Positions 1-64,000 of a stretch of 64,000 nucleotides of DNA are shown here, one piece after another. Source of the DNA: Clostridiales bacterium. Its GTDB lineage: Bacteria > Bacillota > Clostridia > Oscillospirales > Oscillospiraceae. The notes under the pieces are model-generated. The model saw nothing but the letters and a program-made list of their open reading frames with translations, did no database searches and was not told the origin of the DNA. The translations under genes were made by a program, and so were the position numbers. Position 1 is the stretch's first letter. Every line of letters starts with the position of its first letter. The stretch lies in the NCBI GenBank assembly GCA_012719235.1, contig JAAYAR010000068.1, forward strand, positions 1 through 64,000, in the 5' to 3' direction.

Positions 1-23
1 AAACCTTGAAGAAAGGGAAGAGT

Positions 24-260
24 ATGAGCGATCAGGAACTGACTTTTGCGCAGACGATCAAACGTATCGAGGAGATCGTCGCGCTCCTTGAGCGCGGAGA
101 CGCGCAGCTTGAACAGTCGCTGGCTCTCTTTGAGGAGGGTACGGCATTGATACGTTCTGCCGGTCGGATGCTGGATAACGCGGAACAGAAGGTCGTCAGA
201 CTTGTAAAAAGCGAAGACGGAACGCCGGCAGAGGCCGACTTTTTGGAAGAGAGCGTGTAG
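24..260 (+). CDS. xseB: Exodeoxyribonuclease VII small subunit
   Basis: Small helical subunit that combines in several copies with XseA to form exonuclease VII, a cytoplasmic nuclease that degrades single-stranded DNA. The 78-aa product has the family pattern of two amphipathic helices, with the conserved stretch FAQTIKRIEEIVALLERG followed by LEQSLALFEEGTAL, and an acidic tail. I chose ATG 24 because AAAGGGA lies at the correct distance upstream; an in-frame TTG at 6 would add six residues without a good ribosome site. It opens a typical Firmicute operon and is followed after 2 nt by the prenyl synthase. The large subunit xseA presumably lies just upstream, outside the window. Confidence 0.93.
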   Translation: MSDQELTFAQTIKRIEEIVALLERGDAQLEQSLALFEEGTALIRSAGRMLDNAEQKVVRLVKSEDGTPAEADFLEESV

Positions 261-262
261 TT

Positions 263-1144
263 TTGAGTTTTGATGAACACTTGGCGCGCCGGCTGGAATT
301 GATACAATCCGCCCTGGACAGTGCCATCCCGGAACCCTGTCCGCAGGACGATATACTTATCAGATCCATGCGCTACAGCCTGCTTTCGGGGGGCAAACGA
401 ATCAGGCCTGTACTCACTCTTGAGTTTTGCAGTGTTTGCGGCGGTGACGAACAGCAGGCTCTGCCTCTGGCATGCGCTGTGGAGATGGTCCACGCGTACT
501 CTTTGATACATGACGATCTGCCATGCATGGACAACAGCGACATGCGGCGGTCGATGCCCACAAACCATATGGTCTTCGGAGAATCGATCGCGCTCCTTGC
601 CGGAGACGCGCTGCTGACGGCTGCTTTCGAAACGGCGGCGAACACCCGGAAGTCCCTTGGTGCGGAAAAGGCGGCGCTTGCCGTGATGACGCTCGCCCGG
701 GCAGCCGGGTACAGAGGTATGGTCTCGGGCCAGGTTCTTGACCTTCTGGGGGAAAAGCGCCACCTGAGCGCGCGAGAACTTGAGCTTATGCACGCAAAAA
801 AGACCGGCGCTCTGATCGAGGCGGCCTGTGTGCTCGGTGTCATCGCGGCGGGAGGAACTCAAAAAGAGCATAGGCTCGCTCGGGAATACGCCCGCTCGCT
901 CGGACTGGCGTTTCAGATCAGAGACGATATGCTCGACGAGGAAGGATCATCTTCCGTGCTCGGAAAACCCGCGGGCTCCGACGCCGAAAACAGCAAAAGC
1001 ACCTTCGCTTCACTTCTGGGACTTCGGGAATGCGCCCGCCTCGTAGCCGAATATTCGGAAGCCGCGATCTCGACTGCCGGTCAGCTTGAACACGGAGAGT
1101 TTCTCGCCTGGCTTGCCGGCGAACTTTCTTCCAGAGCGAAATAG
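263..1144 (+). CDS. ispA: Polyprenyl (farnesyl/geranyl) diphosphate synthase
   Basis: Head-to-tail prenyltransferase that condenses IPP with allylic diphosphates to give geranyl or farnesyl diphosphate for undecaprenyl and quinone-type lipids. Both aspartate-rich motifs are present: DDLPCMDN near residue 95 and DDMLDEE near residue 220. The GGKRIRP substrate motif sits near residue 43. Length (293 aa) is normal for the family. The start is TTG 263, preceded by GGAAGAGAG inside the end of xseB. It lies between xseB and dxs, so the two isoprenoid steps are co-transcribed. Chain length (C10, C15 or C20) cannot be fixed from the motifs alone; farnesyl diphosphate synthase is the usual assignment in this operon. 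Confidence 0.93.
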   Translation: MSFDEHLARRLELIQSALDSAIPEPCPQDDILIRSMRYSLLSGGKRIRPVLTLEFCSVCGGDEQQALPLACAVEMVHAYSLIHDDLPCMDNSDMRRSMPTNHMVFGESIALLAGDALLTAAFETAANTRKSLGAEKAALAVMTLARAAGYRGMVSGQVLDLLGEKRHLSARELELMHAKKTGALIEAACVLGVIAAGGTQKEHRLAREYARSLGLAFQIRDDMLDEEGSSSVLGKPAGSDAENSKSTFASLLGLRECARLVAEYSEAAISTAGQLEHGEFLAWLAGELSSRAK

Positions 1145-1163
1145 TCGCAAATGAGGGTTGGCT

Positions 1164-3023
1164 TTGAGTATCTTAAGTCGTATCAACTGCCCGGATGACG
1201 TCAGGGATCTGTCCGCGGAGGAACTGACCGCGCTCTGCGCGGAGCTCCGAAGCTTTCTGATCGAAAACGTGGCCGTTACGGGCGGACACCTTGCATCAAA
1301 CCTCGGCGTAGTAGAACTGACGGTGGCGCTGCACAGGGTCTTCGACACATCGCGTGACCGCCTCGTATTTGACGTCGGGCATCAGTCTTATATTCACAAA
1401 CTGCTTACCGGTAGGCGCGGAGATTTCCCGAATCTCAGGTGTTACGGCGGTCTGTCCGGTTATCCGAAACCGTGCGAGAGCGTTCACGACGCCTTCACGG
1501 CGGGACATGCTTCATCTGCGATCTCAGTAGCGCTGGGTATGGCCAGAGCTCGTTCTCTTCTCAATGAAGATTACTCCGTGATCGCGCTTGTGGGTGACGG
1601 CGCTCTCACCGGCGGCCTTGCGTACGAGGGTCTGAACGACGCCGGACAGTCAGGCGTGCCGATCATTGTGGTATTGAATGACAACGGCATGTCCATACGT
1701 AAGAATGTGGGCGGCCTGTCACGGTATCTTGCGCGCCTTCGTGTTAAACCAAGCTATTTTCGTTTCAAGAAGATCACACGCTCATTCTCTCAGAGATTTC
1801 CGGGCGGCAGACAGATCTACGGGATAGTAAAAAAACTTAAAGACAGAATAAAAGCTTCGCTCCTTGCCAGCCGGATCTTTGAAGATATGGGCTTTTACTA
1901 TATAGGCCCTGTGGACGGATATGATATTCCGAAACTGGAATACCTGTTCAGAACCGCCAGGGAGATGGCTACGCCTGTTCTGATCCACGTCATAACGCAA
2001 AAGGGGAAAGGATACCCGCCATCAGAGCTCCATCCCGAGCTATATCACGGTGTATCGGGGCTTGACAGCCGTACGGGTACGGCTCTGCACAGCGAAAAAA
2101 AGAGCTTTTCCGACGTCTTCGGCGAGACAATGTGCGAGATCGCTCAAACAGACGACAGCTTGTGCGCCATCTCGGCCGCAATGATACCGGGCACGGGCCT
2201 CGAGAATTTTGCATCGCGCTTTCCCGATCGCTGTTTTGATGTCGGTATCGCCGAAGAGCACGCCGTTTCGATGGCAGGCGGTATGGCGAAACAGGGATTG
2301 AGACCTGTCGTGGCTATATACTCCACGTTTTTGCAGCGCTGCTATGATGAGATAATGATGGACGTGGCGCTGCTCGGTCTTCACGTCGTTTTCGCCATAG
2401 ACAGAGCGGGCCTTGTGGGCGAGGACGGGGAGACTCACCAGGGTGTGTATGACGTCGGTTTCCTGTCTCACTTTCCGGGTATGACGATATTTGCTCCGTC
2501 AAACAACACCGAGCTGCGTTCAATGCTGAAGAGAGCAGTTTTCGAGACAGACGGCCCGGTCGCAGTCCGATACCCAAGGGGTTCCCAAGGGCGCTTTTTG
2601 CCCGATACATCAGAACATGATTGTTATTGCGCGCGTGAAGGCAAAGATATGACTATCCTGACATACGGCCGCCTGATAGACGAGGCGATGGAGGCCGCCC
2701 GGATCCTTGAGGGATACGGTATAGATGCCGAAGTCCTCAAGCTCAACAAAATATTCCCTTTTGAGCCGGACTCTGTTTTTTCTTCCCTCGATAAAACCGG
2801 AAGGCTACTTGTTGCCGAAGAGAGCTCGGAGGAGGGCTCGGTCGGGTCGAGGATCGCAGCATGCGCCGCACTGCGCCTATGCCGGTACCGGATACGCACG
2901 CTAAACGCGGGACAGAGGTTTATTCCTCACGGCTCGGTTAAGGAGCAGCTTGCTCTCGTCGGGCTTGACGCCGCCTCGATAGCAAGGACTATTATGGAGG
3001 AGTTCGGTCTTGGGAGGAAATAA
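1164..3023 (+). CDS. dxs: 1-deoxy-D-xylulose-5-phosphate synthase
   Basis: Thiamine-diphosphate enzyme that condenses pyruvate and glyceraldehyde-3-phosphate to DXP, the entry step of the MEP isoprenoid pathway (DXP also feeds thiamine and pyridoxal synthesis in some bacteria). Visible features are the N-terminal GGHLASNLGVVELTVALH, the catalytic-region VGHQSYIHKLLTGR, the ThDP/Mg loop GDGALTGGLAYEGLNDAG near residue 150, and the transketolase central domain with EEHAVSMAGGMAKQG. Length of about 619 aa is normal. TTG 1164 is preferred because GAGGG at 1153-1157 is correctly spaced from it; TTG 1158, which would add two residues, lies directly against that site. The 3' end overlaps tlyA by 14 nt, suggesting translational coupling. 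Confidence 0.96.
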   Translation: MSILSRINCPDDVRDLSAEELTALCAELRSFLIENVAVTGGHLASNLGVVELTVALHRVFDTSRDRLVFDVGHQSYIHKLLTGRRGDFPNLRCYGGLSGYPKPCESVHDAFTAGHASSAISVALGMARARSLLNEDYSVIALVGDGALTGGLAYEGLNDAGQSGVPIIVVLNDNGMSIRKNVGGLSRYLARLRVKPSYFRFKKITRSFSQRFPGGRQIYGIVKKLKDRIKASLLASRIFEDMGFYYIGPVDGYDIPKLEYLFRTAREMATPVLIHVITQKGKGYPPSELHPELYHGVSGLDSRTGTALHSEKKSFSDVFGETMCEIAQTDDSLCAISAAMIPGTGLENFASRFPDRCFDVGIAEEHAVSMAGGMAKQGLRPVVAIYSTFLQRCYDEIMMDVALLGLHVVFAIDRAGLVGEDGETHQGVYDVGFLSHFPGMTIFAPSNNTELRSMLKRAVFETDGPVAVRYPRGSQGRFLPDTSEHDCYCAREGKDMTILTYGRLIDEAMEAARILEGYGIDAEVLKLNKIFPFEPDSVFSSLDKTGRLLVAEESSEEGSVGSRIAACAALRLCRYRIRTLNAGQRFIPHGSVKEQLALVGLDAASIARTIMEEFGLGRK

Positions 3024-3831
3024 GGAAAGACTCGACGTCGCCCTCGCTTCAAGAGGGCTGGCAGAGAGCCGGGAAAAGGCAAAATCCCTTATTATGAGCG
3101 GCGAGGTCTTTGTAGACGGGATCAAATACGACAAACCGGGCTCGACAGTCAGCGAAGACGCTCTGATCGAGGTGAAGAGCAAGCGGTCGAAATACGTCAG
3201 CCGAGGCGGCTACAAGCTGGAGAAAGCCCTCGACTTTTTCGGCATCGACCCGGAAGGGCTTACCGTGCTGGACGCGGGCGCTTCCACCGGAGGATTTACG
3301 GATTGCCTCCTCCGGCGCGGGGCGGCAAAAGTTTACGCAGCCGACGTAGGTTACGGACAGCTCGCATGGAGTCTTCGCACTGACGAGAGAGTCGTCACCC
3401 TCGAGCGCACGAACGCGCGCTATATTACATTGGATATGCTTGGCCGGCCTGTGGACATGGCCGTAATGGATCTGTCGTTTATCTCGTTAAGACTGGTGCT
3501 CCCGGCTGTAAATACCGTTTTGCGTGAGGACGGACAGGTTGTCTGCCTGATCAAACCGCAGTTCGAAGCAGGAAAAGAGAAAGTGGGCAAAAGGGGAGTT
3601 GTCCGGGACCCTTCCACTCATATTGACGTTCTCAGACAATTTACGGAAGAACTGGACGGACTCGGTTTTTCACTGCTGGGCCTTACGTTTTCACCGATCA
3701 AAGGGCCCGAGGGCAACATCGAATACCTGGGATACCTGAAAAAAGGGCGGGGCGGGAGCGTCTGCATCGATATACCCTCCCTTGTGCGGGCTTCGCACGA
3801 GGAACTTGCTTCTCCCGGCGAGTCCACTTAA
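3010..3831 (+). CDS. tlyA: TlyA-family rRNA (cytidine-2'-O)-methyltransferase
   Basis: S4-domain plus FtsJ/RrmJ-type methyltransferase; family members 2'-O-methylate cytidines in 16S and 23S rRNA. The first ~60 residues form the S4 RNA-binding fold (ERLDVALASRGLAESREKAK), followed by KYVSRGGYKLEKAL and the SAM-binding motif VLDAGASTGGFTDCLL near residue 88. The K-D-K-type core is suggested by MDLSFISL and IKPQFEAGKE. The start is TTG 3010, inside the end of dxs, with GGAGG-like sequence close by. Its place between dxs and nadK is the standard Firmicute arrangement. Homologues are sometimes annotated as hemolysin A, which is a misnomer for this fold. Confidence 0.92.
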   Translation: MGGNKERLDVALASRGLAESREKAKSLIMSGEVFVDGIKYDKPGSTVSEDALIEVKSKRSKYVSRGGYKLEKALDFFGIDPEGLTVLDAGASTGGFTDCLLRRGAAKVYAADVGYGQLAWSLRTDERVVTLERTNARYITLDMLGRPVDMAVMDLSFISLRLVLPAVNTVLREDGQVVCLIKPQFEAGKEKVGKRGVVRDPSTHIDVLRQFTEELDGLGFSLLGLTFSPIKGPEGNIEYLGYLKKGRGGSVCIDIPSLVRASHEELASPGEST

Positions 3832-3863
3832 ACTGCGGGAATTCCCGCTGGCGGAGGTCTTAT

Positions 3864-4757
3864 ATGGCAGAAATAGTAGTAGTCGCGAACCCGCTGCGTG
3901 ACGAGTGCTTTACCGTCACGCGGGAGGTGTGGAATATCCTTGTCAGGCAGGGGCACAGCGTCACTGTCGCGATGCCCGAAGGGCTGGAAGACCATTTTGC
4001 CGGGCTGCGCGGCCAGGAATGCAAACCGATCTCAAAATGCGCAGTTGGCGCGGACCTGATAATCTGTCTGGGCGGTGACGGCACGATTTTGCATACCGCG
4101 CATTTTGCCGCAAGAAACAACACGCCGATCCTCGGGCTCAATATGGGTTCAAAGGGCTTTATGACAGGGCTCGAGCGGAACGAGCTCGGGCTGCTCGAGA
4201 ATCTGTCCCTTGATGATCTTGTCCGCGAAAAGAGGCTCATGCTTGACGTCGAGCTTGAAAGAAAAGGGCAGCCTGTAGTATCCTCACTCGCCCTGAACGA
4301 CGCGGTCGTTATAAAAGGCAGCGTTTCAAAAATGATAAACCTATGCGTAACGAGCGACGGCTGCGAGGTCATGCGTTTTGCGGGTGACGGAGTGATAGTG
4401 AGCACGCCGACCGGTTCCACAGCCTACTCCATGTCGGCCGGAGGGCCTATCGTGGACTGTGAGTCCGCGAATATTATCCTCACTCCAATATGCGCGCATA
4501 CCCTGCACGTGCAGCCGCGCGTTCTTTCCGACAAGCGGGAGATATGCATCGTGTTCGAGCCTTCGGGGAGAGACCGCTCATCATATCTCACCGTGGACGG
4601 TGGCGACGCGGTGGAACTTACGGCAGACGATGTGATACGCGTCAGGAAGTCCGAATACTACACCGTTCTTGTCAGGTTGAACGGAGCCAGCTTTTTCGAC
4701 AAAATCGACAGAAAACTCAACATAAAAAATGAAACGGTACCAGGAACACGCACGTAA
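3864..4757 (+). CDS. nadK: NAD kinase
   Basis: Phosphorylates NAD+ to NADP+ using ATP or polyphosphate, the only route to NADP(H) in the cell. The diagnostic GGDGT motif is present in LGGDGTILHTAHFAARN near residue 70, followed by ILGLNMGSKGFMTG, the LNDAVVIKG segment, and the glycine-rich GVIVSTPTGSTAYSMSAGGP region near residue 180. Length (297 aa) is typical. ATG 3864 has GGAGGT about 6 nt upstream. It sits between tlyA and argR in the canonical order. Confidence 0.95.
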   Translation: MAEIVVVANPLRDECFTVTREVWNILVRQGHSVTVAMPEGLEDHFAGLRGQECKPISKCAVGADLIICLGGDGTILHTAHFAARNNTPILGLNMGSKGFMTGLERNELGLLENLSLDDLVREKRLMLDVELERKGQPVVSSLALNDAVVIKGSVSKMINLCVTSDGCEVMRFAGDGVIVSTPTGSTAYSMSAGGPIVDCESANIILTPICAHTLHVQPRVLSDKREICIVFEPSGRDRSSYLTVDGGDAVELTADDVIRVRKSEYYTVLVRLNGASFFDKIDRKLNIKNETVPGTRT

Positions 4758-4798
4758 ACTTTTCCAGTAAAATATGTGCATCGATAAGGGGGAGCAAG

Positions 4799-5248
4799 AT
4801 GAAAGCACAGAGGCAAAAGCTTATTATGAGCATCATCGGTTCAGAGGACATTGAAACACAGGAGCAGCTCATCGCCCGCCTCAATGAGAACGGCTTTCGG
4901 GCTACGCAGGCGACAATTTCGAGGGATATCAAGGACCTCAGGCTCACGAAAGAACTGACCCCCGGAGGGAAGTACCGCTATACCGTCTTTGAAAAGGTGC
5001 TCGACAGCAATTCAGCCGGGAAATTGTCTGCTATCTTTAAAGAGGCGGTACAGAGCGTCGACTGCTCCGGAAATATCGTCGTTATCAAGACGCTGCCAGG
5101 TCTGGCACAGGCCGCTTCATCCGCTATGGACAGTATGCATATGGCGTCCATCGTAGGCTGCGTGGGAGGGGACGATACTGCTTTTGTTCTCATGCGCACA
5201 GAAAGAGACGCTATGGAACTGAAAAACGAGCTTGAGGGTATGTTCTGA
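4799..5248 (+). CDS. argR: Arginine repressor ArgR
   Basis: Arginine-responsive hexameric transcription factor that represses arginine biosynthesis and, in Firmicutes, activates arginine catabolism. The N-terminal winged helix-turn-helix contains ETQEQLIARLNENGFRATQA and TISRDIKDLRL. The C-terminal oligomerisation and arginine-binding domain contains SAMDSMHMASIVGCVGGDDT, where the GDDT-type aspartates contact arginine. Length (149 aa) is standard. ATG 4799 follows GGGGGAGCA. RecN begins 1 nt after the stop. No ARG operator could be assigned with confidence in the window. Confidence 0.94.
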   Translation: MKAQRQKLIMSIIGSEDIETQEQLIARLNENGFRATQATISRDIKDLRLTKELTPGGKYRYTVFEKVLDSNSAGKLSAIFKEAVQSVDCSGNIVVIKTLPGLAQAASSAMDSMHMASIVGCVGGDDTAFVLMRTERDAMELKNELEGMF

Positions 5249-5249
5249 A

Positions 5250-6911
5250 ATGCTCGAGCGGCTGCACATTGAAAACGTCGCCGTGATAGAACAAGCGGAT
5301 ATTGACTTCGGCGCCGGTCTCAACGTATTGACGGGGGAGACGGGCGCAGGGAAGTCCATGGTGATCGATTCTATTCTTGCAATTCTCGGGGAAAGGACAT
5401 ACAGAGACATCATCCGCACAGGCGAAAAAAAGGCGGTAGTTTCAGCTCTCTTCAGCGGGGCGGGCGATATTGCGGCCGAGATAGGGATCGATGCCGGTGA
5501 GAGCGGTGAGCTCCTTATCTCGCGGGAGATACACTCGGACGGCAGAAATGTCTGCAGGATCAATTCCGTGATATCGTCCCTTCCTGTTCTCCGCGCCGTC
5601 GGGTCGAGGCTCCTGAGCGTTCACGGCCAGCACGAAGGCCAGAAACTGCTTGCCGAAGAGTACCATCTGCGTTTTCTTGACAGCTTCGCGAACTATGACA
5701 GCCTGGCGGGCAAGTATGCGCGCGCTTACGGGTCCTGGTGCGACAAAAAGAGTCAGCTTGAGAGCATGCTGACCGATGACAGGGAGAAAAACCGCCTCAG
5801 GGATATGCTGCAGTTTCAGATCGATGAGATCGACGCTGCGCATTTGAAACCCGGGGAGGATGTACGCCTTGAAAACCGAAGAAAGCTGCTGCAAAGTGCC
5901 CAGAAGATCACATCCGCGCTTGAGCGCGCTTTGATCGCGCTTGACGGCGATGAGGAGAACTCGGGCGCCTTGCGCCTTATAGGCCGCGCACAGGCAGCTT
6001 TTGAATCGATATCCTCGATAGGCGAAGAGATATCCGAGATCGACGGAAAACTGACCGACCTGCGCTGTCTTGCCGAGGACGTTTGCGAATATGTCAGGGA
6101 TATGCACCGCTCAATGGATTTCTCTCCGGACGAGCTCGAAGAGCTCGAAAACCGTTATGATGTCATATACAGGCTGAAAAGGAAATACGGCGGCACCGTA
6201 GAAGACATACTGGCGTACAGAGAGAAATGTTCGGGTGAGCTGGACTCGATAATATTCTCGGAGCAGAAGTCCGAAAAACTCAGAGTCGAGTGTGACCGGC
6301 TGTATGAGGAGACCCTTGGCCTGGGACGGGAATTGACAAAAGCGAGGCTTGCTGCAGCAGCGGAACTTGAAGAGCGCGTCACAAATGAACTCACGGGGAT
6401 GGACATGACTGGCGTACGTTTTCGCGTGGAGATAAAGAGCGGCAACGAACCGGGCCCTAACGGCTGCGACACGGTGCGCTTTTTGCTGTCCGCAAACGTC
6501 GGAGAGGAACTCAGACCTCTTGCGCGTATCGCTTCGGGTGGAGAACTTTCAAGGATAATGCTCGCTCTGCAGAAGGTTCTGACGGAAGACATCGACGTTC
6601 AGACATTGATTTTCGACGAGGTCGACTCGGGGATAAGCGGTCGGGCCGCACACGCCGTTGGGCAGAAACTCGCTTCGCTTGCAAAGAATCGCCAGGTCAT
6701 ATGTGTAACGCACCTGCCCGGGATAGCAAGATTCGGCAGCGAACACTTTCTTATCGAGAAGGGCGTTCGGGGAGGCAGGACGTATACGGATGTCAAAAAG
6801 CTCGACAGGAGCGGAAGAATCAGAGAGATCGCGCGCATGACCGGAGGGCCGGAGATAACGAAAGCAGCTCTGGATAACGCCGCGGAAATGCTCGAAACGG
6901 CATCGGAATAG
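5250..6911 (+). CDS. recN: DNA repair protein RecN
   Basis: SMC-like ATPase that acts early in double-strand break repair on nucleoid DNA. The N-terminal Walker A is TGETGAGKSMVIDSI near residue 30. The ABC signature is ARIASGGELSRIMLALQ, and Walker B is LIFDEVDSGISGRAA. The long central region (about residues 150-370) is charged and predicted coiled coil. Length (553 aa) fits the family. ATG 5250 is chosen because the protein then begins MLERLHIENVAVI as in homologues; an upstream in-frame TTG at 5232 would lie inside argR. In many Clostridia recN is followed by spoIVB and spo0A, but here tyrS follows. Confidence 0.95.
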   Translation: MLERLHIENVAVIEQADIDFGAGLNVLTGETGAGKSMVIDSILAILGERTYRDIIRTGEKKAVVSALFSGAGDIAAEIGIDAGESGELLISREIHSDGRNVCRINSVISSLPVLRAVGSRLLSVHGQHEGQKLLAEEYHLRFLDSFANYDSLAGKYARAYGSWCDKKSQLESMLTDDREKNRLRDMLQFQIDEIDAAHLKPGEDVRLENRRKLLQSAQKITSALERALIALDGDEENSGALRLIGRAQAAFESISSIGEEISEIDGKLTDLRCLAEDVCEYVRDMHRSMDFSPDELEELENRYDVIYRLKRKYGGTVEDILAYREKCSGELDSIIFSEQKSEKLRVECDRLYEETLGLGRELTKARLAAAAELEERVTNELTGMDMTGVRFRVEIKSGNEPGPNGCDTVRFLLSANVGEELRPLARIASGGELSRIMLALQKVLTEDIDVQTLIFDEVDSGISGRAAHAVGQKLASLAKNRQVICVTHLPGIARFGSEHFLIEKGVRGGRTYTDVKKLDRSGRIREIARMTGGPEITKAALDNAAEMLETASE

Positions 6912-6943
6912 ATATTCCGGAAAACAATTATGGAGGAAGAAAA

Positions 6944-8173
6944 GTGGAGATTTTCGATGAACTCAAGGCAAGGGGCCTCATTGCTCAGATAACCGATGAA
7001 GAAGAGGTAAAAGATCTGATCAACAATGGAAAAGCGGTCTTCTATATTGGTTTTGACGCGACGGCCGACAGTCTTCATGTGGGCCATTTCATGGCGCTGA
7101 ATCTTATGAGGAGGCTGCAGCTTGCCGGAAACACCCCTATAGCTCTGCTCGGCGGCGGTACCAGCATGATCGGGGATCCGTCGGGGCGCACGGATATGCG
7201 CTTGATGCTGACGGAAGAACAGATCGCGTACAACGCGGACAGATTTAAAGTCCAGATGGAAAAATTTATCGATTTTTCCGGAGGCAAAGCTATCATGCTC
7301 AATAACGCCGAGTGGCTAAAGCCTTTAAAATACATTGATCTTCTCCGCGATATAGGCGCACATTTTTCGGTGAATCAGATGCTTACGGCAGAGTGTTATA
7401 AAAACCGTATGGAGCGCGGCCTGTCTTTTCTGGAGTTCAACTATATGATTATGCAGGCCTACGATTTCTACTATATGAACGAAAAGTACGGCTGCAATCT
7501 GCAGTGCGGCGGTGACGACCAGTGGTCCAACATCCTGGCCGGAACAAGGCTGATACGAAAAAAGACCGGACGGGACGCTTACGGACTGACTATCAACCTT
7601 CTGTTGACCTCGGAAGGGAAGAAGATGGGCAAGACCAGTTCCGGGGCGGTATGGCTCGACCCCGAAAAGACGAGCCCGTACGATTTTTACCAGTACTGGA
7701 GGAACGTTGATGACGCCGACGTTCTGAACTGCCTGCGGATGCTCACGTTCCTGCCTCTCGAAGATATAAACGCCATGAACGATCTCCAGGGCGCGCAGCT
7801 TAATGGAGCGAAGGATATTCTTGCATACGAGCTGACAAAACTTGTCCACAACGAAGAAGAAGCCGAAAAGGCGCGCAGTATATCCTGGGAACTCTTCTCT
7901 GCGCACGGGAAAACAGATGATATGCCCGCAGCCCGCATCGACAGCACCGAATTGACAGACGGCGCCATACGCATCACCGAACTGCTTGTTCTTTCGGGCC
8001 TTGCGTCTTCTCGCGCGGAGGCGCGGCGTCTTATCGACCAGAAGGGTATAGAGGTCGACGGCAGGAAGGTGCTCTCGATAGACGCAGTCTGGAACGAACA
8101 GGCTCTGAAAGGAGCCGGAATTATTATTAAAAAGGGAAAAAAGGTGTACCGCAGGGTCTATATGGAATGTTAA
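6944..8173 (+). CDS. tyrS: Tyrosyl-tRNA synthetase
   Basis: Class I aminoacyl-tRNA synthetase that charges tRNA-Tyr. The HIGH-like motif is HVGHFMALN near residue 46, the tyrosine pocket contains QAYDFYYMNEKYGCNLQCGG, and the KMSKS-like loop reads KMGKTSSG near residue 231. A C-terminal S4 RNA-binding domain (LVLSGLASSRAEARRLID) completes the protein. Length (409 aa) is typical. The start is GTG 6944, preceded by GGAGGAAG. No T-box leader is visible in the 32-nt gap after recN, so it is probably co-transcribed with or weakly separated from that operon. Confidence 0.95.
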   Translation: MEIFDELKARGLIAQITDEEEVKDLINNGKAVFYIGFDATADSLHVGHFMALNLMRRLQLAGNTPIALLGGGTSMIGDPSGRTDMRLMLTEEQIAYNADRFKVQMEKFIDFSGGKAIMLNNAEWLKPLKYIDLLRDIGAHFSVNQMLTAECYKNRMERGLSFLEFNYMIMQAYDFYYMNEKYGCNLQCGGDDQWSNILAGTRLIRKKTGRDAYGLTINLLLTSEGKKMGKTSSGAVWLDPEKTSPYDFYQYWRNVDDADVLNCLRMLTFLPLEDINAMNDLQGAQLNGAKDILAYELTKLVHNEEEAEKARSISWELFSAHGKTDDMPAARIDSTELTDGAIRITELLVLSGLASSRAEARRLIDQKGIEVDGRKVLSIDAVWNEQALKGAGIIIKKGKKVYRRVYMEC

Positions 8174-8190
8174 AATAGGCAACTGAACTA

Positions 8191-8206
8191 TGTCATTTTT
8201 ATGACA
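8191..8206. repeat. Short perfect palindrome after tyrS
   Basis: TGTCAT-TTTT-ATGACA is a perfect 6-bp inverted repeat with a 4-nt spacer, 18 nt after the tyrS stop. The T-run lies in the loop rather than after the stem, so it is a poor intrinsic terminator. It could be an operator or a chance repeat. The rest of 8174-8468 is AT-rich, compared with the GC-rich genes around it, and probably holds the promoter of the C1 operon, but no -35/-10 pair could be picked with confidence. Confidence 0.4.
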
Positions 8207-8468
8207 AAGTGACAGAATCCAACCGGAGTCCGGGACAATATCCGTCAATACGCTGCAATACATCGATAATAATTGTTAATTACGACAATAAGATTCGCCA
8301 ATGTTTTTGAGCACGCTTATATATCCGGTTTCAAAGTACAAAATATAAAAAATAATTACTATATTTTCAGAGTATACAGAGATACCATACATTTATTAAG
8401 GGTACAAGTATGTTTAAATACAGAAAGTAAAGCACTCGTGCCCGAAGTTGATTGAAGGGAGCCTTGGA

Positions 8469-9461
8469 ATGAAGAGAGTATTGATCATAGGCGGAGGCTT
8501 AGCCGCCTGTACTGTCGCCAGGGACCTTACATATGCCGGTATTGAGGCTTGCATTGTAGAACGCAACAGCTCAATTGGCGGCAAGGTTCGTAATTATGGC
8601 TGTAAGGCGACAGGCGACTGCCTCAATTGCGGACTCTGCACTGCGGCCACATTGTGGGACTGCGTTGAAAAAAACGAAAAAATCCAAAAGATCTGCAATG
8701 CTACCGTTACCGACATTGTCAGGAAAGACGGTCTTTTTCTAGCTGATATTCTCAGCGGCGGGATCAGCGAAACTCATATGTTTTCCGATATCGTCCTGGC
8801 CTCCGGTTTTCGCGATATATACGGCAGCACGGTTTTTCAGCCGGGAGTTATCGGCGGCATAGCTATGGAAAGACTGCTCAAGGACAGGCGCGAGGGCGAA
8901 CTGTTCGACAGTGCGCCGTCAAGCGTTGCTCTGCTGCTGTGCAGCGGATCCAGAACAATTAAGGATCAGGCTCCGTGGTGCTCACGCTTCTGCTGCGGCT
9001 TTTCCGGCAGGACCGCACGCGTCATAAAGCACGTCTACCCCGAATGTAAGGTGGATCTGTACTATACGGACTACCAGGAGACACACCCCGAATATTGCAT
9101 GGAAAAGCTCAGAGAGCAGGGAATTAACCTTGTCAAATGCAGGGCCCGCTGCGAAGGATCGGAGGACGGCCGCCCTGTCGTGACCTGGGACGAGGCCGAC
9201 GGCTGCAAAAGCGCCGTATACGACAGAGTCGTGCTTATAAACGGTATCGTACCGGGCGAGAATAACCGCGCGTTTGCAGAACTTACCGATCTCAAGCAAA
9301 ACAGCGACGGCTTCCTCGAGTACGTCAAAGAGCCCGAGATCACCGGCGTATATCTTGCGGGAACCGTCAAAGGTCCTATGGGTGTAAACGAAACCTACCG
9401 CGACGCCGCTTACACAGCCGTAAGGATCATTGAAGCATATAAAAAGGAGGCCTCAAATTGA
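8469..9461 (+). CDS. HdrA-like FAD-dependent oxidoreductase
   Basis: Flavoprotein related to the FAD core of heterodisulfide reductase subunit A; likely an electron-transfer subunit of the methylene-THF reductase complex encoded downstream. The N-terminal dinucleotide fold RVLIIGGGLAACTVARDL is followed by the FAD-region IGGKVRNYG and a cysteine cluster with CLNCGLC near residue 55. A second cysteine group, CSRFCCG, lies near residue 178, as in HdrA. The C-terminus carries a second dinucleotide-type segment (GVYLAGTVKGPMGVNETY). At 330 aa it is shorter than full HdrA (about 650 aa), lacking the N-terminal domain and C-terminal ferredoxins, which the next gene appears to supply. ATG 8469 is preceded by AAGGGAG; the first gene of the cluster. 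Confidence 0.8.
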   Translation: MKRVLIIGGGLAACTVARDLTYAGIEACIVERNSSIGGKVRNYGCKATGDCLNCGLCTAATLWDCVEKNEKIQKICNATVTDIVRKDGLFLADILSGGISETHMFSDIVLASGFRDIYGSTVFQPGVIGGIAMERLLKDRREGELFDSAPSSVALLLCSGSRTIKDQAPWCSRFCCGFSGRTARVIKHVYPECKVDLYYTDYQETHPEYCMEKLREQGINLVKCRARCEGSEDGRPVVTWDEADGCKSAVYDRVVLINGIVPGENNRAFAELTDLKQNSDGFLEYVKEPEITGVYLAGTVKGPMGVNETYRDAAYTAVRIIEAYKKEASN

Positions 9462-10747
9462 AACTTGTGATCGTTGGAGAGGGGCCAAAGCTTCCTCTGG
9501 TCAAAGAGAAGCTCTCTGCGGCAGGGATCGACTATTTCAGCGCGGCCAACGCCCAGGAACTGAGGGAACTTGTCCCGACTCTGCCTGTTCTCGTTTATGT
9601 TCCTTGTGATCTGCCTAAGTTCGTACTTGAGCCGGACTATCAAAAGAGAGCTGTCAGCGCTCTTCATGCTAATGACGAGATAGTTTTTCTAATGGATGCG
9701 GCCAAAGAGAATACGCCGTACGAGTTTTCACTCGTATTTGACGCTGCCATCAGGGCGGCAAGGATGATGAGACCCGTGACCGTGCTGTCCCGTACGGTCC
9801 GCGGCAGTTTCCCGGGTGCCGAGCACAAATACACGCAGGCTCGGGATGCGGGCGTACGCTTTATCAGGTACGACGATATCGAGGTTGAGCGCTCCGTTGA
9901 AGGCGTCTACACAGTGAGCGTTACGGAGGGCACAGATACCCTGGTCATCGAAACACCGTGCCTGGTCGACTGTTCTCCGGGCAGCGGCCCGGAGTTGCTC
10001 GAGATCGCGAAAGAGCTCAGACTGAAAGTCTACAAGAAAAGGTACATAACAAACAGCCGCTGGTTTGACCACAACAAGAACACTTCCCGCAGAAATGTCT
10101 ACGTTCTGTTCGATTCGGATATAGGGGAAGACGGCGATGTCGGCACCCTGGTGACGAATCTTCTTTCGACACAGAACAGGGCGAACCGCCGCGTTGCTAT
10201 GGTAGACAAAACCAAATGCGCTTTTTGCTACACCTGCTACAGGATATGCCCCCACAGCGCCCCCGTGCCCGATCTGACTGCCCGCGCCATGCTGATACCC
10301 GAGGAACTCTGCGACAGCTGCGGCGCCTGTGTTGCGGCATGTCCGGCCAACGCCATAGCGTGGGATGAACCGCTCCCGAATTTGCCTGACATGAAGCCCG
10401 TACTGATGCTCTGCTGCGAAAACTCCGCTTACGTCGCGGCTTCCGCCGCTCTCGACGGGTTGAACGTTGAGATCTCCTCGATGCCTTGCGGAGGCGTAAT
10501 ATCCACTATGGAGATGGCCAAGGCCATGGGCAGCCACTCGGGGATCCTTGTCGCCGTGTGCATCAACGGTGCCTGTAAGCACTACGACGGAAATCTCCGC
10601 GCCATCGCCACCGTCGGGCGGATAAAGAAAGAGATCGCTGAGCTGGGGCTGGATTCCGGCAGGATCGAGGTCCTTCAGGTATCGGGTCCGATGGAGAACG
10701 TTATCCGCGATGCGGTCGAACGCTTTGAAGGGAGGATAAACGAATGA
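9458..10747 (+). CDS. Ferredoxin/MvhD-like fusion protein (HdrA C-terminal part)
   Basis: A 429-aa electron-transfer protein. Residues 1-240 form an HdrA-like region without a clear FAD fingerprint. Around residues 250-305 are two 4Fe-4S ferredoxin motifs (CAFCYTCYRICP and CDSCGACVAACP). Residues about 310-429 resemble the MvhD/FrhD hydrogenase delta fold, with LMLCCENSA, SMPCGGVIS and VCINGACKHYDGN. With the preceding 330-aa protein it looks like a split HdrA-MvhD unit. TTG 9458 has a perfect AAAGGAGG 7 nt upstream and overlaps the previous stop by 4 nt, and its own stop overlaps metV by 4 nt, so strict translational coupling is likely. Assignment of the first half is less sure. Confidence 0.72.
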   Translation: MKLVIVGEGPKLPLVKEKLSAAGIDYFSAANAQELRELVPTLPVLVYVPCDLPKFVLEPDYQKRAVSALHANDEIVFLMDAAKENTPYEFSLVFDAAIRAARMMRPVTVLSRTVRGSFPGAEHKYTQARDAGVRFIRYDDIEVERSVEGVYTVSVTEGTDTLVIETPCLVDCSPGSGPELLEIAKELRLKVYKKRYITNSRWFDHNKNTSRRNVYVLFDSDIGEDGDVGTLVTNLLSTQNRANRRVAMVDKTKCAFCYTCYRICPHSAPVPDLTARAMLIPEELCDSCGACVAACPANAIAWDEPLPNLPDMKPVLMLCCENSAYVAASAALDGLNVEISSMPCGGVISTMEMAKAMGSHSGILVAVCINGACKHYDGNLRAIATVGRIKKEIAELGLDSGRIEVLQVSGPMENVIRDAVERFEGRINE

Positions 10748-11406
10748 TTGTCGCTGAGCGAAAGCCGATACAGGAGATAGCGGACAGTGTCAGGAAATAC
10801 GAAAAACTGCTCATCGTCGGCTGCGGCACCTGTGTAACGGTGAGCCTGTCGGGCGGTGAGAACGAGGCGTTCACCGTAGCGAACCTGTTGTCTCTTGTGA
10901 GCGATGCCAAATTCGACGTAACGTACGTAGAGCGGCAGTGCGAACCTGAGTTTCTTGAGAAACTCGATGAAGCGGTCTCAAAAGCAGACGCCGTACTGTC
11001 ACTTGCCTGCGGAGTCGGCGTACAGTTCATGGCGGAGCGCTATCCGGACAAACCCGTGCTGCCCGCTCTGAATACAACCTTTATGGGTGTTAACCGCGAC
11101 GTCGGTTACCTCACGGAGATGTGCCAGGGCTGCGGAAACTGTATACTTGAGAAAACAGGCGGCGTCTGCCCCGTAGCCCGCTGCTCCAAGAGCCATTTCA
11201 ACGGGCCCTGCGGCGGCAGCCAGAACGGGAAATGCGAAATAAGCAATGAAACCGACTGCGCCTGGCAGCTGATCTATGAGCGCTTGAAACGGCTTGATCA
11301 ACTTGATCGCCTCTGCGAAATCATCCCTCCGCGCGACTGGAGAACCAGCCGGGACGGCGGGCCCAGAAAAGTGGACCGCAGAGACCTTCGACCGGAGGTG
11401 GAATAA
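10744..11406 (+). CDS. metV: MetV, zinc/iron-sulfur partner of methylene-THF reductase
   Basis: Homologue of MetV, the partner subunit of MetF in acetogens and of the C-terminal domain of some long MetF proteins. It has an N-terminal alpha/beta domain starting LLIVGCGTCVTVSLSGG and a C-terminal cysteine-rich domain with CQGCGNCILEKTGGVCPVA, then CSKSHFNGPCGG and KCE, consistent with a bound Fe-S cluster. The tail ERLKRLDQLDRL then IIPPRDW is characteristic of the family. In acetogen enzymes MetV links the flavin of MetF to the other redox subunits. ATG 10744 overlaps the upstream stop (ATGA), and the stop overlaps metF (TAATG). Confidence 0.9.
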   Translation: MIVAERKPIQEIADSVRKYEKLLIVGCGTCVTVSLSGGENEAFTVANLLSLVSDAKFDVTYVERQCEPEFLEKLDEAVSKADAVLSLACGVGVQFMAERYPDKPVLPALNTTFMGVNRDVGYLTEMCQGCGNCILEKTGGVCPVARCSKSHFNGPCGGSQNGKCEISNETDCAWQLIYERLKRLDQLDRLCEIIPPRDWRTSRDGGPRKVDRRDLRPEVE

Positions 11407-12320
11407 TGTCCGAAAAGAGCAGGCTTCAGAAACTTTTTGAAGCGGGAAAATTCGTTGTCACCACGGAGATAGGCCCTCCGATGAGCGCCGACGCCGAAAA
11501 CGTCCGCGTAAAGGCCAGAGAGATCTCCGGCAAAGTCGACGCAGCGAACGTTACCGATTGCCAGACATCCATCGTGCGTATGTCATCGATAGCCGCCGCG
11601 GTTATCGCCCAGAGCGAAGGTGTCGAAACAATAATGCAGATGACGTGCAGGGACAGGAACAGGATCGCAATACAGAGCGATATCCTGGGAGCCTACGCTC
11701 TGGGCCTTAAGAACATTCTTTGCCTCTCCGGCGATCACCAGAGCTTCGGCAACGATCCCCAATCCAAAAACGTCTATGATATCGATTCCATACAACTTAC
11801 TCAGGCTGTCGCCTCCATGGCTAACGAGGGCAAATTCATAAACGGTAAAAGCTGCAAAACGCCGGCAGAGTTTTTTGTCGGAGCAACTGTGAATCCTTTT
11901 GCCGACCCTGAAGACATTCAGATCCTGAGGCTGCAAAAGAAGATAAACGCCGGTGCGCGCTTTATTCAGACGCAGGCGGTCTATGATGTGGACCGGTTTG
12001 AAGCCTTTATGGAAAAGGTTCGCAGGAAGGGTCTGCACGAGAAAGCGTATATCCAGGCCGGGATACTCGTGAACAAATCACTGCGCTCCATCGAGATGAC
12101 GGCGCAGGTACCCGGGATGGCAATACCCGAGGAACTGATAGCCCGTATGCGCGATGCTGATGATAAGCAGGCCGAAGGGCTAAAAATAGCGCTCGAACTC
12201 ATCGCAAAACTGAAAACAATACCCGGAATAAGCGGCATACACATCATGGCTGTTGGTTGGGAATCCATAGTCCCCGAGCTTGTCGGGCAGGCCGGATTCC
12301 TGCCGAGACCCGAAATTTAG
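11406..12320 (+). CDS. metF: 5,10-methylenetetrahydrofolate reductase
   Basis: Flavoenzyme catalysing the interconversion of methylene-THF and 5-methyl-THF, the last step of the methyl branch of the Wood-Ljungdahl pathway. The TIM-barrel fold is indicated by VVTTEIGPPMSADAENV near the N-terminus, MQMTCRDRNRIAIQSDIL, NILCLSGDH near residue 105, and GARFIQTQAVYDVDRFEAFM near residue 182. Length (304 aa) matches the short bacterial form that works with MetV. It is embedded among Hdr-like and AsrAB-like genes, which suggests that electrons arrive through a complex rather than directly from free NADH. ATG 11406 overlaps the metV stop by 1 nt and follows GGAGGTGG. Confidence 0.94.
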   Translation: MSEKSRLQKLFEAGKFVVTTEIGPPMSADAENVRVKAREISGKVDAANVTDCQTSIVRMSSIAAAVIAQSEGVETIMQMTCRDRNRIAIQSDILGAYALGLKNILCLSGDHQSFGNDPQSKNVYDIDSIQLTQAVASMANEGKFINGKSCKTPAEFFVGATVNPFADPEDIQILRLQKKINAGARFIQTQAVYDVDRFEAFMEKVRRKGLHEKAYIQAGILVNKSLRSIEMTAQVPGMAIPEELIARMRDADDKQAEGLKIALELIAKLKTIPGISGIHIMAVGWESIVPELVGQAGFLPRPEI

Positions 12321-12336
12321 CATTGAGGTGGATAAG

Positions 12337-12720
12337 ATGATTAAGAAAGAAATCGCTAAGACACCGGATGGCGAAAATATCATGAATTGCTTCCTGTGCG
12401 GCACCTGTACGGCCGGATGCCCGGTCAGCAAGATCGATCCGGCATTCAGCCCCCGCACGATAATGCGTATGGCTCTTTACGGCATGGAGAAGGAACTGCT
12501 TTCCTCACCCGAGATCTGGAAATGCGTGCAGTGCCACGTCTGCGTAGCGCACTGCCCACAGAACGCACGCCCCGCGGACGTAATAAAAGCCGTCCGTCAG
12601 ATTTCCGTCGCACGCGGCTTCTTCCCTGAAAAGCTCCTGGAGGATGTCGAAAAACTGGACGAAGAGACACAGAAGCAGCGCCTTGAGAAAGTTGGCGCAC
12701 TACTTAATAAAGAGGTTTAA
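12337..12720 (+). CDS. hdrC: HdrC-like iron-sulfur protein
   Basis: Small two-cluster ferredoxin-like protein of the heterodisulfide reductase C family. The two 4Fe-4S motifs are CFLCGTCTAGCP and CVQCHVCVAHCPQ, and the family helix RPADVIKAVRQISVARG follows. Such subunits relay electrons between HdrA and HdrB or other partners. Here no HdrB (CCG-domain) gene is present, so its partner is unclear; MetV/MetF or MvhD are candidates. ATG 12337 is chosen because GAGGTG lies 6 nt upstream, giving 127 aa; the open frame extends upstream into metF, but that extension has no family similarity. It is followed after 3 nt by the giant HdrA fusion. Confidence 0.87.
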   Translation: MIKKEIAKTPDGENIMNCFLCGTCTAGCPVSKIDPAFSPRTIMRMALYGMEKELLSSPEIWKCVQCHVCVAHCPQNARPADVIKAVRQISVARGFFPEKLLEDVEKLDEETQKQRLEKVGALLNKEV

Positions 12721-12723
12721 GAT

Positions 12724-15700
12724 ATGGCCGACATGGTTAAAAAACCGGTGCTTGTCATCGGCGGCGGTATCGGTGGCATTCAGGCCTCGCATGACCTCGC
12801 CGAGATGGGTATCCCTGTTTTTCTGGTTGAAAAAACACCTTCAATCGGAGGCAGGATGGCGCAGCTTGACAAAACGTTTCCGACAAACGACTGTTCAGCC
12901 TGCATTCTTGCCCCGAAAGTTACAGACACATACAGCCATCCTTTGATCAACACGATGACTTTGAGCGAGGTCGTGAAGATAAAGGGTGAGGCTCCCAACT
13001 TTAAAGTTGTGATCCGCAGAAAAGCGCGATACATCAAACCCGAGAAGTGTAAAGGCTGCAGCGACTGCGTGCCGGTTTGCCCCATATCAGTCAAGAGCGA
13101 GTTCGATATGGAGGTCGGCAACAGAAAAGCGATATACAAACCGTTCGCGCAGGCAGTTCCCAACATTGTCTCTATCACGAAAAAAGGAACTTCTCCGTGC
13201 AAGTTCCGCTGCCCCGCGCACATGGACGCCCACGGCTATATAGCTCTTGCGGGCCAGGGCCGCTGGGAAGAAGCTCTCGAAGTTGTACGCCGCACCACAC
13301 CGTTTGCGGGTGTGCTCGGACGCATATGTTTCCACCCCTGCGAGGAAAACTGCTCCCGCAGACTCGTGGATGATCCTCTCAACATTCCGGGTATCAAGCG
13401 CTTTGCAGCCGACTACGCCGCTCAAAACAACATAGACCCGCCGGTCGAGATCGAGGGAACGCCCAAAGACACCAAGGTCGCCGTCATCGGAGCCGGTCCC
13501 GCAGGCGTAAACTGCGCATATTCACTCGCAAAACAGGGATATAAAGTCACAGTTTTCGAACGCAACCCCGAAGGCGGCGGAATGCTCAAATACGGCATAC
13601 CCGATTACCGTCTGAATAAAGACGTCGTAAAATATGAAGTCGGCGTCGCCGAAAAGATGGGCGTAGAGTTCCGGTACGGTGTCGAGATCGGTCCCGACCT
13701 GACCCTTGACGATCTGCGCGGAATGGGCTACAAAGCCGTATTTCTCGCGATCGGCGCTCAAAAAGACGTCCGCACGGGAATACCCGGCGAGGATGCCGAG
13801 GGCGTTATCGCCAGTATAAACTTCCTTCGCAGACTTAACATGGGTGAACGCCCGGCCCTCGGAAAGAAAGTTGTCGTTCTCGGCGGCGGAAACGTTGCCA
13901 TGGACGCCTGCAGAAGCGCGGTACGCCTCGGCTGCGACGTGACTGTCGTCTACCGCCGTACCGAAAACGAGATGCCGGCGAGCCCCGAAGAGTACCACGC
14001 CGCACTCGAAGAGGGCGTCAAATTCTCATTCCTGACCACACAAAAAGAAGTCGTCGTAAAAGACGGTAAAGTTGCGGGCCTCAAGTGCGAGCGCAACGAA
14101 CTGGGCGAGCCTGACGCATCCGGAAGAAGATCCCCCGTAAGGATTCCCGATTCGGACTTTGTCATCGAGTGCGACAACATTATAGTAGCAGTCGGACAGC
14201 GCGTCGACACGTCAATAAAAGACGCCGGTTTTGACGTCTTTGACGAGAACGGGCGCGTCGTAAGTACTGACTGCGCGACGTCTATTCCCGACGTCTTCCT
14301 CGGCGGCGACATCACCGGCCCTTCAATAGCTATCGAAGCGGTAGCCGCGGGCAACAAGGCTGCCAAAGCGATAATCAACTATCTTGAAGGGATAAACCTC
14401 TCGCTTGATATCTGTATGCTCCCCGAGACCCAGGCGGAGGATATCGACTTTTCACATGTAACCTCGACAAAGCGCACTTCGGGCCGCCTTATCAGTCTTG
14501 ACCGGCGCCTGAGCTCCTTTGACGAGGTCGATCTCGGATACGACGAGCAGACAGCCAGAGACGAAGCGCTCCGCTGCGTCGACTGCTCCGTGTGCAGCGA
14601 ATGCCGGGCCTGCGTAAAGGCCTGTGCCGCCGGCGCGATCTGCCATGACGACCATGACACCGAGATCGAGATCGACGTGAGCTCCATTATCATGTGTCCC
14701 GGCTATGACATGGCTGAGAATATCCCGCCGGAACTCGGATACGGCAAATACGAAGACGTTGTCTCGGGCCTTCAGTTCGAGCGCATCCTGTCAGCCTCGG
14801 GTCCCTGCACCGGACACGTCCAGCGCCCCAGCGACGGCATGCCGCCCGAGCGCATCGCTTTCATACAGTGCGTCAGCTCAAGAGACTGCAACTGCAGCGC
14901 CGACTACTGCTCAAGCGTGTGTTGTATGTACGCCGTCAAGGAAGCGCAGATCACAAAAGAGCATCTGCCGACCGTCAAGGATATCCACATATACTATATG
15001 GATATGCGCGCTTACGGCAAGGACTTTGACCGTTACGTCGAAAGCGCAAAGAACAAGTACGGCATCGAGTTCATCCGCAGCCGCGTAGGCAAAGTCATTC
15101 GCAACGATGACGGCACGTTCACGCTCTACAGCTGCGCACCGGACGGAACATTTATGACGCAGACATACGACATGGTCGTGCTGTCGACCGGCATGGTCGC
15201 AAACGCCGATACCGTGAAGCTCTGCAAGGAATCCGGTATCAAAACCGACAAGTACGGTTTCATATACTGCGATGATTTCCAGGCTCCTTCCACCTCGGTC
15301 GAGGGCATATACGCCTGCGGCGCCGCCAGCGGCCCGAAGGACATCCCCGAGACAGTGACCGAGGCCTCCGCTGCCGCCGCCTGCGCCGCAAAGACCGCCG
15401 CGCTTGCGGAAGTGGATTTCGACGATTATTCCGATTACTTCAAAAGAGAAGAGGCCGTTCCTCTTCGCGACATATCTAAAGAACCCATACGTATGGGCGT
15501 GTTTGTCTGCCACTGCGGCATCAATATCGGGGGTTACGTAGACGTTCCCGACGTATGCGAATACATAAAGACACTCCCGTTTGTCGCGCACGTCGAGAAC
15601 AACCTCTATACCTGTTCCGTCGACGCCCAGCAGCACATGATGGAGGTAATCAAGGAACACAATCTCAACCGTGTCGTTGTGGCCTCCTGTACTCCCAGAA

Positions 15701-17169
15701 CACACGAGCCCCTCTTCAGGGAAGTGTTGAGAAAGACCGGCCTCAACCCGTATCTGTTCAACATGGCCAACATTCGAGACCAATGTTCCTGGGTGCATAT
15801 GGACGACAAGCTCTCCGCGACGGAGAAAGCCAAGGAACTTATCCGCATGGCCATTGGAAAAGGCATCTACGCAAACGAGCTTACAACAAAGAGTATCCCG
15901 GTAGAGCACTCCGTGCTCGTGATAGGCGGCGGAATGGCCGGAGTAAGCGCCGCGCTCGCCGTTGCCGACATGGGCTACAAAGCCTATATCGTTGAAAAAA
16001 CGGAGCGGCTCGGCGGAAAAGCGTTTGACCTTGCCGACACGTTTACCGGGCGCCATATCGCCGGGCGCGTCCGCAGCGAATTCGAGCGCGCCGAGCAGAA
16101 CGGAAACATCGAAGTCTTCACGAATGCCGATGTGCTTAATATCGGCGGCTACGTTGGCAACTTCGAGACAGATATCTGCACGCCCGCCGGCGACAGGAAG
16201 ATCGTTCACGGCGCCATAATCGTCGCAAACGGAGCAAACGAGGGTACTCCCGACGGGTACCTCTACGGTTCCGACAAGAGAGTCATCACCCAGCTTGAGC
16301 TCGATAAGCTCCTGAATAAAAACGACAAAAGGCTGCGCGACATCAAGAGGGTCGTCATGATCCAGTGCGTCAACTCAAGAGAAGACTACAGGATGTACTG
16401 CAGCAAAGTGTGCTGCAACCAGGCTCTTCGCAATGCGGCGGCTCTGAAACGCATGCATCCCGATATCGACATCACGATCCTTTACAGAGAGATGCGCTCT
16501 TACGGCCTGAATGAGGATAACTACAAAGACGCCCGCAGGAGCGGCGTAACGTTCATTCACTTCCCGGACGACCGCAAGCCTCTCGTAGCGGGAGGGGACG
16601 ATCTTGTCGTCACCGTCACATCCGATGACGGCGCGGTGCGCATGATCCAGACGGACCTGCTCGTTCTGGCGGAGGCTATAGTTCCGGATGTCGCCGAGAA
16701 CCAGCGCCTTGCACAGCTCCTCAAGGTCCCCACAAATCAGGACGGTTTCTTCCTCGAGGCCCACGTAAAACTCCGCCCCGTCGACTTCGCGACCGAGGGT
16801 GTGTATCTGTGCGGCCTGGCCCACTCTCCGAAGAATCTTCGCGAATCTATCATCCAGGGCAAAGCCGCCGCCGGAAGGGCAGCTACCGTGATCTCGAAAG
16901 CTGCGCTCGAGACGGTCGGCACGATCGCAAAAGTTGACCAGTCGCTCTGCACGGCCTGCCGTACATGCGAAGAAGTGTGCCCATACGGCGCGATCACAGT
17001 GCAGGAGGTCACAATACGCGGCTGCTCGGCAATGAAAGCCGTAGTGAACGACGTTCTTTGCAAAGGCTGCGGCACCTGCTGCGCAAACTGCCGCTGCGGC
17101 GCGGTCGATCTCGGCGGGTTCACCGATCAGCAGATCGTGTCTGAGATCGAATATCTTTTAAGAAAGTAG
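12724..17169 (+). CDS. Giant HdrA-GltD-HdrA fusion flavoprotein (1481 aa)
   Basis: Multi-flavin iron-sulfur oxidoreductase, probably the core of an electron-bifurcating or electron-splitting complex. Order: residues 8-130 first HdrA FAD half (VLVIGGGIGGIQASHDLAE) with ferredoxin motif CKGCSDCVPVCP; about 158-555 an inserted GltD/NfnB-type module with CEENCSR cysteines, FAD fold VAVIGAGPAGVNCAYSLA near 250 and NAD(P)H fold VVVLGGGNVAMDA near 380; about 617 a cysteine cluster (CVDCSVCSECRACVKAC); about 650-890 the rest of the first HdrA; from about 925 a second, complete HdrA with GVFVCHCGINIGGYVDVP, FAD fold VLVIGGGMAGVSAALA near 1062, CSKVCCNQ near 1226, and two C-terminal 4Fe-4S motifs (CTACRTCEEVCP, CKGCGTCCANC). 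It has at least three FAD sites and one NAD(P)H site. ATG 12724 follows AGAGG. Confidence 0.86.
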   Translation: MADMVKKPVLVIGGGIGGIQASHDLAEMGIPVFLVEKTPSIGGRMAQLDKTFPTNDCSACILAPKVTDTYSHPLINTMTLSEVVKIKGEAPNFKVVIRRKARYIKPEKCKGCSDCVPVCPISVKSEFDMEVGNRKAIYKPFAQAVPNIVSITKKGTSPCKFRCPAHMDAHGYIALAGQGRWEEALEVVRRTTPFAGVLGRICFHPCEENCSRRLVDDPLNIPGIKRFAADYAAQNNIDPPVEIEGTPKDTKVAVIGAGPAGVNCAYSLAKQGYKVTVFERNPEGGGMLKYGIPDYRLNKDVVKYEVGVAEKMGVEFRYGVEIGPDLTLDDLRGMGYKAVFLAIGAQKDVRTGIPGEDAEGVIASINFLRRLNMGERPALGKKVVVLGGGNVAMDACRSAVRLGCDVTVVYRRTENEMPASPEEYHAALEEGVKFSFLTTQKEVVVKDGKVAGLKCERNELGEPDASGRRSPVRIPDSDFVIECDNIIVAVGQRVDTSIKDAGFDVFDENGRVVSTDCATSIPDVFLGGDITGPSIAIEAVAAGNKAAKAIINYLEGINLSLDICMLPETQAEDIDFSHVTSTKRTSGRLISLDRRLSSFDEVDLGYDEQTARDEALRCVDCSVCSECRACVKACAAGAICHDDHDTEIEIDVSSIIMCPGYDMAENIPPELGYGKYEDVVSGLQFERILSASGPCTGHVQRPSDGMPPERIAFIQCVSSRDCNCSADYCSSVCCMYAVKEAQITKEHLPTVKDIHIYYMDMRAYGKDFDRYVESAKNKYGIEFIRSRVGKVIRNDDGTFTLYSCAPDGTFMTQTYDMVVLSTGMVANADTVKLCKESGIKTDKYGFIYCDDFQAPSTSVEGIYACGAASGPKDIPETVTEASAAAACAAKTAALAEVDFDDYSDYFKREEAVPLRDISKEPIRMGVFVCHCGINIGGYVDVPDVCEYIKTLPFVAHVENNLYTCSVDAQQHMMEVIKEHNLNRVVVASCTPRTHEPLFREVLRKTGLNPYLFNMANIRDQCSWVHMDDKLSATEKAKELIRMAIGKGIYANELTTKSIPVEHSVLVIGGGMAGVSAALAVADMGYKAYIVEKTERLGGKAFDLADTFTGRHIAGRVRSEFERAEQNGNIEVFTNADVLNIGGYVGNFETDICTPAGDRKIVHGAIIVANGANEGTPDGYLYGSDKRVITQLELDKLLNKNDKRLRDIKRVVMIQCVNSREDYRMYCSKVCCNQALRNAAALKRMHPDIDITILYREMRSYGLNEDNYKDARRSGVTFIHFPDDRKPLVAGGDDLVVTVTSDDGAVRMIQTDLLVLAEAIVPDVAENQRLAQLLKVPTNQDGFFLEAHVKLRPVDFATEGVYLCGLAHSPKNLRESIIQGKAAAGRAATVISKAALETVGTIAKVDQSLCTACRTCEEVCPYGAITVQEVTIRGCSAMKAVVNDVLCKGCGTCCANCRCGAVDLGGFTDQQIVSEIEYLLRK

Positions 17170-17178
17170 GTGAGTGGG

Positions 17179-17610
17179 ATGAGCGAGAATGTAAACACTG
17201 AGTGGACACCGCGCATCGTAACTTTCCTTTGTAACTGGTGCAGCTACGCAGGGGCGGATCTCGCCGGTACGAGCCGACTTCAGTATCCGCCCAGCATCCG
17301 GGTTATCCGTGTGCCGTGCTCCGGCAGGATCAACCCGCAGTATATTATCAAGGCGATCGCCGACGGCGCCGACGGAGTACTTGTATCTGGCTGCCATCCC
17401 GGAGACTGCCACTACCTCGCCGGAAATATGTACGCCCGCAGGCGGTTCGCGGTCCTGAAAAGACTGCTCACCCTTGCAGGCATCAACTCCGATCGCGTGC
17501 ATTTCACCTGGGTTTCCGCTTCGGAAGCAGAGTCTTTCGTGCGCGCGGTAAAAGAAGTCACCGAGAAGGTCCGGGCGCTCGGCCCCAACGATCTGGGAGG
17601 GATGGAATAA
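17179..17610 (+). CDS. mvhD: MvhD-type hydrogenase/Hdr iron-sulfur subunit
   Basis: Delta-subunit family protein that bridges HdrA to a hydrogenase, formate dehydrogenase or NAD(P)H module. The family signature is clear: FLCNWCSYAGADLAGTSR near the N-terminus, RVPCSGRINPQYIIKA in the middle, and SGCHPGDCHYLAGN, whose cysteines bind a 2Fe-2S cluster in the family. Length (143 aa) is standard. ATG 17179 has AGGTGA 5 nt upstream; GTG 17170 in frame is possible. No hydrogenase large or small subunit is in the window. The next gene starts inside its stop codon. It probably passes electrons between the AsrAB-like module downstream and the HdrA fusion upstream. Confidence 0.92.
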   Translation: MSENVNTEWTPRIVTFLCNWCSYAGADLAGTSRLQYPPSIRVIRVPCSGRINPQYIIKAIADGADGVLVSGCHPGDCHYLAGNMYARRRFAVLKRLLTLAGINSDRVHFTWVSASEAESFVRAVKEVTEKVRALGPNDLGGME

Positions 17611-18479
17611 TGGACTATACGGCTCAGACAAACGCGCTTCGGGCCGCTGCCGACAAACTACTGAGCGAGGGAACGGTCGATTGCGTGATCGGCCTTACTC
17701 CCAACGAGGCAGTCGGCTTCCCAACGCCCATAGTGATCCGAAACCCGGAGGACGCCGGCAAGCTTGTATGGGACGAAAACTGCTTTACAAACATTGCCGT
17801 GTATCTGCTGCGTACGACAGGCCGCCGCGCCATTGCCGCCAAAGCCTGCGACGTGCGCTCGATCATAAACCTTCTTGCGGAAAATCAACTTAAGCGCGAT
17901 GAGATCTATATCATCGGCATGCAGTGCCCCGGAATGATAAAGGACGGGGAACCGGCTCCCGGCTGCGACCAGTGCCCCTCATCCGTACCGGGGATATCGG
18001 ATCTCACTATCGGTTCTGACGGCTCAGACACATATCAGGATGAAAAAATGGAGCCCCACGGCGAGAATGTCACCGAATGGATGGAGAACTCCACCGACGC
18101 GGAGAAGAAAGAGCGCTTCCTCAAAGAGATAGACAAATGCATCTTATGCTTTACGTGCCGGCAAGCCTGCCCCGCGTGCTACTGCACGGCCTGCTTCATC
18201 GACAGGAAGGCAGACCCCTGGCGGCAGATCGACGCTGACCGCGCCACAAAGATCGCGTTCCATCTGACCCGCGCAATGCACCTGGCCGGCCGCTGCACTG
18301 ATTGCTGCGCATGCGAGAAGGTCTGTGCGTCAGGAGTAAATCTGCGATATCTCTACCGCGGTATAATCGAATTCGTAAGTGATACCTATGGCTTCACCAC
18401 CGGCGTAGATCCCGATGCCCGCCCTGTAATGAACAGTTTCACGTCTGAAGACAGTGAGACAGGATTCCTTGGGAGGTGA
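17610..18479 (+). CDS. 4Fe-4S dicluster protein, AsrA/FrhB-like
   Basis: Iron-sulfur electron-transfer protein of 289 aa. The N-terminal part contains a KACDVRSIINLLAENQ segment like those of AsrA, HydB and FrhB/FdhB-type proteins. The C-terminal part has cysteine clusters CILCFTCRQACPACYCTACF near residue 175 and CTDCCACEKVC near residue 230, fitting two 4Fe-4S clusters. It shows a similar overall plan to the next gene, so the two may be an old duplication or paired subunits. ATG 17610 overlaps the mvhD stop by 1 nt and follows GGGAGG. It could be the link between MvhD and the NAD(P)H-oxidising subunits. A specific biochemical name is not justified. Confidence 0.74.
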   Translation: MDYTAQTNALRAAADKLLSEGTVDCVIGLTPNEAVGFPTPIVIRNPEDAGKLVWDENCFTNIAVYLLRTTGRRAIAAKACDVRSIINLLAENQLKRDEIYIIGMQCPGMIKDGEPAPGCDQCPSSVPGISDLTIGSDGSDTYQDEKMEPHGENVTEWMENSTDAEKKERFLKEIDKCILCFTCRQACPACYCTACFIDRKADPWRQIDADRATKIAFHLTRAMHLAGRCTDCCACEKVCASGVNLRYLYRGIIEFVSDTYGFTTGVDPDARPVMNSFTSEDSETGFLGR

Positions 18480-18483
18480 CGCG

Positions 18484-19458
18484 ATGAAAAGAATAAAAAC
18501 GACAAAAGAGGCATTCAATAAAGACCTTGCAGCCCTTTTGGATAAATTCGATGTTTTTGCCCCTTCGACAAAACAGGGAAAGCTGGATTACCTTAACATT
18601 ACCGATCCTGAGGATATAACCTGGACTGACGATCTTCCGTACAAGTCGCCAAAGGAGACCGTTTTTCCTCGCGTAGAAGAGATCATGCGCTTTACAAAGG
18701 ACGACGTCGTCCCCACCGCAAACGTAAAACCCGTCCTGCTGCTTGGCGCCAAGCCCTGCGATATCGAATCGTTCGATGTGTTTGACGGCGTGTTCACCTC
18801 TGAAAAAGGCCTGTATATCGACCCGTTTTACAAGGAGCGGCGCGATAAGATGCTGATCATCGGTTCAGGCTGCGCCGCCAAAAAGCCCGGGTGTTTCTGT
18901 GATGAGCGCGGTTATGACATGACGTTTTCCGACAAGTGCGACGCTTTCGTTGCGCTCGACGGCGACGACATGTACATAGATCTCATAACTGACCGCGCTG
19001 AAGGCCTGTTTTCCGGCTCCGACTGCCCGCCGCGCGAGGTAAATAAAGCTCCAGAGACTACCTTGAAGATCGACGCTCATGAAAATGATATCTTCACTAC
19101 CATGCCGTGGGAAGACTGGGCGATGAGCTGCATCGGCTGCGGGACCTGCACCTACGTATGTCCCACCTGCCACTGTTTCGACATTCGCGACGCGGACGAT
19201 AAAGGAGAAGTCACGCGCTGCCGTTTGTGGGACAGCTGTATGTATTCGAATTTTACGCTCCACGCCGGCGGCACGAACCCCCGCACGACACAGGCTGCCA
19301 GATACCGCCAGCGGGTAATGCACAAGTATGTGTACCTGAGGGACAATATCGGGATAACCGCTTGCACGGGCTGCGGCCGCTGCATCCGCTTGTGCCCCGG
19401 AGGGATCAATATTCACGACACAGTTAAAGACATTATGGGGAGGACGGGAAAGAAATGA
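18484..19458 (+). CDS. AsrA/HydB-like 4Fe-4S subunit
   Basis: Homologue of the beta subunit of sulfhydrogenase (HydB) and of anaerobic sulfite reductase subunit A. The N-terminal domain has the characteristic LLLGAKPCDIESFDVFD near residue 80 and the GSGCAAKKPGCFC cysteine group. The C-terminal ferredoxin region has CIGCGTCTYVCPTCHCFD near residue 210 and CTGCGRCIRLCPGGIN near residue 300. It should accept electrons from the FAD subunit encoded next and pass them on through iron-sulfur clusters. No NiFe-hydrogenase or siroheme sulfite reductase genes accompany it, so the pair is being used as a redox input module. ATG 18484 has GGGAGGTGA just upstream; the stop overlaps the next start by 4 nt. 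Confidence 0.85.
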   Translation: MKRIKTTKEAFNKDLAALLDKFDVFAPSTKQGKLDYLNITDPEDITWTDDLPYKSPKETVFPRVEEIMRFTKDDVVPTANVKPVLLLGAKPCDIESFDVFDGVFTSEKGLYIDPFYKERRDKMLIIGSGCAAKKPGCFCDERGYDMTFSDKCDAFVALDGDDMYIDLITDRAEGLFSGSDCPPREVNKAPETTLKIDAHENDIFTTMPWEDWAMSCIGCGTCTYVCPTCHCFDIRDADDKGEVTRCRLWDSCMYSNFTLHAGGTNPRTTQAARYRQRVMHKYVYLRDNIGITACTGCGRCIRLCPGGINIHDTVKDIMGRTGKK

Positions 19459-20288
19459 GTATGAATCCCTATCTGCCGATCCCGGCCCGTATCGAAGAGA
19501 TCATTCAGGAGACAACATCGGACTCCCAGGACGTCAAAACATACAGGCTCAAACCCAAGACCGTCATTGATTTCATGCCCGGACAGTTTGTCGAGTGTTC
19601 GGTCCCGGGGGTAGGCGAGTCCACGTTCGGCTTCGCTTCAAACCCGCTCGTAAAAGACGGCATCGAGCTGACCATCAAGAGGACCGGCCGCGTTACGCAG
19701 GCGATACATATGCTCAGCGCCGGCGACACTCTCTGGATCAGAGGCCCGTTCGGCAACGGTTTCCCGGTTGATTTCTTTGAAGGACACGACCTGTTCTTCG
19801 TTGTGGGCGGGCTCGGCCTGGCCCCGCTTCGCCCGCTGATCGAGTATGTTCTTGACAAGAACAACAGGGACAAATACGGGAAGATAAACATGATGATCGC
19901 CGCACGCACGCCGAAAGACTTTATTTTCACTTACGACTACGATCGGTGGGCCTCCTGCCGGGACGTGCACATCTACCAGACGATCGACGCCGCCGTACCC
20001 GGTTGGGACAAGTTCGTCGGCTTTCCGAATAACCTGATCAAGGACATCGAGTTTGACGGTCAGAACACAATCGGTCTGATCTGCGGTCCTCCGATCATGA
20101 TAAAACTGAATGCTGCCGCGTTCAAATCGCTGGGTATCGCCACAGATCGCATTTATACGACGCTTGAGATGAGGATGACCTGCGGCCTCGGCAAGTGCGG
20201 AAAGTGTAATATCGGGCATCGCTACGTGTGTCTCGACGGTCCCGTCTTCAGCATGAAGGAACTTGACGAGATGCCCGGAGAGTATTAA
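19455..20288 (+). CDS. AsrB/HydG-like FAD/NAD(P)H-binding subunit
   Basis: Ferredoxin-NADP reductase-type subunit of the family that includes sulfhydrogenase gamma (HydG), AsrB and PyrK. The flavin-binding barrel shows MPGQFVECSVPGVGE near residue 40, and the NAD(P)-binding half has VVGGLGLAPLRPLIEYVL near residue 116 and LICGPPIMIK near residue 212. The C-terminal 2Fe-2S motif is CGLGKCGKCNIG then YVC. It probably oxidises (or reduces) NAD(P)H and hands electrons to the AsrA/HydB-like partner immediately upstream. ATG 19455 overlaps that gene's stop (ATGA). PyrK is excluded as the better name because no pyrD is adjacent and the partner is HydB-like. Confidence 0.87.
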   Translation: MSMNPYLPIPARIEEIIQETTSDSQDVKTYRLKPKTVIDFMPGQFVECSVPGVGESTFGFASNPLVKDGIELTIKRTGRVTQAIHMLSAGDTLWIRGPFGNGFPVDFFEGHDLFFVVGGLGLAPLRPLIEYVLDKNNRDKYGKINMMIAARTPKDFIFTYDYDRWASCRDVHIYQTIDAAVPGWDKFVGFPNNLIKDIEFDGQNTIGLICGPPIMIKLNAAAFKSLGIATDRIYTTLEMRMTCGLGKCGKCNIGHRYVCLDGPVFSMKELDEMPGEY

Positions 20289-20305
20289 TAAAAAAGGAAT
20301 TAGGA

Positions 20306-21394
20306 ATGGAAAGAATACCGTTTGACAGGGATACCGAACTGAAGGTAACAGGCGAATACGCCGTCGCCGGTTTCAACAGCAGACCCGGCACCCCCATCCC
20401 GAAGATAAATACGCCCATGACGCCCAAAGAGCACTATCTGCGTTTGATGCGCGGAGAGAAACCTCTTTGGCTGCCGACCGGCTACGATTTTGTCAACATT
20501 TCGCCCAGCTGTATTCCGGATAACGTTGCGCGCGCATTTATCATGGAACTGACACCTTTCCCCATCGAGAAGGTCGGCGGGCCCGATTTCTTCGGAGTCG
20601 AATGGGAGTACGTACCGAAAGCCGGCGGCTCAATGGTGCGTGCCGGTAAGCCCAAGGTGCCGGACATCTGCAGCTGGGAGGAGTATATCACTTTCCCGGA
20701 CCTCAAAAAGATCGACTGGGCGCAAAGCGCAAAGCAGAACTCGGCTCTTATCGACGGAGAGCGCGTCGTATGCATGACGATCCTCAACGGTCTTTTCGAG
20801 CGTTTGATATCGTTCATGGATTTTTCCGAAGCGGCTGTCGCACTCATCGACGATGAGCAAAAAGACGCGGTCCACAGGCTGTTCTCGCGGCTCTGTGACT
20901 TCTACGAAGAGGAGATCGCGATTTTCAAGAAGTATTACAACATCGACCAGTTTTGCCTCCACGACGACTGGGGCAGCCAGCGGGCACCGTTCTTCTCTCC
21001 GGATACAGTGCGAGAGATGCTTTTGCCCTACGTGAAACGGCTTGTCGACTTCACCCACAGTCAGGGCCTGATCTTCGAACTCCACTCCTGCGGAAAAAAC
21101 GAGATCCTCACGCCCGTAATGATCGAGGCCGGGGTCGACGTATGGAAGCCGCAGCCGATGAACGACATCAAGTATCTTTGTAAAGAATACGGCGACAAGA
21201 TCCGTATAGGCATCTCGCCTGACGGCCTTGACCCTTACAACATGCCCACCGAACCCGCGCAATTCATTGCGATTGCCGAAGCGTACGTCGAAAAATGCAG
21301 AGGATATGTCGGCGTCGGCTGCTCGAGCTATATCGGCAGGGAATTCTTCGAAACCGTATATACACTCACCCGCGAGGAATACTGCAATCTGTAG
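20306..21394 (+). CDS. UroD-family (MtaA-type) zinc methyltransferase
   Basis: A 362-aa protein of the uroporphyrinogen decarboxylase superfamily. It carries the H-x-C...C zinc signature of methylcobamide:CoM-type methyltransferases: His260-Ser-Cys262 (in LHSCGKNE) and Cys339 (in GVGCSSYIG), so it is more likely a corrinoid-dependent methyltransferase than a heme enzyme. No other heme genes are nearby. It follows the redox cluster after 17 nt with AAAGGAATTAGGA before ATG 20306, and precedes an AcsE-like methyl-THF methyltransferase. A role in moving methyl groups between a corrinoid protein and a thiol or folate acceptor is an inference; no corrinoid protein or activase is in the window. Confidence 0.75.
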   Translation: MERIPFDRDTELKVTGEYAVAGFNSRPGTPIPKINTPMTPKEHYLRLMRGEKPLWLPTGYDFVNISPSCIPDNVARAFIMELTPFPIEKVGGPDFFGVEWEYVPKAGGSMVRAGKPKVPDICSWEEYITFPDLKKIDWAQSAKQNSALIDGERVVCMTILNGLFERLISFMDFSEAAVALIDDEQKDAVHRLFSRLCDFYEEEIAIFKKYYNIDQFCLHDDWGSQRAPFFSPDTVREMLLPYVKRLVDFTHSQGLIFELHSCGKNEILTPVMIEAGVDVWKPQPMNDIKYLCKEYGDKIRIGISPDGLDPYNMPTEPAQFIAIAEAYVEKCRGYVGVGCSSYIGREFFETVYTLTREEYCNL

Positions 21395-21490
21395 CGCTTA
21401 AAGCAAGATTCCGGACTAAGGACCGCAACTTCCAGAATGCCTGATTGTACAAGCAGACACGAAAATAACCAAAAGAAAAGGAGTATCATT

Positions 21491-22297
21491 ATGATCATTA
21501 TCGGCGAAAAAATTAACGGATCGATCCCTTCTGTCGGAAAGGCGATCGCGGAACGCGACGAGGCTTTTATTAAAGATCTGGCGATCCGCCAGTCGGAAGC
21601 CAACGCCAATTACATCGACGTGTGCGCCTCAGTTGAAGGTGCCCAGGAGATGGAGACTATGGAGTGGCTTATCGGTCTTGTTCAGAGCGTCACCGACACC
21701 CCGATCTGCATCGACAGCCCCAATTCACAGGTCTGCGTTGACTGCATTAAGTTCTGCAATAAACCCGGCCTTATTAACTCGGTATCCATGGAAGGGAAGA
21801 AGGTAGACATCGTCTTCCCGGTCATCGCCGACACCGATTGGGGTGTAATAGCCCTTCTGTGCGACGACTCCGGAATCCCCAGCAACGTTGCAAAGCGCCT
21901 CCAGGTTGCCGACCGCATTATGGCCCTGGCAAAAGAATACGGAATCGCGAATAACCGCGTCTACATCGACCCCCTGGTCACAGCCCTCTCCACGAACGAG
22001 GAGAGCCTGAGCCTCTTCGTAGAATGCACCAAAGAGCTGCTTGAAAAGTACCCCGGCCTTCACATCACGAGCGGCCTTTCAAACATATCGTTCGGGCTGC
22101 CCGCAAGAAAACTCATCAACATTGCGTTTATGACGCTCGCTATGAACGCCGGTATGGATTCCGCGATTGTAGACCCCACTAACCGTGATATGCTCGGCAA
22201 CATCTACGCCACCGAAGCCCTTTTGCAGATAGATGAGTTCTGCCTCGAGTATATAAACGCCTTCAGAGACGGACTTATCGGACCCGTCAAGAAGTAG
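21491..22297 (+). CDS. Methyltetrahydrofolate:corrinoid methyltransferase (AcsE/MetH-type)
   Basis: DHPS-like TIM-barrel methyltransferase that transfers the methyl of 5-methyl-THF to a cob(I)amide protein, or the reverse. The beginning MIIIGEKINGSIPSVGKAI, the DSPN segment (CIDSPNSQV), YIDPLVTALS and TSGLSNISFGLPARKLIN match the pterin-binding motifs of AcsE, including the asparagine in GLSN. Length (268 aa) is close to Moorella AcsE. ATG 21491 with AAAGGAG 7 nt upstream is preferred over a TTG at 21437. The corrinoid iron-sulfur protein and acetyl-CoA synthase genes are not in the window, so it may serve AcsCD elsewhere or a methylotrophic corrinoid protein. Confidence 0.87.
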   Translation: MIIIGEKINGSIPSVGKAIAERDEAFIKDLAIRQSEANANYIDVCASVEGAQEMETMEWLIGLVQSVTDTPICIDSPNSQVCVDCIKFCNKPGLINSVSMEGKKVDIVFPVIADTDWGVIALLCDDSGIPSNVAKRLQVADRIMALAKEYGIANNRVYIDPLVTALSTNEESLSLFVECTKELLEKYPGLHITSGLSNISFGLPARKLINIAFMTLAMNAGMDSAIVDPTNRDMLGNIYATEALLQIDEFCLEYINAFRDGLIGPVKK

Positions 22298-22344
22298 TTA
22301 CAGATATCACCGCTTATTCTGGTTAAAGAAAGGATTATCAGAGA

Positions 22345-24021
22345 ATGGGATACAAGTCGGATATTGAAATTGCCCAGGAGACTAAACTTCAGCACATTTC
22401 CGAGGTTGCCAGGACAGCCGGCATCGATGAGAAATATCTCGAGTATTACGGAAACAATAAAGCGAAAGTCAGCCTTGATCTCATGAAGGATATGCAGGAT
22501 AAGCCGAACGGAAAGCTCATCCTTGTAACGGCCATCACCCCGACACCGGCCGGAGAAGGCAAGACGACAACGACCGTCGGCCTCGGCGACGCCCTTCGCC
22601 ACATCGGCAAAAAGTCCATGATAGCGCTCCGCGAGCCTTCTCTCGGCCCCGTTTTCGGCGTAAAAGGCGGAGCCGCCGGCGGCGGTTATGCCCAGGTCGT
22701 GCCGATGGAGGACATAAACCTGCATTTCACGGGGGACCTTCACGCTATCGGCGCCGCGAACAACCTTCTTGCGGCAATGCTTGACAACCATATCTATCAG
22801 GGCAATAAGCTCAACATCGACCCGCGCAGGATCACGTGGCACAGAGCCGTCGACATGAACGACAGGCAGCTGCGCTTCATGGTGAACGGTATAAACGGCA
22901 GGACAAACGGCGTTCCCCGCGAGGATAGTTTTGATATAACGGTCGCCTCCGAGATCATGGCCGTTCTCTGCCTCTCCTCCGGCATTACCGACCTCAAAGA
23001 GCGTATTGCCCGCATAGTCGTCGGCTATACGTATGATGAAAAGCCTGTCACCGCCGGTGATCTGAAAGCACAGGGCGCTCTTACGGCTCTGCTTAAAGAC
23101 GCTCTTAAGCCGAACCTGGTTCAGACCCTCGAGCACACTCCTGCTTTCGTGCACGGCGGACCTTTCGCGAACATCGCACACGGATGCAACTCCGTTCTCG
23201 CCACGAAATGCGCTCTGAAACTCTCCGATTACCTCGTAACGGAAGCCGGATTCGGAGCGGACCTCGGCGCGGAGAAATTCTTCGATATCAAATGCCGCAT
23301 AGCGGGCCTCAAACCGGACGCAACAGTTATCGTCGCTTCCGTTCGTGCGCTCAAGCACCACGGCGGCGTCGCAAAAGCGAATCTGGGTACCGAAAATCTC
23401 GAGGCTCTCGAAAAGGGTCTTCCGAACCTTCTTCAGCATATTTCGAATGTCACGACCGTTTTCAAAGTTCCCGCAGTCGTCGCAATAAACCGCTTCCCGA
23501 CGGATACAGAAGCGGAACTCAAGCTTATTGAGGATAAATGTAAGGAGCTCGGCGTAAACGTCGCGCTTTCCGAAGTCTGGGGAAAAGGCGGAGCCGGCGG
23601 AGTTGAACTGGCCAAAGAGGTAGTAAGGCTTTGCGAACAACCGAACGATTTCTCCTTTGCGTATGACGTCAACACCAGCATTATGGAAAAACTGGAAGCC
23701 ATCAGCAAGAAGATTTATCACGCCGACTCGGTAGAGCTCGTCGGCACCGCTCCGAAGCAGCTTCAGCAGCTTGAGGATTACGGTTTCGGCAATCTCCCGA
23801 TCTGCATGGCCAAGACGCAGTACAGCTTCTCCGACAATGCTGCCCTGCTCGGAACACCGAAGAATTTCAAGATCACTGTCCGCAATCTGAAAGTCTCCGC
23901 CGGTGCCGGCTTTATAGTCGCACTCACCGGTGAAGTCATGACAATGCCCGGTCTGCCGAAAGTTCCTGCCGCCGAATCCATTGACGTGGACGAGAACGGC
24001 AAGATATCCGGCCTGTTTTAA
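22345..24021 (+). CDS. fhs: Formate--tetrahydrofolate ligase
   Basis: ATP-dependent activation of formate to 10-formyl-THF, the entry point of formate into the methyl branch. The P-loop-like [19 protein letters not shown] lies near residue 65, followed by [20 protein letters not shown] and [20 protein letters not shown], all hallmark segments. Length (558 aa) is normal. ATG 22345 follows AAAGGATTATCAGAGA. fchA starts 5 nt after the stop and folD follows, giving the standard C1 order fhs-fchA-folD. Confidence 0.97.
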
Positions 24022-24026
24022 TCACT

Positions 24027-24665
24027 ATGAGTTTTCGGGAAAAAAGGATCGAGGAGTTCTTGGACGCGCTTGCGTCCAAGGCTCCTGTCCCCGGCGGCGG
24101 AGGAGCTTCGGCACTCCTGAGCGCCATCGGCGCCGCTCTGGGGCAAATGGTGTGCAATCTGACTGTCGGCAAGAAAAAATACGCGGCTGTCGAGCCCGAT
24201 ATTCTTGCACTGCGCGAAAAGCTCGAAGTTATGATGCACGAGTTTGAGCAAATGATGGATGAGGACGCAGTAGCTTTCGAGCCGCTCTCAAAAGCCTACG
24301 GTCTGCCCAGGGACACGCAGGAACAGATCGAAGAGCGCGCAAAGATAATGGAAGCTGCGCTGAAGACCGCCTGCAGTGTACCGCTCAAAATTATGGAGAG
24401 GACTTCCGAAGCACTTGATCTGCTCGCGGAGCTGGCCGAAAAGGGGAGCGCTCTCGCTATAAGTGACGTCGGTGTCGCTGCCGTGGCGGCCAAAGCTGCT
24501 CTTCAGGGAGCAAGTTTGAACGTGTATATCAACACCGATCTCATGGCTGACAAAGCTGCCGCAGCAGCCTATGAGTCTGCCGCGGACTCAATGATGGCGA
24601 AGTATAACAAAGTTGCCGATGATATCTTTACGCTCGTGATTAATCGGGTCAGAAAGGTTGATTAG
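24027..24665 (+). CDS. fchA: Methenyltetrahydrofolate cyclohydrolase (FchA family)
   Basis: Member of the formiminotransferase-cyclodeaminase C-terminal family; in acetogens and clostridia FchA converts 10-formyl-THF to methenyl-THF. The glycine-rich VPGGGGASALLSAIGAALG near residue 20 and VGKKKYAAVE near residue 49 are characteristic, and the rest is helical. Length (212 aa) is typical. It sits between fhs and folD. Because the adjacent FolD lacks the usual cyclohydrolase lysine, this protein probably supplies that step alone. Confidence 0.92.
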   Translation: MSFREKRIEEFLDALASKAPVPGGGGASALLSAIGAALGQMVCNLTVGKKKYAAVEPDILALREKLEVMMHEFEQMMDEDAVAFEPLSKAYGLPRDTQEQIEERAKIMEAALKTACSVPLKIMERTSEALDLLAELAEKGSALAISDVGVAAVAAKAALQGASLNVYINTDLMADKAAAAAYESAADSMMAKYNKVADDIFTLVINRVRKVD

Positions 24666-24667
24666 AG

Positions 24668-25531
24668 ATGGCTGAATTGCTCAAGGGCGCGCCTGTCACT
24701 GCCGCACTTAACGAGAAACTGCAGGGAGAAGTTGCGGAGCTGGGCAAACTTGGCGTCCTGCCCGGACTCGCGATACTTCGTGTCGGCGAAAGGGAAGATG
24801 ACCTTGCATATGAGCGCGGAGCACTCAAGCGCTGCAACACCATAGGGATCGCTGTCAAGCAGGTCGTTTTGCCGGCCGATGTGGCCCAGGACGAATTGCT
24901 CAAAGTTGTTAATGACCTCAACGAGGACAAATCCGTTCACGGTGTCCTGATTTTCCAGCCGCTGCCCAAACACCTGGACGCGGAAGCCGTCAGGGCTGCT
25001 TTAAAGCCTGAAAAGGATGTGGACGGCATCACGGACGGTTCTATGGCCGGCGTCTTTTCGGGCCGCCCGATCGGATATCCTCCCTGTACGGCAAAAGCCT
25101 GTATGGAAATACTTGATTTCTATGGTATTGACCTCACAGGCAAACGGGTCACTGTTATCGGAAGAAGTCTTGTCATCGGGAAACCGGTCGCAATGATGCT
25201 TCTGCAGAAAAACGCGACGGTCACGATGTGCCACACCAAAACCGCGGATCTTCCCGGAGAGTGCGCGAAGGCTGAAGTGCTCGTTGTAGCGGCAGGAAAA
25301 GCGGGAGTGGTAAACGCCTCATACGTGCGCGAGGGCCAGGTCGTGATCGACGTGGGAATAAACGTTGACAATGACGGAAAACTGTGCGGCGACGTGGATT
25401 TCGCAAGCGTGGAACCGATCGTCAAAGCCATAACGCCCGTACCTGCCGGTGTGGGCACGGTGACGACGTCCGTTCTTGCGCAGCATGTTATCGAAGCTGC
25501 CCGGCGCAGCCTGAAAGCCCGGAACAGCTGA
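24668..25531 (+). CDS. folD: Methylenetetrahydrofolate dehydrogenase, FolD family, probably monofunctional
   Basis: Rossmann enzyme oxidising methylene-THF to methenyl-THF, or the reverse, with NAD(P). The family motifs VIGRSLVIGKPVAMMLLQ near residue 160, the VDGITDGSMAG region near residue 118 and TPVPAGVGTVTTSVLAQH near residue 255 are present. The active-site Y...K motif is altered: tyrosine 48 is conserved, but the catalytic lysine four residues later is Ala52 (YERGALKRC), with no gap relative to the conserved downstream glycine. The serine three residues before the tyrosine is Asp45. PGGVGPMT reads PAGVGTVT. These changes suggest loss of cyclohydrolase activity. It starts 2 nt after fchA. 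Confidence 0.9.
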   Translation: MAELLKGAPVTAALNEKLQGEVAELGKLGVLPGLAILRVGEREDDLAYERGALKRCNTIGIAVKQVVLPADVAQDELLKVVNDLNEDKSVHGVLIFQPLPKHLDAEAVRAALKPEKDVDGITDGSMAGVFSGRPIGYPPCTAKACMEILDFYGIDLTGKRVTVIGRSLVIGKPVAMMLLQKNATVTMCHTKTADLPGECAKAEVLVVAAGKAGVVNASYVREGQVVIDVGINVDNDGKLCGDVDFASVEPIVKAITPVPAGVGTVTTSVLAQHVIEAARRSLKARNS

Positions 25532-25546
25532 CTTGGAGGAGATCTT

Positions 25547-26389
25547 ATGAATCTGTTCACTCCTGCGGAGATCGTATCAAACTACATAGGCACCGGTGAG
25601 TCGAAAGTAAACAACAAAGTATCAAAGATGTTTGTTCTTGCGATTCTGTCCGGATTGTTTATCGGATTCGGTGCCGCAGCATCCTCTACGGCCGCACACA
25701 ATATCGCTAACGTGGGTCTTGCCAGACTCATATCCGGCGCCGTTTTCCCCGTCGGGCTCATTATGGTAGTGTTGCTGGGCGCCGAGCTTTTTACCGGCAA
25801 TATGCTCATTTCGATATCGGTTTGCTGCAGACGCATCAAACTGATCAGGATGATCCGCTGCCTGGCGATCGTCTATGTCGGAAATTTCGTAGGTTCGGTC
25901 GTGCTCGCTCTTATCGTAGCCTATTCCGGACAGCTTAACTACTCGGCAAACGGCCTGGCTGTCTACGCCATGTCTATAGCTAACACAAAATGCTCGCTTT
26001 CTTTTGTTTCGGCCTTGCTTTCCGGCATCGCATGCAATATACTTGTCTGCGGAGCTGTCTTGATGTGTATAGCCTCAAAAGATGTCGTAGGCAAAGTGTT
26101 CGCAGCGTTTTTCCCGATCATGGCGTTTATCACCTCGGGGTTTGAGCACAGTGTAGCCAATATGTACTATATAACGCTGGGGCTCTTTGCAAAGACTATC
26201 CCGCAATATGCCGACGCTGCCGCCGCCGCCGGAAAAGACCTGTCTGCTCTGACGTTCGGCAATATGCTTTTGAAGAACCTTCTGCCTGTGACGATCGGCA
26301 ATATTATCGGCGGGCTGATCATCGCGCTGCTGCTCTGGTACGGGTTTTCAAAAAAAGCAGAAAAGGCCGCAGCTAATTGTAAAAGCTGA
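25547..26389 (+). CDS. Formate/nitrite transporter family channel
   Basis: FocA/FdhC/NirC-family membrane channel with six predicted helices; family members pass formate or nitrite. Conserved features are the N-terminal LFTPAEIVSNYIGTGESKVNNK, GAELFTGNMLI in the second helix region, and EHSVANMYYITLGLF near residue 200. Its place directly after fhs-fchA-folD favours formate as substrate, either uptake for fixation or release of excess. ATG 25547 follows GGAGGAGATCTT. It is the last gene of the C1 operon before the folate riboswitch. Confidence 0.9.
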   Translation: MNLFTPAEIVSNYIGTGESKVNNKVSKMFVLAILSGLFIGFGAAASSTAAHNIANVGLARLISGAVFPVGLIMVVLLGAELFTGNMLISISVCCRRIKLIRMIRCLAIVYVGNFVGSVVLALIVAYSGQLNYSANGLAVYAMSIANTKCSLSFVSALLSGIACNILVCGAVLMCIASKDVVGKVFAAFFPIMAFITSGFEHSVANMYYITLGLFAKTIPQYADAAAAAGKDLSALTFGNMLLKNLLPVTIGNIIGGLIIALLLWYGFSKKAEKAAANCKS

Positions 26390-26409
26390 TAGATCGTATC
26401 CTTAAAAAA

Positions 26410-26505
26410 ATCTGAGTAGAAACTGCGCATTAAGTGCTGACGGATGGGAAGTCGCCGTCAGACGAAAAGCTCCGGCTTGTGATGCAGTTTCGCTTCCGCT
26501 GAGAT
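26410..26505 (+). promoter_or_regulatory. Tetrahydrofolate (THF) riboswitch
   Basis: The sequence matches the THF riboswitch consensus closely. The 5' core reads GAGTAGA...TGCGCATTAAGTG. P2 is AAACTGC pairing with GCAGTTT, P3 is CTGACGG pairing with CCGTCAG around the conserved GATGGGAAGT loop, then ACGAAAA, and the 3' core is CGCTTCCGCT. A short P1 can form between ATCT and AGAT. It lies 21 nt after the formate channel gene and 115 nt before folC, so folC and the folate transporter folT are the expected targets; high reduced folate should lower expression in most members of the class. Confidence 0.92.
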
Positions 26506-26519
26506 ATTGGAGCAGGTTC

Positions 26520-26555
26520 GACGCCTCCTTCCGTGTTTATGCGGAGGGGGGCGTC
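26520..26555 (+). terminator. Hairpin in the THF riboswitch expression platform
   Basis: GACGCC near 26520 pairs with GGCGTC ending at 26555, and inner CC/CCG segments pair with CGG/GG around a TGTTTAT loop. The stem is strong but is not followed by a clear T-run, so it may act as a terminator with an atypical tail or as a switching stem. It lies between the aptamer and folC. Confidence 0.6.
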
Positions 26556-26619
26556 TGTCCATATTTGAGTGGGAATCTTCAATTCGGCATTCAGCCGTTT
26601 CTTGTTAGGTGATAGACAT

Positions 26620-27900
26620 ATGACATTCGAGGAAGCCGTTTCTTATCTTGACGGCACACAAAAGTTCGGGTGGAAGCCCGGTCTTGAAACGATCACGCTC
26701 CTTATGCGTGAACTGGGCGACCCGCAGAACCGGCTTCAGTACGTCCACGTTGCCGGAACGAACGGAAAAGGCTCGACCTCCGCCTTCATCAGCTCGATAC
26801 TGCGCCGCGCCGGGTATAAGACCGGACTATATATATCTCCGCATATACAGCGCTTTAATGAACGAATCAGCTGCTGCGGGGAGGAGATAACTAATGATGA
26901 GGTCGCACAGTATACGGACACCGTAAAAAGAGCTGCCGAGGCGATCGTTAAAAAAGGCGCGCAGCACCCGACGGAATTCGAACTCATCACAGCGATCGGC
27001 TTCTTGTTTTTTGCAAACAAGGGATGCGACATCGTGGTGCTGGAAGTCGGTCTCGGAGGCAGGCTCGACGCGACCAACGTTATTAAGGCTCCCCTGGCCG
27101 CGGTAATAACGAACATCGGACTGGATCATACCGATTATCTGGGAGACACTCTGGAGAAGATCGCCTTTGAGAAGGCGGGCATTATCAAACGGGGCTGCGA
27201 CGTAATTCTCTATCACCAGAATGAAGCGGTCGAGCGTATTATCGCGGCTGTCTGCGAAGAGAGGCAGGCGTCATTCACTGTCGCGGACGCGTCGGGGGCG
27301 GTGGTAGTTTCGGCCGGAGCCAGCGGGACAATATTCGATTACGGTAACCTCAAAGGGTTGAAGCTTTCTCTCGCCGGCCTTTTCCAGATACAAAACGCAG
27401 TTACCGCTCTTACAGCGGCGGAAAAGCTTCGGGAACGCGGCTTCGTAATTCCGGAGAGCGCCTGCCGCGAAGGATTGGCCGGAGCAGTCAATATCGGAAG
27501 ATTTGAGCTGATGCGAAGCGAACCTGCCGTGATCATCGACGGCGCTCATAACCCCCAGGGTGTGGCCGCACTAGCGGGAACTCTAAGAGAGATATTCCCT
27601 TCAAAGAAATTTCGGTTTATTATCGGTATGCTCTCTGATAAGGATTACCGCACGTCGCTCCTGGAGGTCGCGCCGCTGGCCAAACATTTTGCTGCGATCG
27701 CACCGCCGGGCAGCAGAGCGCTGTCATCTGAAAAACTTGCCGGGGAGATCAGGGCTCTGACCGGGATCGAAGTCGTGTCATACGGATCGCCGGCAGATGC
27801 TGTCGCCGGGGAGATCTCGGTCGCGGACCCGGACGACGTCATATGTGTTTTCGGATCGCTGTATCAGATCGGTGAAATAAGAGAGTTTTTCGGTAAATAA
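26620..27900 (+). CDS. folC: Folylpolyglutamate synthase/dihydrofolate synthase
   Basis: Mur-ligase-type enzyme that adds glutamates to folates (and may form dihydrofolate from dihydropteroate), retaining them in the cell. The ATP-binding VAGTNGKGSTSAFISSIL near residue 45 and YISPHIQRFNERI are diagnostic, as are EVGLGGRLDATNVI near residue 145 and IDGAHNPQG near residue 308. Length is 426 aa. ATG 26620 is preferred: AGGTGAT lies 6 nt upstream and the protein then begins MTFEEAVSYL; a GTG at 26569 in frame would lengthen it without family similarity. It is preceded by a THF riboswitch. Confidence 0.94.
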   Translation: MTFEEAVSYLDGTQKFGWKPGLETITLLMRELGDPQNRLQYVHVAGTNGKGSTSAFISSILRRAGYKTGLYISPHIQRFNERISCCGEEITNDEVAQYTDTVKRAAEAIVKKGAQHPTEFELITAIGFLFFANKGCDIVVLEVGLGGRLDATNVIKAPLAAVITNIGLDHTDYLGDTLEKIAFEKAGIIKRGCDVILYHQNEAVERIIAAVCEERQASFTVADASGAVVVSAGASGTIFDYGNLKGLKLSLAGLFQIQNAVTALTAAEKLRERGFVIPESACREGLAGAVNIGRFELMRSEPAVIIDGAHNPQGVAALAGTLREIFPSKKFRFIIGMLSDKDYRTSLLEVAPLAKHFAAIAPPGSRALSSEKLAGEIRALTGIEVVSYGSPADAVAGEISVADPDDVICVFGSLYQIGEIREFFGK

Positions 27901-27915
27901 AGAAGTGGGTGAATT

Positions 27916-28470
27916 ATGAAGACAGAACGCACAAAAATGATAATAAGCATCGCGATCATGGTGGCGTGCCAGGTCGTGCTGGAACGGGTCCTTGCTATCA
28001 ACACAATGGTCGTGAAGATCGGATTCGGTTTTGTCCCCCTGGTCATCGTCGCTATACTGTACGGCCCCTGGTGGGCGGCTGTCGCCGGAGCGCTTGCCGA
28101 TATTATCGGCACGTTTGCCGTACCCATCGGCCCGTATTTCCCCGGTTTTACCGTCACCGCGTTCCTGGCGGGCATGATCTACGGACTGTATTTAAAAAAC
28201 CTTGATAAGATCGATATGAAAAAGGCAATAATACGAAGCATCCTGGCGGCTGTCACAGTCTCTGTCGTAATTTCTCTCGTTCTCAATACTGCGATGATCG
28301 CCATAGTATTCAATTACGGTGTTATGGTGCTCCTCCCGTCCCGCGCGATCCAGGCCGGCGAAATGATAGTGGTGCAGTCCATTCTGATCCCGCTGTTTTG
28401 CCGCAATATATGCCGTATGTTAAGAACAAAAGGCGGCAAAAAAAGAAATGTTTTTCACAGCCATACGTAA
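27916..28470 (+). CDS. folT: Folate ECF transporter substrate-binding component
   Basis: S component of an energy-coupling-factor vitamin importer, about five or six membrane helices, partnering with EcfA/A'/T encoded elsewhere. The sequence KIGFGFVPLVIVAILYGPWW then ALADIIG closely fits the FolT family, and the protein has the expected 184 aa. Location right after folC and downstream of a THF riboswitch strongly supports folate as the substrate. Its last 23 nt overlap the next gene in another frame. Confidence 0.92.
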   Translation: MKTERTKMIISIAIMVACQVVLERVLAINTMVVKIGFGFVPLVIVAILYGPWWAAVAGALADIIGTFAVPIGPYFPGFTVTAFLAGMIYGLYLKNLDKIDMKKAIIRSILAAVTVSVVISLVLNTAMIAIVFNYGVMVLLPSRAIQAGEMIVVQSILIPLFCRNICRMLRTKGGKKRNVFHSHT

Positions 28471-29716
28471 AAAACATCTTGTGCCGGTTCTCCTTGCAGC
28501 GGTTTTTGTTTCGGCATTTTCGGGTTGCTCGGCCTCTGAAAATGACGGAAGCGTTCGGCCTCCTCCTTCGCAGGTCTCGAGCGCTCAACCGACGCCGGAG
28601 ATCCCGCCGGAGACATCTGTTTCTCCGAGCCCTCCCGCAGAGTCCTCTCCCGTCGAATCCGAGCCTGCGGCAACGCCCGAGGCAACAATGCCGCCCGAAC
28701 TCACTCTTGAGGAGAAGATCCTGTCTGAAATGACGCTTGAAGATAAAGTCGGCCAGATGATCCTTGCGGACTGTCCCTCTTATGATGCGGAAGAAATCGT
28801 GCGGGAATACGCTCCGGGCGGTTATTTGATGTTCGCAACGTTTTTTCGCGATCTGTCGCCCGATGAGGCTAAAAAAAAGATAGCCGACATTCAGTCGGCG
28901 TCCGCGATCCCCATGTTCATAGCAGTGGATGAGGAGGGGGGCACGGTCAATCGCGTCAGCTTGTTTCCTCAGTATCGCGCAGCCGCGTTCCAGTCACCCA
29001 GAACCCTTTTTTCTACGGGCGGCTTTGAGCTCATCGAGAGCGACGCCGTGGAAAAATCGCGCCTTCTCCTGTCCCTGGGGATCAATCTGAATCTGTCCCC
29101 CGTATGCGACATCTCCGGCGAAGCAAACGATTTCATTTATAAAAGGGCCATGAGCGGCGATCCCGACGAGGTCGCGTCGTTTGCGGAACTTGTCGTGACA
29201 GTGATGCGCGAACAGGGCATCGGCAGCGCGCTCAAGCATTTTCCCGGGTACGGCAACAACGGCGACACTCATACTCAGACGGTACATGACAAAAGAGAAT
29301 ACGGCACTTTTCTGGAAAGAGATTTTCTGCCGTTCATTGCGGGTATAAACGCCGGTGCGAACTGCGTCTTGGTCAGCCATAATATCGTTGAATGTATGGA
29401 TCCCGAATACCCTGCCTCGCTTTCGACAAAAGTCAATCGGATCCTTCGCGACTACATCGGCTTTGACGGTGTGGTGATGACAGATTCTCTTTCTATGGAT
29501 GCCGTTGCGCCGTATTCTGAGGATACCCATGTCGCTGTTCTTGCTATCGAAGCAGGGAACGACCTCATCTGCTGCTCGGATATCACAGATGTGATCCCGG
29601 CAGTACTTGACGCGGTAATGAGCGGACGCATCCCGGAGGACCGGATAGACGCCTCTGTTTTGCGCATTCTGAGAATGAAGATGGAACTGGGACTCATTGA
29701 CAATATCGAGTCCTAA
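28448..29716 (+). CDS. nagZ: Lipoprotein GH3 beta-N-acetylhexosaminidase
   Basis: Family 3 glycoside hydrolase that removes terminal N-acetylglucosamine, typically in peptidoglycan turnover. The N-terminus is a lipoprotein signal with lipobox FSGC near residue 26, then a Pro/Ser/Glu-rich linker to about residue 85. The catalytic domain shows FIAVDEEGGTVNR, ALKHFPGYGNNGDTHTQTV with the D-x-H acid/base dyad near residue 270, and VVMTDSLSMDAV with the nucleophile aspartate. In Gram-positive bacteria NagZ is often secreted or membrane-attached, as here. ATG 28448 lies inside folT, 23 nt before its stop. Confidence 0.9.
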   Translation: MFFTAIRKKHLVPVLLAAVFVSAFSGCSASENDGSVRPPPSQVSSAQPTPEIPPETSVSPSPPAESSPVESEPAATPEATMPPELTLEEKILSEMTLEDKVGQMILADCPSYDAEEIVREYAPGGYLMFATFFRDLSPDEAKKKIADIQSASAIPMFIAVDEEGGTVNRVSLFPQYRAAAFQSPRTLFSTGGFELIESDAVEKSRLLLSLGINLNLSPVCDISGEANDFIYKRAMSGDPDEVASFAELVVTVMREQGIGSALKHFPGYGNNGDTHTQTVHDKREYGTFLERDFLPFIAGINAGANCVLVSHNIVECMDPEYPASLSTKVNRILRDYIGFDGVVMTDSLSMDAVAPYSEDTHVAVLAIEAGNDLICCSDITDVIPAVLDAVMSGRIPEDRIDASVLRILRMKMELGLIDNIES

Positions 29717-29730
29717 ATACCGGTATATAA

Positions 29731-29766
29731 ACGTGCCCGACATGATTTGAGACATGTCGGGCACGT
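29731..29766. terminator. Bidirectional terminator between nagZ and dapB
   Basis: ACGTGCCCGACATG pairs perfectly with CATGTCGGGCACGT across an 8-nt loop. GTTT follows on the plus strand. It separates the convergent nagZ and dapB transcripts, so it probably serves both. Confidence 0.85.
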
Positions 29767-29784
29767 GTTTATCTCCGTGATCCG

Positions 29785-30546
29785 CTATATGGAACTGAGC
29801 AGATGCTTCATGGAATAGAGCCCGCACTCTTTGCGTGAGGCGATGAACTTTACTGCTTTGATCGCTCCCGCCGCGAATATTTCCCGGGAAGCCGCGTGGT
29901 GATGAAGCTCCAGCACCTCATCGGCACCTGCAAATATGACCTCGTGGTCACCAATAATACTTCCGCCGCGGACCGATGAAATACCGATCTCCGAGCGCTT
30001 GCGCGCCTGAGCGGCGCTGTGTCTGTCATATACGTACTCACCTATATCGCTTCGCGAATCCGACGCCGCTTTTGCGAGCATCAGAGCGGTTCCGCTCGGC
30101 GCGTCTGTTTTCTTGTTGTGGTGCCGCTCAACGATCTCAATATCAAAGCCCGACCCAAGAACGGCCGCCGCCCTGCGCACCAGCTCCACAAGAAGATTTA
30201 CCCCCAGCGACAGGTTTCCGGTCTGGAAAACCGGGATCTTTTCTGAGGCCCGCTCGACCTGATACTGCTGCCCGGCGTTATAACCCGTTGTAGCAAGAAC
30301 CAGCGGGATCCCGCGTCGGACGGCGTACGGCAAAAGAGAATCGAGAGCAGCGGGGGATGAAAAATCAATGATAGCGTCAGCTGCGCCCTGATACTCCATC
30401 GGATCTGCGTAAACAGGGAAGTAAGAATACTTTACAGCGTTTATGTCAAACCCTGCCGCTATCTCGAGGTCCGGGTCGTCCTGCGTCATTGCCGTGACCG
30501 CGCGGCCCATCCGGCCATTGCATCCGGAGATCACTATCTTCAGCAT
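29785..30546 (-). CDS. dapB: 4-hydroxy-tetrahydrodipicolinate reductase
   Basis: NAD(P)H-dependent reduction of 4-hydroxy-tetrahydrodipicolinate in lysine and diaminopimelate synthesis. The N-terminal nucleotide fold is KIVISGCNGRMGRAVTAM, the catalytic segment is EIVERHHNKKTDAPSGTALM near residue 138, and GDHEVIFAG lies near residue 200. Length (253 aa) is standard. It begins with ATG behind AGGGAGG, 11 nt after dapA, as the last gene of asd-dapA-dapB. Confidence 0.96.
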   Translation of the reverse strand: MLKIVISGCNGRMGRAVTAMTQDDPDLEIAAGFDINAVKYSYFPVYADPMEYQGAADAIIDFSSPAALDSLLPYAVRRGIPLVLATTGYNAGQQYQVERASEKIPVFQTGNLSLGVNLLVELVRRAAAVLGSGFDIEIVERHHNKKTDAPSGTALMLAKAASDSRSDIGEYVYDRHSAAQARKRSEIGISSVRGGSIIGDHEVIFAGADEVLELHHHAASREIFAAGAIKAVKFIASRKECGLYSMKHLLSSI

Positions 30547-30557
30547 GGGAGCCCTCC

Positions 30558-31445
30558 CTATTTCAAAAGGCCGTATTCCCGCAGGACCGCAGTGAGCGTC
30601 TCAAGATTCTTTTCGCTCATTTCGCAGAGCGGCATCCGGAGTTCCCCAACGTCGAAGCCCATAAGGTTCATTGCCGTTTTGATAGGGATAGGGTTGACCT
30701 CGATAAACAGCGCTTTGATCAATTTCATCAAACCGATCTGCATTTTCGCGGCAGCGGGGAAATCGTTGTTCAGAGCCAGGGCGCACATCTTTGCGGACTC
30801 GGCAGGCAGGATATTCGCTACAACGGAGATGACCCCTTTTCCGCCCAGAGACATTATTGCCACGGTATCTTCGTCGTTTCCCGACCAGAAATTGAACTCG
30901 TCTCCGCACAACGAAAGTGTCTCGGCGACAAGGCCGATATTTCCCGACGCCTCTTTCGTCCCGTTGATCAAAGGATGTTTTGAAAGCTCCGCATACGTCT
31001 CGGCCGTTATGGCGAGACCTGTACGAGAAGGCACGTTATAAAGGATAATAGGAATATCCACCCGGTCTGCTACGTGCAGGTAGTGCTTTATCAGGCCGCG
31101 CTGTGTCGTTTTGTTATAATAAGGCGTAACCATTAAAAGCCCGTCCGCACCCATAGACTGAGCGGTCCTGCACATGTGCACTGCATGAACAGTGTCGTTG
31201 CTGCCGGTGCCTGCGATGATTTTGATGCGTCCCGCCGCTTTGGAAACACAGAAACCGACGGCCTCAAGGTGTTCTTCTGTCGTTTGCGTGGGCGATTCGC
31301 CCGTCGTAGCGCAGACTACGATGGCGTCAGAGCCGTTTTTGATGTGGTACTCGATCAACTCGCCAAACTTTTCATAATCGATCTTGTAGTTACGGAACGG
31401 TGTGACCAGCGCCACCGCTGAGCCGGTAAAAACAGGTTCTTTCAA
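30558..31445 (-). CDS. dapA: 4-hydroxy-tetrahydrodipicolinate synthase
   Basis: Class I aldolase condensing pyruvate with aspartate semialdehyde. The family motifs CATTGESPTQTTEEH near residue 45 and LYNVPSRTG near residue 134 are present, and NGTKEASGN near residue 160 carries the Schiff-base lysine. I take TTG 31445 as the start because AGAGGGA precedes it and the protein then begins LKEPVFTGSAVALVTPF, giving 295 aa; the open frame extends about 100 nt further into asd without family similarity. Only 1 nt separates it from the asd stop. Confidence 0.95.
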   Translation of the reverse strand: MKEPVFTGSAVALVTPFRNYKIDYEKFGELIEYHIKNGSDAIVVCATTGESPTQTTEEHLEAVGFCVSKAAGRIKIIAGTGSNDTVHAVHMCRTAQSMGADGLLMVTPYYNKTTQRGLIKHYLHVADRVDIPIILYNVPSRTGLAITAETYAELSKHPLINGTKEASGNIGLVAETLSLCGDEFNFWSGNDEDTVAIMSLGGKGVISVVANILPAESAKMCALALNNDFPAAAKMQIGLMKLIKALFIEVNPIPIKTAMNLMGFDVGELRMPLCEMSEKNLETLTAVLREYGLLK

Positions 31446-31446
31446 T

Positions 31447-32538
31447 TCAATCCCTCTTAACGATAAAATTCTCGGCACAAAGAAGCTCAGCCAGTTCGAC
31501 TCCGCCGCCGGCCGCACCCCGCAGCGTGTTGTGCGACAGGCAGACAAATTTGTAATCGTACTGGGAGTCCTCGCGCAAACGCCCGATCGAAATTGTCATC
31601 CCTTTTCCGAGATCCCTGTCAAGCCTGGTTTGAGGCCTGTCGGGTTCTGTAAAATACTTCAGAAACATGGCGGGAGCGGAAGGCAGCCCGAGCTTTCGGG
31701 GAACGCCGACAAAGCTGTTCCAGCGATCGATGATCTCTTCCTTTGAAGGTTTGTTCCTGAAAGTGACAAAAGCCGCGGCCATATGTCCGTCAGACACGGG
31801 GACCCTGATGCATTGGGAGGTGATCGAAATATTCGCGGCGTTTACGATCCTGTCTCCTTCGACCTTGCCCCATAGCTTCAGCGGTTCGATCTCTGATTTT
31901 TCCTCTTCGCCGCCGATGTACGGTATTACGTTATCGACCATTTCGGGCCAGGTTGCGAACGTTTTTCCCGCTCCGGAGATCGCCTGATATGTACATACAA
32001 GGAGCTTCTGAGGTCCGAAATCCATCAAAGGATGGATAGCCGGAACGTAACTCTGAAGTGAACAGTTTGATTTGACGGCGATGAATCCCCTTGCCGTACC
32101 CAGACGTTTTCGCTGGGCCGGGATGATCTGCGCGTGCTCGGGATTCAGTTCGGGAACGATCATGGGTACGTCGGCCGTCATGCGGTGCGCGCTGTTGTTG
32201 GATATCACGGGGCACTCCAGTTTCGCATACCGCTCCTCCAGAGCCCTGATCTCCTCTTTTTTCATATCGACCGCCGAAAAAACAAAATCAACGCTCTCCG
32301 CGATCTTCCCGGCGTCCTCCTGCGCGTCCATAACAGTGAGATCCTTCACCTTGTCAGGTATCGCCGAAGGCATGACCCAGCGGTTTCCGACCGCCTCTCC
32401 GTAGGTCTTTCCCGCGGAACGCGAACTCGCGGCAACGACAGCAAGTTCAAACCACGGGTGGTCCGCAATAATGCTTACAAATCGCTGACCGACCATCCCC
32501 GTAGCCCCGATAACTCCCGCGCGATATTTTTCTGACAC
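31447..32538 (-). CDS. asd: Aspartate-semialdehyde dehydrogenase, archaeal/fungal type
   Basis: Reduces aspartyl phosphate to aspartate semialdehyde for lysine, DAP and threonine pathways. The Rossmann start is AGVIGATGMVGQRFVSII, the catalytic cysteine is in AVKSNCSLQSYVPAIHP, and the active-site histidine is probably in VPVSDGHMAAAFV. Length (363 aa) and the motif wording fit the archaeal/fungal family better than the classical bacterial one. GTG 32538 is preceded by AGAGGGTG. First gene of the asd-dapA-dapB operon. Confidence 0.93.
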   Translation of the reverse strand: MSEKYRAGVIGATGMVGQRFVSIIADHPWFELAVVAASSRSAGKTYGEAVGNRWVMPSAIPDKVKDLTVMDAQEDAGKIAESVDFVFSAVDMKKEEIRALEERYAKLECPVISNNSAHRMTADVPMIVPELNPEHAQIIPAQRKRLGTARGFIAVKSNCSLQSYVPAIHPLMDFGPQKLLVCTYQAISGAGKTFATWPEMVDNVIPYIGGEEEKSEIEPLKLWGKVEGDRIVNAANISITSQCIRVPVSDGHMAAAFVTFRNKPSKEEIIDRWNSFVGVPRKLGLPSAPAMFLKYFTEPDRPQTRLDRDLGKGMTISIGRLREDSQYDYKFVCLSHNTLRGAAGGGVELAELLCAENFIVKRD

Positions 32539-32600
32539 TTAAAACACCCTCTTGTAGTCGATTCGCACGCCCGCGGCAGGCGCACAATTTGTAATTTGAC

Positions 32601-32628
32601 TTGCTATATTGTTGGTTTCTGGTATAAT
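32601..32628 (+). promoter_or_regulatory. Sigma-A-like promoter with extended -10 for the SpoIID-like operon
   Basis: TTGCTA (32601-32606), a 16-nt spacer and TGGTATAAT (TATAAT at 32623-32628) form a vegetative promoter with an extended -10. It points to the SpoIID-like gene starting at 32751, leaving a leader of about 115 nt. The 32539-32750 gap also must hold the divergent asd promoter, which I could not define. Confidence 0.6.
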
Positions 32629-32750
32629 ATCGATGCATTATGTAATCTTAGGGTTCAAACTCAGACGAAAATTGTTTATTTCGGTATCTTAACATATCTC
32701 CCTTTTGTAGTCAACAAGTATGCGCAGGCTTATAAAACGAAAGGAAACAT

Positions 32751-34466
32751 ATGAAAAAACATATCTTGCACAGGCTCCTTTGCTACATTATATCGGCCGT
32801 TGTTATCATTATATGCATCCCGCCGCAAACGTCGCACGCGGTATCCAACCCTCTGCTGCGCGTCGGCCTGTATTACGGAACAAGCGCTTTGCCTACCGCC
32901 AACCTCGCCAACGAAAAGGGCAGCGGATTTTCGTACGGTTTTTTTGACTCGGCCGATAACTTTATCGAGGTCGGCAACACATGGCGGGAAAAGATCACGA
33001 TCGCCAAGGACAAGACACTTTTTCTCGCGGACGGGGTTTACTGTGACACCAAGCCTTCTACATACCAGTCCCAGATAGGGGCTTACCATATCCAGCTGCC
33101 TAACAGATATTCAAGCTTCAGCGAAGCTCTCTCGGTCGCCTCGTCATACGACGAGTCGGGCGGCGTACCTTTCGCTTTCCCGGCCTATGTCAACGGAAGT
33201 TATTGCGTGCGTCTTGACCACTTCTCAAGCGCGCAGAACGCGAGCGCGGCGCTGTCGTCCTATCCCGTCGGATCCTCGGTCGTGGGTGAGAGCACATCCT
33301 GCTACAGCGTCATTGCTACCGGCTCAGGGAAGATCGTGTTTGAGTTTGACGCGGGGCAGTCAACTTTTCTCGCCGTCAAACCGATAACGATGCCCGGCGA
33401 GAAAGCCTCGACCTGGTTTAAGGGGTACCAGTATCCGGGCGCTTTCGAGTACAAAAGGCTGTACGGCAATGACATAACCGTAATAAATGCCGTCTATGCA
33501 GACGACTACGTGGCGGGGGTGGTCCCCTATGAAATGAGCGCTTCCTGGCCGATCGAAGCTCTTAAAGCACAGGCGATCTGCGCGAGGACATACGCGATAT
33601 CCAACCTGCGCAAACACAGTGCTTCAGGCTTCGATATATGTAATTCAACGGACTGCCAGGTGTATTACGGAGTATATACCGGAGAGTACGCGAGCAGGGT
33701 AGAGGAGGCATGCTCTGCCACTGCCGGATTGTGCGTCTACTATAACGGTGAGATCGCGAGCACATTTTATTGCTCCAGCGACGGCGGCTCTACGGAATCG
33801 GCAAAAAACGTATGGGGCAAAGAGGTACCATATCTGCAGGCGGTTCCGGACCCGTATGAAGAACTGACCTATGCAAATAAAGGCATCTGGTCTGTTACAT
33901 ACACCTGCAGCGAACTGACCTGGCTGCTTCAGAACAAAGGCTACACCTGCTCCGATATCGTCGACTGCTATGTGAAAACGCGCACACCGGCCGGAAACGT
34001 GTATGAGGTCGTTATGGTCGATAAAAACGGCAGGGAATTCTCCTTTACGGGTGAGAAAGCGCGGTCGATTTTTTACAGCGCCACACTAGGCAAGTCTGCC
34101 AACAGTATCCGCTACGAGATAACAAGCGACGGTGCTGGGGCCCGGACTACCGAGATCTACATACAGGACAGCGCCGGTTCTCAAAAAGGCGAGAGCAAGT
34201 TCTACGTTATCGGCTCGGGAGGCGCGGTATCTGCATATGAAGGCGGCAGCGTAAACGTAATAACCTCTTCAGGAACACACTCAATAACCGGAGCGGGCGG
34301 CTCATCATCAGGGACCGGGACAAAAGCGACGTACTTCACGTTAAACGGCACCGGTTGGGGGCATAATGTGGGCATGAGCCAGCGGGGGGCAAAAGGTATG
34401 GCTGAGAGGGGTTTTTCATACTCTGAGATCATCGGGTATTACTTTACCGGAGTGTATATCGCTTGA
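32751..34466 (+). CDS. SpoIID/LytB-domain protein
   Basis: Exported protein of the SpoIID family; SpoIID is a lytic transglycosylase acting on denuded glycan strands during engulfment. A signal peptide occupies residues 1-31 (hydrophobic [14 protein letters not shown]). Residues about 35-230 are an unassigned N-terminal region. The SpoIID domain follows, with [20 protein letters not shown] near residue 257, containing the catalytic-type glutamate, then CARTYA, and the C-terminal [18 protein letters not shown]. At 571 aa it is longer than classical SpoIID (about 340 aa) and lies away from spoIIQ or murAA, so it may be a cell-wall relative rather than the engulfment enzyme. ATG 32751 has AAAGGAAAC. 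Confidence 0.86.
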
Positions 34467-35488
34467 AGACTAAAGATTTTTCATACGATCTGCCGTATGA
34501 CCTTATAGCTCAGTCTCCGCTCGACCGCAGGGATGCATCAAGGCTCATGCTTCTTGACCGGAAGACAGGCGCCGTATCACACCGAATTTTTACGGACTTA
34601 CCCGGCTTTTTAAAGCCGGGTGACGCTATAGTGCTGAATGATTCCCGCGTTCTTCCGGCGAGACTGCTCGGAAGGAGAACCGATACTGGCGGCGCGGTTG
34701 AGGTCCTGCTTCTCAGGGACCTCGGGGGCGGGGAGTGGGAGTGTCTTACCCGTCCCGGCAAAAAGACGCTCCCCGGCGCAAATCTTGAATTCGGAGCCGG
34801 AGAACTGCACGCCGTCGTTCTTCGTGAGCAGGATGGCGGGAACAGGATCATACGTTTCGAATACGCCGGCATCTTTCTTGAAGTAATCGAGCGTCTCGGC
34901 CGCATGCCTGTTCCTCCGTATATTAAGGCCGAGCTTCAGGATCCCGAGCGTTACCAGACAGTGTATTCACGGGAGACAGGCTCTGTTGCCGCACCTACGG
35001 CAGGGCTGCATTTTACAAAAGAGCTTCTTTCGATTATAGAAGAGAGGGGCGTTCATATCTGTCCCATAACTCTTCACGTGGGACTCGGAACGTTCCGGCC
35101 CGTAAAGACAGAAGATGTGACAGATCACAAAATGCACTCGGAATACTGCCGGATCACGGAAAGCACGGCTGAGACACTGAATTCAGTGCGGCGCAGCGGA
35201 GGGCGCATAATCGCTGTCGGAACGACCTCCTGCAGAACACTCGAGTCCTATGCAGGGCAAGACGGCTTCTTCCGGCCGGCTTCGGGCTTTGTCGATATTT
35301 TTATATACCCCGGATACCGTTTCAAGGCAATAGACGGGCTGCTAACAAATTTCCATTTGCCTGAAAGCACCCTGATAATGCTTGTCTCCGCTTTAGCAGG
35401 GCGTGAAAACGTTCTCAGGGCATACGCCGAAGCGGTCAAGGAGCGCTACCGCTTCTTCAGCTTCGGGGATGCGATGCTGATCTTATAG
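34463..35488 (+). CDS. queA: S-adenosylmethionine:tRNA ribosyltransferase-isomerase
   Basis: Transfers and isomerises the ribosyl group of SAM onto preQ1 in tRNA to give epoxyqueuosine. It starts [20 protein letters not shown] then [12 protein letters not shown]; further family motifs are [10 protein letters not shown] near residue 75, [13 protein letters not shown] near residue 174 and [17 protein letters not shown] near residue 297. Length (341 aa) is typical. TTG 34463 overlaps the upstream stop. tgt, often adjacent, is not in the window. Confidence 0.95.
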
Positions 35489-35489
35489 A

Positions 35490-36551
35490 ATGAAACGAAC
35501 GTTTTTCGCTGCAGTATCTGTTTGCGCCGCGTGTATTATCTTTTTTTCATCCTGCGCACCGCACGAAATGTATGAGGGCAGAACATTCACCGCCAGGCGA
35601 GAAGGTTATGTGACCACCCTTACAGCATTCGCAATGGACACGTATATGACCGTTTCTGTCAGGGGAATAGACTCTTTTGAAGCAGCCAAGGCAGCGGGTG
35701 AACTGATAGAGGAATATGACAGCCTCTTTTCTGTCAGCGGTTCAGGCAGCGATATTGCTGCGATTAACTCCGCGGCAGGGGAGCCCGTCAATATTTCAAG
35801 CGAGACTCTGCGGCAGATAACGGCTTCCATCGAAGTCTCCGGCAGGAGCGGCGGAGCTTTTGATATAACTGTCGAACCGCTGGCGGATGCGTGGGGATTC
35901 TCCGGTGGCTCCGAGTATCGTATACCTTCGGATCTTGAGATCTCTCAGCTCCTGGATAAAGTGGATTACAGCAGGATACAGATTTCCGGGAACACTCTGA
36001 GCATACCCGATGATATGAAGATATCCCTCGGCGCCACCGCAAAAGGATACACCTCAGACGCCCTTGTCGCTCTGTTTGGTTCCTATCGTGTTGACGGCGC
36101 AGTCATCTCCCTCGGAGGAAACGTTCAGACATTCGGAACAAAGAAGGACGGGTCTGAGTGGATCATTGCTATTCAGGACCCCAATGATCCCGAGAGATAT
36201 ACCGGTACGGTATCCGTCTCCGAAACGGCTGTCGTCACCTCGGGCAACTATCAACGGTATTTTGAAAGCGGCGGGAAGCGCTACGGCCATATTATCGACC
36301 CCGCCACCGGGTATCCGGTGCAAAACGGTCTGCTCTCAGCGACTGTCATCTGCCACAGCGGTCTGCTGAGTGATTGTCTGTCAACGGCCCTTTTCGTCCT
36401 GGGTGAGGAGGGGGCTAAATCGTATTACGAGACTTACGGCGGTTTTGATATGATACTGATAACGTCGGACGGCAGGATAATCGTAACGAGCGGAATTGCA
36501 GGCAGCTACACTCAGGAAAAAAATAGCCCCTATATTCTGGAAGTGTTTTAA
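35490..36551 (+). CDS. apbE: FAD:protein FMN transferase (ApbE), lipoprotein
   Basis: Extracytoplasmic enzyme that attaches FMN covalently to Thr/Ser of target proteins such as RnfG/RnfD or extracellular electron-transfer proteins. The lipoprotein signal has the lipobox FSSC near residue 21. Family motifs are AMDTYMTVSVRG near residue 48, SLGATAKGYTSDALV near residue 178, and TSGNYQRYFE then YGHIIDPATGYPVQNG near residue 265. Starts 1 nt after queA and precedes a NusG-II protein and a Gx transporter, a trio often seen near flavin-based extracytoplasmic electron transfer. No flavinylated target is in the window. Confidence 0.94.
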   Translation: MKRTFFAAVSVCAACIIFFSSCAPHEMYEGRTFTARREGYVTTLTAFAMDTYMTVSVRGIDSFEAAKAAGELIEEYDSLFSVSGSGSDIAAINSAAGEPVNISSETLRQITASIEVSGRSGGAFDITVEPLADAWGFSGGSEYRIPSDLEISQLLDKVDYSRIQISGNTLSIPDDMKISLGATAKGYTSDALVALFGSYRVDGAVISLGGNVQTFGTKKDGSEWIIAIQDPNDPERYTGTVSVSETAVVTSGNYQRYFESGGKRYGHIIDPATGYPVQNGLLSATVICHSGLLSDCLSTALFVLGEEGAKSYYETYGGFDMILITSDGRIIVTSGIAGSYTQEKNSPYILEVF

Positions 36552-36553
36552 AA

Positions 36554-36922
36554 ATGAAGCTGAAGACAACCACGCTCATTTTGGTTTTCTCGCTGTTGCT
36601 CGTTTTCAGTACCGCTGCTCTGATCCTGATACGTTTTTCGGGCAAGGCCGGAGAAACAGCACAGATATACTCAGAAGGCGAACTTCTCTATGAGATAGAC
36701 CTGAGCGCAGTCACTCAGCCTTATACGATCGATCTGGGCGGCAACACGGTTCTTGTCGAACCCGGTCAGATATCCATGCTCGGCGCGAACTGCCCCGACA
36801 AACTCTGCGTGCGGACAGGCGCGATCAGAAACGGATCATATCCGATCGTCTGTTTACCGAATAAGGTGCGGATCATTATCGTGAATTCCGCCAAAGACGA
36901 CATAGACGCCATATCGGGCTGA
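36554..36922 (+). CDS. NusG domain II-containing exported protein
   Basis: Small (122 aa) membrane-anchored protein with an N-terminal hydrophobic helix (residues 7-27) and an extracytoplasmic NusG-II-like domain. The cysteine pattern CPDKLCVRTG then VCLPNKVRI is diagnostic of the family. Molecular role is unknown. It is linked to ApbE by 2 nt and to a Gx transporter by 21 nt, a conserved neighbourhood in Firmicutes. Confidence 0.88.
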   Translation: MKLKTTTLILVFSLLLVFSTAALILIRFSGKAGETAQIYSEGELLYEIDLSAVTQPYTIDLGGNTVLVEPGQISMLGANCPDKLCVRTGAIRNGSYPIVCLPNKVRIIIVNSAKDDIDAISG

Positions 36923-36943
36923 ATTTGTCAATGAGGTGGCATT

Positions 36944-37456
36944 ATGCCCGGGAGAGGAATAAGAAAACTTACTGCGATGTCGATACTGTCGGCGGCTGCG
37001 CTGATACTGTTTGTTGTAGAGTCGCAGATCCCCCCTGTGGTCGCGCTCCCGGGGATCAAACTCGGACTTGCAAATATCGTGACCCTGATTGCTGTCTATT
37101 ATCTCGGACGTAAAGAAGCAGGCGCCGTCCTGCTCGTTCGCGTTCTTCTTGGCGGCATATTTACCGGGCAGGCACTCGCCCTGCTGTACAGCGCGACCGG
37201 GGCCGTCCTGTGCTGGGCTGCAATGTCTCTGCTGTCCGTATTCGTCCCGGTAATACAGATGTGGGCCGTCAGCATAGTCGGTGCGATAGTCCACAACCTC
37301 GGACAGCTGACAGCGGCCATGCTCGTAATGCGCACTGCGAGCGTGCTGTGGTACGCTCCGGCTCTTATGATAGCCGCAATTTTATCGGGGGCTTTTACAG
37401 GTATCGCAGCTCAGTTCACTTTTAAGGCGCTCAGCAGAAACATCAGGGAAAAATAG
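36944..37456 (+). CDS. Gx transporter family membrane protein (HepPP synthase component I-like)
   Basis: Integral membrane protein of about five helices, 170 aa. The segment VALPGIKLGLANIVTLIAVY then VLLVRVLLGGIF is typical of the Gx transporter family, named after its small-residue-rich helices and related to ECF S components. The old name, heptaprenyl diphosphate synthase component I, refers to an association, not shown here. With ApbE and NusG-II it may help supply flavin or lipid to an extracytoplasmic redox system; that is inference. The following 215 nt to the next gene contain no other recognised gene. Confidence 0.85.
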   Translation: MPGRGIRKLTAMSILSAAALILFVVESQIPPVVALPGIKLGLANIVTLIAVYYLGRKEAGAVLLVRVLLGGIFTGQALALLYSATGAVLCWAAMSLLSVFVPVIQMWAVSIVGAIVHNLGQLTAAMLVMRTASVLWYAPALMIAAILSGAFTGIAAQFTFKALSRNIREK

Positions 37457-37671
37457 CAAAACCCGCGGATATTCCGACAGCGGAGAGCTGTGCGTGTCTC
37501 TTCGCTTGTTTTTATGTAAAACATCGGTATCCCCTTTATTACAATATATAACGAATAGTTAAAAAGCGACAAATTCTCAGATTACCAGGAACAAAATCAA
37601 AGCAGAGGCGTCAATATAGATGAACGTTTTTCGTGTCTTGAAACGGCGCGAAGAAAGGAACAGACAATTTT

Positions 37672-38709
37672 ATGGCCGGTATTATCCTCAAGAACCTGAC
37701 AAAAATTTACCCCGGCGGCAATAAAGCCGTAGACGATATAAGTCTCGAGATAGCCAACGGAGAATTCGTTGTTTTTGTAGGGCCCTCAGGCTGCGGAAAA
37801 TCCACGACGCTGCGCATGATCGCCGGTCTCGAGGAGTGTACTTCAGGCGATATCTTCATAGGCGGAGAGCATATGAACGGGGTCGAACCTAAGGATCGCG
37901 ATGTCGCGCTAGTGTTTCAGAGTTACGCTCTCTACCGCCATATGACTGTATACGATAACCTGGCATTCACTTTGAGAATGAAAAAAGTAAACAAAAAGGA
38001 AATTGACAGCCGTGTCAGACAGATTGCTGAAATGCTTGAGATCGACCACCTGCTTTCGAGAAAACCCTCGGCCCTCTCCGGCGGTGAAAGCCAGCGCGTC
38101 GCGCTCGGACGCGCCCTGGTGCGAAAGCGCAAGGTCTATCTTTTCGACGAGCCCCTGTCAAATCTCGACGCAAAACTGCGCTCTTCGATGCGCGCAAAGC
38201 TGATCCGACTCCATGAAGAACTCGGAGCGACTTTCGTCTATGTGACGCACGACCAGACGGAAGCCATGACTATGGGCGACAGGATCGTAGTTATGAACAA
38301 GGGCCGCATTATGCAGTGCGACCCGCCCCAGAAGATATACAGTCACCCGGAAAACATGTTTACGGCAGGCTTCATCGGCACCCCTCAGATCAACTTCATC
38401 GACGGCACAATACCGCCCGACGACAGACCCGTCAAACTGGCAGTCAGACCGGAAAGCCTTCTCCTGAACTGTGAAAGTGAAGACTGTATTTACCTCGGCT
38501 CCGGCAAAGTTGAGCTTGTCGAGCTTCTTGGAGCCAATATGAACGTACATATCGATCTCGGTAAAACGAGCGTCGTACTCATCACGGAGGCAGACCCCGG
38601 AATCGCCCGCGGTGAAGTATTTCACGTCTCCGTACGGCCGGAAGACGTTCTCGTATTTGACTCGCAGACAGGGCTCGTGATGGAGGCACGTTCATATGCG
38701 GCAGTATAG
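37672..38709 (+). CDS. ABC importer ATPase, MalK/UgpC type
   Basis: ATP-binding subunit of a carbohydrate-type (CUT1) ABC importer. Walker A is GPSGCGKSTTLRMIAG near residue 38, Q-loop FQSYALYRHMTVY, signature LSGGESQRVALGRAL near residue 134, Walker B VYLFDEPLSNLD and switch histidine in YVTHDQTEAMTMG. The C-terminal part (from about residue 235) is the TOBE-type regulatory domain (AVRPESLLL, VSVRPEDVLVFD). The usual ALYPHM reads ALYRHM. It heads an operon with two permeases, an HlyD-like adaptor, a MacB-like protein and a solute-binding lipoprotein. The 3' end overlaps the first permease by 14 nt. Confidence 0.93.
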   Translation: MAGIILKNLTKIYPGGNKAVDDISLEIANGEFVVFVGPSGCGKSTTLRMIAGLEECTSGDIFIGGEHMNGVEPKDRDVALVFQSYALYRHMTVYDNLAFTLRMKKVNKKEIDSRVRQIAEMLEIDHLLSRKPSALSGGESQRVALGRALVRKRKVYLFDEPLSNLDAKLRSSMRAKLIRLHEELGATFVYVTHDQTEAMTMGDRIVVMNKGRIMQCDPPQKIYSHPENMFTAGFIGTPQINFIDGTIPPDDRPVKLAVRPESLLLNCESEDCIYLGSGKVELVELLGANMNVHIDLGKTSVVLITEADPGIARGEVFHVSVRPEDVLVFDSQTGLVMEARSYAAV

Positions 38710-39589
38710 ACTCATTCCGCGCCGCAGTGAGGAGCGGCGGGCCAGGTATCGCTCCGCGTTGTTTCTGGCGCCGAGTGTGATCGGCGTGCTCGTATTTTTT
38801 GTCATCCCTTTCTGCGTCGTGATTTTCTACTCTTTTGTCGACAACCCTATCAACAAGGAATTCGTAGGCTTCGAGAATTTTGTCCGTCTGCTGAAAAACG
38901 CGGCGTTTAAAAAAGCGGCTATGAACACGCTTTCATTCTCCGGCACGGCGGTTCCTCTTTCGGTCATCCTGTCGTTGATGCTCGCTATGGTCCTTGAATC
39001 AAAAATACCCGGAAAGAGCAAGTTTCGCACGTTCTTTTTGAGCCCTATGATGGTTCCCGTGGCATCGATCGTCTTGATCTGGCAGGTCATTTTTCACTTT
39101 AACGGGGCCCTCAACGACTGGTTATCCGTTTTCGGCGTCGAAAAGATCGACTGGCTCAAATCAAACTACAGCCAGTACGTCATCGTTATGCTTTTCCTCT
39201 GGAAAAACCTCGGCTACAACATGATCCTGTTCATGGCGGCGCTGTCCTCCATCCCCAGGGATCAGCTGGAAGCTGCCCAGATCGACGGTGCTTCAAAAGC
39301 AACCGTTTTCTGGAGGATCAAACTGCGCTATCTGTCACCGACATTACTTTTCGTGACGATCTTTTCTCTGATAAATTCTTTTAAGGTATTCAGGGAGACC
39401 TATTTGCTTACCGGAGACTATCCTTATGAGACGCTGTATCTGCTGCAGCATTTTATGAACAACACCTTCATGTCTCTCGACTATCAAAAACTGTCTTCAG
39501 CGGCTATGATCATGTTTGTATTCATGGTGATAATCATTGGAGCGCTTTTCTTCGTTGAGTCGAAGTTCGGAAGGGATGTGGAAGAATGA
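38696..39589 (+). CDS. Sugar ABC importer permease, MalF/UgpA type
   Basis: Inner-membrane permease with six predicted helices, beginning with the signal-anchor-like LFLAPSVIGVLVFFVIPF. The EAA loop, which docks on the ATPase, is present as EAAQIDGASKATVFWRIKLR near residue 197. Length (297 aa) is standard for CUT1 permeases. It partners with the next gene (MalG type) and the upstream ATPase. Confidence 0.92.
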   Translation: MRQYRLIPRRSEERRARYRSALFLAPSVIGVLVFFVIPFCVVIFYSFVDNPINKEFVGFENFVRLLKNAAFKKAAMNTLSFSGTAVPLSVILSLMLAMVLESKIPGKSKFRTFFLSPMMVPVASIVLIWQVIFHFNGALNDWLSVFGVEKIDWLKSNYSQYVIVMLFLWKNLGYNMILFMAALSSIPRDQLEAAQIDGASKATVFWRIKLRYLSPTLLFVTIFSLINSFKVFRETYLLTGDYPYETLYLLQHFMNNTFMSLDYQKLSSAAMIMFVFMVIIIGALFFVESKFGRDVEE

Positions 39590-40506
39590 GCGCCCCGACA
39601 CTTGCGGCGCGCGCGGCCGGTAAAAAGCGCAGGGCAGTTATAAAGATCGCACTGTTGACAATATGGGCAGCCGTGTTCTCGGTAATCTTCCTGCTGCCGA
39701 CAATCCTGACAATTACGAATTCATTTATGTCTCCCGGTGAGATCGCATCCAACTACGGTGCAATATTCGCAAAAGGAGAGGCCGGAGGGAAGGTTTTCAT
39801 ATCCGAGCGCGTCAATCTGAAATTCATTCCGGATATGGTGACACTCAGGCAATACATAACGGTCCTGTTCAAAAGCCCCGAGTATCTGTTTAAGTTCTGG
39901 AACTCAGTCATCCTGGTAGCCCCTATCGTACTTTTTCAGGTGGGGATCGCGGCAGTCGCGTCTTACGGTTTTTCGCGTTATCGGACAAAAACGAGGAACC
40001 TGTTGTTTTTCGCATATATCGTTTTAATGCTCATGCCATACCAGGTGACGCTTGTCCCCAACTATCTTGTCTCTCAGTTCCTGAAAACGCTGAATACAAG
40101 ATGGGCGATAATCTTGCCGGGCATATTCTCCCCGTTCGCGGTGTTCATCCTGACTAAAGCAATGAGGCGCGTCCCGAAAAGCATTATTGAAGCCGCGCGG
40201 CTGGACGGCGCGAGCGAGTGGCGTGTATTCACAAGGATTTGTCTGCCCGAGTGTAAAAGCGCCATCTATTCCGTCATCATTCTGGTCTTCATCGATTATT
40301 GGAATATGGTCGAGCAGGTCCTGATTCTGATGAACGTTCCGGAAAAACAGCCGCTGTCCGTTTTTCTTTCGAAAATCAACGCGGGGGAGATCAGTCTTGC
40401 GTTCGCTGTGGCCACTATTTATATGATACCCGCGATACTGCTGTTTCTCCACGGTGAGGATTATCTGGTCGAAGGAATCACATATTCAGGCAGACTGAAA
40501 GGTTAG
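39586..40506 (+). CDS. Sugar ABC importer permease, MalG/UgpE type
   Basis: Second membrane subunit of the importer, six predicted helices, 306 aa. The EAA motif is EAARLDGASEWRVFTRICLP near residue 204. The first helix (AVFSVIFLLPTILTITNSF) and the large extracytoplasmic loop with MVTLRQYITVLFKSPEYL are typical of MalG-like proteins. ATG 39586 overlaps the previous stop (ATGA). Confidence 0.92.
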   Translation: MSAPTLAARAAGKKRRAVIKIALLTIWAAVFSVIFLLPTILTITNSFMSPGEIASNYGAIFAKGEAGGKVFISERVNLKFIPDMVTLRQYITVLFKSPEYLFKFWNSVILVAPIVLFQVGIAAVASYGFSRYRTKTRNLLFFAYIVLMLMPYQVTLVPNYLVSQFLKTLNTRWAIILPGIFSPFAVFILTKAMRRVPKSIIEAARLDGASEWRVFTRICLPECKSAIYSVIILVFIDYWNMVEQVLILMNVPEKQPLSVFLSKINAGEISLAFAVATIYMIPAILLFLHGEDYLVEGITYSGRLKG

Positions 40507-40516
40507 GTATTCGTAT

Positions 40517-42295
40517 ATGGCTGAATCAACAACGGTCGAAGTAAAGAAGAAAAGGCGAGGCTGGGTAAAGGACGCGGCTATAATATTTCTGGCTGTTATG
40601 CTCGTTCTCACATTTTTATCCAATACGATAATGAACTGGTCGCTGCCCGAGGTATCGGGGCAGTACGCCGGGTACGGCACGATATCCACCGCGATAAGAG
40701 GGACGGGCAGCGTAACCGCCAATCTTGCATACAGCGTGCAGATATCGGAGACACGCCAGATAAAGAGCGTTCTTGTCAAAGTCGGCGACATGGTGCAGGC
40801 AGGGCAGGTACTTTTTGAACTTGAAGACGCGGAGAGCGACGAGCTGCAGGCACTGATAGCAGAGCTTGAGACAATGAAGATCAATTATCAGATCAAGATC
40901 CTGCAAAACATGCCGGACGACTACGTCGACGCCATCAACGACATCAACGACATGAAAAATGACCTTGCGAAACTGAAATCAGACCGAAGCAAAGCCGTCG
41001 CCTACCAGGCGGAGTATGACAGGGCAAAAGCTTCAGAGGCGATGGCCCGGGCTCAGGTCGACGGTCTGAGCAGTCAGATCGATGACATACAAAATCAGAT
41101 CGACGATATCGAGCTGGGCGTCGCCTCCCGGAATCCCACAATCTCCGCACTCGCCGCGCAGCTTAACTCGGCAAAGGCCGCTCTTGCGTCGGCGCAGAGC
41201 GAGTTGTCATACTGGCAATCCGAAGAAGCAAGGATCAGGCAGCTGATCGGAGCATTGGAGGATCCCGAATCCGATCCTGCATTAAACGACCAGCTATACA
41301 TAGCGACTATGAATATCAATCAGTATCAGCAGATGGTGAACGACTATACGCTTGAAGTGAGCCGGCTGCAAAGCAGCTTTGATCAGCAGAAATCGAGTTT
41401 GACCACTTCTCTTATCGGGTATCTGAACTCTCTTAAAACAAGCAAATCCCAAGCCGACAAAGCTCTGCTCGAAGCCCAGAAAGCAGTCGAAGAAGCTTCC
41501 AGGAACCTGACCACTACCGTTGAGCAGTATGACGAGCAAATAAAGAACCTGGAGCGGCAGATCGCAAAGGCACAGACAGCCCTCGCCGAACAGCAAAAGG
41601 ACGCGAGTATTCAGCAGCAAATAATACAGCTCGGCCTTGAGCAGGACAAAAAGGCGATCGAGGACAAAGAAGCGGAGATAGAACGTCTTCGGGGTCAAGG
41701 TATCGGTTCCCAGGTCACCGCCAGATACGCGGGAACCATATCCAGCGTCAACGTCGTTGCCGGCGATACGGCTTCCCCCGGCATCACTCTTGCGGGAATA
41801 GACGTGGAGGGGAAGGGCTACACGCTGAGCTTTTCCGTGACGAACGAACAGGCTAAGCAGGTCCATGTCGGCGACAAAGCTTCCGTTATTGACTATTGGT
41901 GGGGAAATGTTGACGTAACTCTCACGGCCATCAAGACTGACCGCGAAAACCCCGGGAGCAACAAAATACTCGAGTTTTCCATAACCGGTGACGTGGTGGA
42001 GGGCCAGACCCTCAATCTCGCCGTAGGCGAACGCCAGACTGCATATGATATCGTCGTGCCCAACAGCGCGATCCGTGAGGACTCTAACGGGACATTCATT
42101 CTGATCGCGAAAGCCAAGAGCACACCGCTGGGCAATCGCTATATAGCCACACGTGTCGACGTTTCCGTAATCGCAAAAGACGCTTACAACACAGCTATCG
42201 AGGCGAATTCCGAGTATGGCTACGAATACGTGATCACTACCTCCACGAAACCTCTGGAAGGGGGCATGCAGGTCAGGCTGGTGGACGCCACATGA
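40517..42295 (+). CDS. HlyD/MacA-type periplasmic adaptor protein
   Basis: Membrane-anchored adaptor of 592 aa. One helix lies at about residues 19-41; lipoyl-like half-domains are at about 70-105 (VKVGDMVQAGQVLFELED) and 400-430 (ARYAGTISSVNVVAGDTA); a very long coiled coil rich in Gln/Glu/Ala occupies about 110-395; a beta-barrel region follows to the end. Adaptors of this class normally connect exporters to the cell exterior, which is odd in an importer operon. It is followed with 4-nt overlap by a MacB-like gene, so the two could form an export or mechanotransmission unit that uses another ATPase. Confidence 0.84.
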   Translation: MAESTTVEVKKKRRGWVKDAAIIFLAVMLVLTFLSNTIMNWSLPEVSGQYAGYGTISTAIRGTGSVTANLAYSVQISETRQIKSVLVKVGDMVQAGQVLFELEDAESDELQALIAELETMKINYQIKILQNMPDDYVDAINDINDMKNDLAKLKSDRSKAVAYQAEYDRAKASEAMARAQVDGLSSQIDDIQNQIDDIELGVASRNPTISALAAQLNSAKAALASAQSELSYWQSEEARIRQLIGALEDPESDPALNDQLYIATMNINQYQQMVNDYTLEVSRLQSSFDQQKSSLTTSLIGYLNSLKTSKSQADKALLEAQKAVEEASRNLTTTVEQYDEQIKNLERQIAKAQTALAEQQKDASIQQQIIQLGLEQDKKAIEDKEAEIERLRGQGIGSQVTARYAGTISSVNVVAGDTASPGITLAGIDVEGKGYTLSFSVTNEQAKQVHVGDKASVIDYWWGNVDVTLTAIKTDRENPGSNKILEFSITGDVVEGQTLNLAVGERQTAYDIVVPNSAIREDSNGTFILIAKAKSTPLGNRYIATRVDVSVIAKDAYNTAIEANSEYGYEYVITTSTKPLEGGMQVRLVDAT

Positions 42296-43332
42296 TCATT
42301 CGTAAAAAACGCGCAGTCCCGCTCATCTGCGCAATTATCTGCCTTATCATCATGGGAGGGTCGATGATCGCTGTCGCGGTGCTTTCGGGATCGCTTGAAA
42401 GCCAACGCGTTGCGCAGAGATGGAGAAACGGCGAAATGCGATATTCGCAGGTATCCGTCTTTCTCCCGGATGAAGCAGGCTTGTCCCACACAGCGACAGC
42501 GCAGTTACGGCAGAGTGTTGACAATTATCTCGCGGCGGAGTCAATCAAAGCGCCGAATCAAAATGCCCGTATCTGGATATACGCTTTCAGCGGGGAGACA
42601 ACGGTATCCGTATCCAAGAACACGGAAGCCGTTCAGGCCCGCGCAATATGCACCGGCGGCGATTTCTTCACTTTTCACCCCGTCGATATGGCCAGCGGAT
42701 GGTATTATTCCGACAAGGATATAATGGATGACGGCGTTATAATCGACAGGGCGCTTGCATGGAGATTATACGGCGGTTATGACCTGACCGGCTTGTCTGT
42801 ACGAATAGGGGGGTACCCGTGTAAGATCGCGGGTGTATCGAATACCCCTGAAAGAAGATCGGAAAACGACTCATACGGAACCGAACCGACAGTTTACGTG
42901 CCTTTTTCTCTGATGCAAAAGATAGGGCAAGCCCCCAACGTTACCTGCTATGAAGCGGTCTTACCGGACCCGGTGGGCGGTTTTGCTCTCAAGACCATAG
43001 AAAGCGCCATCCCTTATAACGATGGCGATTTTGAGATCATCGAGAACTCCCGCCGTTTCAGCCCGAAAAGCAACTTTGCGAACATCGGCGCATACGCACG
43101 AAGGACTCAGCGTACAAACAGCGTTTTTTACCCCTGGTGGGAAAACTCCGCACGCTATCTGGAAAACTTTGCGGCATTATTTACCCTTCTTGCGGTGATA
43201 AGCGCGATATATCCCGCCGCTTTGTTAATAACACTGATTCTCAGGTTGTTCAGGCGCAGGAAAACGATTTTCAGGGCTCTGGCAAGGATGATGTCGCAAT
43301 TGCTCGTCAGCAGACGGCTTAATGAAAAATAG
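42292..43332 (+). CDS. MacB-like periplasmic core membrane protein
   Basis: A 346-aa protein with one N-terminal helix (residues about 8-30, LICAIICLIIMGGSMIAVAV), an extracytoplasmic domain of about 250 residues resembling the MacB periplasmic core (GGDFFTFHPVDMASGWYY, GVIIDRALAWRLYGG), and one or two C-terminal hydrophobic helices (ALFTLLAVISAIYPAALLIT). MacB proteins have four helices and an ATPase domain; here the ATPase is absent and the C-terminal FtsX helices seem incomplete. The gene overlaps the adaptor gene by 4 nt. Whether it is a working permease is unclear. Confidence 0.6.
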   Translation: MIIRKKRAVPLICAIICLIIMGGSMIAVAVLSGSLESQRVAQRWRNGEMRYSQVSVFLPDEAGLSHTATAQLRQSVDNYLAAESIKAPNQNARIWIYAFSGETTVSVSKNTEAVQARAICTGGDFFTFHPVDMASGWYYSDKDIMDDGVIIDRALAWRLYGGYDLTGLSVRIGGYPCKIAGVSNTPERRSENDSYGTEPTVYVPFSLMQKIGQAPNVTCYEAVLPDPVGGFALKTIESAIPYNDGDFEIIENSRRFSPKSNFANIGAYARRTQRTNSVFYPWWENSARYLENFAALFTLLAVISAIYPAALLITLILRLFRRRKTIFRALARMMSQLLVSRRLNEK

Positions 43333-43360
43333 TATAGTATTGTAAAGGGGATACATTCTG

Positions 43361-45772
43361 ATGAAGATATTGAATTACAAAAAACTTGTCGCTTTATTGC
43401 TGGCTGCGGCAATTACGTTTTCGCTTGGCGCCTGTGTAAAACGCAGCCCCGGCGGCGACCCGGGCGGAGAGGAGAATCCCTCCACGACGGGTAATTCTCC
43501 CCCTTCGGGAGGCATTCCGGGAGCTCAGAAAGTAAAGCTTGAACACGTATACATAGCCGAGTATCTCGATTTTGAACTGCCGCAAAACGAGTATATCAAC
43601 GCAATGTCCACAAGCGGCGACCTTGTGTACCTGAGCACCTATTACTATAATGAGTCTACCGACGCAGACGGCAATTACACTTATGAGTCCGGTACAAATC
43701 TCTATTCCATGAGCTTTGACGGCTCCGATTTTACCCTGATAAAGAACTTCCCTCAGACAAACGAGCAGGGTGAGAACGGACAGAGCTATAGATATTCATA
43801 TATCAGCAATATAACTCCTGCTCCGGACGGGACCATCTGGTATTACCTTCAGGAGACTTACGAGGATTATTCGGATCCCGACAACTATGTCTATGAGAGC
43901 ACCGGCAACCTCGTGAGGATCGATGCGCAGGGGAATGAGATGTCCAGATATGACGTTTCTTCAATGTCAGATTCGGAGTATTTTTACATCAGCCAGTTCC
44001 TGATCAAGCCAAGCGGTGAACTCGTGCTTTTCTATGATTCCGGGGTGCTCGTACTGGACAAAGACGGAGCTTTATCCTTCAAAATTAATACGGGTACCAA
44101 CGGCTGGTTCGGCGGGGTCGCAATGACAGGAAACGGCGACGTCATAGGAAACTACACTTCATATGATGAGACCGCCGATATGGTGGGCATCAGCAGTTCA
44201 AAGTTTGTGCGCATCAACTTCGCAACACAGTCCCTCGACGAACTTCCAAAACCCGAAATGACCGCCTACAACTTCAGAAACGGGCCGGGCAACACGATAC
44301 TTTTCTACAACAACATGGCCTTGTTCTCATACGACATAATGACGCATGAGACGAAAGAGGAACTCAACTGGATAAACTCCGATATGATCGCATACAGGAT
44401 CAACAATGTAACCGCTCTTGGCGAAGGAAGATTCCTCTCCTGCGAATATACGAAATCATATGACAAGATGCGCTTCGCGATCCTTAAAAAGGCTTCCGAC
44501 ACAGATATCACTGAAAAATATCTGATCACTCTTGCCGCGGTCTATCCCAATGAAGATATACTCGACCTGATAGTGGCATACAATAAACAGAACCCCGATT
44601 ATCGCATACAGCTCAACGACTATTCCGTTTACAACACAGAAGAGAACTGGGAAGCCGGAATGGAGCAGCTCAACATCGATATGGTTTCCGGTAAGATCCC
44701 CGATATACTTATGCTTGAAGGCCTCCCTTACAACAACTACGCGACAAAGGGCCTTCTTGCGGACCTTGGCAAGCTGATGGACGCGGACCCGGACTTCAAC
44801 AGAGCGGACTATCTTGAAAACATCCTCGAGGCCACGAAAGTCAACGGAAAGATCTACAGTCTGATCCCGTCTTTCAATATAAGTACGATCTCGGCAAAAA
44901 CCGAAAACGTAGGTACCGAGCCCGGTTGGACACTCACGGATCTTCAGGCACTCATGAAACGGTTCCCTGGCGCGAAGGCCTTTTCAATGATGACGCGCTC
45001 TGAGGTGCTCAATCATCTCAGCAATATGACGATGGACAGTTACGTGAACATATCCACAGGTGAGTGCAGGTTCAATACACCTGACTTCGTCGGAATGCTG
45101 GAGTTTATCAACACTTTCCCCGAAACGATAGACTGGGACTCATACTACAGCAACCTGCCCGACGATTACTGGGAGCAGGAACAGTGGCAATACAGGGACA
45201 ACAGGACCCTGCTGCGTATGGAATACGTGAGCAACTTCAGCTCAATCAAAGAAGCTGAATACACATTCGGGGGAGAAGTCACTTACATCGGCTTCCCCTG
45301 CCCGGAAGGTGTGGGCTCTTCGATCATGCCTGTTTTCGAGATCGCAATATCTTCAAAGACAAAGTTCACGCCGGCGTGCTGGGAGTTCTTGAAGAGCGTG
45401 ATATCGGAAGAAGCTCAAAATGAGCTCAACTACAGTTTCCCCTTAAGAGTCGATGCTCTCGAAAAGATGAAGGAGCTTGCGATGACGCAGCAGGATAACA
45501 GCGGCGGCCCCATCATATATGAAAAGGCGATAGCCATTGATGAACCCTACCCGGGCGGCGGGGACTGGTATTCAAAACCTGTCACTCAGCAGCAGGCAGA
45601 TAAAGTGATGAAACTGATCATGTCTGTGGACAGCGTGATGCGCGACAACGAGGAGATCCTCAAAATCATTGAGGAGGACGCCGCGGCCTTCTTCGCGGGC
45701 CAGAAAACAGCGCAGGCAGTTGCTGACACTATTCAGAGCCGCGCTTGGATCTATGTGAGCGAAAACAGTTAA
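43361..45772 (+). CDS. Extracellular solute-binding lipoprotein with N-terminal propeller-like domain
   Basis: A lipoprotein (signal to residue about 23, lipobox LGAC) of 803 aa, roughly twice the size of a usual CUT1 binding protein. A Gly/Pro/Ser-rich linker leads to residues about 50-385, with repeated strand-rich segments (TNLYSMSFDGSDFTLI, GNLVRIDAQGNEMSRYDV, GVLVLDKDGALSFKI) suggesting a beta-propeller. From about residue 385 the sequence is a family 1 solute-binding protein (LDLIVAYNKQNPDYRIQLND, IPDILMLEG, LLADLGKLMD). It probably delivers a sugar or oligosaccharide to the permeases upstream, with the propeller as an extra recognition part. ATG 43361 follows AAAGGGGAT. Confidence 0.85.
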   Translation: MKILNYKKLVALLLAAAITFSLGACVKRSPGGDPGGEENPSTTGNSPPSGGIPGAQKVKLEHVYIAEYLDFELPQNEYINAMSTSGDLVYLSTYYYNESTDADGNYTYESGTNLYSMSFDGSDFTLIKNFPQTNEQGENGQSYRYSYISNITPAPDGTIWYYLQETYEDYSDPDNYVYESTGNLVRIDAQGNEMSRYDVSSMSDSEYFYISQFLIKPSGELVLFYDSGVLVLDKDGALSFKINTGTNGWFGGVAMTGNGDVIGNYTSYDETADMVGISSSKFVRINFATQSLDELPKPEMTAYNFRNGPGNTILFYNNMALFSYDIMTHETKEELNWINSDMIAYRINNVTALGEGRFLSCEYTKSYDKMRFAILKKASDTDITEKYLITLAAVYPNEDILDLIVAYNKQNPDYRIQLNDYSVYNTEENWEAGMEQLNIDMVSGKIPDILMLEGLPYNNYATKGLLADLGKLMDADPDFNRADYLENILEATKVNGKIYSLIPSFNISTISAKTENVGTEPGWTLTDLQALMKRFPGAKAFSMMTRSEVLNHLSNMTMDSYVNISTGECRFNTPDFVGMLEFINTFPETIDWDSYYSNLPDDYWEQEQWQYRDNRTLLRMEYVSNFSSIKEAEYTFGGEVTYIGFPCPEGVGSSIMPVFEIAISSKTKFTPACWEFLKSVISEEAQNELNYSFPLRVDALEKMKELAMTQQDNSGGPIIYEKAIAIDEPYPGGGDWYSKPVTQQQADKVMKLIMSVDSVMRDNEEILKIIEEDAAAFFAGQKTAQAVADTIQSRAWIYVSENS

Positions 45773-45794
45773 ATACGGCTGAATCCGGCAACGG

Positions 45795-45828
45795 GGCGGC
45801 GCGGGAGAAATTGATCTCCCGCGCCGCC
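45795..45828 (+). terminator. Terminator after the ABC operon
   Basis: GGCGGCGCGGGAGA pairs perfectly (14 bp) with TCTCCCGCGCCGCC around a 6-nt loop AATTGA, followed by GGTATTATTT. It ends the importer operon 22 nt after the lipoprotein stop. Confidence 0.9.
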
Positions 45829-45840
45829 GGTATTATTTGC

Positions 45841-45852
45841 CCAAACGATCCT
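45841..45852. repeat. Direct repeat, left copy
   Basis: CCAAACGATCCT occurs here and again at 46327-46338, 486 bp apart, bracketing the gene-free region. It could be a target duplication, a remnant of a duplication that also copied the hairpin, or chance. Confidence 0.6.
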
Positions 45853-46050
45853 GCGTCTGAATCGGCTGCAACGTAAAGCTGCCGCCCGTCGTGAGATCCG
45901 TACACACAGAAGGGAAGGAGAGAGTATCCGCCTTAACGCTTTCCCGGCGGCAATGCCTCATCTGCGGCGTCAGAGTGGATTCGAACCTTTGCCTCCGTTT
46001 CGGAAGACCTCGTTGCAAATATCCGAGGACCGATACTGCCCGAACCCGAA

Positions 46051-46081
46051 AACGCTGCCCCGCATTAAGCAAGGCAGCGTT
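46051..46081. repeat. 31-nt hairpin repeat, copy 1
   Basis: AACGCTGCC pairs with GGCAGCGTT. The 31-nt unit matches the one at 46290-46320 at 28 positions. On the minus strand it is followed by TTTTC, so it may terminate a minus-strand transcript from 46082-46288, a 207-nt stretch without a gene but with its own hairpins (ATTCGGCG/CGCCGAGT, GCCGC/GCGGC). Confidence 0.7.
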
Positions 46082-46288
46082 GACCGCTATACAGGACGCT
46101 CGTCATTTACACGGACCGGAGATAGACCCCGCCGCTGAAGCGGCTAGATAGGTAAGCCATTCGGCGCACATCGCCGAGTGCCCGGGTGCTCAATAAATTC
46201 CAATAATCGGTCACGCGCACGAAACACGATGCAGAGATTCCGCCGCACTGCTAAAGGATTGTGTACCTGATATTCTTCTAGACAGTCT

Positions 46289-46321
46289 AAACGCTGCCCC
46301 GAATTAAGTGAGGCAGCGTTT
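46289..46321. terminator. 31-nt hairpin repeat, copy 2; terminator of the membrane protein gene
   Basis: AAACGCTGCC pairs with GGCAGCGTTT. It lies 15 nt after the stop of the minus-strand membrane protein gene and so probably ends that transcript; on the plus strand TTTCTT follows. Near-copy of the hairpin at 46051-46081. Confidence 0.7.
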
Positions 46322-46326
46322 CTTCG

Positions 46327-46338
46327 CCAAACGATCCT
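46327..46338. repeat. Direct repeat, right copy
   Basis: Second copy of CCAAACGATCCT; it overlaps the last two bases of the stop codon of the neighbouring membrane protein gene. Confidence 0.6.
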
Positions 46339-47131
46339 ATTGTATTTTCACCATCATGCCTATGACACATATCAGGAAATAAGCTATCGATACGTACATC
46401 AGAACATATGCGACTGCCGCGCCGAGGAAAAACGATGCCAGAAGCATAACCGTCAGCAGTGCGAGCGTTATGTACAGCCAGATATGGCTGCCGGACGGAC
46501 TCAGAAGCTTGAAAGGTTTTCCGCCGACCCTTAATGCGGTTCTCCCTGACTTTTCGATCAATGCTGCTGCGAATACGGCGGCATTTATTAAAAAGAGTAC
46601 GGCATACAGGATGACCCAGGTCGCGCTCATCGGTACTAAATATCTGCTCGAATACCAGTAAAGCGCCGCACTCAACCCGCAAAGAATGAGAGAGACAAAG
46701 CCCTCCCGGACGAAAACAGTGTGCAGAAAGTAATATATGGCCGCTATCGGCAGAATGATCGATAGGAAGCCGCTGATCTGGTAGCCGACAAAATAGAGCA
46801 GAGCGGCGCAAACGCATGCCGCCAGTCCGGAGACCGACAGGAAGGCAAACCAATAAGCTTTATCCGGATCCTGACGCCTCTTCTGCCTGTAATAAAGAAA
46901 AATGCCGGCCAGGAATACCAGTGCACCAAAAACCATGAGTATTCTCAGCCCGAGCATAGTGTCGGGACCCTGAGAAGCGACACGGTTTCGCAGAAACATG
47001 ATCCCCAAAGTGCCGATAAATGCAACAGAAAAAGCGGCCATAATCTTGTTTGCGATTATATCCGCCTCTTTTTGTCTTTTTGCTCCGGTATTCGACTTAT
47101 TGCTGCGTGTCTTATGCCTTGTCCTGCTCAT
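46337..47131 (-). CDS. Hypothetical multi-pass membrane protein
   Basis: I do not recognise the family. The 264-aa product starts with a basic, Ser/Arg/Lys-rich cytoplasmic tail (MSRTRHKTRSNKSNTG), then has about seven hydrophobic segments, for example AFSVAFIGTLGIMFL, ILMVFGALVFLAGIFLYY, VSGLAACVCAALLYFVGY, ISGFLSIILPIAAIYYFLHT and IWLYITLALLTVMLLASFF. ATG 47131 is taken as the start; a TTG at 47197 in frame would add 22 residues that look unlike a membrane protein N-terminus. It follows xerD on the same strand after about 200 nt, near SpoIIM and YlbJ, so a sporulation or envelope role is possible but unsupported. Confidence 0.75.
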   Translation of the reverse strand: MSRTRHKTRSNKSNTGAKRQKEADIIANKIMAAFSVAFIGTLGIMFLRNRVASQGPDTMLGLRILMVFGALVFLAGIFLYYRQKRRQDPDKAYWFAFLSVSGLAACVCAALLYFVGYQISGFLSIILPIAAIYYFLHTVFVREGFVSLILCGLSAALYWYSSRYLVPMSATWVILYAVLFLINAAVFAAALIEKSGRTALRVGGKPFKLLSPSGSHIWLYITLALLTVMLLASFFLGAAVAYVLMYVSIAYFLICVIGMMVKIQ

Positions 47132-47333
47132 TTGCTTACCAACCTGTCTGATAATATGACACGGTTCAAGTAAATTACTTTTTCCGCCCGGGTTCAACCC
47201 GCGCAGTCCGCGGTACCCGATGAACTCCTGTAATATTAACAGAAAACAGGCCGTTTTGCAATATCAAAATAACTGCCGCCTTCAGCAACACCGTTCCGGG
47301 AATATATCAAGGATCGCTTCTGCCGGCTGTCGA

Positions 47334-48224
47334 TCACTCGTTCGACGCAAGGGGATGCGCCTTATTATAGACCTCCTTCAGGTGCTGGCTGACGATCTGC
47401 GTATAGATACGTGTCGAGGATACGTCGGCATGACCAAGCATCTCCTGAACAGCGTGCAGGTCCGCTCCGTTTTCAAGAAGGTGTGCCGCGAAAGAATGTC
47501 TGAGAGTGTGGGGGGTGATGTCTTTTTTGATTCCCGCCATCTCTTTATAGTGCTTGATGATCTTCCAGAAACCCTGCCTGGACATCGGCTCACCGTTTAT
47601 ATTGACAAATAAGGTCTCCTCATCCGGCGATGCGGTCAGTCGGGGCCTGACAGTCGTTAAATAATCCGACAGTGCCTTTACAGCCCGCGGATAGAGCGGG
47701 ATTATTCTTGTTTTTCCTTTGCTTGTGCAGTGGATATATGAGCCCGGCAGATTTAGCTCACTGACTTTCAGGGTCGTGAGTTCGGTAACCTGGATTCCGG
47801 TTGCGTACAGCAGTTCCAGCATAGTCCGGTCCCTGCAGCCTTTCAGATCGGACATACTCGGCTGCTCTAGCAGGAGTTCGACCTCCTTGCTTGTCAGTAT
47901 CTCGGGCAATTTCCGTACTACACGGGCGGGGCACACGTTTTTTGCGGGCAAATAATCTACGACGCCCTCATCCATCAGGAAAATATAGAAGGCCTTTATG
48001 GAAGCCGCCGAACGGTTTACGGTCGCGGGAGACTTCCCGGAGGCAAGAAGGTGTTTCAGATAGTTTGATATAAAAGCCTGGTCAGCATCCGGCAGATTTA
48101 CGTTTTTTTCAGCCGCGAATTCACTGAACTGACGCACGTCCCGGAGGTATGAGCTTAATGTATTGTCAGATGAGTGCTTTACATCTCTTAAGTATTTCTC
48201 AAAACCGCGCAGATAATCCTCCAA
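47334..48224 (-). CDS. xerD: XerD-like tyrosine recombinase with Arg-to-Gln change
   Basis: Tyrosine recombinase with an N-terminal SAM-like DNA-binding domain (residues 1-90) and a C-terminal catalytic domain. Conserved residues are Lys169 in TSKGKTR, His239 and Arg242 in PHTLRHSFAAHLL, His265 in MLGHADVSS, and Tyr274 in TRIYTQ. The first catalytic arginine, normally in ATGLRVSEL, is Gln145 here (ATGIQVTELTTL, codon CAG). Chromosomal XerD resolves dimers at dif, but with this change strand cleavage could be weak or need a partner. Length (296 aa) is normal. It lies next to spoIIM, a frequent Firmicute arrangement. Confidence 0.88.
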   Translation of the reverse strand: MEDYLRGFEKYLRDVKHSSDNTLSSYLRDVRQFSEFAAEKNVNLPDADQAFISNYLKHLLASGKSPATVNRSAASIKAFYIFLMDEGVVDYLPAKNVCPARVVRKLPEILTSKEVELLLEQPSMSDLKGCRDRTMLELLYATGIQVTELTTLKVSELNLPGSYIHCTSKGKTRIIPLYPRAVKALSDYLTTVRPRLTASPDEETLFVNINGEPMSRQGFWKIIKHYKEMAGIKKDITPHTLRHSFAAHLLENGADLHAVQEMLGHADVSSTRIYTQIVSQHLKEVYNKAHPLASNE

Positions 48225-48250
48225 CCAAAGCTCACCTCCATTTGATAACT

Positions 48251-48862
48251 TTACATACAGAGCGGGAACAGCTCGGGGATAAGAAAGGTCTCAATGGCAA
48301 AAGGGAAAACAAGCATGAGCAGACCGGAAATCACGTCAATGTAGAAGGGCTTGTCATACACCGGAAAAGCATCGGGGATCCTCCCGAAGCTGAAGCACAT
48401 AAGGGCACTTGAGGACCTGGAGCAGGCGCACGATATGCGAAGAAGGCAAGGTACGGCGATAATCTGCGTTGGCAGAACAGCCAGACAAGCGAACAAAAGG
48501 CCGGACCTGCCATGCCTCATAACAAGAAAAGAGATTATGTATGAAATCTGAAAAGACCGGGCTCCTACAAGAAGAGGCAGCAACAGGCCGCCAAAGGTCA
48601 TGTATCCGCATAACAATATCAAGCAGGGAAACACGTACGTGCGAAAAAGAACATCGTAGACGTCAGGCTTTGGCGCTCGTCCCGATACGGCATTGTAAAA
48701 ATACTCTTCAAGTATTGCGGTTCCGGTCAAAGCGAGATCGATCTTACCCGCAGCGACGCATCCGAGTATGATGCCGACAACAAAAAAAATGGTCAGCTTG
48801 ATATATATCTGAAGATCCCGCGCATTTATTTTGCGCGTCGCACCTTTTCTGATACGTGTCAC
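48251..48862 (-). CDS. spoIIM: Stage II sporulation protein M
   Basis: Membrane protein of the SpoIIM (DUF95) family; SpoIIM acts with SpoIID and SpoIIP in engulfment. The 203-aa product has about five hydrophobic segments, including LTIFFVVGIILGCVAAG near residue 22, PCLILLCGYMTFGGLLLPLL then VGARSF, and ISGLLMLVFPFAIETFLIPE at the end. The start is GTG 48862, behind GAGGTGA; the frame runs further upstream without similarity. Next to xerD, as in Bacillus and clostridia. A sigma-E promoter is expected but could not be identified in the AT-rich 48863-49206 gap, where I see no gene. Confidence 0.82.
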   Translation of the reverse strand: MTRIRKGATRKINARDLQIYIKLTIFFVVGIILGCVAAGKIDLALTGTAILEEYFYNAVSGRAPKPDVYDVLFRTYVFPCLILLCGYMTFGGLLLPLLVGARSFQISYIISFLVMRHGRSGLLFACLAVLPTQIIAVPCLLRISCACSRSSSALMCFSFGRIPDAFPVYDKPFYIDVISGLLMLVFPFAIETFLIPELFPLCM

Positions 48863-49206
48863 TGCCTTCACCTCAGTAGAGGATATGCGGCAGTTGTCCG
48901 AAATAGTATTGCTAAATAGTGATAACCCAGCCAAAGATTAACATAACAAATGTATTGTTACTATAAATTATGTCGTGGAAAAATGCAAGGATAATCTGAA
49001 AAAATCCCGAATAAATCTCATTATTCGATGTAATTATGTAAAGAACATTACGTAAACCAAGTAAACCGGGACAATACAAACGGTATATCCCAACAAGATG
49101 TGGTATTCAGTGCGGCTCGGGGCACTAAATACGCGGCCGTCCCGTCCTTGATGCGCGGAAACAGCCAAAACACACGAAATACAGACAGTATAACGGTGCA
49201 CCGGGG

Positions 49207-50316
49207 CTAATTTGCTGAATTCCGGCCGCCGCTGCCCAGCAGATAAGCTATCAGCAGCAGACACAACCAGGGCACAGAGAACAAGACGACATTATATGCG
49301 GTTATGTGCAGGTTATATGCACCCGCAAAGACATACAACGTTTCGGATATGCCGGGCATGAATACTTTAGCCGCAGCTCCCGCAGCTGCGGCCGATATGC
49401 CGGCTTGCAGTATCTTCCCCGTAAAGTAGCGGCGCATTTGCAGTTTTCGCCCGGCAGTGATCGACAGTGTCTGGAAATGGACAGACAGACCTCCCCAGCC
49501 GATCAGAAAAGCGGCGCAGGAGAAAGCTGCCGTTCCTCTGTCGCTTGAAAGCGAGAGCACGCCGTTTGTCAGTTCGAAAACACCGCTCAGCAGCGAACGA
49601 TATATCGTATCCCGCGAAATCGAGTACAGGCCGACCCACCGCGGCAGAAGCAAAATAACGTTGAACAGTATCACGAAGGCGCAGATGTTTCCCATAGCCT
49701 GAAACGATGAGATGCCGGCTTTTGAAAAAGCGGCGCCGAACGAGACGCTCCGGCGGCGCTTTGAATACCCGGGCTCCGTCTTTGCAGCAGTTCTCCTGCC
49801 GCGAAGAATGAACCCTGCCGCTATCGCCGACAGGATGTGCACGGCCCAGAGTAAAACGGCAGCTGCCGCGGAGCCGAAGACCCCGGCTCCGACTACGCCG
49901 AATATAAATGACGGGCCGCAGTTGTTGCAGCATGACAGAAGCCTCTCAGTCTCATCTTTTGTGAGCTTTTTGTCGTCATACAACAGTACGGCGCTTCGGG
50001 CCCCCACCGGATATCCGCCGAGAAAGCCGAGTACCATAGCCTGAGCAGCCGCCTGCGATAACCTCAACAGCCTCCCCAGAGGCCTGCCGAAAATGATGCT
50101 CAGCCCGTCGCTTACCCCTGTCTCAAGGATGAGCTGGGAGACGAAAACAAATGGAAACAGCGCCGGTATAACCGAATCCAGACATATTCTGACTCCTGCC
50201 GCCGCGCTTGTCAGGCATTCTTTGGGATGCAGAAGTACAAAAGCCCCGAAAAGAGCTATCAGCGGATACGGCGCAGCGCGTTTTATTATATTTATTATTA
50301 AAAGCGTTCGTTTCAC
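49207..50316 (-). CDS. ylbJ: Sporulation integral membrane protein YlbJ
   Basis: Multi-pass membrane protein related to nucleoside recognition (Gate) proteins; YlbJ is needed for spore cortex formation. About eight hydrophobic segments are visible, with the family segments LDSVIPALFPFVFVSQLI, VLGFLGGYPVGARSAVLLYD near residue 80, and LLSCCNNCGPSFIFGVVGAG near residue 110. GTG 50316 is taken as the start because GAGG lies 6 nt upstream and the protein then begins VKRTLLIINI, giving 369 aa; the longer frame upstream has no similarity. Divergent from yqfC. Confidence 0.9.
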   Translation of the reverse strand: MKRTLLIINIIKRAAPYPLIALFGAFVLLHPKECLTSAAAGVRICLDSVIPALFPFVFVSQLILETGVSDGLSIIFGRPLGRLLRLSQAAAQAMVLGFLGGYPVGARSAVLLYDDKKLTKDETERLLSCCNNCGPSFIFGVVGAGVFGSAAAAVLLWAVHILSAIAAGFILRGRRTAAKTEPGYSKRRRSVSFGAAFSKAGISSFQAMGNICAFVILFNVILLLPRWVGLYSISRDTIYRSLLSGVFELTNGVLSLSSDRGTAAFSCAAFLIGWGGLSVHFQTLSITAGRKLQMRRYFTGKILQAGISAAAAGAAAKVFMPGISETLYVFAGAYNLHITAYNVVLFSVPWLCLLLIAYLLGSGGRNSAN

Positions 50317-50515
50317 GGTCGACCTCGTTTCAGGCGGAAATATCGCGGCTTTGCGCGCATATTTATTACTTGGCGGCAGAAACCGCTCTCCCCGTGTTCG
50401 GCTGCAGGCTGCCCGACGGTGAGCGGTATTTTTGCGTTTTACCACACTGATAAATACTTGACACAGCTCAACTATATGCATCGCTGCTGATATGAGAGCA
50501 GGTTCGGAGGAAAAG

Positions 50516-50791
50516 ATGAAGAAACGCTGGTACGAGCGGATGGAACGTATGGCCGAATCGTTCAGACTGCCGATCGATGCGGCTGTCGGGGCGCTCCGGA
50601 TCGAGATCCTGTCGGGGTGCGAGGTACTGGTCGAAAATCACAGAGGGCTGCTTGATTTCGATGACAACATGATCTGTATAGGAGCTGCGCACCACCTGGT
50701 CAAAATAAACGGCAGCAAACTGAAGATCATCGCAATGGATCAGTCACAGCTGCGCGTTTCCGGAAAAATCTCCTCGGTCGAATTATCCTAG
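50516..50791 (+). CDS. yqfC: Sporulation protein YqfC
   Basis: Small protein of about 91 aa conserved in spore formers, usually sigma-E dependent and paired with yqfD; its molecular role is unknown. It starts MKKRWYERMERMAESFRLP, and the C-terminal half is a YabP/YqfC-type strand-rich domain (RIEILSGCEVLVENHRGLLD, LKIIAMDQSQLRVSGKI). ATG 50516 has GGAGGAAAAG directly upstream. yqfD follows after 14 nt. Confidence 0.9.
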   Translation: MKKRWYERMERMAESFRLPIDAAVGALRIEILSGCEVLVENHRGLLDFDDNMICIGAAHHLVKINGSKLKIIAMDQSQLRVSGKISSVELS

Positions 50792-50805
50792 CGGAGGTAC
50801 GGCGC

Positions 50806-51969
50806 ATGTTGAAATGGCTCATACGCTATGTCAGAGGATATACGGCCGTTCAGGTCACCGGCGCTTATCCTGAGCGATTTGCAAACGTTTTGTCGAAAGA
50901 GGGCATCCCGTTTTGGAATCTGCACCGCAAAGGCAAAGCTTTGCGGCTTAATATATTCACACGCGATCAGAAACGCACGGCATCGCTGGCTGATCCTGAT
51001 AATCAGATACTCTTTGATCCGCAGAAAGGCATGTCTGAATCCCTGCGTGTGTTCAGGGGGCGGGAGCTTCTGATCACGGGGCTTGCCCTCGCTGTTTTGT
51101 TTTTGATGTTCTCCAACTCCGTAATATTACGCATTGAGATCGAAGGAAATGTCAGCGTGACCGATGCGGAGATCCTCGCCGCCCTGCGGGACCTGGGCGT
51201 CGATATCGGGACCGTATGCAGGACCGTTCATTCCCAATGGCTCAAGCCGCGGATCCTGCTTCGTATTCCCGAGTTATCCTGGTTTTATATTAATATTACA
51301 GGTTCCGTCGCAACCGTCAGTGTCAGGGAGCGGACCGAAGCGCCAAAAATCCTTGACGAAGATCTTACCATGGACGTCCTGGCGGGGAAGTCCGGGATAG
51401 TTAAGAAGATCGAAGTATACAGAGGGACCGCCAAGATCGACGTCGGCGATACGGTACTGGAAGGGGACATATTGATAAGCGCGAGGGTCGAAAGCCCGTT
51501 TGCGGGCGAACGTTACGTCAACGCAGCCGGAAAAGTCTATTGTGACACCTGGTATACCGTCACAATTGATCTGCCGCTGGTCGTGTACGAAAAACAATAT
51601 TCAGGGCATGATAAAACGATATTCGACCTTATATTTTCCGGGCGGAGGATAAACTTAACGATTCTTTCTGGAATTCCGTATGAATTTTATGATAAAATAC
51701 AATTGAAGAGACAGATAGTTTTGCCCGGCGGTTATCCGCTCCCGTTTATCATTGAAAAGACTGTTGTTTCTGAGTATAATCTCAGCGAGGTCAGGCTCGC
51801 CGCCGCAACTGCGGAACTGTCAGCGAAAAAAGCGCTCACTGACCTTTTAAAAGAAACGGTGGGCTCCGGCGGTCGGGTCGAATCGGTCCGCATCTTAAGT
51901 TCGCAGACCGAAAGCGTGTTGTCGTTGACACTTTATGCGCACTGCTTCGAGGAGATTACGGCAAAATAG
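50806..51969 (+). CDS. yqfD: Sporulation protein YqfD
   Basis: Membrane-anchored sporulation protein (387 aa). It begins MLKWLIRYVRGYTAVQVTG, has one helix near residue 90 (LLITGLALAVLFLMFSNSVI), and an extracytoplasmic part with a region resembling the POTRA/FtsQ type (LRIEIEGNVSVTDAEILAAL). YqfD is required for full sporulation in B. subtilis; its function is unknown. It lies between yqfC and phoH in the standard order. Confidence 0.92.
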   Translation: MLKWLIRYVRGYTAVQVTGAYPERFANVLSKEGIPFWNLHRKGKALRLNIFTRDQKRTASLADPDNQILFDPQKGMSESLRVFRGRELLITGLALAVLFLMFSNSVILRIEIEGNVSVTDAEILAALRDLGVDIGTVCRTVHSQWLKPRILLRIPELSWFYINITGSVATVSVRERTEAPKILDEDLTMDVLAGKSGIVKKIEVYRGTAKIDVGDTVLEGDILISARVESPFAGERYVNAAGKVYCDTWYTVTIDLPLVVYEKQYSGHDKTIFDLIFSGRRINLTILSGIPYEFYDKIQLKRQIVLPGGYPLPFIIEKTVVSEYNLSEVRLAAATAELSAKKALTDLLKETVGSGGRVESVRILSSQTESVLSLTLYAHCFEEITAK

Positions 51970-51996
51970 ATTCATGCAAAGGAAAGAGGGGCGCCG

Positions 51997-53022
51997 TTGG
52001 AACAGGCGATCAGCGTTGACAGGATGGAGCAGATCATCAGCGTATTCGGATCATTCGACGAAAACATCCGCTATATTGAAAAGGAACTCGGTGTTAGCGC
52101 TGTTAATCGCGGCGATGAAATCCGTATAAGCGGTGAGCCTCAGGATGTGATGCTTGCCGCAAAGGCCGTTGAAGGCCTCATATCGGTCGCTTCAAGGGGT
52201 GAGGCTATAGATGCGCAGACGGTGCGTTATGTCGTTCGCCTTGTAAAGGACGGCGTTGAAGATAAACTGAGCGAGCTTTCAAAAGACGTTGTATGCATCA
52301 CCGCAAAGGGAAAACCGGTCAAACCGAAGACTCTGGGACAGAAAGAATACGTCAACGCCATCCAGAACAACACGTTGACGATCGGTATAGGACCCGCCGG
52401 CACGGGCAAGACATATCTGGCTGTCGCCGCAGCCGTTACAGCTTTTCGTGCCAAAACCGTTAACAGGATCATTCTGACACGGCCCGCAGTCGAGGCCGGC
52501 GAGAAACTCGGTTTTCTTCCGGGTGATCTGCAGAATAAGGTGGACCCTTATCTTCGCCCTCTGTATGACGCCCTTTTCGATATGTTCGGACCGGAAACAT
52601 ACGCAAAATACCTGGAACGGGGCAATATCGAGGTAGCACCGCTCGCTTATATGAGGGGCCGCACGCTGGATGATTCTTTTATAATTCTCGACGAAGCGCA
52701 AAACACCTCGCGGGAACAGATGAAGATGTTTTTGACGAGGCTCGGGTTCAACTCAAAGGCCGTGATCACGGGGGATATCACTCAGATCGATCTCCCGGCT
52801 GACAAAAAAAGCGGTCTGGTAGACTGCATGAGGGTTCTGGACGGAATTGAGGACGTATCCATAAAATACCTCACAGAGCGCGACGTCGTTCGCCACGTCC
52901 TCGTACAGCGTATTGTGAAAGCCTATGAGAGCTATGAAAGATCCTCCGCGCCGTCACTCCAAAAGCAGCGCGGCAAGCACGGACAGGGCTCTTCCTCCAG
53001 ATACCGTATTCAAAAGCCATGA
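51997..53022 (+). CDS. phoH: PhoH-family ATPase/RNA helicase-like protein
   Basis: P-loop protein of the PhoH/YbeZ family, functionally linked to the ribosomal RNA maturation factor YbeY encoded next. The N-terminal KH-like region is followed by Walker A GPAGTGKTYLAVAAAVTAF near residue 132, RPAVEAGEKLGFLPGD near residue 163, and Walker B DDSFIILDEAQNTSREQMKM near residue 229. Length (341 aa) is normal. TTG 51997 follows AGAGGGG. Its stop overlaps the ybeY start. Confidence 0.94.
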   Translation: MEQAISVDRMEQIISVFGSFDENIRYIEKELGVSAVNRGDEIRISGEPQDVMLAAKAVEGLISVASRGEAIDAQTVRYVVRLVKDGVEDKLSELSKDVVCITAKGKPVKPKTLGQKEYVNAIQNNTLTIGIGPAGTGKTYLAVAAAVTAFRAKTVNRIILTRPAVEAGEKLGFLPGDLQNKVDPYLRPLYDALFDMFGPETYAKYLERGNIEVAPLAYMRGRTLDDSFIILDEAQNTSREQMKMFLTRLGFNSKAVITGDITQIDLPADKKSGLVDCMRVLDGIEDVSIKYLTERDVVRHVLVQRIVKAYESYERSSAPSLQKQRGKHGQGSSSRYRIQKP

Positions 53023-53495
53023 AACATCGAGTTATATTGACGGTGCAGTATCGCGCTCCGGGATGCGCTCGACTCATTAAGAAGGCGATAATCCGCACGC
53101 TCAATGAGGAGAACATCCTCCCTTCATGCGCTGTAGGAGTTCTTATAACAGGACCGGAGGAGATCAGAGATCTCAACAGGGAAAAGCGCGCGCTGGACCG
53201 GTACACGGACGTGCTGTCGTTTCCCGCCGCTCAACTCGTGCCGGGGATGCAGCCCGAAGCAGGCGTCTTTGACTCGGGCAGATACGTCTACCTCGGCGAT
53301 ATCGCGATAAATATCGAGGCCGCGAAACAACAGGCCTCGGAGTACGGACACGAACTGAAGCGAGAGATCGCTTATCTTGCCGTGCATTCAACTCTTCACC
53401 TGCTTGGGTACGATCATATGGACGAGGGTGAGCAGAAGCGGCTTATGCGGTCAAGAGAGGAAGCGATCATGAGTTCGCTTTCACTCAAAAGATAA
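53019..53495 (+). CDS. ybeY: Endoribonuclease/rRNA maturation factor YbeY
   Basis: Zinc endoribonuclease involved in 16S rRNA 3' maturation and ribosome quality control. The zinc motif H-x3-H-x5-H is present as HSTLHLLGYDH near residue 127. The DVLSFPA segment near residue 65 and LGDIAINIE near residue 90 are conserved. Length (158 aa) is standard. It overlaps phoH by 4 nt and precedes era. Confidence 0.95.
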   Translation: MKHRVILTVQYRAPGCARLIKKAIIRTLNEENILPSCAVGVLITGPEEIRDLNREKRALDRYTDVLSFPAAQLVPGMQPEAGVFDSGRYVYLGDIAINIEAAKQQASEYGHELKREIAYLAVHSTLHLLGYDHMDEGEQKRLMRSREEAIMSSLSLKR

Positions 53496-53508
53496 GAAAG
53501 GGTAGAGC

Positions 53509-54396
53509 ATGCCAATTACAAAAACAGCCGTGGTGACAATTGCGGGACGGCCGAATGTCGGAAAATCAACTCTGTGCAACGCGCTGGTAGGCGAGAAGAT
53601 CGCCATAGTCTCCCCTAAACCACAGGCAACGAGAAACCGGGTCATCGGAGTAGCCAACCGAGGGGAAACGCAGCTCGTACTGGTTGACACGCCGGGGTTT
53701 CACCGTCCTCGCAACAAGCTAGGCGACTATATGCAAAAAGTCGTACGCGAGAGCATAGAAGAAACCGACTGCGTACTCATGATCGTCGAACCGGTAACGG
53801 ATAGAACGCCCTCCGAAGAGGCGCTCATCTGCAGGATCGAAGAGAGCGGTGTGCCATGCGTTCTGGCCATTAACAAGATCGACACGGTGCCGAAAGAAGC
53901 GCTCCTCGCGGTGATTGCCTCGTACGCCGGCCGCTTTTCCTTTGACGCCATAATACCGATCTCCGCGAAACGAAACGACGGGCTCGACGTGCTGCTGAAG
54001 CAGCTTGAGACCTATGCGGTCGACGGTCCGCAGTTATTTCCCGATGACGTTTTCACGGACCAACCCGAGCAGCGGCTCGCTTGCGAGATACTTCGCGAGA
54101 AAATGATGCTCTGCCTCGATCAGGAAATACCTCACGGTCTTGCTGTGGAGATCGAGTCGTTTAAACAGGGGGAAAACGGCGTAACCGATATCGGGTTCAT
54201 CATCTACTGTGAGAAGCAGTCACATAAAAGCATCATAATCGGAAAAGACGGTTCGATGCTGAAAACGATATCTTCAAAAGCCCGCCCCGAGATCGAGCGA
54301 ATGCTCGGTACGAAAGTCTTCATGAAAACATGGGTTAAGGTCAAAGAGAACTGGCGCGACAGCGGTTCGCTTGTACGCCGCTTCGGATATGAGTAG
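53509..54396 (+). CDS. era: GTPase Era
   Basis: Essential Ras-like GTPase that binds the 3' end of 16S rRNA in small-subunit assembly. G1 is GRPNVGKSTLCNALVG near residue 10, G3 is DTPGFHRP, and G4 is NKIDTVPKE near residue 122. The C-terminal KH domain has the GXXG-type loop IGKDGSMLKTI near residue 244. Length (295 aa) is standard. Its last codons overlap recO. Confidence 0.96.
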   Translation: MPITKTAVVTIAGRPNVGKSTLCNALVGEKIAIVSPKPQATRNRVIGVANRGETQLVLVDTPGFHRPRNKLGDYMQKVVRESIEETDCVLMIVEPVTDRTPSEEALICRIEESGVPCVLAINKIDTVPKEALLAVIASYAGRFSFDAIIPISAKRNDGLDVLLKQLETYAVDGPQLFPDDVFTDQPEQRLACEILREKMMLCLDQEIPHGLAVEIESFKQGENGVTDIGFIIYCEKQSHKSIIIGKDGSMLKTISSKARPEIERMLGTKVFMKTWVKVKENWRDSGSLVRRFGYE

Positions 54397-55141
54397 CCGA
54401 CACATGACCGTACGGGGTCTTGTGCTGCGCGCGCGGGACCTTAAAGAGTCTGACAGATTGCTCACTGTGCTCACCGACTCAATGGGAAAGCAGATATTTC
54501 TTGCAAAAGGGGCACGCCGGAAGGGGAGCAGGATCAGAAGTGCCTCCCAGCTGCTGACATATAACGAGTTTTCCGTTTTTGAATATAAAAACTGGATGCA
54601 CGTTGACGAAGCTGAGACGTTGGAAGCTTTTTTCTGCCTCCGCGGCGATCTTGACAGGCTTTCGGTCGCGTCATATTTTTGTGAACTTCTCGAAGCCGTC
54701 ACCGATTCCGACTCGGTCGATCCCGAAGTGCTGCAGCTGGCTCTTAACAGCGTTTATGCGCTCTCCGACGGTTCCCGCGACGCCAGGATCGTCAAATCAG
54801 GCTTTGAATTGCGGATAATGTGCCTTGCCGGATATGAACCGATGATCGGGTCCTGTTCCGTTTGTATATCCGGTACACCTGATTTTTTCAGCGTTCAAAA
54901 GGGCGTGGCCTGCTGCTCGACGTGTGCAAGGCAGCTCGGCGACAACACGTTGAGACCCATCGACCCCGCGGTGCATGCCGCGATGCACCATATAATCGAG
55001 AGCCCGGTAAAAAAAATCTTCTCTTTTCGAATGACAGAGCCCTCGCTCAAGCTGCTTTCGAACATTACGGAAGCTTACGTAATTTCGCAGCTTGAGCGCA
55101 GTTTCGATACGCTCGATTTTATTAAAGGACTGCAGATATGA
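54389..55141 (+). CDS. recO: DNA repair protein RecO
   Basis: OB-fold recombination mediator that helps load RecA with RecR. It begins with RGLVLRARDLKESDRLLTVL, contains EAFFCLRGDLDRLSVASYFCE, and has a four-cysteine zinc-binding region with CSVC near residue 156 and CCSTC near residue 175. Length is about 250 aa. ATG 54389 overlaps the era stop; an alternative ATG at 54404 would drop five residues. No strong ribosome site precedes either, suggesting coupling to era. Confidence 0.92.
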   Translation: MSSRHMTVRGLVLRARDLKESDRLLTVLTDSMGKQIFLAKGARRKGSRIRSASQLLTYNEFSVFEYKNWMHVDEAETLEAFFCLRGDLDRLSVASYFCELLEAVTDSDSVDPEVLQLALNSVYALSDGSRDARIVKSGFELRIMCLAGYEPMIGSCSVCISGTPDFFSVQKGVACCSTCARQLGDNTLRPIDPAVHAAMHHIIESPVKKIFSFRMTEPSLKLLSNITEAYVISQLERSFDTLDFIKGLQI

Positions 55142-57516
55142 GTGAAATCGCAGAAAAATCTATACGCACGCTTGAGCTTGACGCGGTACTTGAAATGCTC
55201 GCACATGAGTGTGTCAGCGAAGAAGCAAAAAAGAGAGCGCTTCAGATAAGGCCGCTGGGCGACGCGTCCGAGGTCGCGAGACTGCAATCGCAGACCAGCG
55301 CCGCTACTGGTTTTATTTCGCTTTTCGGCACTCCGCCGCTGTCAGGAATACGCGATATACGCTTATGCGTCATGCGTGCGGAAAAAGGCGGCGTGCTCAG
55401 CAACAGGGAGTTAATGGATATAGCTATGCTGCTGGGCACGGTGCGGAGCGTGCGCAAATATGAAGACGAGGCAAAAAAAGACGCGACCTGCATTGACCAG
55501 ATCTTCCGCTCGCTCATCCCCAACAAATTCCTTGAAGACAAAATAAACCGCATAGTCATATCCGAAGACGAGATCTCGGATGACGCCAGCAGCACACTTT
55601 CCGATATCAGAAGGCATATGAGGATCGCGAGTACGAAGGCTCGCGAAAGCCTCCAGAAGATCATTACTTCTTCGCATTATTCAAAGTATCTTCAGGAACC
55701 GATAATAACCATGCGCTCAGCCCGATATGTCGTGCCTGTTCGCAGTGAATACAAAAACGAGATACCGGGTCTTATCCACGACGTCTCCTCAAGCGGGGCT
55801 ACTTTCTTTGTGGAGCCGATGAGCACAGTCCAGGCTAACAACGAGCTGCGTGAACTTCTTTCAAAGGAGAAGAAAGAAATCGAGCGCATATTGGCAGAGT
55901 TGTCGAGCGACGCTGCAGGCTTTGCGGAGGACCTGCTGCTCAATTTCGAGCTGCTGGTACAGCTGGACTCAATATTCGCAAGAGGAAAACTTTCCTACCG
56001 CCTTAAATGCGTGGAACCGGTCATCTCAGAATATGCGGGGCTTGAGCTTATCCGGGCGCGCCATCCGCTCCTTGACCAAAGCAAGGCTGTACCCATCACT
56101 TTGTCGCTGGGAAAAACGTTTGACACTCTGGTAATTACGGGTCCAAACACCGGCGGAAAAACCGTGGCCCTCAAAACAATAGGGCTCCTGTCGCTGATGG
56201 CGTGCTGCGGCCTGCATATTCCCGCGGACGACGGTTCAAGCGTTTTTGTTTACGAAAAGATATTTGCGGATATAGGGGACGAGCAGAGTATTGAACAGTC
56301 TCTGTCGACATTCTCTTCTCATATGAAAAACATCGTCGCAATATGCGAAGCGGCGCAGGAGAGATCCCTGGTGCTGTTTGACGAGCTCGGAGCCGGAACG
56401 GACCCTGTAGAAGGCGCGGCGCTCGCGATCGCCGTTATCGAATATGTGCGCTCGCGAGGGGCTCATGTCGCGGCGACAACTCATTACGCCGAATTAAAAG
56501 TTTACGCAATGAGCGCCGACTTCGTTGAAAACGCGTCGTGCGAATTCGATGTGGACAGCCTGAAACCGACATACAGGCTTCTGATAGGCATACCCGGAAA
56601 GTCCAACGCCTTCGCCATATCAAGACGCCTGGGCCTGCCGGAAGAGATAATCGCTCGCGCAAGGGAGCGCATCGACAAAGAGAGCGCCGATTTTGAGGAT
56701 GTTTTAAGCAGGCTTGAACAACAGCGGAGCCAGATGGAAAAAGCCAGGCTGGAGGCCGAACAACTGGCCCGTGAAACGGAAAAAAACAATGAAACGTCAA
56801 AGCGATACCGCGAGCAGATCGAGCTTGAGCGGGAGAAAGTAACCGCTCTGGCGAGGAAAGAAGCGCAGTCGATCATCGATGAGACGCGTCTTGCTGTCCA
56901 GGAGGTATTACGCGAAATCAATGACCTGCGGCGCAGTGCGGAAAAATCAGTCGACTGGCAGCGCGTAAACGAAGCCCGCGCGCAGCTCGGCCAAAGGCTG
57001 AACCGGATGGAGGAACAACTGGGGACACATCAGACCGAAGAGGTGCCTCCGCCCTCACCGCGTGCGGTCAAACCGGGAGACACTGTCAGGATCATAAAAT
57101 TCGGGACGACCGGTACGGTCTTGTCAGTCGACAGGGACCGCAATCTTACAGTTCAGGCAGGGATACTGAAGGTTTCGGTGCGCGAGGATGAAGTTCGCCT
57201 GGAGGAGAACAGCGGAAAGTCCGAGCTCCGGAAATATATGGCGAAGTCTGAAAGCAGCCTTCAAAATCTTCCGGTATCTCGGGAGGTAGATCTCAGGGGA
57301 ATGCTGCCGGAAGAGGCAACTTTCTCGCTGCAGAAATATCTGGATGCAGCTTACAGGGCCCATCTTGAAGAAGTGCGCATCATTCACGGCAAGGGGACCG
57401 GCGTTCTGCGCCAGGCAGTCGCAGCCTACCTGAAGAATGACCCGCATGTGCTCAGTTTCCGCCCGGGCCGATACGGGGAAGGGGAAACGGGAGTCACCGT
57501 CGCGCAGCTCAAGTAG
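55138..57516 (+). CDS. mutS2: Endonuclease MutS2
   Basis: MutS paralogue with a C-terminal Smr nuclease domain; reported roles are control of recombination and rescue of stalled or collided ribosomes. Walker A is TGPNTGGKTVALKTIGLLSL near residue 332, the Walker B region is SLVLFDELGAGTDPVEGAAL near residue 412, a coiled coil spans about residues 510-640, a KOW-like segment follows (VKPGDTVRIIKFGTTGTV), and the Smr domain at the end has VDLRGMLPEEA and IIHGKGTGVLRQAV. Length (792 aa) is typical. ATG 55138 overlaps the recO stop. The gap to the next gene (57517-57705) holds its promoter. Confidence 0.95.
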   Translation: MSEIAEKSIRTLELDAVLEMLAHECVSEEAKKRALQIRPLGDASEVARLQSQTSAATGFISLFGTPPLSGIRDIRLCVMRAEKGGVLSNRELMDIAMLLGTVRSVRKYEDEAKKDATCIDQIFRSLIPNKFLEDKINRIVISEDEISDDASSTLSDIRRHMRIASTKARESLQKIITSSHYSKYLQEPIITMRSARYVVPVRSEYKNEIPGLIHDVSSSGATFFVEPMSTVQANNELRELLSKEKKEIERILAELSSDAAGFAEDLLLNFELLVQLDSIFARGKLSYRLKCVEPVISEYAGLELIRARHPLLDQSKAVPITLSLGKTFDTLVITGPNTGGKTVALKTIGLLSLMACCGLHIPADDGSSVFVYEKIFADIGDEQSIEQSLSTFSSHMKNIVAICEAAQERSLVLFDELGAGTDPVEGAALAIAVIEYVRSRGAHVAATTHYAELKVYAMSADFVENASCEFDVDSLKPTYRLLIGIPGKSNAFAISRRLGLPEEIIARARERIDKESADFEDVLSRLEQQRSQMEKARLEAEQLARETEKNNETSKRYREQIELEREKVTALARKEAQSIIDETRLAVQEVLREINDLRRSAEKSVDWQRVNEARAQLGQRLNRMEEQLGTHQTEEVPPPSPRAVKPGDTVRIIKFGTTGTVLSVDRDRNLTVQAGILKVSVREDEVRLEENSGKSELRKYMAKSESSLQNLPVSREVDLRGMLPEEATFSLQKYLDAAYRAHLEEVRIIHGKGTGVLRQAVAAYLKNDPHVLSFRPGRYGEGETGVTVAQLK

Positions 57517-57619
57517 CAGCCGCTCCCGCTCAGGGTTATACGCCGACTTAGCGTAAAATCGTTGTAGACCATAACCAAAACCTCATTGGCTCCGGCAAAT
57601 ACATTGGGGAAAAAAGACA

Positions 57620-57648
57620 TTGACGAATACAACCACCTTTGGTATTAT
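57620..57648 (+). promoter_or_regulatory. Sigma-A promoter for the HPr gene
   Basis: TTGACG (57620-57625), a 17-nt spacer and TATTAT (57643-57648) make a near-consensus vegetative promoter 57 nt upstream of the HPr start codon. Confidence 0.75.
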
Positions 57649-57705
57649 TGTTTTTGGTATTATTATTTAAATAATCAAACCGTATTACATAAAGGGGTGT
57701 GACAG

Positions 57706-57969
57706 ATGGTCATCAAAGAGGTCACAATTCAGAATTCGGTAGGACTCCATGCCAGGCCCGCCACATTTTTTATCCAGAAAGCAAACGAGTTTAAGAGCGG
57801 TATCTGGGTCGAAAAGGATGAGCGCAGGGTCAACGCAAAGAGCCTGCTGGGTGTGCTGTCACTCGGCATCATTCGCGGTACAAAAATTACGATCGCTGCC
57901 GACGGCACCGATGAAGACGAAGCTGTCGCCGCTTTAGTTGAACTTATCGAGTCAAACTTCAACGAATAA
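57706..57969 (+). CDS. ptsH: HPr-family phosphocarrier protein
   Basis: Small (87 aa) phosphocarrier of the PTS. The phosphorylatable histidine is His15 in SVGLHARPATFF, and the regulatory serine is Ser46 in NAKSLLGVLSLG, the site used by HPr kinase in Firmicutes. Having both sites argues for HPr rather than Crh. Monocistronic with its own promoter and terminator; no ptsI is adjacent, so it may have a regulatory role as well as a transport one. ATG 57706 follows AAAGGGGTG. Confidence 0.93.
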   Translation: MVIKEVTIQNSVGLHARPATFFIQKANEFKSGIWVEKDERRVNAKSLLGVLSLGIIRGTKITIAADGTDEDEAVAALVELIESNFNE

Positions 57970-58060
57970 CTCTGAATAAGTGACGGCGCGTTACCTGCCG
58001 TCTGACTTAACCTTATATTTATCTGTAAGAGCAGAGTGCTCACCCCTCCTAAATATAATC

Positions 58061-58105
58061 AAAGCGCTACGAAAAGGATTTCAGCCTTTTCATAGCGCTT
58101 TTTAC
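58061..58105. terminator. Terminator between HPr and thrS
   Basis: AAAGCGCTA-C-GAAAAGG pairs with CCTTTTC-A-TAGCGCTTT across a short loop, followed by TTT on the plus strand; on the minus strand the complement also begins with an A-rich flank, so it can serve both convergent transcripts. Confidence 0.88.
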
Positions 58106-58193
58106 TTGACTCTATATCAAGTTGTGGCAGAGCAGCGAAAGAAGCGAAGAGGGAGCATGGTTGCTGCCAAACCCCCTCTTTTTTTCGGGTATG

Positions 58194-60098
58194 CTATATT
58201 TTAAGCTCAATTTCGCTTTTGATCTTTTTTATGAAGTCGTCTACCGAACTTTGGCCGAGATCACCCTCGCTGCGCGAGCGCACCGACACCGAGCCCTGCT
58301 GCGCTTCATTGTCGCCGATAACCAGCATATACGGTATTTTCTGCATCTGAGCTTCGCGGATCTTATATCCCATTTTTTCGCTGCGAAAATCACATTCGGC
58401 GCGAAGACCGGCATCGGTCAATTTCCGGTGCAGATCCCGGACAACCGGATGTACCCTGTCTGTGATCGGGATTATCTGAACCTGAACAGGAGAGAGCCAG
58501 ACAGGGAATGCGCCGGCATAGTGCTCCGTAAGGATCCCGATAAAACGTTCGACGCTTCCAAACGCGACGGTATGGATCATGACCGGTCTGTGTTTTTCCC
58601 CGTCGCTGCCAATATACGAGATCTCAAAGCGCTCGGGCATCTGAAAGTCCAGCTGGACCGTGCCGCACTGCCAGGTGCGGCCGATCGCATCCTGCAGATG
58701 AAAATCGATCTTCGGGCCGTAGAAAGCTCCGTCTCCGGGGTTTTCTACATATTCCATATTTATATCTTCCAATACGTCTCTGAGGACCTTCTCGCTCAGA
58801 GCGCGCATTTCGTCGGTGCCTATAAAATCCTCGGGGCAGGTGGAGAGCTCTACGTGATACTTAAAGCCGAAGACCTTGTATATTTTGTCGATCTTCTCTA
58901 TTACGCCCTTAATCTCAGAGTGCATCATTTCCTCGGTCATGAATATGTGCGCGTCGTCCTGCGTAAAGCAGCGAACACGCATAAGGCCGTGAAGAGTGCC
59001 AGACAGCTCGTGGCGGTGTACGAGGCCGAGTTCGCCGACTCTGAGCGGGAAATCCTTGTATGACCACATTTTTCGTTTGTAAGCCAGGATCCCTCCGGGG
59101 CAGTTCATCGGTTTTATTGCATAGGGCTCGTCGTCTATCCGGGTGAAGTACATGTTGTCTTTATAGTGATCCCAGTGCCCGCTGCGGTGCCAGAGCTCCT
59201 CATTCAGAATTATCGGCGTGCGTATTTCCTCGTAGCCGTATTTCCGGTGGAGTTCGCGCCAAAAACCTTCCAGTTCGTTTCTAAGCACCATGCCCTTCGA
59301 AAAGAAGAAAGGAAAGCCCGGCCCTTCGTCCATGATGGCGTAAAGATCCAGCTCACGGCCGAGTTTGCGGTGGTCGCGCTTCTTGGCTTCCTCGACCATC
59401 AGCAAATACGCGTCCAGTTCCTCTTTTTTCGAAAATGCCGTACCGTATATGCGCTGAAGCATTTTGTTCTTTGAGTCGCCGCGCCAGTAGGCGCCCGTGC
59501 AGGATGTCAGCTTAAAGACCTTTACGCGCCCCGTATCGGGCAGGTGCGGGCCCGCGCACAGGTCTATGAAATCACCTTGTTTGTAGAAAGATATCACCGC
59601 ATCTTCCGGAAGCTCATTTATAAGCTCAACCTTGTACGGCTCATCTCTTTCCCGCATCAATTCCAGAGCTTCCTCGCGCGGAAGCGTTATGCGCACGAGC
59701 TGAAGCTTTTCTTTCACGATACTCCTCATCTCGTTTTCCAGTTTCTCGAGGATCTCGGGAGTAAAGACAGTTTCGCTGTCTATGTCGTAATAAAATCCGT
59801 TCTCTACCGCGGGGCCGATAGCGAGCTTTGAGTCCGGATAGAGCCTTTTGACCGCATGGGCAAGTATATGCGAAGCGGTATGTCGCATGACCTCTCTTGC
59901 TTCTTTATTTTCAAAAGTCAGTATTTCAACAGTGCAGTCTTTTTCAATCTTCTGAGTCAGTTCCGTCAGCACTCCGTCCACATTCGCCGCGAGCGCGGCG
60001 CGCGCAAGACCGGGGCTTATGCCGAACGCTGCGTCAAGGATCGTTGTACCCGACTCGACCTGAATTTGCGAACCGTCTTTTAGCGTCACGTTAATCAT
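58194..60098 (-). CDS. thrS: Threonyl-tRNA synthetase
   Basis: Class II synthetase charging tRNA-Thr, with editing domain. From the N-terminus: TGS domain (INVTLKDGSQIQVESGTTIL), the editing domain with MRHTASHILAHAVKRL near residue 70, catalytic motif 2 region ELGLVHRHELSGTLHGLMRV near residue 360, and a C-terminal anticodon-binding domain (VQIIPITDRVHPVVRDLH). Length is about 634 aa. ATG 60098 is chosen because the TGS domain begins there; AGGGGA lies 10 nt upstream. No T-box leader fits in the 95-nt gap after the phosphohexomutase gene, so it is probably transcribed with that gene. Confidence 0.96.
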   Translation of the reverse strand: MINVTLKDGSQIQVESGTTILDAAFGISPGLARAALAANVDGVLTELTQKIEKDCTVEILTFENKEAREVMRHTASHILAHAVKRLYPDSKLAIGPAVENGFYYDIDSETVFTPEILEKLENEMRSIVKEKLQLVRITLPREEALELMRERDEPYKVELINELPEDAVISFYKQGDFIDLCAGPHLPDTGRVKVFKLTSCTGAYWRGDSKNKMLQRIYGTAFSKKEELDAYLLMVEEAKKRDHRKLGRELDLYAIMDEGPGFPFFFSKGMVLRNELEGFWRELHRKYGYEEIRTPIILNEELWHRSGHWDHYKDNMYFTRIDDEPYAIKPMNCPGGILAYKRKMWSYKDFPLRVGELGLVHRHELSGTLHGLMRVRCFTQDDAHIFMTEEMMHSEIKGVIEKIDKIYKVFGFKYHVELSTCPEDFIGTDEMRALSEKVLRDVLEDINMEYVENPGDGAFYGPKIDFHLQDAIGRTWQCGTVQLDFQMPERFEISYIGSDGEKHRPVMIHTVAFGSVERFIGILTEHYAGAFPVWLSPVQVQIIPITDRVHPVVRDLHRKLTDAGLRAECDFRSEKMGYKIREAQMQKIPYMLVIGDNEAQQGSVSVRSRSEGDLGQSSVDDFIKKIKSEIELKI

Positions 60099-60193
60099 AA
60101 TAGTCCATTCCCCTGAAGGCTTGAATTTTGCAAAATCTCCTGCAAATCTTATCATCCCGCAAAAGTAAAGTCAATCTTTGCGCGTGATCCGGC

Positions 60194-61909
60194 TTACTTT
60201 TTGCAATAAACGTCCATATCCCGACACATCCGCGACAGGATCTCGGCCGTGATGCTCTCGCCGGGGCCTGCCGCGCCGCAGTAAAGTTTAAGTTTCGGTT
60301 CGGTTCCGGAGGGGCGCACGATTATCGAGCACCTGTCCTCCAACTCGAAAATCAATACGTTTCCTTCCGGAAGACCGGAGGAAAAGGATTCACCCGTAAC
60401 AAGATCGGTCCTCACACCGCTCTGCAGATCGGTCATTGAAAGCACTTTTTTACCCGCGACGGCTGCGGGAGGCGCGCTGCGAAGAGACGCCATGATCGCT
60501 TTCATCGTTTCAACACCCTGAACGCCCTCATAAATATAGTTCTTCGTGCGATCCATATAAAAGCCGTACTGCTCATAGAGCGACAAAAGCACATCCTTCA
60601 GCGTCCTGCCGTGCAGTTTGTGCCAGGAGGTCATTTCACATATGACAGCGGAAGCTGTGACCGCATCCTTATCACGAACGAACGTGCCGAACATATAGCC
60701 GATGCTCTCTTCAAATCCCATCACGAAACGGTCCTCTTCCCCACGCGCTTCGAATTTGCGGATAATTCCGGCAATATTCTTGAATCCGGTGAGCACCGAT
60801 TCTGTCGTGCAGCCATAAGTCTGTGCGATCATGTCCGTCATCCGGGTGCTCACTATCGACCTCACGATCACGGGATCGGCGGGCAGTGTACCGTGTGCCG
60901 ATCGTCTCGAGAGCACATAGTCGGTTAGCAGCACTCCCATCTCGTTGCCGGTAGGAAAGTAGTACTCTCCGGCATGCAGCACCGCGCAAGCGACGCGGTC
61001 GGCGTCGGGGTCTGTTACAAGTATTAAGTCCGGCTTGAGCGCGGCGGCGTGCGCCATCGACACGTCGAACGCTTCCCGCAGTTCCGGGTTAGGTTTAGGG
61101 CACGTAGAAAAATCTCCGTCGGGATGTTCCTGCTCTTTGACGACGGTCAGGTCCTGCAGACCCATCCTGCGCAGAACAGTTGTGACGGGCAAGAGTCCTG
61201 TGCCGTTGAGCGGTGTGTAAAGGACCTTCAGCCCCGCTTCACGGACGGCATCCGGTTCACTTATACTTGCCAGGACCTGTTCGTAGAAAGCCTCGTTGAC
61301 ATCATGCGGTATAAATTCTATCATTTTCTCTTTCAGAGCCGCTGTAAAGCCGGTTACATTTACACCAGTAAACAAGTCGGTTTCCTTAATGCAGCCCATA
61401 ATCACTCCGGCTTCATCGTCGTCGATCTGGCATCCATCCGGCCCGTATACCTTGAAACCGTTATACTCCTTTGAGTTATGGCTCGCCGTTATCATCACGC
61501 CGCCCGAACAGTTGAGAAAGCGTATAGCAAACGACAAAAGCGGCGTCGGCGTCAGAACTGGATACAAAAAACACTTTATGCCGTTAGCCGCAAAGACCGA
61601 TGCCGTCAGTTCGGCAAACATCCGGGAATTATTGCGGGAGTCATACGAGACGGCAGCGACCGGTGAGAACTGTTTTCTGTTGAGATAATCCGCATAACCC
61701 TGCGCGGCCTGCCCTAAGGTATATCTGTTCATCCGATTTGTTCCGGGTCCCATCTTGCCCCGAAGCCCGGCCGTTCCGAATGAAAGGGAAGTATAGAAAC
61801 TGTCAATAATTTCATTCTCGGACAGACCCATCAGCTCGGAGCGCATCGGGTCTTCCGGCGGAAGCCTGTTCAGCCAGTTGTTATACGATTCGAAAACATC
61901 AACTGTCAT
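60194..61909 (-). CDS. pgcA: Phosphoglucomutase/phosphomannomutase (PgcA type)
   Basis: Alpha-D-phosphohexomutase that interconverts hexose 1- and 6-phosphates. The active-site serine is in VMITASHNSKEYNGFKVYG near residue 138, the metal loop is VTDPDADRVA near residue 300, and the sugar-binding GFEESIGYMFG lies near residue 395. The phosphate-binding RPSGTEPKLKLY is near residue 540. Length of about 571 aa fits the long alpha-PGM group of Firmicutes. ATG 61909 follows AAAGGATTTG; a GTG 6 nt upstream is possible but too close to that site. It heads the minus-strand pair with thrS. Confidence 0.94.
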   Translation of the reverse strand: MTVDVFESYNNWLNRLPPEDPMRSELMGLSENEIIDSFYTSLSFGTAGLRGKMGPGTNRMNRYTLGQAAQGYADYLNRKQFSPVAAVSYDSRNNSRMFAELTASVFAANGIKCFLYPVLTPTPLLSFAIRFLNCSGGVMITASHNSKEYNGFKVYGPDGCQIDDDEAGVIMGCIKETDLFTGVNVTGFTAALKEKMIEFIPHDVNEAFYEQVLASISEPDAVREAGLKVLYTPLNGTGLLPVTTVLRRMGLQDLTVVKEQEHPDGDFSTCPKPNPELREAFDVSMAHAAALKPDLILVTDPDADRVACAVLHAGEYYFPTGNEMGVLLTDYVLSRRSAHGTLPADPVIVRSIVSTRMTDMIAQTYGCTTESVLTGFKNIAGIIRKFEARGEEDRFVMGFEESIGYMFGTFVRDKDAVTASAVICEMTSWHKLHGRTLKDVLLSLYEQYGFYMDRTKNYIYEGVQGVETMKAIMASLRSAPPAAVAGKKVLSMTDLQSGVRTDLVTGESFSSGLPEGNVLIFELEDRCSIIVRPSGTEPKLKLYCGAAGPGESITAEILSRMCRDMDVYCKK

Positions 61910-62355
61910 AATCACAAATCCTTTCCGTAAAATTATAGACCGCAGACTGGATTGTTACAAGCATGATTTCCGGTAACTTAGGTCACCGGAAGCAAGATGT
62001 ACATCGCGTGCCGAAACGCCGGCAAAACAGTCACATCGGCCGATCGCTGGTCCGTATCCGGTTCCTTGTGCCGTAAATAATGCCCGGCAGGCAAATAATC
62101 CTCTATGTCATATTGCCCTTACAGCGAACTACAGGTATTATTAGTGCTGCGAAATGCTTTTTGTCATCGTCAGCTTGACAAAACTTATCTTTCCAGTAGA
62201 ATATTTAGAAATGTGAATTAAGAACAACTTGATATTGATAATCGCCCGACACAGCAGAAACTGCCGACTGAACGCAGCAGACGGTGCCGCCTGATGGTAA
62301 TTGATTTGTGCCGGTTCGTTTAGCGTTTCAAATGCGCGAAAGGAGCAGCGTATCC
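61910..62355. other. 446-bp divergent intergenic region and valS leader
   Basis: No protein gene is visible. It contains an inverted repeat TTCCGGT...ACCGGAA near 61969-61992 without a T-run, and the valS promoter. The valS leader (about 145 nt) contains a small hairpin GCAG-AAA-CTGC near 62263 but lacks the conserved TGGTACCGCG box of a T-box leader; the nearest look-alike is GGTGCCGCC near 62284. Confidence 0.6.
62175..62202 (+). promoter_or_regulatory. Sigma-A promoter for valS
   Basis: TTGACA (62175-62180), a 16-nt spacer and TAGAAT (62197-62202). It would give a leader of about 145 nt before the valS ATG at 62356. Confidence 0.7.
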
Positions 62356-64000
62356 ATGAAAGAACTTCCCAAGAGCTACGATCCCCGCAGCGTTGAAGAC
62401 CGCATCTACAGGATGTGGAATGACAGCGGCTGCTTTCGGGGTAAAATCGACCGGAGCAAAAAGCCCTTTACAATTGTAATTCCTCCGCCCAACGTCACAG
62501 CCGCGCTCCATATAGGTCACGCGTGCGATAACACGATCCAGGACATTCTTATCCGCTTCAGGAGGATGCAGGGGTATTGTGCGCTTTGGATCCCGGGAAC
62601 CGACCACGCGGGCATCGCAACACAGATAAAAGTTGAGGAAAAACTGCGCAATGAAGGGCTCACCCGAACGGATCTCGGGCGCGAAAAGTTTCTTGAGGCT
62701 GTCTGGGCATGGAAAAACGAATACGGCGGCAGGATTATAAACCAGCTAAAAAAGCTGGGATCGTCGTGCGACTGGAGCCGTGAGCGCTTTACTATGGACG
62801 AGGGCTGCTCAAAAGCAGTGCGCACCGTATTTTACAATATGTACCGAAAGAGGCTCATTTATAAGGGAAACCGCATCGTAAACTGGTGCCCGGACTGCGT
62901 TACGGCTCTTTCGGACATAGAAGTGGAGCACGATGACCGCGACGGCAGCTTATGGTATATCAGATACCCGATTAAAGACAGTGACGATTATATTACCGTC
63001 GCCACTACCCGCCCTGAGACCATGTTGGGCGACACGGGAGTTGCGGTCAACCCCGAGGATGAACGCTATCGGCATCTGATCGGCAAAACAGCGATCTTGC
63101 CACTTGTCGGCCGCGAGATCCCAATTATTGCGGATGAATACGTCGACTCCTCGTTCGGCACAGGCTGCGTCAAAATGACCCCGGCGCACGACCCCAACGA
63201 TTTTGAGGTGGGCATGCGCCACTCGCTCGAGCAGATCTGTGTTCTTGACGAACACGGCATCATTAACGGGAACGGCGGAGTGTACAGAGGTCTCGACAGA
63301 TATGAAGCGCGTAAGCGGATCTGCGACGATCTTGAGCAGCTCGGCTATCTTGTAAAAACAGAGAAATACTCGCACAACGTCGGAGCATGCTACAGATGCG
63401 GCTCGGATGTTGAGCCGATGATCTCGGATCAGTGGTTCGTAAAAATGAAACCTCTCGCCGCTAAGGGAATAAATGCCGTCAACGAGGGTGAAATAAAGTT
63501 TGTACCCGACCGTTTCAAGAAGATATATATCAACTGGATGGAAAACGTTCATGACTGGTGTATTTCCCGCCAGCTCTGGTGGGGACATCAGATCCCTGCC
63601 TGGTATTGCCTGGACTGCGGACACGTTAACGTGGCAATAGAGGATCCGGCAAGCTGCGAAAACTGCGGCTCCGGTAACCTTAAACAGGATGAGGATGTGC
63701 TTGATACGTGGTTTTCTTCTGCACTCTGGCCGTTCTCAACGCTCGGCTGGCCGGAAAACACCGAGGATCTCAGCTTTTTCTACCCTACAGACGTGCTTGT
63801 AACTGCCTACGATATCATCTTCTTCTGGGTAGCAAGAATGATATTCTCCGGCCTTGAGCATACCGGAGAAGCGCCTTTCCACACCGTTTTTATCCACGGC
63901 CTGGTCCGCGACGAAAAAGGCAGAAAGATGTCAAAATCCCTCGGGAACGGCGTGGACCCGCTCGAAATGATCGAGCGCTACGGAGCGGACGCCCTGAGGC
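62356..64000 (+). CDS. valS: Valyl-tRNA synthetase (5' part, runs off the window)
   Basis: Class I synthetase charging tRNA-Val, with an editing domain that hydrolyses Thr-tRNA-Val. The visible 548 residues include [19 protein letters not shown] near residue 40 (HIGH motif), the editing region [18 protein letters not shown] near residue 215, zinc-type cysteines (CYRCG, CLDCG, CENCG) and [11 protein letters not shown] near residue 525 (KMSKS). ATG 62356 has AGGAG 10 nt upstream. The reading frame is open to the last base; the anticodon-binding and coiled-coil C-terminus lie beyond the window. Confidence 0.96.

Follow-up and report, generated by a model that had tools for sequence, protein, structure and literature searches.

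The 1481-residue HdrA-GltD-HdrA fusion protein encoded at positions 12724-17169 of the plus strand, on which all features below also lie, may be the flavin hub that distributes electrons within an Hdr-type (type IV-like) methylene-THF reductase encoded by a Wood-Ljungdahl operon. As such a hub it would join NADH (through a putative Flx module), NADP(H) (through its GltD module) and methylene-THF; we hold the chances of this reading to be slightly better than even. The window, the whole 64,000-nucleotide stretch of DNA analyzed here, contains the operon. The carrier that partners NADH in Hdr-type methylene-THF reductases bears on the energetics of acetogens. An operon that encodes a GltD module of predicted NADPH type alongside a distinct NAD(P)H dehydrogenase module makes NADP(H) a directly testable candidate for this missing carrier.

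The gene is a single uninterrupted reading frame with an ATG start and no internal stop. Pfam domains Fer4_20 (residues 156-236) and Pyr_redox_2 (251-543) were found, together with two more FAD Rossmann folds. In alignment with the Methanothermococcus HdrA (5odc), the fusion matches in four pieces: HdrA residues 144-290 correspond to fusion residues 7-153, 287-505 to 618-834, 3-154 to 921-1072, and 505-651 to 1330-1480. Thus, the GltD insertion sits within the inserted ferredoxin domain of HdrA and the second HdrA part lies downstream. The insertion splits this domain between the CxxCxxCxxxC motifs at 109-119 and 624-634, which agrees with the first-pass annotation, where the module had been placed after the ferredoxin motif of the first HdrA. 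On alignment and conservation, the first part of HdrA half 1 covers residues 5-153 (12736..13182; aligned to 5odc 144-290), its second part residues 616-890 (14569..15393), and HdrA half 2 residues 921-1480 (15484..17163). The GltD/NfnB-like insertion occupies residues 155-560 (13186..14403), as delimited by domain matches and by AlphaFold and Foldseek. An AlphaFold model of residues 1-1170 (pLDDT 88, pTM 0.81) matched both folds in Foldseek: HdrA chains (8rwn_A, with a TM-score of 0.94 normalized to the target length; 897 columns aligned, GltD appearing as an insertion) and NfnL (5jca_L) with a TM-score of 0.80 and an rmsd of 2.2 A. The fusion is predicted to carry three flavin sites and several Fe-S clusters, and the motifs bear out the earlier proposal of at least three flavins and several clusters in one chain.

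A fusion of this size could be an artefact that arose from a frameshift, from a chimeric contig or through a recent chance joining, and the genome is indeed a draft of 199 contigs (94% complete). The likelihood of this is close to nil. Full-length relatives are present in three more genomes of the same family, at 67% (L009), 65% (L029) and 59% (L010) identity along the whole chain, and the same chain is found at about 75 further loci in many phyla; the stop-free frame and the conserved cofactor residues also contradict an artefact. In a conservation alignment of 79 chains covering both halves (78 relatives and the window protein; 1322-1657 residues), 74-79 chains keep the FAD motifs and the cysteines that ligate Fe-S clusters, and nearly all exceptions are gaps.

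The GltD insertion contains an Fe-S part (C159, C163, C202, C206, C210), the FAD motif GAGPAG at 256-261 and the NAD(P) Rossmann motif GGGNVA at 387-392. The nucleotide motif GGGNVAMD ... VVYRR (residues 387-412; 13882..13959) was assigned by comparison of its YRR. The site reads VYRR, and YRR is common to NfnL (5jca), NfnB (4ylf) and StnC (8oh5); the AlphaFold model has a beta strand at residues 405-410. The insertion has the features by which an NADPH-binding NfnB/GltD module is recognized: a GxGxxG FAD fold, an NAD(P) fold of the GGGNxAxD type, and YRR where the second strand ends. No FAD- or NAD(P)H-binding residue is lost in the alignment. The motif suggests that the site is of the NADPH type and not of the NADH type. 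This lends support to the earlier idea that both NADH and NADPH could be used, and the predicted site is a second one besides that of the AsrB-like subunit, which is an FAD/NAD(P)H module in its own right. The fusion GltD shares about 40% identity with the NfnB and StnC GltD modules, with which it has the FAD and the NADPH-type site in common (TM-score 0.80 to NfnL), but differs from them in being inserted in an HdrA ferredoxin domain. Cryo-EM shows NADPH bound to the GltD of StnC (PMC10482914). The rule that separates GxGxxA from GxGxxG in archaeal type III HdrA proved non-discriminating here: A392 occurs in 79 of 79 chains, and the chains with the Moorella fingerprint described below also have GGGNVA.

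The first-pass annotation saw a second full HdrA; the two HdrA modules are better seen as complementary halves of a putative pseudo-dimer than as two complete HdrAs. The first part of half 1 has the FAD Rossmann fold GGGIGG, the Cys197 motif TNDCSAC (C57, C60) and, at C109-C119, the first half of the inserted ferredoxin domain; its second part has the ferredoxin motif C624-C634 and the TrxR cluster C716/C729/C733/C734. Half 2 comprises an N-terminal Fe-S domain (C929, C931, C964, C989, C1021), the FAD fold GGGMAG and two C-terminal ferredoxin clusters (C1409-C1419 and C1446-C1456). In the alignment to HdrA, half 1 has neither the N-terminal Fe-S domain nor the C-terminal ferredoxin, and half 2 lacks the inserted ferredoxin and Cys197. 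Since the halves between them have a single N-terminal Fe-S domain and a single Cys197 site, with one inserted and one C-terminal ferredoxin domain, the chain may act as its own HdrA dimer.

An HdrA flavin is taken to be bifurcating where it has a glutamate-lysine pair (PMC9430772). The pair E356/K409 is present in at least one flavin domain of the fusion: in half 1 it is kept as E686 and K739, and half 2 has D1194 and R1236 at the aligned positions. With K409 replaced by R1236, half 2 probably does not bifurcate. The lysine of SYGLNEDNY was considered as the equivalent of K409 and rejected, as the 5odc alignment puts K409 at K739 and R1236.

The fusion gene lies in a block of ten genes. Upstream are a QmoA-like or short HdrA-like protein (8448..9461; match to positions 344-557 of the HdrA2 model, conserved position), a QmoB-like protein with an HdrA C-part, a ferredoxin and an MvhD (FlpD) domain (9458..10747; domain matches), MetV (PF12225, methylene-THF reductase C-terminal; 10744..11406), MetF (PF02219, MTHFR; 11406..12320) and an HdrC-like ferredoxin subunit (TIGR03290; 12328..12720, with an inferred start in an ORF from 12280). 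The first-pass annotation, which placed the fusion next to MetFV, is borne out by metV and metF in the same operon, and MetVF is the probable partner. Downstream are MvhD/FlxD (PF02662, FlpD; 17170..17610) and a 289-residue Fe-S protein in the FlxC position (17610..18479), a conserved neighbor whose matches to Fer4_2 and, N-terminally, FrhB_FdhB_N are both weak and below the cut-off. These are followed by an AsrA/sulfhydrogenase-beta-like Fe-S subunit in the FlxB position (TIGR02910; 18484..19458) and an AsrB/sulfhydrogenase-gamma-like FAD-NAD(P)H subunit in the FlxA position (PRK08345, TIGR02911; 19455..20288). The putative Flx naming of this module is based on gene order and on similarity to AsrA/AsrB. 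By domain matches, the rest of the methyl branch follows (20306..25531): a URO-D-like protein (from 20306), methyl-THF:CoFeSP methyltransferase (from 21437), formate-THF ligase (from 22345), FchA (from 24027) and FolD (from 24668). The ten-gene block is kept at four other loci (L153, L155, L156, L157), and also at L031-L035 and L099 to the extent that contigs and predicted ORFs cover it. No HdrB/CCG protein was found in the operon, and in family searches, on which all genome-wide statements are based, CCG matches in the genome were confined to ORFs of 560 and 777 residues; the same searches found CODH, ACS and an Rnf subunit.

The arrangement beside MetFV had been held noteworthy, but novelty was rejected: the chain is widespread, and the HdrA of Moorella thermoacetica (1487 residues), published in 2022, has the same domain order, with two TrxR/HdrA parts of which the first is interrupted by a GltD domain (PMC9430772). 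Two chains, L149 and L151, have this published fingerprint (1487 residues, E696/K750/E1204/K1246) and match the fusion from end to end; at the loci L158 and L159 the gene order is acsE, hdrC, hdrB, hdrA, mvhD, metV, metF. Common to the window and the MetFV-HdrABC-MvhD system of Moorella are the double HdrA with a GltD-split half 1 followed by half 2, the C-terminal ferredoxin, and MvhD and MetVF in the cluster. The Moorella-fingerprint systems, however, have HdrB, the GltD site ACLE (the acidic NADH type) and the E/K signature in both flavin domains, and lack the AsrA/AsrB module, whereas the window has no HdrB, an AsrA/AsrB module, a QmoA/B-like pair, VYRR, and the E/K signature in half 1 only, with R at the K409 position of half 2. 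The genes of a type IV methylene-THF reductase are otherwise present (metV from 10744, metF from 11406, hdrC from 12328, hdrA from 12724, mvhD from 17170); because the cluster has no HdrB, we call the system a type IV-like variant and not a strict Hdr-type (type IV) member. By its operon and predicted NADPH-type site it is a distinct variant of the Moorella-like protein. The AsrA/AsrB module could nevertheless be an alternative or redundant entry for electrons, given the shared domain order and MetVF partner and the ability of Moorella HdrA itself to oxidize NADH (PMC9430772). We consider this improbable: both Moorella-fingerprint chains carry the NADH-type ACLE where the window has VYRR, and the window operon, lacking HdrB, has an NAD(P)H dehydrogenase module of its own.

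In the proposed mechanism of the hub, the FAD of half 1, with E686/K739 intact, would be the branching flavin. One branch would lead by way of HdrC to MetV/MetF and reduce methylene-THF. In the other, the clusters of the inserted ferredoxin domain would connect the branching flavin to the FAD of GltD, where NADP(H) would take the role of free ferredoxin. NADH, NADP(H) and methylene-THF would be coupled in this way, with NADPH as either a co-donor or a product. A simpler alternative is a plain relay, in which electrons of NADPH enter at GltD, run along the clusters and reach HdrC and MetVF with no bifurcation; the methylene-THF reductase would then depend on NADPH (or NADH). The GltD FAD of StnC is such a non-bifurcating NADPH relay (PMC10482914), passing electrons from NADPH to methylene-THF is energetically very favorable (about -33 kJ/mol at assumed in vivo potentials), and K409 is gone from half 2. 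This alternative also appears unlikely, as a relay would need neither two HdrA flavins nor an Flx module, and the bifurcation signature of half 1 is intact, with E at the E686 position in 79 of 79 chains and K at the K739 position in 75 of 79. Returning to the hub, we tentatively extend it to a three-carrier enzyme, in which NADH (Flx) and NADP(H) (GltD) would act via one bifurcating HdrA flavin on methylene-THF, the partner carrier in this lineage would be NADP(H), and relatives would have switched GltD between NADP and NAD several times; this is a possibility we rate well below even.

Related combinations are known in other systems. A NfnB insertion of about 500 residues in the ferredoxin domain occurs in the type III proteins HdrA9-11 of methane-metabolizing archaea, ANME among them (PMC9012536, PMC12054007); features of HdrA3/HdrA4 (type II) and HdrA9-11 belong to separate types in archaea, and the fusion combines them in a single chain. 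HdrA3/4 carry the N-terminal domain in their N-terminal half and Cys197 in their C-terminal half, the reverse of the window fusion. The window resembles FlxABCD-HdrABC in having an MvhD-like protein and putative Fe-S and FAD/NAD(P)H subunits beside HdrA and HdrC, and it differs in the absence of HdrB, the linkage to MetVF and the GltD-containing double HdrA. Desulfotomaculum reducens has a large HdrA, Dred_1327, that is described as having multiple partial HdrA and putative NADH-binding domains and is encoded in an Hdr locus of the Flx-like kind (PMC4759654); that locus is assigned to DsrC and sulfate reduction.

Among the relatives, YRR was found in all 24 scorable rows with an Flx module directly downstream, and rows without a directly following module were divided into 31 with YRR and 28 with xLE; four unscorable chains, two of them with Flx directly downstream (L117, L095), were left out of this count. 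The link has a Fisher p of 6e-6 (0.001 in an earlier run with fewer rows), but it is confounded by phylogeny and is treated as a pattern only, as tree-based independent-pairs tests decided neither run. The YRR/xLE switch provides a simple sequence marker for sorting the whole family by predicted cofactor. At L117 the operon is intact and the GltD site has degenerated (GGEYGAVD, with the FAD GD motif lost), which counts against the hub reading, as GltD is then not required everywhere.

The fusion gene (12724-17169, forward strand) is a single uninterrupted ORF of 1481 aa, in which Pfam and NCBIfam searches found HdrA, GltD-type Fe-S and NAD(P)/FAD domains. Alignment with Methanothermococcus HdrA, whose structure is solved (5odc), splits into four pieces: HdrA residues 144-290, 287-505, 3-154 and 505-651 correspond to fusion residues 7-153, 618-834, 921-1072 and 1330-1480, respectively. 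A module intervening between the first two pieces matches NfnL, NfnB and StnC, and shows 38-41% identity to Nfn chains in structural alignment. Because this module separates those two pieces, the GltD insertion is placed within the inserted ferredoxin domain, between both of its CxxCxxCxxxC motifs (residues 109-119 and 624-634). The AlphaFold model of residues 1-1170 was confident (pLDDT 88.3, pTM 0.81). It superposed on the HdrA chains 8rwn_A (TM 0.94 by target length, 897 columns) and 5odc_A (TM 0.62), with GltD as an insertion in both cases, and on NfnL, 5jca_L (TM 0.80, rmsd 2.2 A). The first-pass annotation had described a GltD-like module inserted in a first HdrA with a second HdrA part downstream, and the domain search, the 5odc alignment and the model all bear this out.

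The same annotation had called the downstream part a second full HdrA, which did not hold: half 2 supplies the N-terminal domain along with the C-terminal ferredoxin, and lacks the Cys197 motif and the inserted ferredoxin. In half 1, the inserted ferredoxin is present together with Cys197 (C57/C60 motif) and the E686/K739 pair, and the N-terminal Fe-S domain and C-terminal ferredoxin are missing. Judged by these motifs, the fusion is a pair of complementary halves and not two HdrAs. Such complementarity has been described for ANME HdrA fusions and Moorella (PMC9012536). Where the reference has the bifurcation residues E356/K409, half 2 has D1194/R1236. Loss of K409 in half 2 is a minority state, since 62 of 79 aligned chains keep K and 7 have R; the window chain and its closest relatives show the loss.

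Separate genes joined by a frameshift or assembly error might give such a chain. This artefact was rejected, because the ORF is uninterrupted and the chain recurs at full length in three further genomes of the family (67, 65 and 59% identity) and in related loci, mostly as a single ORF. A scan with the fusion gave 80 related loci, nearly all aligned end to end with the query and labeled as Clostridia, Desulfotomaculum relatives, Syntrophaceae, Chloroflexi, Acidobacteria, Latescibacteria, WOR-3 and Thermoplasmatota. The fusion is rare in its own family (4/250 sampled genomes, the window's included) and its own class (the window plus 2 full-length and 2 shorter chains in 391 genomes). It is more frequent in the Desulfoscipio phylum (42/299 genomes at E <= 1e-250, most chains full-length). 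Two 1013-aa relatives in the window's class (L118 and L119, genomes G308 and G336) align only from residue 623 onward, and thus appear to be double HdrAs without the GltD module.

The HdrA-GltD-HdrA architecture is already known. Moorella thermoacetica HdrA (1487 aa, 162.8 kDa) has the same domain order and is described with eight [4Fe-4S] clusters, three FADs and a single NAD(P)H site (PMC9430772). Among the related loci, L149 and L151, from two genomes, encode chains whose length is exactly 1487 aa and which have E696, K750, E1204 and K1246; this length and E/K fingerprint suggest Moorella or close kin. The gene order with 1487-aa chains (L159, L158) is hdrC, hdrB, hdrA, mvhD, metV, metF. 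These loci encode HdrB and have E/K in both halves (E696/K750, E1204/K1246), whereas no HdrB was found in the window cluster and half 2 of the window chain has D/R.

In the window, the order is QmoA-like, QmoB-like, MetV, MetF, HdrC, fusion, MvhD, 289-aa Fe-S protein, AsrA-like and AsrB-like, followed by methyl-branch genes. Neighboring genes abut or share a few bases, the spacing of a compact operon; the MvhD gene (17170-17610) starts with GTG directly after the fusion stop codon. The QmoA-like/QmoB-like pair (8448-10747), whose QmoB-like member has an MvhD domain, stays upstream of metV in close relatives. The ten-gene block is complete in four related loci (L153, L155, L156, L157) and present in L031-L035 and L099 to the extent of contigs and ORF calls. 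Genome-wide, the only ORFs with CCG matches, as expected of HdrB, are 560 and 777 aa long. The genome encodes CODH, ACS and an Rnf subunit, consistent with an acetogen. In the mainly open-access literature consulted, no description of a MetVF cluster with the Flx module (MvhD to AsrB-like) and without HdrB was found, and an earlier account elsewhere is possible.

As a rule for Rossmann folds, YRR would be expected to indicate NADP and an acidic residue NAD. Of the 79 chains, 56, among them the window's, carry YRR following the second strand of the nucleotide fold in GltD, 22 carry xLE there and 1 has neither; by a later alignment, three of the 56 (L095, L107, L109) have two nucleotide domains. 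The motif changed at least 9 times on the combined tree. YRR is common to NfnL, NfnB and StnC, and the GltD domain of StnC is described as binding NADPH (PMC10482914). Moorella-fingerprint chains, in contrast to the window chain, have ACLE at this site, and Moorella HdrA is described as oxidizing NADH (PMC9430772). Because the in vivo potentials (NADH -280, NADPH -370, methylene-THF -200, ferredoxin -500 mV) are assumptions, the computed energies serve only for ranking: forming methyl-THF plus ferredoxin is unfavorable from 2 NADH (+27 kJ/mol) and favorable from 2 NADPH (-7.7 kJ/mol), and, with NADPH as the second product, conversion of 2 NADH to methyl-THF comes out close to zero (+1.9 kJ/mol).

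The Flx trait was scored as an FlxC/AsrA gene directly after the fusion, with MvhD between or not. Among 83 rows with both traits, YRR occurred with Flx in 24 and without it in 31, and xLE in 0 and 28; in the independent-pairs tests on the tree, informative pairs were too scarce to settle whether the two are linked. Four rows without a scorable motif were omitted, L117 for its degenerate site and L095, L107 and L109 for their two nucleotide domains; Flx is present in L117 and directly downstream in L095. In L117 (G341:C29:7202-11551; cluster in L157), the neighboring genes are present and the operon type is that of the window; its GltD reads GGEYGAVD where the window has GGGNVAMD, and the GD motif of the GltD FAD is lost. 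The Thermoplasmatota relatives L095:1691-6652, L107:7833-12794 and L109:257-5230 (1653-1657 aa) have one GltD FAD fold followed by two tandem nucleotide domains, with YRR near residue 422 and CVES near residue 587, predicted from motif to be of NADP and NAD type.

Follow-up and report, generated by a model that had tools for sequence, protein, structure and literature searches.

A probable decayed MITE of the IS1182 type, flanked by duplicated terminator-like hairpins, in an intergenic block of an Oscillospiraceae genome

The window, that is, the whole stretch of 64,000 nucleotides that was analysed, contains a gene-free block of about 500 bp located between two convergent genes. No convincing gene was found among the reading frames of the block, in agreement with a sequence-only reading that had seen no convincing protein-coding signal there. 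That reading had pointed to an exact 12-bp direct repeat (CCAAACGATCCT) enclosing the block, to two near-identical hairpins and to an 11-mer resembling a tRNA T arm (GGTTCGAATCC, minus strand, approximately 45977-45987), all of which lie where it had placed them (Table 1). Elsewhere in the window, a tetrahydrofolate (THF) riboswitch was detected at 26410-26503 on the plus strand (75.3 bits, gathering score 36), and the minus-strand stretch 47334-48934 matched both a XerD/XerC-type tyrosine recombinase, with a score above the subfamily threshold, and, below its own threshold, a stage II sporulation protein M-like protein.

Table 1. Features of the block and its immediate surroundings (window coordinates)
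Feature	Position	Strand	Evidence
Terminator-like hairpin of the upstream plus-strand gene (43361-45772), outside the element	45795-45828	+	Perfect 14-bp arms
CCAAACGATCCT copy 1, chance-level repeat, not an element end	45841-45852	+	Repeat count against Markov model
Left terminator-like hairpin copy (putative target-site duplication)	46050-46081	.	29/32 positions identical to right copy; flank test above 99th percentile of mismatched pairs
Probable decayed MITE, 207 bp, oriented as covariance model R1	46082-46288	+	R1 match at 46082-46258, 147 bits; right end resembling the family end
Left-end hairpin of the MITE, degenerate in the window copy	46085-46113	+	Alignment A3, helix 1
Hairpin GCCGC-TGAA-GCGGC	46131-46144	+	Alignment A3, helix 2
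Covarying hairpin with conserved loop motif, GGCGCACATCGCC in the window copy	46154-46184	+	Alignment A3, helix 3: 7/12 pairs changed on both sides
A+T-rich stem enclosing CGGTCACG, borders approximate	46195-46239	+	Alignment A3, helices 4 and 5
Right terminal inverted repeat TTCTTCTAGACAGTCT, degenerate	46273-46288	+	Sequence; family end is TTTTTYGACANNCTG
Right terminator-like hairpin copy, without long T-run	46289-46320	.	Starts 16 bp past the stop codon of the minus-strand gene
CCAAACGATCCT copy 2, chance-level repeat	46327-46338	+	Repeat count against Markov model
286-aa reading frame, its terminator-like hairpin being the putative insertion target	46337-47197	-	Reading-frame list
Hairpin duplicated around the window MITE, sequence form AAACGCTGCCCC..GGCAGCGTT			

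The 12-bp repeat, previously singled out as a notable feature, is at chance level: pairs of 12-mers at most 600 bp apart are common, and the 64-kb window contains nine of them (the hairpin pair being one) against a Markov-model mean of 2.6. The duplication of the hairpins, already noticed in that reading, is beyond chance: the left and right flanks of the window copy score 49 against each other, compared to a 99th percentile of 22.5 for mismatched flank pairs from the same genome (756 in all); moreover, the DNA between them belongs to a multi-copy family. As exact copies on either side of the block, the 12-mers could be taken as the true ends of a 500-bp insertion in which the hairpin pair arose by chance or by a recombinational duplication. 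This is extremely unlikely, given how common such pairs are, that the genome repeats only the part between the hairpins, and that sister copies end in hairpins, not in 12-mers. The inserted element suggested by the sequence-only reading thus holds as an insertion, with the duplicated hairpins and not the 12-bp repeats at its ends, and with 46082-46288 rather than the whole block as its extent.

A blastn search of the block against its own genome retrieved 13 further places (70-93% identity), all matching inside 46093-46276, and no repeats of 45841-46049 were found elsewhere in that genome. The window copy had no blastn match in 59 relatives, which were reached instead with a covariance model (R1) and an end pattern. 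R1 retrieved 42 matches in the own genome; in seven of these it had hit the opposite strand of another match, whose left hairpin is self-complementary, so that about 35 places are left. Across the bacterial family, R1 matches were present in 21 out of 120 genomes, the own genome included, five others holding 4 to 14 each. An exact scan of named genomes for the loop motif CGACGCACATGTCGCCG detected at least 118 stretches; among the matches listed, most belong to Oscillospiraceae and related Clostridia, including Flavonifractor sp. An10 and Intestinimonas. The 17 listed loci from other phyla were taken as chance hits and left out of the flank, duplication, palindrome-position and end-hairpin tests. 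Short, devoid of a convincing transposase gene and accompanied by many dispersed copies, the window element has the properties of a MITE. The block is most probably a decayed member of an unusual MITE family and not a new RNA; the interest lies with the family, of which the window copy is not a good representative. Seven copies of the own genome (L011, L012, L013, L015, L032, L033 and L045) carry a longer hairpin module, AAAGCCTTCCCC..GGATGAGGTG..CACCTCATCC..GAGAAGGC, in place of the middle hairpin, a pattern that would fit the insertion of one repeat into another.

Eight copies make up alignment A3, in which 90.6% of the stem cells are paired, against 45.6% at best in a sliding control that is biased in favour of the structure, as this was drawn from the same sequences. 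Eleven pairs show changes on both sides, compared to 4.6 in shuffles, and none of 500 shuffles reached any of the five measures. Conservation with covariation, which had been proposed as a check on the block, is thus found across family copies and favours the insertion reading. The interior may covary because its hairpins are required for transposition, because they hinder read-through or because they belong to an RNA.

Candidate known RNAs were searched for in the block. A relaxed Rfam search (E up to 5) returned only unrelated families at E 0.33 and 4.2, with no tRNA among them, and ARAGORN found no tRNA or tmRNA gene in the window; the T-arm-like 11-mer was accordingly treated as a coincidence.

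The covarying internal stems and the retention of the loop motif across genera would also be expected if a functional, structured non-coding RNA were encoded here on one strand or the other and used the flanking hairpins as its terminators; one copy, L006, folds much better than its shuffles do (z -5.4 on one strand and -6.4 on the other). We regard such an RNA as very unlikely, however. No Rfam model, including raiA (suggested earlier as a likeness), 6S, tmRNA and RNase P, matched the block or its copies at gathering score, and the whole window block folds about as well as shuffled sequence (z about -1.1 on either strand). The flanking hairpins are locus-specific and duplicated, the terminal repeats are common to the family and to IS1182 elements, and an empty site exists. 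Furthermore, the orientation of the elements relative to a single facing gene end (38 to 24) shows no clear preference and at most a slight bias.

The relatives share an anatomy in which a terminator-like hairpin is followed by an element running from CAGNNTGTCRAAAAA to TTTTTYGACANNCTG and then by the same hairpin, the borders being CAGNNTGTCGAAAAAG at the left and its complement at the right. The fetched loci read hairpin, CAG..TGTCGAAAAAG, approximately 160-280 bp, CTTTTTCGACA..CTG and hairpin. These ends are intact in relatives and degenerate in the window copy. The end pattern was present in six out of seven searched genomes, with none in the backward control, and in 71 out of 200 genomes of the bacterial family, where the backward control gave single scattered hits. 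Exact hits numbered 88 in genome G120 and 38 in G187, many of them close to contig ends. At four loci (L261, L267, L268 and L287), two element ends placed back to back form a palindrome 32 to about 40 bp long, which at L267 and L287 is all that lies between two different hairpins.

In several loci, a matching terminator-like hairpin was seen before and after the element, and the hairpins differed between loci. A first flank test covered 148 loci, five of which (L112, L181, L187, L217 and L219) were contig-edge artefacts with a score of 720; 49 of the remaining 143 motif-bearing loci scored above the 99th percentile for mismatched flanks. Among the 28 copies of the own genome with both flanks, six exceeded the 99th percentile of the 756 mismatched pairs, the window copy included. 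L028 and L033 were unflagged in that test, the model match covering their hairpins, which are visible by eye in the sequence.

Target-site duplications were then assessed in 80 two-ended candidates (66 of MITE size and 14 of IS size), a set in which some pairings are spurious, such as those of the IS-size L196 and L247. Duplications were detected in 45 of them (above the 99.5th percentile of 2000 mismatched pairs), with controls near zero. Their median length was 29 bp (range 17-44), and in 34 out of 45 they abut both ends without offset. All 45 are palindromic, with a median self-complementarity of 0.85 against 0.44 in shuffled sequence. Among the 30 with at most one mismatch, the centre of the palindrome coincides with that of the duplication in 25, and base pairing is 77-100% inside the duplication, 60-70% at the first two outer bases and 40-53% beyond them, which places the cuts at or near the foot of the stem. 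The 3′ end of a gene faces the element in 24 of these 30 loci, at a median distance of 16.5 bp from the stop codon. Among the 77 candidates of a more restricted size range, hairpins lie directly at the left end in 55 and directly at the right end in 58, where 5% would be expected.

The 35 candidates without a detected duplication comprise some spurious pairings and others whose flanks differ. In L233 and L237, the flank pair has drifted apart and both members are still hairpins, which suggests that both copies are kept. Two insertions in G120 (L250 and L251) lie at non-hairpin sites, with the short end repeats GTATC and ATTCCATT, so a hairpin is no absolute need. At four loci (L016, L184, L208 and L216), an inverted comparison of the flanking hairpins outscores the direct one, as if the hairpin had flipped.

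An empty site had also been named as a check. Four sites joined in silico by removal of the element were compared with 34 genomes of the genus of G021, 26 of which gave some match. At the L241 site, genome G140 matches across the join at 95% and holds one hairpin (GCGAGGGCCGCCCAACAAGCGGCCCTCAA) where G021 has hairpin, element and hairpin; G347 matches at 82%, also with a single hairpin. Two spanning matches that were aligned (L358 and L359) each hold a different single hairpin, and other spanning matches, known as unaligned matches only, lie at 68-72%. In G353, judging by match positions only, the match is split into two parts approximately 200 bp apart, as if the site were occupied. No spanning match outside G021 was found for the L237 site in the 34 genomes, the L240 site had only distant ones (about 71%) and the L318 site an incomplete one. 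The empty site is, thus, that of the sister copy L241 and not that of the window copy.

A search for paired ends 0.5-4 kb apart yielded no convincing autonomous element. The route to autonomous copies came from contig ends in G068 and G076, where an element end adjoining a hairpin is followed by a transposase reading frame, relatives of which are present in 45 out of 300 genomes of the bacterial family. Four full-length IS carry both ends and a hairpin duplication: L298 (30 bp), L300 (29 bp), L307 (35 bp, two mismatches) and L318 (31 bp). Against the IS1182 model of NCBIfam, which has a cut-off of 270, the transposases of the three that were scanned (L300, L307 and L318) reach 385-394 bits, and they contain the Pfam domains DDE_Tnp_1_6 (PF13751), DUF772 (PF05598) and DDE_Tnp_1 (PF01609). 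Terminal inverted repeats are common to the MITE relatives and the autonomous IS, and in L298 and L300, as in the MITEs, the hairpin near the left end consists of the end and an inverted copy of it. The IS1182 copies of G155 (L274 and L275) have no CAG ends. Among plasmid-borne elements, the ISBspe1-type L350 and the Sutcliffiella element L351 show whole-hairpin duplications, L347 and L349 have two different hairpins, the ISEfa7 copy L382 has a hairpin on the right only, and L348 is cut off at the record end.

The L300 transposase, used as a query, matched 3 out of 14 genomes, with no match in the own genome, G021 or G033. With 11 of the 14 lacking an IS1182 transposase of this type, and several of these rich in MITEs and nearly complete, a MITE family of the same anatomy could have been mobilised by an enzyme of another kind. 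We consider this improbable to a high degree, as IS1182 elements of the same bacterial family share the ends and the kind of duplication, and the genomes G187 and G068 each combine MITE-type ends with a fragment of an IS1182 element. The assembly of the own genome is a draft of 199 contigs, 94% complete, and since it is a draft and the copies are old, the partner of the own-genome copies may have been lost or left unassembled.

Taken together, the block is very probably an old, decayed MITE derived from a transposon of the IS1182 type whose targets are terminator hairpins and whose insertion duplicates the whole stem-loop. The non-autonomous element would be moved in trans by an IS1182-family DDE transposase, which presumably recognises the extruded hairpin. 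At the terminator of a gene, the enzyme would attach one element end to each strand at the foot of the stem, leaving gaps on both sides that cover the whole hairpin; repair would fill these in to give a full hairpin on either side, with the stagger dictated by the hairpin and no fixed spacing. The window copy is likely to have arisen like its better-preserved relatives, and, as its hairpins represent a target-site duplication, the gene next to the insertion probably keeps its stop signal. With a terminator retained beside the stop codon, insertion would be nearly harmless and copies could accumulate. Points against this reading are the 35 two-ended candidates without a detected duplication, the degenerate ends of the window copy, the absence of a detected IS1182 transposase in its own genome and in 10 of the 13 others searched, the four loci where inverted hairpins fit better, the few non-hairpin insertions and an empty site that is that of a sister copy.

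An intergenic block that had no explanation thereby becomes part of a large family of repeats in gut Oscillospiraceae. The family provides genome-scale support, including an empty site, for a transposition that duplicates a whole terminator hairpin, opens the IS1182 targeting mechanism to direct testing and explains the paired identical terminators of these genomes. Annotators could otherwise mistake its covarying hairpins for a new RNA.

Other dispersed or terminator-associated elements differ from this family. Group IIC introns insert beside terminator hairpins, are RNA-based and are not known to have terminal inverted repeats or to duplicate hairpins; Rfam gave no intron family match in the block or its copies. 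The BOX, RUP and SPRITE elements of Streptococcus pneumoniae presumably carry other ends than the family described here. They are named as MITEs in PMC10969869 and are, likewise, short, structured, dispersed and intergenic, while the available text of that paper mentions no duplication of host terminators. Whole-terminator duplication by MITEs is not described in the available parts of PMC10969869 and PMC3852290, and no description of IS1182 MITEs or of such duplication was found in the CC-licensed PMC literature.

The closest systems belong to the IS1182 family itself. L350, an IS1182-like element of the ISBspe1 family on an Alkalihalophilus plasmid, has the ends CAGGCTGTTGAGAAA ... TTTCTCAACAATCTG and a duplicated 20-bp palindrome; it differs in being autonomous and in its host, which is from another order of bacteria. 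According to the accessible portions of Furi 2016 (PMC4923244) and Wan 2017 (PMC5678879), IS1272 and TnSha1 share with the elements described here an IS1182-family transposase, insertion at stem-loops, often terminators, and little sequence preference. IS1272, however, is reported to lose the target stem-loop and to make no duplication, a mode that the present elements do not follow: they duplicate the whole hairpin, and their non-autonomous copies dominate. In the same portions, Wan 2017 (PMC5678879) refers to Siguier for members of the family that target palindromes, on which no detailed data are given, and distinguishes three outcomes by joining point, among which joining at the 5′ feet, hypothetical and unobserved there, would duplicate the whole stem-loop. 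The present elements look like this outcome. We lean, with moderate confidence, towards a generalisation in which IS1182-type transposases of this group read DNA shape and carry out both strand transfers at the 5′ feet of two extruded hairpins, as in the pathway drawn in Wan 2017, so that one DDE enzyme would yield duplications of 17 to 44 bp set by the target hairpin, and MITEs would take advantage of this to occupy terminators with little burden on the host.
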